Source: Micrococcales bacterium (lineage in GTDB: Bacteria > Actinomycetota > Actinomycetes > S36-B12). From it: 13,718 nucleotides of DNA. Shown here piece by piece: positions 1-13,718 of the stretch. Both the position numbers and the translations under genes were made by a program. The notes under the pieces were generated by a model, which did no database searches, had not been told where the DNA came from, and was given only the letters and a program-made list of their open reading frames with translations. Numbering within the stretch: position 1 is the stretch's first letter; each line of letters opens with the position of its first letter. The stretch lies in contig NZLD01000059.1 of the NCBI GenBank assembly GCA_002694095.1, positions 15,288-29,005 on the forward strand, given 5' to 3'.

Positions 1-426
1 GCCGCGGACAGCCCACCGATCGAACTCCCGAGCGGAAGTTGGGGAAGCGGTAAGGACTTCGGTGTGTGGGAGGAAGGCGAAGCGGGCGAGCTCCACATGC
101 GCGGCCGCACTATCCAAGAGGCGGTCTGTGACTACCTGGCATCTCACCGTCGTTCACACCGCACCGGTCGCGATCACTTCGGAGACGCTCTTACGACCGA
201 AATGTTCCTTGCCCTCGCCAGCGACTGGGCATTCATGATCACTAAAGACTCTGCGGCCGACTACGCCCGCAAACGAGCCGACGGGCATTTTCAGCGGGTA
301 GCCGAACTCCTCCACAGCGCCGGCCACGAATCCGGGCAATCGCGGATCACCACGCGTGACACTCGCTTGCCGTTTCTGGATTCCCGAACGTGGCGTGCCG
401 CATCACACGGGATTGGCGTCCCGTAA
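1..426 (+). CDS. GH57 1,4-alpha-glucan branching enzyme, C-terminal part (5' end outside window)
   Basis: This is the 3' end of a glucan branching enzyme that forms alpha-1,6 branches in alpha-1,4-glucans in the cytoplasm. The frame is open from base 1 without a start codon, so the N-terminal catalytic (beta/alpha)7 barrel lies upstream. About 141 residues are visible. They contain the LPSGSWGSG and VWEEG segments and the helical C-terminal block ALASDWAFMITKDSAADYA, which is typical of the DUF1957/GH57 branching-enzyme C-terminal domain (Rv3031-like in mycobacteria). It stops at TAA 424-426, 24 bp inside the end of the convergent acyltransferase gene. The neighbouring glucosyltransferase, methyltransferase and acyltransferase suggest it belongs to the same modified-glucan pathway. 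The final 30 or so residues are less conserved in my judgement. Family assignment is by recognition only; no active-site residues are in the window. Confidence 0.86.
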   Translation, partial: AADSPPIELPSGSWGSGKDFGVWEEGEAGELHMRGRTIQEAVCDYLASHRRSHRTGRDHFGDALTTEMFLALASDWAFMITKDSAADYARKRADGHFQRVAELLHSAGHESGQSRITTRDTRLPFLDSRTWRAASHGIGVP

Positions 427-1236
427 TCGAATCCGACCGCGCGTTGCTTCGCGAGCCTTGCGAGCCATGTCCGCGACATCCCGGCGCACCTGTTCTGACT
501 GCGCCTCCCGCACGCGACGATCGGCGATAACGCGCGCCGGGACTCCGCCGACGATGGCGAATTCGGGAACGTCTCCACGCACCAGCGCGTGCGCTCCCAC
601 CGCGCACCCACGGCCGACGACACTTCCGCGAAGGATGGTCGATTTCACACCCAGCCACACGTCCGGGCCGATGATGACCGGGCTCTTCACGAGGCCTTGC
701 GAGCGAATAGGCACGTCGGTCACATCCATTCGGTGATCGAAGTCCCCGACATACACCGAGTCCGCAACGATGCATTCCTCACCGATCTCTATGTCAAGGT
801 GACAGTTGATCGTGTTGTTCTGACCGAAGACACATTTGTCACCGATGCGCAGCGTCCCCTCATGGCATCGAACCACCGTGCCGCTTCCCAAATGCACCCA
901 ACGACCGACGATGATCCGACCGACGCGATGCCGAACTTCGAAACGCGCACCTCGGCCGAGAAAAACGGGACCGGTGAATGTCACCCCGCGGGTGAACACC
1001 ACCACCCGCAGGAACCTGACGTACCGGATGAGATACCAGGGACTGACAGCTCGCTTGTCGATGATCCATCGCAGTGTTGCCCATCCCCACCATCGCCACG
1101 GTTGTACCGCGGATAGGTCTTCCCGCACGGGCTCGGCCGCTGCGCCGGATACGTCGTTGTCGGGCACGTCGTTGTCGGGCACGTCGTTGTCGGGCACGTC
1201 GTTGTCGGGCACGTCGTTCGACATCTCACTGGACAT
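403..1236 (-). CDS. Left-handed beta-helix (hexapeptide-repeat) acyltransferase with N-terminal NDVPD repeats
   Basis: About 277 residues. This is probably an O-acetyl/acyltransferase using an acyl-CoA donor. Residues 1-30 are a low-complexity acidic tail with four and a half NDVPD repeats. A Trp/Arg-rich stretch follows (WRWWGWATLRW, 48-58). The hexapeptide-repeat coil then runs from about 85 to 235, with IIVG, LRIGDKCVFG, LDIEIGEECIV and SPVIIGPDVWLG rungs, a loop DFDH (166-169) holding the likely catalytic His, and the family's closing GGVPARVI (230-237). It is the last gene of the minus-strand operon. ATG at 1236 (11 nt after GGAAA, overlapping the glucosyltransferase end) is my choice. 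ATG 1224, one base past that stop, and ATG 1266 are alternatives. The context resembles Rv3034c, a putative transferase of the MGLP region. Acylation of the glucan is inferred from context. Confidence 0.83.
   Translation of the reverse strand: MSSEMSNDVPDNDVPDNDVPDNDVPDNDVSGAAAEPVREDLSAVQPWRWWGWATLRWIIDKRAVSPWYLIRYVRFLRVVVFTRGVTFTGPVFLGRGARFEVRHRVGRIIVGRWVHLGSGTVVRCHEGTLRIGDKCVFGQNNTINCHLDIEIGEECIVADSVYVGDFDHRMDVTDVPIRSQGLVKSPVIIGPDVWLGVKSTILRGSVVGRGCAVGAHALVRGDVPEFAIVGGVPARVIADRRVREAQSEQVRRDVADMARKAREATRGRIRLRDANPV
1151..1218. repeat. 15-bp in-frame tandem repeat (4.5 copies)
   Basis: Unit ACGTCGTTGTCGGGC on the + strand, four copies identical at every base (1151-1165, 1166-1180, 1181-1195, 1196-1210) plus a partial copy to 1218. 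Read on the minus strand it encodes NDVPD repeats at the N-terminus of the acyltransferase. Perfect DNA identity suggests recent slippage expansion; copy changes would keep the frame. Confidence 0.97.
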
Positions 1237-2503
1237 CGAACAACAGGTTTCCGTTGATTTCGACATCGTCCACCCACGCCCCGACCGCTTTTCGCGCACC
1301 ACTGCCCCGGGTGGTGACCTTCGCCTGAGTGGCCCGGTACTCGTCCACGATGCGCTCGGTGATCGGCGCCCATCCGTGCTCGGCGAGCACATGGCTTTGG
1401 GCCCGATCCGCTCGTGCGCGTGATTCCTGAGCGTCGTTGACACACGAGATAACCGCATTGGCGAGTTCGCGTGCGTTGCCGGCGTCGAAGGACCACCCGT
1501 GTCGATCGTTATCCAAAAACTCCGCGAGGCCACCGGCTCTCGACGTGACGACCGGCGTTCCCAGAACGGCGGCTTCGAGCGCAACGATGCCGAACGGTTC
1601 GTAGATGGAGGGAACGACGGCGACGTCAGCGTCTCGCACTAGTGCTCGTAGTTGGGCATCCGGCAGCCAGCCGGTAAAATCCACTCGCGGTGCGACGTCT
1701 TTGTCGTGGGCCAGTTCTTTCAGGGCCTCCTGCTGGGATCCGCGCCCCGCAACCACGAGGTGAGCGTCGGGAAGGGCGCGGCGGATGAACGGCATCGCTT
1801 CGATCACCGTGTGTGCACCTTTCTCCCACTCCAACCGTCCCGTGTGAACGATGAGCGGGCGCCCCTGCTGCGTGACGATGGATGCGGCAGCAGTCGTATC
1901 GACGAGAGGGGGCGGCGAATCGATGCCGTTCGGGATCACCGCCACATCCGACATGCCGAACAGGCGTTCCACCTCCCACTTCATGTGCCTGCTGCACACC
2001 AGGATCCGATCCGCGTGATCCACCGACCACTGTTCGACGCTGTGAATGGTGCGAGACAGGCCATTGGGTAACCACCCTTGATGACGGCCGGCCTCGGTCG
2101 CATGAATGGTGTGCACCCACGGAACACCGATCTCCTCAGTCACCGTGGCGGCGGCGCGAGCGGTGAGCCAGTCATGAGCGTGCACAACGTCTGGCTTCCA
2201 GGTTCGATCCAGGTGCAAAGCCCGCCGGGTCATCGCTGATTCCAGGCCCGAGACCCAGCCCATGAGCGTCTCCGCATCGAAGGGAACGAACGGGGCATCT
2301 CGAGCAACACGGATGACCCTCACCCCCTCCACCACCTCGCGGATTTCCTCCGCGGTGGCATCGTCAACGCTCAACCCCACGTGCGAGATCACCGTCACGT
2401 CGTGGCCGTCTCTCGCCTGCTGGGTTGCCACGGCATGGACGTGACGTCCCAGGCCCCCGTATACGACAGGTGGGAACTCCCACGAAAGATGACAAATATG
2501 CAC
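1226..2503 (-). CDS. GT4-family alpha-glucosyltransferase, Rv3032-like
   Basis: A 425-residue cytoplasmic retaining glycosyltransferase of the GT-B fold, expected to extend an alpha-1,4-glucan from a nucleotide-activated glucose. The N-terminal acceptor domain begins MHICHLSWEFPPVVYGGLGRH, with the GG loop of glycogen-synthase-like enzymes. VVHAHDW lies at 106-112 and HATEAGRHQGW near 134-144, which matches what I recall of Rv3032. The donor domain has TGRLEWEKG (221-229, Arg and Lys for phosphate contacts) and the EX7E motif EPFGIVALE (302-310). It starts at GTG 2503, whose first base is also the last base of the upstream methyltransferase TAG, with a GGGGTGAAG stretch just before it. The length fits the family (about 410-430). 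In mycobacteria this enzyme elongates the glucan of MGLP and contributes to other glucans; the same role here is inference. Confidence 0.92.
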   Translation of the reverse strand: MHICHLSWEFPPVVYGGLGRHVHAVATQQARDGHDVTVISHVGLSVDDATAEEIREVVEGVRVIRVARDAPFVPFDAETLMGWVSGLESAMTRRALHLDRTWKPDVVHAHDWLTARAAATVTEEIGVPWVHTIHATEAGRHQGWLPNGLSRTIHSVEQWSVDHADRILVCSRHMKWEVERLFGMSDVAVIPNGIDSPPPLVDTTAAASIVTQQGRPLIVHTGRLEWEKGAHTVIEAMPFIRRALPDAHLVVAGRGSQQEALKELAHDKDVAPRVDFTGWLPDAQLRALVRDADVAVVPSIYEPFGIVALEAAVLGTPVVTSRAGGLAEFLDNDRHGWSFDAGNARELANAVISCVNDAQESRARADRAQSHVLAEHGWAPITERIVDEYRATQAKVTTRGSGARKAVGAWVDDVEINGNLLFDVQ

Positions 2504-3507
2504 TACGGCTTCACCCCGGTCACGCCTACGTTGTAAAAGAACCCGTCAGGGACAACGGCGGCGAGGACGTTGCGGTCGAGAGCGTTCAATCGTTGCCACC
2601 CACGGTAAGCGAAGTTCGCCCACGACCAACCGAGCACTCCCGGCTTCACCGCTGCCTCGAAGGTGCGCACGGGCCACCCGAACCACGCGGCCGTCAACTC
2701 CTCCGTGCACGTCCGAACATCCACCGCCCCCGCACGCATGCAGGCCGCTGCAAGGCGCTCCGGATCGAACGTATGCAGGTCGACAATCGCCTCCAACGCT
2801 TCTTCTCGTGACGATTGTTCGAGTTCCTCGGACGACTTCGCCCAGTTGTTCGGGACCAGCGGCACGGCAGCAGCGAAACGCGCAGACCGCCACGTGAGCC
2901 GGGACAAACGACGGGCAACAAAGTCCCCCTTGCGGGTCGGTTCGCCGCACACAACGAAACGCCCACCCGGGCGGAGCACTCGCATGATCTCCCGCAGCGC
3001 TTGATCGACGTCGGGAATGTGATGGAGAAAAGCGTGACCGACGACGAGGTCGAAAGACGCATCATCGAAAGGCAGTTCTTCTACATCGGCGACCTGACCT
3101 GAGACCTGCAGGCCTAACTGCTCCGCGTTGCGTACTGCCTGATCGACCATTCCCTGGGAAATGTCGGTCACGGTCCCTGACGTCGCGACACCGGATTGCA
3201 TCAGATTCAGCAGAAAGAATCCGGTACCGCCACCGATCTCGAGTGCGGTCTCCGCAGGCAGGTGCATGTGATCACCGACAAGGCGATCGAAAATATCGTG
3301 CGCGTACTCGATACACCGATCGTCGTAAGAGATGCTCCACTTGTCGTCGTAAGTTGCCGCTTCCCAATCGTGGTAGACGACATTCGCCAACTTCGGATCA
3401 CTCCAGGCAGCGTCCAGAGCGTCCACCGGCGGCACGGCGTCACTTACGGCGTCGCTAACAGCGTCGCTAACAGCGTCACTTACAGCGTCGCCTATGTCAT
3501 TCGTCAT
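2503..3507 (-). CDS. Class I SAM-dependent methyltransferase with N-terminal SDAV repeats
   Basis: A 334-residue cytoplasmic methyltransferase of the UbiE/Methyltransf_11 type. Residues 6-25 are five GDAV/SDAV repeats, an unusual acidic lead-in. Next is a stretch containing KLANVVYHDWEAATYDDKW (39-57). The Rossmann core has motif I EIGGGTGFF (90-98), the ribose-binding acidic residue D115, ADVEELPF (140-147), FDLVVGHAFLHHI (152-164) and LRPGGRF (178-184). A C-terminal extension of about 140 residues is characteristic of the actinobacterial subgroup, which I associate with Rv3038c. The gene starts 17 nt after the crotonase stop (AAGGA about 14 nt upstream of the ATG) and ends overlapping the glucosyltransferase start. 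The substrate is unknown; a sugar O-methylation in a methylated polysaccharide is suggested only by the neighbours. Confidence 0.88.
   Translation of the reverse strand: MTNDIGDAVSDAVSDAVSDAVSDAVPPVDALDAAWSDPKLANVVYHDWEAATYDDKWSISYDDRCIEYAHDIFDRLVGDHMHLPAETALEIGGGTGFFLLNLMQSGVATSGTVTDISQGMVDQAVRNAEQLGLQVSGQVADVEELPFDDASFDLVVGHAFLHHIPDVDQALREIMRVLRPGGRFVVCGEPTRKGDFVARRLSRLTWRSARFAAAVPLVPNNWAKSSEELEQSSREEALEAIVDLHTFDPERLAAACMRAGAVDVRTCTEELTAAWFGWPVRTFEAAVKPGVLGWSWANFAYRGWQRLNALDRNVLAAVVPDGFFYNVGVTGVKP
3433..3492. repeat. 12-bp in-frame tandem repeat (5 copies)
   Basis: Five 12-bp units encode GDAV followed by four SDAV at the N-terminus of the methyltransferase (minus strand). Units differ at synonymous positions (GCT/GCC, GTA/GTT/GTG, AGT/AGC) while the peptide stays constant apart from the first Gly. 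This suggests an older repeat than the one in the acyltransferase, possibly kept at the protein level. Confidence 0.95.
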
Positions 3508-3524
3508 CTCGTCGGCCGCCGTCC

Positions 3525-4316
3525 TTAGCGACCGGTGAACTCGGCTTTGCCGGGCCCGTTCTCCAGGAAAGACTCCATGCCGATTCTCTGGTCGTCGGTG
3601 GCGAACAGTGCCGCGAACTGCACACGCTCGATCTGCAATCCCGTATCCAAATCCACGTCGAGTCCCGCATCGATGGCCGCCTTCGCCGCCTGCATGGCGA
3701 TCCGCGGCCCCCTCGCGAGAGCCTTCGCCCAGGTCAACGCTTCTGAGTGAACGTCATCCGGAGCACACACCCGATCGACCAGACCGATCGCGAGTGCTTC
3801 GTCCGCCCCCACGAATCGACCGCTGAAGACAAGATCCTTGGCGCGGGCGGGTCCAATGAGGCGCGGCAGACGCTGGGTTCCGCCTGCGCCGGGAATGATG
3901 CCGAGGGCGATTTCGGGTTGGCCGACTTTCGCGTTGTCACCGGCGACCCGGAAGTCGCAACACATAGCCAACTCCAGGCCACCTCCGAGGGCGTACCCGG
4001 TGATCGCCGCGATGGTGGGTTGGGGGATCTGGGCGACAGTCGAAAAGGCGCTGCGAAGACCACGCGAGCGGTGCACCATGTCGACGTAGCCCATCGTCGA
4101 CATCTCGGCGATATCTGCTCCCGCGGCGAAGACTTTCGGGCCGCCGTACACGATGACGGCGCCGATCGACGCGTCCTCGGACACCACCTCAGCTGCCTGC
4201 CGGATCTCGTCTTGCACGGTCGCATTCAGCGCATTCATGGGTGGACGCTGCAGCGTGATCGTCGCGACGTCCGCGTCAACGCTCACGCTCACGAACTCAC
4301 CATCGACATCTGCCAT
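3525..4316 (-). CDS. Enoyl-CoA hydratase/isomerase (crotonase), EchA17-like
   Basis: A 263-residue crotonase-fold enzyme, the usual length for a stand-alone enoyl-CoA hydratase of fatty-acid beta-oxidation (hydration of trans-2-enoyl-CoA). Oxyanion-hole segments are visible at FAAGADI (63-69) and YALGGGLEL (108-116). Both catalytic glutamates of true hydratases are present: E115 in GGGLE and E135 in QPEIALGIIPGAGGTQRL. The C-terminus ENGPGKAEFTGR is also typical. ATG 4314-4316 has a good GAGGGG ribosome site about 7 nt upstream. It is the promoter-proximal gene of the minus-strand operon. A crotonase (echA17, Rv3039c) next to an Rv3038c-type methyltransferase is the mycobacterial arrangement as I remember it. 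Whether it supplies acyl groups to the pathway or is just a conserved passenger cannot be judged. Confidence 0.92.
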   Translation of the reverse strand: MADVDGEFVSVSVDADVATITLQRPPMNALNATVQDEIRQAAEVVSEDASIGAVIVYGGPKVFAAGADIAEMSTMGYVDMVHRSRGLRSAFSTVAQIPQPTIAAITGYALGGGLELAMCCDFRVAGDNAKVGQPEIALGIIPGAGGTQRLPRLIGPARAKDLVFSGRFVGADEALAIGLVDRVCAPDDVHSEALTWAKALARGPRIAMQAAKAAIDAGLDVDLDTGLQIERVQFAALFATDDQRIGMESFLENGPGKAEFTGR

Positions 4317-4487
4317 CGGACACCCCTCACTTACGACGTGACGTACCGTTCAATCGAACCGGTCCTTCGGACTGTGAGCGTAGCCCTCGGTCGGATTCAC
4401 CGACTCGCTCGTCGTCTCCCGTCGCCCCTCGTCGTCTCCCGTCGCAGCCGTTCGGGTGAGAACCCGCGCGCACTAGGGTTTGTGGTC
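4317..4487. promoter_or_regulatory. Divergent intergenic region between crotonase operon and aldo/keto reductase
   Basis: These 171 bp separate two divergent start codons and must hold both promoters. I could not place convincing -10/-35 pairs. The left end carries the crotonase ribosome site (GAGGGG on the minus strand). The middle holds a 20-bp-period direct repeat. The right end (CACTAGGGTTTGTGGTC before ATG 4488) gives only a weak ribosome site (AGGG). Confidence 0.5.
4408..4445. repeat. Direct repeat of CTCGTCGTCTCCCGTCGC
   Basis: Two identical 18-bp copies (4408-4425 and 4428-4445) with a 2-bp spacer, giving a 20-bp period, 43-80 bp upstream of the aldo/keto reductase start. A two-turn period would place two protein sites on the same DNA face, but a simple slippage duplication is equally possible. 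Confidence 0.85.
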
Positions 4488-5486
4488 ATGGAATTTCGGC
4501 ACCTCGGGCGCAGTGGACTGAAGATCAGCGCCCTGACGTACGGCAACTGGATTACGCACGGCTCGCAGGTGGACGACACAACCGCGCACGCAACGATCCA
4601 CGCCGCACTCGATGCGGGAATCACAACGTTCGACACTGCGGACGTCTATGCCGGCACCCGAGCCGAAGAGGTCATGGGTGCAGCACTTCGCGGCCAACGA
4701 CGCGAAGGAGTGGAGATCTTCACGAAGGTCTACTGGCCCACCGGACCGGGTGTGAATGATCGTGGCCTGTCTCGCAAACACATCATGGAGTCTTGCGAGG
4801 CTTCGCTTCGACGCCTGCAGACCGACTACGTCGACCTCTACCAAGCGCACCGCTACGACTACAGCACCCCGCTCGAGGAGACCCTGCGTGCCTTCGATGA
4901 TCTCGTTCGTCAGGGCAAGGTGCTCTACGTCGGTGTGTCGGAGTGGACGGCGGACGAGATTCGCGAAGCAACGCGGATCGCCGCAGACATGGGATTCGAC
5001 CGGATCATCAGCAACCAGCCCCAGTACTCGATGCTCTACCGAGTGATCGAAGCGGAGGTGGTGCCAGCATGCGAGGAACTCGGCATCGGGCAAATCGTGT
5101 GGTCACCGATGGCCCAGGGGGTTCTCACCGGAAAGTACGAACCCGGGCGGCAACCACCAGCGGGCTCGCGCGCGTCCGGGGGTGAAGGCGCATCGATAAT
5201 CGAGCGGTGGATGCGGGACGACGTCCTTCATGCGGTTCAGCGACTCGCCCCCATCGCACGCGACATGGATCTCACCTTGTCGCAGTTAGCCATCGCCTGG
5301 GTGCTCACGAACCCCAACGTGGCCGCGGCGATCATCGGCGCCTCTCGGCCCGAGCAAATCGACGAAAACGTCAAGGCGGCCGGCATCACCCTTCCCGACG
5401 ACGTCATGAGTGCGATCGACTACGCCCTCGGGGATCTCGTCATCAGCGATCCGCGCCTGACCAAGTCGCCGAACCCACGCCCGTAG
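4488..5486 (+). CDS. Aldo/keto reductase (potassium-channel beta-subunit-like family)
   Basis: A 332-residue NADPH-dependent oxidoreductase of the AKR TIM-barrel superfamily, reducing aldehydes or ketones in the cytoplasm; the natural substrate is unknown. The catalytic tetrad is complete: D49 and Y54 in FDTADVY, K80 in IFTKVYW and H121 in YQAHRYD. The cofactor side has SNQPQYSML, IVWSPMAQGVLTGKY and IIGASRPEQIDENVKA. The start MEFRHLGRSGLKIS matches the family exactly, so the open frame extending about 740 nt upstream, antisense to the crotonase, is not coding. The small protein gene begins 41 bp after its stop and may be cotranscribed. The ribosome site is weak (AGGG). Confidence 0.94.
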   Translation: MEFRHLGRSGLKISALTYGNWITHGSQVDDTTAHATIHAALDAGITTFDTADVYAGTRAEEVMGAALRGQRREGVEIFTKVYWPTGPGVNDRGLSRKHIMESCEASLRRLQTDYVDLYQAHRYDYSTPLEETLRAFDDLVRQGKVLYVGVSEWTADEIREATRIAADMGFDRIISNQPQYSMLYRVIEAEVVPACEELGIGQIVWSPMAQGVLTGKYEPGRQPPAGSRASGGEGASIIERWMRDDVLHAVQRLAPIARDMDLTLSQLAIAWVLTNPNVAAAIIGASRPEQIDENVKAAGITLPDDVMSAIDYALGDLVISDPRLTKSPNPRP

Positions 5487-5527
5487 TCCGACGACGCGAG
5501 CACACGAACACCCACCGGGAGGAAGCC

Positions 5528-5731
5528 ATGGGATGGACCTGGACCTACGCCAACGCATCAGGCACCGCCGTGTCCCCCGCCTCGGGCACGGACGAAGCGT
5601 TCACCAGTCAAGCCGACGCCGAGTCCTGGATCGGTGAGAATTTTCGAACGCTGGTCGATGAGGGAGTCGACACCGTCACGCTGTTAGAAGACGGGTCGGT
5701 GACGTACGAGATGGGCCTGCACCCGGAGTAG
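5528..5731 (+). CDS. Small acidic protein of unknown function (67 aa)
   Basis: A 67-residue protein that I recognise only as resembling short uncharacterised actinobacterial proteins beginning MGWTW. It has no signal peptide, membrane segment or cysteine. Aromatic residues cluster at the N-terminus (W3, W5, Y7). The middle (FTSQADAESWIGENFRTL) reads as an amphipathic helix, followed by a beta-hairpin-like VDTVTLLEDGSVTYEMGL. The ribosome site GGGAGGAAG is strong and about 3 nt from ATG 5528, supporting a real gene. It lies 41 bp after the aldo/keto reductase and before the riboswitch promoter. Function cannot be assigned. Confidence 0.85.
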   Translation: MGWTWTYANASGTAVSPASGTDEAFTSQADAESWIGENFRTLVDEGVDTVTLLEDGSVTYEMGLHPE

Positions 5732-5766
5732 TCCATCTTTCAACCACGCCGGATACCCGTCGTCCT

Positions 5767-5796
5767 TTGACACGAGCACCGGTGCCGTGGTCAGAT
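5767..5796 (+). promoter_or_regulatory. Candidate sigma70-type promoter for the riboswitch operon
   Basis: TTGACA (5767-5772) matches the -35 consensus perfectly. With an 18-bp spacer, TCAGAT (5791-5796) is a weak -10. Transcription would start near 5803, just upstream of the cobalamin aptamer, which is the expected position. Confidence 0.5.
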
Positions 5797-5805
5797 TCGA
5801 CCACA

Positions 5806-5980
5806 ACTAAATGCACGCGTTCGACGTCCAGGGGAAGTCGGTGCAAATCCGACGCTGTCCCGCAACCGTGAGTTCATCGAGGCCCGGGTCTCGAATCGAG
5901 CGAGTCGGAGCACCTGGCGAGCGCGAGCGGCTCCATCCGTCGAGGTAACGGGACGAGTCCACGGGATCACCCTGACGCGT
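5806..5980 (+). promoter_or_regulatory. Cobalamin (AdoCbl-type) riboswitch
   Basis: The core is recognisable. A stem GTCGG-TGCAAAT-CCGAC (5837-5853) is followed directly by the B12 box GCTGTCCCGCAACCGTGAG (5854-5872). GAGTCGGAGCACCTGG (about 5902-5917) then forms the closing segment, with CCAGG (5828-5832) pairing to CCTGG (5913-5917). The usual AGGGAA-like entry is present as AGGGGAAG. Outer boundaries are approximate. The stretch from about 5920 to 5980 is expression platform leading to the intrinsic terminator. It is expected to turn the downstream operon off when B12 is plentiful, and so marks that operon as cobalamin-related. No coding sequence lies in 5732-6065. Confidence 0.92.
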
Positions 5981-6010
5981 CTCTCATGCCCAAGCATGAG
6001 GGATTTTTTT
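5980..6010 (+). terminator. Rho-independent terminator of the riboswitch
   Basis: Stem CTCATGC/GCATGAG (5983-5989 and 5994-6000), loop CCAA, extended by T-G, C-G and T-A pairs to 5980/6003, immediately followed by seven T (6004-6010). It sits between the aptamer and the first gene, so it is most simply the ligand-controlled transcription stop. Confidence 0.9.
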
Positions 6011-6065
6011 GTCGGGCGGTCTACGAGGACAGCGCTCCGGACCGCTCTACAGAAAAGAGATACCC

Positions 6066-7106
6066 GTGACTACCCGAGTCTCGTCCGCCACCAGGGTCGG
6101 CAGAAGTGTCCTTGCGGCACTCGGCACCGTCTCACTTTCCGCCGCTGTGCTCACCGCCCCGGCACACGCAGCCGATACCGGACTGTTTGGAACTCAAGAC
6201 GCAACGTACGACGGCGTCTACCGTCAATCGCTGGCGATCGCAGGTCTGGCTGCCACCGATGCGCGCATTCCCGCAGCCGCGGTCGACTGGCTGGCAGATC
6301 AGCAGTGTGCTGACGGATCGTTCGAAGCCTTCCGGTCGAACACATCGACCCCCTGCTCCCCTTCTGATCCTAAGAACTTCTCCGGTCCGGATACCAACAG
6401 CACAGCCATGGCGGCCATCGCGCTGTATTTGGCCGGTCGCACCGCACCGGCACGTGACGCCATCGTGTGGCTGAACAACGTGCAGAACGACGATTGGGGC
6501 TTCCCCTTCTACGCTGGCGGCGCATCCGATGCCAACTCCACCGCCTTGTCGGTCATGGCACTGCAAACCGTTCAACCGCAGGATCGAAGCGGACGTGTTC
6601 CGAACGCCCAGGAGTGGCTCGGCACACTGAAACTGAAGTGCGCCAGCGGTGGTGGGCTCGCGTATCAAAAGGGCAGTAAGGCAAACGGGCTCGCGTCCGC
6701 CCAGGGGCTGATGGGTCTGGCCGGAGCCCTACCGGTATCCGCACAAGAAGACCTCACAGCCGATCCCACCTGCCGCAAGCGAAACACGAACGCCAATGTC
6801 GGTGCGTTCGTAGCTACGGCCATCGACGACGACGGTGCCTTGACGTCCGACTTCGGCTCCGGTGCCGACTACACCTCCACGGGCTGGGCCCTGCTGGGCC
6901 TCACGGCCTTCGGCACCGGTTCCTCCGCCGTTCCGACAGCACTGGCGACCTTGCAGAACAACGTGCGCTCCTACGCCTACGCCGACAACGAGTTAGTGCC
7001 GGGTGCGGTGGGACTCCTGCTGCTCGTGGCCGAGGCGACCGATAGCAATCCGCGCGACTTCGGGGGCGTCAACCTCGTTCGCGCACTGAGCCGCAGCCTG
7101 CAGTGA
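6066..7106 (+). CDS. Secreted alpha/alpha-toroid protein, transcobalamin/intrinsic-factor barrel-like
   Basis: 346 residues. A Sec signal peptide occupies residues 1-35 (two Arg, a hydrophobic run, then cleavage after AHA before ADTG). The mature part is built of squalene-cyclase/prenyltransferase-type helical repeats: DGVYRQSLAIAGLAA (49-63), CADGSFEAF...DTNSTAMAAIAL (81-120), DDWGFPFYAGGASDANSTALSVMAL (142-166), GGLAYQKGSKANGLASAQGLMGLAG (196-220), DFGSGADYTSTGWALLGL (262-279). The recurrent D-x-N-STA-M/L-x-x-x-AL pattern recalls the cobalamin-binding alpha6-alpha6 barrel of transcobalamin and intrinsic factor. There are four Cys (81, 97, 192, 236), possibly two disulfides. GTG 6066 is chosen because the frame upstream runs into the terminator. 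It is the first gene after the B12 riboswitch and overlaps the next by GTGA. Cobalamin binding is inferred; an enzymatic terpene-cyclase role is unlikely for a secreted protein in this context. Confidence 0.85.
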   Translation: MTTRVSSATRVGRSVLAALGTVSLSAAVLTAPAHAADTGLFGTQDATYDGVYRQSLAIAGLAATDARIPAAAVDWLADQQCADGSFEAFRSNTSTPCSPSDPKNFSGPDTNSTAMAAIALYLAGRTAPARDAIVWLNNVQNDDWGFPFYAGGASDANSTALSVMALQTVQPQDRSGRVPNAQEWLGTLKLKCASGGGLAYQKGSKANGLASAQGLMGLAGALPVSAQEDLTADPTCRKRNTNANVGAFVATAIDDDGALTSDFGSGADYTSTGWALLGLTAFGTGSSAVPTALATLQNNVRSYAYADNELVPGAVGLLLLVAEATDSNPRDFGGVNLVRALSRSLQ

Positions 7107-7852
7107 CCACTCGGGGAGCGGCGCCGACTCATCGGTCGATCAGTGCTGTGGCATTGATCGCGGTGCTGATGGTCGGCGTCGCTACCCCGTCCGCGGTCGC
7201 AACCACCACCTACCGTTACTGGTCCTACTGGATCGCTGACGCCGGAACGTCACCCGAGTGGGGCTACGCATCGGAAGGGGCCGGAACCCGCGTCCCCGCC
7301 GACGGCTCGGTGGAAGGCTGGCGCTTCGGGTTGGCCGGTCAAGTGTCCGACATCAAACCGTCTATCGATCCCGACTTCGAGTCGATCTGCGCGGGAACCG
7401 AGCGTCAAGACGACACCAAGCGCGTCGGGGTCGTGATCGACCCCGGAACAGTCGACGAGTCGCCCGACGGTGAGCAACCCGGCGCACTCATGGCCACCTG
7501 CGTCGTCGTCGATGAGTCCGCGACCGGACTGGCGATCGCGCAAGCCGTCGCCGACGTGCGAGTGGAGTCCGGTTTCGTGTGTGGAATCGACGGTTATCCG
7601 GCGAGCGAGTGCGCGCCCTTGGTCGAGGTCCCGACTACTTCCCGTGCGGATGACGCATCGCCGACGCAATCCGACGAGGTCGACAACGTCGATCAAATCG
7701 ATGCTGCGTCCGGAGTTAGCGACTCCCCCGACGAGCCACCCACACAAGAGACGTCCCCCACAACACCGCTCGCCGCGGCGCTCACGGTGTCGGTTATCGC
7801 GGTGGTCGGCTTCGCGCTGTGGCGCCGCTCTCGACAGGCGGCGACGCGATGA
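7103..7852 (+). CDS. Secreted, C-terminally anchored protein (SCO2322-like); possible transcobalamin beta-domain partner
   Basis: 249 residues. Signal peptide 1-33 (cleavage after AVA). An extracytoplasmic domain of about 140 residues follows, beginning TTTYRYWSYW (34-43) and including EWGYASEGAG (52-61) and PADGSVEGWRFGL (65-77). Four Cys (96, 133, 160, 170) could form two disulfides. Residues 174-220 are an acidic Ser/Thr/Pro linker. A transmembrane helix (about 222-240) is followed by RRSR, leaving the domain outside the cell. I recall such proteins being named the SCO2322 family, found beside ECF transporter genes. The YW...G...P.DG..E..R pattern resembles DUF4430 and the C-terminal beta domain of transcobalamins. 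GTG 7103 overlaps the upstream stop and ATGA joins it to EcfT. A lid or docking partner for the toroid protein is inference. Confidence 0.82.
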   Translation: MTTRGAAPTHRSISAVALIAVLMVGVATPSAVATTTYRYWSYWIADAGTSPEWGYASEGAGTRVPADGSVEGWRFGLAGQVSDIKPSIDPDFESICAGTERQDDTKRVGVVIDPGTVDESPDGEQPGALMATCVVVDESATGLAIAQAVADVRVESGFVCGIDGYPASECAPLVEVPTTSRADDASPTQSDEVDNVDQIDAASGVSDSPDEPPTQETSPTTPLAAALTVSVIAVVGFALWRRSRQAATR

Positions 7853-9036
7853 CGGCACCCACGGTCACGATGGGCACGAGCCACGCCACCGAGCCCAACC
7901 TCGCACGAGACGACCGGGCCCGATGGCTGCACCCGCTGGCGTGGTGGGCGTGGGCTCTAGGTGTCGCGGCCGCGGCCAGCATGACCACGAACCCGCTGCT
8001 GCTGCTCGGGCTGATTACCTGCACGGCCGTTGTGGTCGACCGTCGACGCTCCGATGCTCCCTGGGCGCGATCGTTCGGATTCTTCCTTCGGCTCGCACTC
8101 ATCGTCGTCGCGTTTCGACTCGTCGCACAGATTGTCTTCGTCGCCCCGATGGGAACCACGGTGCTACTCGAGCTGCCGGGGATCACGCTTCCTTCGTGGC
8201 TCGCGGGCATCCGCCTCGGTGGCACGCTCATGCTCGAACCCGCACTCCATGCCCTCTACGAGGGCCTTCGCCTGGCCGCGATCATCGTCGCGGTGGGAGC
8301 CGCCAGCTCACTCGCCTCACCCCATCGATTGCTGAAATCGATACCGGCAGCGGTGTATGAGGTCGGTGTCAGTGTTGTGGTCGCCACGACTTTTCTTCCT
8401 CAACTCGCCAGTGATGTGGCTCGCATTCGTGCCAACCGACGTCTGCGCGGTCGCACGGACTCCGGTCTGCGAGGAGTCAGTGGGACCGTCATGCCCGTAC
8501 TGCACGGAGCCATGGATCGATCGATCGCACTCGCGGCGGCCATGGACTCTCGTGGGTACGGCCGATCAGCGACCGTCAGCCGTGCGCGGTCTCGACTGAC
8601 GGCGACCGTGTTCATTGTCGGCCTCGCGGCCATCGCGATCGGCACGTACGGAGTTCTTGGAACCGGATCACTTGCCACCTGGGGGGCGGGAATCTTGATC
8701 GCGGGAGTGGTGTGCGTGGTCGTGGGTGTTTCGCTCGCTGGTCGCCGGAGTCTTCGCACGCGCTACCGCCCCAATACGTGGCACCGGCCGGACATTCTCA
8801 CCGCACTCGCCGGCGGCGTCGTCGCTGCGACGTTCGTAATCGCGTCCGTTCAGGACGCCGCGGGCATGAACCCATCGACGTCACCGCCGCTGTGGCCGAC
8901 GCTTCCGGTCCTTGCCCTCATCGGCCTGGTGGCGGCACTGGCTCCGGCGTACCTGACTCCCCCACCGCCATCGGTCGGACCCGCGACCGATGGCGACCCG
9001 GCCAGACTCGACCCGCCAGGGCGGGCCGAGTCGTGA
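7849..9036 (+). CDS. ECF transporter transmembrane component (EcfT/CbiQ family)
   Basis: 395 residues, the integral membrane T component that couples ATP hydrolysis to the substrate-binding S component. Hydrophobic helices lie at about 28-46, 48-63, 79-98, 136-156, 170-186, 252-270, 277-297, 315-335 and 350-369. The two cytosolic coupling-helix segments are visible: VARIRANRRLRGR (190-202) and AMDSRGYGRS (231-240), the latter being the Ala/Ser-Arg-Gly signature that docks on the ATPases. The start ATG 7849 (ATGA with the preceding stop) is preferred over upstream starts inside the neighbour. It is longer than minimal EcfT proteins (about 265 residues) because of four extra C-terminal helices and a Pro-rich tail. 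It ends GTGA into the ATPase gene. Confidence 0.92.
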   Translation: MTAPTVTMGTSHATEPNLARDDRARWLHPLAWWAWALGVAAAASMTTNPLLLLGLITCTAVVVDRRRSDAPWARSFGFFLRLALIVVAFRLVAQIVFVAPMGTTVLLELPGITLPSWLAGIRLGGTLMLEPALHALYEGLRLAAIIVAVGAASSLASPHRLLKSIPAAVYEVGVSVVVATTFLPQLASDVARIRANRRLRGRTDSGLRGVSGTVMPVLHGAMDRSIALAAAMDSRGYGRSATVSRARSRLTATVFIVGLAAIAIGTYGVLGTGSLATWGAGILIAGVVCVVVGVSLAGRRSLRTRYRPNTWHRPDILTALAGGVVAATFVIASVQDAAGMNPSTSPPLWPTLPVLALIGLVAALAPAYLTPPPPSVGPATDGDPARLDPPGRAES

Positions 9037-10646
9037 TCGAGTTCGACAACGTCTCCATTCGGTACAGCCCGGGCGCACCCTGTGTGGTGGACAACGTCAA
9101 CCTGACCGTTGCCGAGGGTGAATTCATCCTCGTCGTCGGTGGGACGGGGTCGGGGAAGAGCACCTTGCTCGGGGCGATCAACGGGCTGGTGCCCCATTTC
9201 ACCGGTGGGGTCTTGACCGGCGATGTGCGCATCGACGGACGGAGCATCTCGACCAACCGACCGCGCGATCTGGCCGACCTGGTGGGCGTGGTCCCCCAGG
9301 ACCCGATGGCAAGTTTCGTCACCGACACGGTCGAGGAAGAACTCGCGTACACCATGGAGTGCCTCGGCATCGCTCCCGCCGTGATGCGTCGCCGGGTGGA
9401 GGAGACTCTCGACCTTCTGGGCCTGCAAGAACTACGCCACCGGCCCTTGCGGACCCTCAGTGGAGGCCAACGACAGCGCGCGGCAATCGGCGCGGTGCTC
9501 ACCGCGCATCCGCGGGTACTCGTCCTCGATGAACCCACCTCCGCACTCGACCCCGGGGCGGCGGAGGAAGTCCTCGCCGCGTTGCATCGACTCGTTCACG
9601 ATCTCGGCGTCACCGTCGTTCTCGCCGAACACCGCCTCGAGCGGGTCTTGCAATACGCCGACCGGATCATCGCCTTGAGTTCCCCCGGGGGTCCGATCAC
9701 TATCGGCAGCCCGGCAGACGTCATGTCGACGGCACCCATCGCACCACCCGTCGTCCACCTCGGACGCGTCGCGGGCTGGAGCCCGACCCCGATCACCGTC
9801 CGAGACGCACGCCGCCAGGCTTCTACGCTGCGGCAACTACTCGTCGGTCACGTACCGCCGGTGCGCGTGATCGAACAATCCACCGTGGCGGCAACGACGG
9901 AACACCTCGAGATCCATTACGGGACCACGCGAGCTTTGCGCTCGGTCTCCACCACGCTGCACCGGGGAGAAGTCATCGCGTTGATGGGTCGCAACGGTGC
10001 GGGGAAGTCGACAATGCTCCACTCACTCGTCGGTATGACAAAGCCCACGGATGGATCGATCGACATCGCCGGAGTTCAACCGAGTGACGTCGACGGCCCT
10101 GAGCTCATCCGCCGAGTCGGCCTCGTTCCTCAAGAGCCGGCTGACCTTCTCGAGGCGGCGACGGTCGCAGAGGAATGCGCAGCGTCCGACAAGGATGCTG
10201 GGTGCGACCCCGGAACAACCCGCGCACTACTGGCGCTTCTCGCACCCGAAATCGTCGACACCACGCACCCTCGCGACCTCAGCGAGGGTCAGCGACTGCT
10301 GTTGGTGTTGAGTCTCGTCTTGGCGGCTCGGCCCGGGGTGATCTGCCTCGACGAGCCCACCCGCGGGCTGGACTACTCAACCAAGGAACGCCTCGCCGGT
10401 GTCATCTCGGACCTTTCCTCGGCCGGTCACACCGTCATCGTCGCAACGCACGACGTCGAACTCGCCGCCGACGTGGCGTCTCGCGTGATCATCCTCGCCG
10501 ACGGCGAAATCGTTGCCGATGGATCCACCGCAGACGTCATCACCTCCTCGCCGATGTTCGCACCACAGGTCGCCAAGATCCTGGCTCCGCAACCATGGTT
10601 GACCGTTGAGCAAGTCCGTCAGACACTCGCGCAGGACTCGGCATGA
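9033..10646 (+). CDS. ECF transporter ATPase, two fused nucleotide-binding domains (EcfA1-EcfA2)
   Basis: 537 residues with two ABC domains in one chain. NBD1: Walker A GGTGSGKST (36-44), Q-loop VVPQDP (86-91), signature LSGGQ (142-146), Walker B VLVLDE (162-167) and switch His200 in LAEHRLERV. The Q-loop context QDPMASFVTDTVEEELAY is typical of ECF ATPases. NBD2: Walker A GRNGAGKST (319-327), VPQEP (365-369), a non-canonical signature LSEGQ (416-420), Walker B VICLDE (436-441) and His473 in ATHDVEL. NBD2 is therefore also likely competent. GTG 9033 is set by the 4-nt overlap with EcfT; the frame is open further upstream but that region encodes EcfT. ATGA overlaps the S component. Confidence 0.95.
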   Translation: MIEFDNVSIRYSPGAPCVVDNVNLTVAEGEFILVVGGTGSGKSTLLGAINGLVPHFTGGVLTGDVRIDGRSISTNRPRDLADLVGVVPQDPMASFVTDTVEEELAYTMECLGIAPAVMRRRVEETLDLLGLQELRHRPLRTLSGGQRQRAAIGAVLTAHPRVLVLDEPTSALDPGAAEEVLAALHRLVHDLGVTVVLAEHRLERVLQYADRIIALSSPGGPITIGSPADVMSTAPIAPPVVHLGRVAGWSPTPITVRDARRQASTLRQLLVGHVPPVRVIEQSTVAATTEHLEIHYGTTRALRSVSTTLHRGEVIALMGRNGAGKSTMLHSLVGMTKPTDGSIDIAGVQPSDVDGPELIRRVGLVPQEPADLLEAATVAEECAASDKDAGCDPGTTRALLALLAPEIVDTTHPRDLSEGQRLLLVLSLVLAARPGVICLDEPTRGLDYSTKERLAGVISDLSSAGHTVIVATHDVELAADVASRVIILADGEIVADGSTADVITSSPMFAPQVAKILAPQPWLTVEQVRQTLAQDSA

Positions 10647-11533
10647 GCTCCAAGACCATCACCCGCACCGCGAAAGCCATTCCTCTGGGCACCCGGTCGA
10701 TTCTCGCCGTGTCTTTGGCCTCCGTAGTCGGCTTGATCGCCTTCTTGTGGCCGTTCCTCGCCGCCCCGGAGTCGGCTGTGGTCGCTCACGCCACCGATGC
10801 ACCGTTCTTCTTCGCACTCCTGGTGCCTCTGGTCTTGGTGGTTGTTCTTGCGCAATTCGCCGACGGCGCCATGGACGCCAAGTCGATTGCTCTGCTCGGC
10901 GTTCTCTCCGCAGTTATCGCCGCATTGCGGCCGCTGGGTGCGGGGGTAGCCGGAATAGAACCCATTTGGGCGGTCCTCATTCTCGGCGGCTTCGCGTTGG
11001 GGCCCGGGTTCGGTTTCGTCTTGGGTTCGGTGTCGTTATTCGCCTCCGCACTCATTACCGGCGGCGTCGGCCCCTGGCTCCCCTTTCAGATGATCGCTGC
11101 CGCATGGATTGGCATGGGCGCGGGTCTCATCGCGAGAATCCCCGTCGTCCAGCGGTTCACCTCGAACCACCCCTGGCGCGAGGTGCTCCTCGTTGCCGGG
11201 TACGCACTTCTCGCCGCTGTCGCCTACGGCTTCGCCCTCAATTTGTGGTTTTGGCCATTCACAGTCGACCTCGCGCCGGCCATCGCATTCCAACCCGGCG
11301 CCCCCGCAGTGGAGAACGTTGCCGCGTGGCTTCGCTTCAGCGTCGTCACCTCGCTCGGGTTCGACATTCCCCGGGCCCTCCTGGCCGCCGGGTTGATCCT
11401 GATCGCGGGCAGAGGCGTGCTTATTGCTCTGCGACGGGCCAGCCGCCGAGCGGCGTTCGATCACGTTGTCGACTTCGCGCCGCATGATGGCGTGGCGAAC
11501 ACCTCCGACCCGCGCACACCATCGGGCACCTAG
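10643..11533 (+). CDS. ECF transporter S component, predicted cobalamin/corrinoid binding
   Basis: A 296-residue polytopic membrane protein, longer than the usual 170-210 residue S components. Helices lie at about 18-40, 54-72, 82-96, 106-120, 122-139, 146-163, 181-200 and 245-263. The conserved-looking core LRPLGAGVAGIEPIWAVLIL and GPGFGFVLGSVSLFASALITGGVGPWLPFQM (95-150) is what I associate with actinobacterial S components next to SCO2322-type genes. The C-terminus is a polar tail of about 35 residues. It is the last gene of the five-gene operon, joined by ATGA to the ATPase. Riboswitch control and the transcobalamin-like neighbours make B12 or a corrinoid the likely substrate. Cobalt is an alternative, but no CbiM/CbiN-type metal site is evident. 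Confidence 0.87.
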   Translation: MSSKTITRTAKAIPLGTRSILAVSLASVVGLIAFLWPFLAAPESAVVAHATDAPFFFALLVPLVLVVVLAQFADGAMDAKSIALLGVLSAVIAALRPLGAGVAGIEPIWAVLILGGFALGPGFGFVLGSVSLFASALITGGVGPWLPFQMIAAAWIGMGAGLIARIPVVQRFTSNHPWREVLLVAGYALLAAVAYGFALNLWFWPFTVDLAPAIAFQPGAPAVENVAAWLRFSVVTSLGFDIPRALLAAGLILIAGRGVLIALRRASRRAAFDHVVDFAPHDGVANTSDPRTPSGT

Positions 11534-11958
11534 CCCTCGTCGATATCGACAATCGCCCGCGTCACCGGTGGCAGCAGTGACACCGCGATGCCGATGACTG
11601 CAGCCACTACCAAGGCTGCCCCCACGACGCGAGTTCCCGCATCGGGAGCAGCGGTGAGCGGGACGCCAACCACGAGGCCCAGAAGCTGCGCGAGGATGAA
11701 GGGCGCCCGCGCTCCATACTTTGACAGCCACCACCCACGGGCGATGGCAATCAGGCCGACCCCAAGTGCGGCGAAAATGACGACCTGTAACACCAGGGCC
11801 GGAAGGTTAGAGACTTCCGGTGGTCCGGTCAGACCGACTCGGATGCCCTGAATGACGTCGTAGATCGCGTAACCGACGAGCACGATGCCCTCTGCAGCAG
11901 CGATTGCCGCCAGCACGATGAGCAAGGGTTGCGTCGGTTTCGGCACGTCGGCGAGCAT
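11530..11958 (-). CDS. Small four-helix integral membrane protein, unknown function
   Basis: 142 residues with four predicted transmembrane helices (about 11-32, 52-73, 85-104, 110-129) separated by short loops (GWWLSKYGARAP, LTAAPDAGTR). It resembles small conserved actinobacterial membrane proteins, but I cannot name a family with a function. ATG 11958 is chosen because AGGGAG lies about 4 nt upstream and the hydrophobic pattern begins soon after; the longer open frame upstream runs antisense to the lipid kinase. Its stop TAG and the TAG of the convergent S-component gene share the palindrome CTAG. Its start codon is only 12 bp from that of the divergent lipid kinase. Confidence 0.8.
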   Translation of the reverse strand: MLADVPKPTQPLLIVLAAIAAAEGIVLVGYAIYDVIQGIRVGLTGPPEVSNLPALVLQVVIFAALGVGLIAIARGWWLSKYGARAPFILAQLLGLVVGVPLTAAPDAGTRVVGAALVVAAVIGIAVSLLPPVTRAIVDIDEG

Positions 11959-11970
11959 AGGCTCCCTGCC

Positions 11971-12906
11971 ATGCGGGCGCTGTTGGTCGTCAACCCACGC
12001 GCCACCACCACGTCGACCAGAACCACCGATGTGATCGTGCAGGCGCTGTCTCACGAATTGGATCTGGAAATCACCTTCACCACTCATCGTGGCCACGGGG
12101 TAGATCTCGGGCACTGGGCCATCGACAACGGCCTCGACGCTGTGATCACACTTGGTGGAGACGGTGTCGTCAACGAAGTTCTCAACGGGATTCTGCGCGA
12201 CGGGCCGGGACGAGAAGTGCCGGCACTCGGCGTGATTCCCGGCGGCAGCGCCAACGTCTTCTCCCGTGCCCTGCAGGTTCCCAACGATCCGGTCGAGGCG
12301 ACCGGGGTCATCCTGCGCGCCACACGCGACGGAGTATTTCGCCGCATCGGCCTCGGGCACGTGACGACACCGGAGTTCACGCGCTGGTTCGCAGTCAACG
12401 CTGGCCTGGGAATGGACGCCCAGATCATCGCGTCGATGGAACAGCAACGCACGCGCGGCCATCGCGCGACGCCGCTGCGCTACTTCGTGACGACGGTGCG
12501 GGAGTACTTCGGGGAGCGGGATGGCCCCGAGATGACGGTCACCCGACCGGGATCTGCTCCGACCGCGGGCGTCGTCCTCGGGATCGTGCAGAACGCTTCA
12601 CCGTGGACCTATTTCGGAACTCTCCCGATCGACCCCTGCCCCCACGCCTCCTTCGAGACCGGACTCGACCTGTTTGCCCTGCGCAATCTGGGTCCCCTGA
12701 CCACCGTCCGAGCTGCAGCACGCATGTTGACCCGCACCGACGGGGCGTCCACACGATCGAGCATCGTGCGGTGGCACGACCAGGCCGGCTTCTCCTTCCA
12801 CTCCGAACAGCCGGTGCCGATCCAAATCGATGGCGAGGGCCTGGGAACCACGCAGGACGCCACGTTCACCTCCCACCCGTCGGCCCTGCTGGTCATGGGC
12901 CCGTAG
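11971..12906 (+). CDS. Diacylglycerol kinase-family lipid kinase (YegS/LCB5-like)
   Basis: 311 residues, the usual length for bacterial lipid kinases of the DAGK catalytic family, which phosphorylate diacylglycerol or a related lipid with ATP at the membrane. The nucleotide-binding motif LGGDGVVNEVLNG (61-73) and the second glycine loop IPGGSANVFSRAL (89-101) are intact. The C-terminal beta-sandwich includes VNAGLGMDAQII, NASPWTYFG and the final IQIDGEGLG segment. MRALLVVNPRA at ATG 11971 is the normal family start. Only 12 bp separate it from the start of the divergent membrane-protein gene, so its promoter must lie within that gene or it is leaderless. The exact lipid substrate cannot be read from the sequence. 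Confidence 0.92.
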   Translation: MRALLVVNPRATTTSTRTTDVIVQALSHELDLEITFTTHRGHGVDLGHWAIDNGLDAVITLGGDGVVNEVLNGILRDGPGREVPALGVIPGGSANVFSRALQVPNDPVEATGVILRATRDGVFRRIGLGHVTTPEFTRWFAVNAGLGMDAQIIASMEQQRTRGHRATPLRYFVTTVREYFGERDGPEMTVTRPGSAPTAGVVLGIVQNASPWTYFGTLPIDPCPHASFETGLDLFALRNLGPLTTVRAAARMLTRTDGASTRSSIVRWHDQAGFSFHSEQPVPIQIDGEGLGTTQDATFTSHPSALLVMGP

Positions 12907-13153
12907 CCAAAAATCGGACATTTAGGATTTAATGGTGTGAAGAAATGACTCAGAAGTCCGAATAGTGGCCCTTTGGGCTTGTGTCGGGGGCCCGCCTCTG
13001 CGACGCTTGTGATGCCCTAAGTCGTAGCGCTCGGGTCGCCTTCCTCCGAGGGTAGCCGGGGAGACCCCCCGCCCCCCTCCCAGTCGGGCCCGGTCGTGAA
13101 GACTTTCACGAGTGCCGGCAACCCCGGTGCGCAGTTTTTTGGAGTGATGACGC
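12907..13153 (+). promoter_or_regulatory. whiB1 upstream region with CRP-like palindrome and leader hairpin
   Basis: 247 bp without a gene. An AT-rich patch (about 12908-12965) stands out from the GC-rich surroundings. The inverted repeat TCGTGAA-GACT-TTCACGA (13094-13111) contains GTGA-N6-TCAC, the core of CRP/Rv3676-type sites, centred 51.5 bp before the whiB1 ATG. A weak hairpin GTGCCGG/CCGGTGC (13112-13118, 13124-13130) is followed by six T (13135-13140), directly before the GGAG ribosome site. I could not fix the promoter. Confidence 0.6.
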
Positions 13154-13408
13154 ATGGACTGGCGCCACGAGGCGGCCTGCCGTGACGAAGATCCGGAGTT
13201 GTTCTTTCCCATTGGAAACACCGGGCCAGCACTCATTCAGATTGACGAAGCCAAGGCTGTCTGTCGCCGATGCCCGGTGGTCGACGAATGCCTGCGCTGG
13301 GCTCTCGAAAGCGGTCAAGATGCCGGCGTGTGGGGCGGCCTGAGCGAAGATGAGCGTCGCGCCCTCAAGCGCCGCAACGCCCGCATGCGAGCCCGCACGA
13401 ACGTCTAG
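13154..13408 (+). CDS. whiB1: WhiB1-type iron-sulfur transcription regulator
   Basis: 84 residues. The four cluster-ligand cysteines are C9, C37, C40 and C46 in the C-x(27)-CxxC-x5-C arrangement. The GVWGG turn (58-62) and the basic helix DERRALKRRNARMRAR (66-81) are present. The sequence MDWRHEAACRDEDPELFFP and the rest is very close to mycobacterial WhiB1, a [4Fe-4S] protein that is nitric-oxide sensitive and works with the primary sigma factor. GGAG lies 9 nt upstream of ATG 13154. The next gene is a convergent sensor kinase, as for Rv3219/Rv3220c. Upstream there is a CRP-like palindrome, consistent with known CRP control of mycobacterial whiB1. No key residue is missing. Confidence 0.97.
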   Translation: MDWRHEAACRDEDPELFFPIGNTGPALIQIDEAKAVCRRCPVVDECLRWALESGQDAGVWGGLSEDERRALKRRNARMRARTNV

Positions 13409-13446
13409 ACGCGTCCCCATGGGCTGACGCCGTCGGTCGCCGAAAG

Positions 13447-13718
13447 TTATCCCCCGCTCAGCGGTACGTACACAACGGCCCGCGTTCCATATTCCTGATC
13501 AGCGAATTCGAAGGTGCCGCCGAGCTCTGTTGTCGCCAACGATTGCACGATGTTGAGTCCGAGACCGGCCGTATCTAACTGATCGGGATCCACGCCGATG
13601 CCATCGTCGACAACAGCGATCGTCAAGGAGTCCGGCGCACGGACGGCCTCCACCGTGACGAACGTGCCTCGCGCGTGTTGAACAGCGTTGTGCACCAACT
13701 CAGAGACACACATCGCCA
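13447..13718 (-). CDS. Sensor histidine kinase, C-terminal ATPase domain (5' end outside window), PdtaS/Rv3220c-like
   Basis: About 90 C-terminal residues of a histidine kinase ATP-binding (HATPase_c) domain; the frame remains open to the window edge. The N-box reads ELVHNAVQHA, the G1 region VVDDGIGVDP and the G2 region AGLGLNIVQSLATTELGG, ending in a beta strand GTRAVVYVPL. The N-box form and its position convergent to whiB1 match Rv3220c (PdtaS), a cytosolic HisKA_2-type kinase. The sensor and phosphoacceptor domains are not in view, so the stimulus and partner cannot be read here. The ATG near 13713 is internal, not the start. Confidence 0.85.
   Translation of the reverse strand, partial: AMCVSELVHNAVQHARGTFVTVEAVRAPDSLTIAVVDDGIGVDPDQLDTAGLGLNIVQSLATTELGGTFEFADQEYGTRAVVYVPLSGG

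Follow-up and report, generated by a model that had tools for sequence, protein, structure and literature searches.

The question raised by this locus is why an ECF importer operon led by a cobalamin riboswitch should encode two predicted-exported proteins. To our knowledge, such importers are usually presented as working without a binding protein outside the cell. The locus lies in a 13,718-nt stretch of DNA from a Micrococcales bacterium (contig NZLD01000059.1; hereafter the window), whose assembly consists of 96 contigs and whose genome is 92% complete. A first-pass annotation had named a riboswitch, a terminator, a toroid gene, a second protein, EcfT, a double ATPase, and an S component; family models and scans confirmed that the feature as a whole is real.

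All of the operon elements lie on the + strand. Rfam identified a cobalamin riboswitch aptamer (RF00174) at positions 5805-5935 (42.8 bits against a gathering score of 31.5; E = 4.2e-8). Between this aptamer and the first gene lies an intrinsic-terminator-like hairpin with a T run (5979-6010), the hairpin having 11 pairs at positions 5979-6004; the segment from 5940 to 6020 folds at -31.4 kcal/mol (z -2.2). Two terminator-like sites, one per strand, were found in region 5650-6120, where 0.3 were expected from shuffles, and a scan of the same region for a sigma-70-type promoter found none. The SCO2321-like toroid gene (6066-7106; 346 aa) was given a GTG start picked by eye within an ORF that opens at 6009. 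It is followed by a gene (7103-7852) whose product passed the SCO2322 family model (NF040672) with 142.4 bits (cut-off 85).

The remaining three genes encode the ECF module. The EcfT (CbiQ-like) transmembrane coupling protein (7849-9036) has 8 hydrophobic segments and scored 12.2 bits against CbiQ, under the cut-off of 25, whereas all 8 of the homologs tested from the same kind of operon passed it. The double EcfA ATPase (9033-10646) carries two nucleotide-binding domains in one chain, with two Walker A and two signature-like motifs; it passed the cbiO family model (243.9 bits; cut-off 211.8) and scored 302.4 and 299.1 against two ECF_ATPase equivalog models, below their cut-offs of 330 and 315, respectively. 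The S component (10643-11533) passed ECF_trnsprt (PF12822; 34.7 bits; cut-off 30.7). As a single sequence it had no PDB match, and a profile of 24 S components found no PDB chain at E 10 in a PDB copy that may lack 6FNP.

The SCO2322-type protein comprises a predicted export signal, a beta domain, a low-complexity linker, and a predicted C-terminal hydrophobic anchor; the signal and anchor are read from hydropathy only, as hydrophobic segments at residues 9-27 and 219-237 (the latter at positions 7757-7813). This protein had been proposed as a transcobalamin-like beta domain, and it does resemble DUF4430 after its halves are re-ordered; however, it is not an ordinary transcobalamin C-domain. 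Judged by profile comparison, its beta domain is a circular permutant relative to a sister family. The first half (YRYWSYW...VEGWRFG; 7211-7339) stands last in the sister-family domain and matches the C-terminal half of DUF4430; the second half (KRVGVVID...CGIDGYPASEC; 7418-7612) stands first there and matches the N-terminal half of DUF4430. The permuted and sister profiles aligned as two blocks in swapped order (block 1, E = 1.7e-13; block 2, E = 8.3e-7), and a doubled permuted profile aligned with the sister profile as a single block over columns 7-118 of 121 (E = 2.2e-18); the sister profile represents the 39 of 120 sister proteins that passed the cutting pattern.

The best 120 proteins of each protein search (totals 339, 300, and 967) were listed and classified using separate half-models. 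The permuted order was found in 117 of the 120 best listed window-type homologs, the other three being short with one half only, and the canonical order was found in 120 of the 120 best listed sister-type proteins; no half was duplicated in any of the 240 classified proteins. Four cysteines correspond around the circle: the permuted rows have C in 179, 178, 179, and 178 of 179, and the canonical rows have C at the same four places in 58, 67, 67, and 64 of 67. The many contigs of the window's assembly might be taken to mean that the halves only look swapped, owing to assembly artefacts, frame errors, or short-motif convergence. Against this stand the constancy of the order among the listed homologs, the strong E-values of both blocks, the matching cysteines, and the presence of isolates such as Kribbella and Streptomyces among the loci, and we regard an artefact as extremely improbable.

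The model of the beta domain (pLDDT 93.2) predicts, reading from the cut point, strand, strand, helix, short strands, strand, and strand, as in a beta-grasp. Foldseek and VIA-align found no useful match to this model; since such a result is expected for a permuted chain and for a new fold alike, we did not count it either way. The two alignments listed in a PDB profile search with the sister family fall in its low-complexity tail. A quickly built tree of 48 ATPase sequences (31 permuted-type, 8 canonical, and 9 from DUF4430 clusters) implied at least two canonical/permuted changes. The permutation probably arose by tandem duplication, after which copy one would have lost its first half and copy two its last half.

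Transcobalamin and intrinsic factor are described as an alpha/alpha barrel and a small beta-grasp domain that closes on cobalamin (PMC1796856), and their second domain is assigned to the DUF4430 family (PMC4350170). Pfam gave no match to this family: DUF4430 (PF14478) matched neither the SCO2322-type protein nor re-ordered and doubled copies of its beta domain, and the canonical-order sister type was likewise missed. Circular permutation may be the reason that both the Pfam model and Foldseek missed the beta protein. Since the Pfam model missed even the re-ordered copies, we used profile-profile comparison with shuffled controls, and the similarity exceeded the shuffles once the halves were re-ordered. 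With trimmed columns (67 canonical sequences, thinned from 133), the doubled permuted profile scored 37.1 against DUF4430 (150 column shuffles: mean 11.4, maximum 21.2) and the canonical profile scored 25.5 (mean 11.0, maximum 18.5); both align in DUF4430's own order. With untrimmed columns, the re-ordered permuted profile scored 29.8, the shuffle controls covering the trimmed columns. On these comparisons, the beta domain is likely related to the B12-gripping domain of animal transcobalamin (DUF4430 type). Separately, a DUF4430 match in a genome of the same class (G107), an apparent bridge, was rejected as a different small secreted protein.

DUF4430 proteins also occupy the place of the beta protein in riboswitch-led ECF-toroid clusters. 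A toroid gene and a DUF4430 gene lay on one contig in at least 11 of 26 DUF4430 genomes, and in eight of nine clusters chosen for having both on one contig, a cobalamin-clan riboswitch lay on the same strand between 20 bp and 3.4 kb upstream. Our riboswitch search covered 17 of the 64 window-type loci; a cobalamin-clan riboswitch lay directly 5' of five of the eight permuted operons with a toroid and of four of the nine without one. The sister family, with its canonical half order, is found in ECF operons of the same type, and three of ten sister-type stretches (L108-L117) had such a riboswitch directly 5'.

The toroid and the beta protein had been regarded as an obligatory pair, which was not borne out. 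Among 61 loci found by the window's beta domain (59 window-type and two sister-type, L065 and L066, both with a toroid), a toroid gene precedes the beta gene in 16 and is missing upstream in 45. Out of these 45, the genomes of 26 were tested for a toroid elsewhere, and no match was found in 22; the other four contained toroid-like matches elsewhere, with best E-values of 1.4e-19, 6.6e-6, 7.3e-6, and 3.7e-4. The match at 1.4e-19 is as strong as the toroids of some sister-type clusters. When beta domains from 15 loci with a toroid were compared with those from 45 loci without one, no clear interface signature emerged.

Where toroid genes do occur, they cluster with the beta gene. In a phylum sample, the two lay within 6 kb of each other in 38 of 49 beta-bearing genomes and at 40 of 52 beta places, counted among the toroid matches listed; beta places had E-values up to 2e-8 and were counted once per cluster, further same-cluster places in G162, G204, G214, G247, G258, and G294 being left out, and the genomes are not independent. 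Natural fusions were also found. One 961-aa frame (L117) consists of a toroid, two tandem beta domains, and cell-wall-binding repeats, and another (L116) has the same makeup except that its beta domain is single. In all, at least four of the 49 beta-bearing genomes encode a toroid and a beta domain in a single frame, namely those of L116 and L117 and, by match places, G226 and G258.

The toroid protein has a hydrophobic N-terminal segment in the hydropathy scan, read as predicted export. Its best family by far is SCO2321 (NF053823), yet the score of 201.8 bits is under the cut-off of 300. The model (pLDDT 97.1) has about a dozen helices, and we are confident from it that the protein folds as an alpha/alpha toroid. 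The first-pass annotation had likened this protein to the barrel of intrinsic factor and transcobalamin, but the top structural matches were squalene-hopene cyclases, and neither transcobalamin nor intrinsic factor was among the best 50 matches listed. The toroid could be a terpene-cyclase-like or glycosidase-like enzyme that stands in the operon by chance. The D-x-D-D motif, which class II cyclases need, is absent from the majority consensus of 82 toroid homologs, and predicted export, the clustering with the beta gene among the matches listed, and the fusions in relatives also argue against such an enzyme, which we consider very unlikely.

Homologs of EcfT, the ATPase, and the S component follow the beta gene in every one of the 46 loci for which 4.5 kb or more of sequence was available downstream, indicating that the arrangement is more than chance. 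Taken with the frequent lack of an upstream toroid, this makes the beta protein, and not the toroid, the constant partner of the ECF module. Such constancy would also suit an accessory subunit that bridges EcfT and the S component, or gates the latter, and never binds cobalamin, the S component alone selecting the substrate. CbiN plays a comparable accessory role for CbiM. The predicted membrane anchor fits a role of this type, as does the solved CbrT system, described without an extracellular binder in the available part of PMC5997447. The resemblance of the beta profile to the family of the transcobalamin C-domain, the fusion of the beta domain to a toroid in relatives, and the presence of DUF4430 proteins in its place in riboswitch-led ECF-toroid clusters speak against a subunit that never touches the ligand, and we judge it unlikely.

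For an extracellular binder, the evidence on the ligand comes from riboswitches and neighboring genes. Cob genes were sought 3' of the S component in four loci (six proteins); cobU and cobS follow it in a Kribbella locus (L007), and cobS follows it in L040 and L051. CobS is also present in five of 12 genomes with a toroid-less beta locus. These genes, together with the label of cobyrinate diamide uptake given to the predicted importer cbrUVT in a review (PMC8123684), raise the possibility that the ligand is a corrinoid precursor, for instance cobinamide or cobyrinate diamide, or some other molecule that contains cobalt, with the mechanism otherwise unchanged. However, CobS had no match in the window's 92% complete genome or in the seven other small genomes among the 12, some of whose assemblies are incomplete, and this counts against a precursor since finishing one would require CobS. 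Cobalamin-clan riboswitches also lead many of the operons, and a ligand other than cobalamin appears rather improbable to us. The window's genome has B12-binding domains; Met_synt_B12 was sought there and not found.

The outline of this system, with transcobalamin-like binders beside CbiO/CbiQ, is not new: PMC1796856 (Burroughs et al. 2007) already proposed such binders in operons with CbiO/CbiQ-like genes in Gram-positive bacteria. The SLBB beta-grasp transcobalamin clade described there is secreted or anchored, is often fused to a toroid, occurs in hosts without key B12 synthesis enzymes, and was proposed to scavenge B12 or its precursors extracellularly. The window shares with this clade a secreted or anchored protein, predicted from hydropathy only, in an operon with CbiO/CbiQ-like genes. 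It differs in that the domain of the clade was recovered by transcobalamin-based profiles, whereas the DUF4430 model missed the SCO2322-type protein, and in that the halves are swapped and the toroid is a separate, often absent gene. The terms 'permut', 'Streptomyces', and 'riboswitch' are absent from the main text of PMC1796856. Our search of the open-licence literature found neither the permutation, the tandem form, and the optional toroid nor any paper on this system.

Animal transcobalamin and intrinsic factor are soluble carriers that consist of one chain with the usual strand order. The window instead has two genes, a permuted beta domain, a predicted membrane anchor, and an ECF importer; the one-chain form was seen in relatives, L116 and L117 among them, but not in the window. 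The ECF-CbrT cobalamin importer of Lactobacillus delbrueckii (structure 6FNP; PMC5997447) is similar in its ECF module and corrinoid S component and differs in that its ECF module is common to several S components and, as far as it is described there, works without an extracellular binder. Likewise, the review PMC8123684, which places cbrUVT among B12 uptake transporters, names no extracellular binder for it in its available part. The surface lipoproteins BtuG and BtuH of Bacteroides are also extracellular B12 binders that aid an importer (PMC10404256, PMC8941943), but they belong to outer-membrane systems, unlike the window; the word 'transcobalamin' is absent from the main text of the BtuH paper (PMC8941943). 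The E1 UFD domain is a known circularly permuted beta-grasp with shifted termini, as in the window domain, although its cut point differs, the first strand having moved to the end (PMC1949818); the available part of that paper describes no permuted transcobalamin-type domain.

Taken together, these results make it probable that the window holds a riboswitch-led ECF operon whose second gene encodes a circularly permuted, DUF4430-related beta domain, predicted to be anchored, which likely grips cobalamin outside the membrane with the toroid and hands it to the S component. Under cobalamin shortage, the riboswitch would let transcription proceed past the terminator. The anchored beta domain would then serve as one jaw near the S component and the toroid as the other, with the ATPases powering uptake through the S component. 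The toroid may improve capture, yet its absence from most loci close to the window suggests that it is dispensable.

A more far-reaching reading, which we hold as possible but somewhat doubtful, is that of a binding-protein-dependent ECF importer in which a permuted transcobalamin half, tethered next to the S component, is the essential extracellular cobalamin jaw and the toroid is a detachable second jaw, discarded in many lineages. Through the permutation, the domain would have come to be tethered to the membrane at the loop behind the third strand and no longer at the last strand, so that the binding face is turned to the S component. On this view, the arrangements seen here, from split and fused to tandem and permuted, would be stages in the evolution of the system, and the B12 carriers of animals would have branched off from the fused type.

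If an entire ECF branch has a constant partner outside the cell, the taught view of ECF importers would change. The binding role proposed here provides a function that can be tested for SCO2321 and SCO2322, two NCBIfam families whose names do not indicate one and which have members in isolates such as Streptomyces and Kribbella. With canonical, fused, tandem, and permuted versions of one domain to compare, the way in which a circular permutation may arise can be viewed directly; the set also bears on the origin of the animal B12 carriers.

The operon in the window comprises genes for the alpha/alpha toroid protein (SCO2321-like; 6066-7106), the beta protein (SCO2322 family, 142.4 bits against a cut-off of 85; 7103-7852), EcfT (7849-9036), a double ATPase (9033-10646) and an S component (10643-11533). 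All five lie in one direction on the plus strand, with neighbours overlapping by a few bases at their ends, and are preceded on that strand by a cobalamin riboswitch (5805-5935; RF00174, 42.8 bits) and a terminator-like hairpin (5979-6004). The first-pass annotation had described this arrangement accurately. The toroid and beta products are predicted to be exported, and the beta product to be anchored, with hydropathy as the sole basis. An aldo/keto reductase gene (4437-5486) and a 67-codon ORF (5528-5731) lie ahead of the riboswitch; by eye, three Kribbella loci (L007, L009 and L014) likewise have a similar reductase ahead of the beta gene, together with a related small protein, so this neighbourhood is old. 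Short peptide repeats were seen elsewhere in the window, NDVPD in the ORF at 403-1584 (region 1170-1240) and DAVS in a methyltransferase-like ORF at 2503-3507 (region 3430-3500).

The toroid and beta proteins had been proposed to act together as a two-gene binder; however, an obligatory pair was not borne out. Among 61 loci with 1.5 kb or more of sequence upstream of a relative of the window beta gene, just 16 had a toroid gene there (two of these 16 are the sister-type loci L065 and L066), whereas EcfT, ATPase and S component genes followed the beta gene at all 46 loci for which at least 4.5 kb of downstream sequence was available. Thus, it is the beta protein that constantly accompanies the ECF module, with the toroid as an addition. 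A genome-wide toroid search, which detected 6 of 6 positive controls, gave no match in 22 of 26 tested genomes from toroid-less loci and toroid-like matches elsewhere in the other four (best E-value, 1.4e-19). A cobalamin-clan riboswitch was present in 4 of 9 scanned toroid-less operons versus 5 of 8 permuted operons with a toroid. Toroid-less operons continue into cobU and cobS (L007) or cobS (L040 and L051); the one at L018 does not run into cobU/cobS. Seven beta-ECF loci (L013, L023, L042, L044, L047, L050 and L056) lie on contigs whose titles name Bifidobacterium breve, Streptomyces griseus or Candidatus Fonsibacter lacus and look like wrong bin names; the L050 ATPase groups with Planktophila-type rows in a tree.

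In a phylum sample of 296 genomes, a toroid gene lay within 6 kb of 40 of 52 beta places, corresponding to 38 of 49 genomes. A toroid match was present in 43 of the 49 genomes carrying a beta gene, compared with 100 of 296 overall. Among the ten sister-type stretches L108-L117, three (L108, L114 and L116) had a riboswitch immediately ahead of the toroid or fusion gene. Within 14 kb, L114 combines two toroid-beta pairs with four matches to the cobalamin riboswitch.

The window beta protein is a circular permutant. Among 66 related loci in named genomes, L065 (a Bifidobacteriaceae assembly) and L066 (a Microthrixaceae assembly) carry the same two sequence blocks in the reverse order. With separate models for each half, the order was B-A in 117 of the best 120 window-type homologs (the remaining three were short, with one half only) and canonical A-B in all of the best 120 of 967 relatives retrieved with the L066 domain as a protein query; none of these 240 proteins contained a duplicated half. 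The permuted and sister profiles aligned in two swapped-order blocks (E-values, 1.7e-13 and 8.3e-7), and doubling the permuted profile produced a single 107-column alignment spanning sister-profile positions 7-118 of 121 (E-value, 2.2e-18). Four cysteines matched around the circle, each present in 178-179 of the 179 permuted rows; their counts among the 67 canonical rows were 58, 67, 67 and 64. Starting at the cut, the window domain model (pLDDT 93.2) runs strand, strand, helix, short strands, strand, strand, an order compatible with a beta-grasp. Searches with this model in Foldseek and VIA-align returned nothing useful. In the same-class genome G171 (L115), a permuted operon (C1:1886183-1888392) coexists with a canonical operon (C1:3652217-3657942) that has a DUF4430-like ORF at its end.

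Toroid and beta domains also occur fused. L116 encodes a 771-residue frame containing a toroid, a canonical beta domain and cell-wall-binding repeats, and L117 a 961-residue frame in which the same repeats accompany a toroid and two beta domains. On L117, the alignment of the permuted-family model (25.7 bits) ran from the latter half of the first beta domain into the beginning of the next, as did that of an earlier version of the model; such an alignment would be expected if the permuted form corresponds to the middle of a tandem of this kind. Judged by coordinates, G226 and G258 likewise have a toroid and a beta domain in one frame.

Kinship of the second protein with DUF4430 was upheld by profile comparison with controls but not by the Pfam DUF4430 model, which matched neither the window beta protein nor L065, L066, L116 or L117. 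Against a profile built from 19 DUF4430 domains of a phylum sample, the doubled permuted and sister profiles scored 37.1 and 25.5 with trimmed columns (HHalign probabilities, 74% and 26%), exceeding the maxima of 150 column-shuffled controls each (21.2 and 18.5) and the reversed-profile controls (10.3 and 10.5). With untrimmed columns, the doubled permuted profile scored 30.8 and 29.8 and the sister profile 23.9. Both alignments follow DUF4430's own order. Since the scores beat these controls, both families appear to be linked to DUF4430, although distantly. The domain was found in 26 of 149 genomes of that sample and was not detected in the window's genome.

In nine clusters that lack a beta gene, chosen for DUF4430 and a toroid on one contig, DUF4430, ATPase and toroid occurred together in 9/9, an S component in 8/9 and a detected EcfT in 5/9, and 8/9 had a cobalamin riboswitch on the same strand, 20 bp to 3.4 kb upstream. 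In L098, L099, L100, L101, L102 and L103, the gap separating riboswitch and DUF4430 gene is filled by a single ORF of 853-972 codons, which in several cases starts like an exported protein. At L107 (2174-4654), riboswitch, DUF4430, toroid, beta gene, EcfT and ATPase are consecutive, giving three candidate binders. DUF4430 is reported to sit at the C-terminus of transcobalamins (PMC4350170), and Burroughs et al. described bacterial relatives in 2007 (PMC1796856). In outline, transcobalamin-like surface binders encoded next to CbiO/CbiQ genes were already proposed in that 2007 paper. Among the open-licence papers searched, none was found to describe the circular permutation, the tandem form or an optional toroid alongside a constant beta protein.

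In the window's genome (92% complete), neither CobS nor Met_synt_B12 was found. Three B12-binding domains exceeded the cut-off, one resembling, by eye, that of methylmalonyl-CoA mutase and another a corrinoid methyltransferase protein. A periplasmic-binding-type protein beside a FecCD-like permease (by eye), perhaps for heme, means that the window operon may not be the genome's only B12 route. In the likely mechanism, scarce cobalamin would cause the riboswitch to let transcription through the terminator. With its C-terminal helix as a tether, the beta domain would likely grip cobalamin like the transcobalamin C-domain, and the toroid, where present, would likely close over it. From there the ligand would move on to the S component for uptake by the ECF module. 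Of this scheme, the gene order, riboswitch, permutation, fusions and clustering are observed, and the export, ligand, contacts and hand-over are inferred. CbiN exemplifies a non-binding accessory role, and the main rival explanation assigns a similar role to the beta protein.
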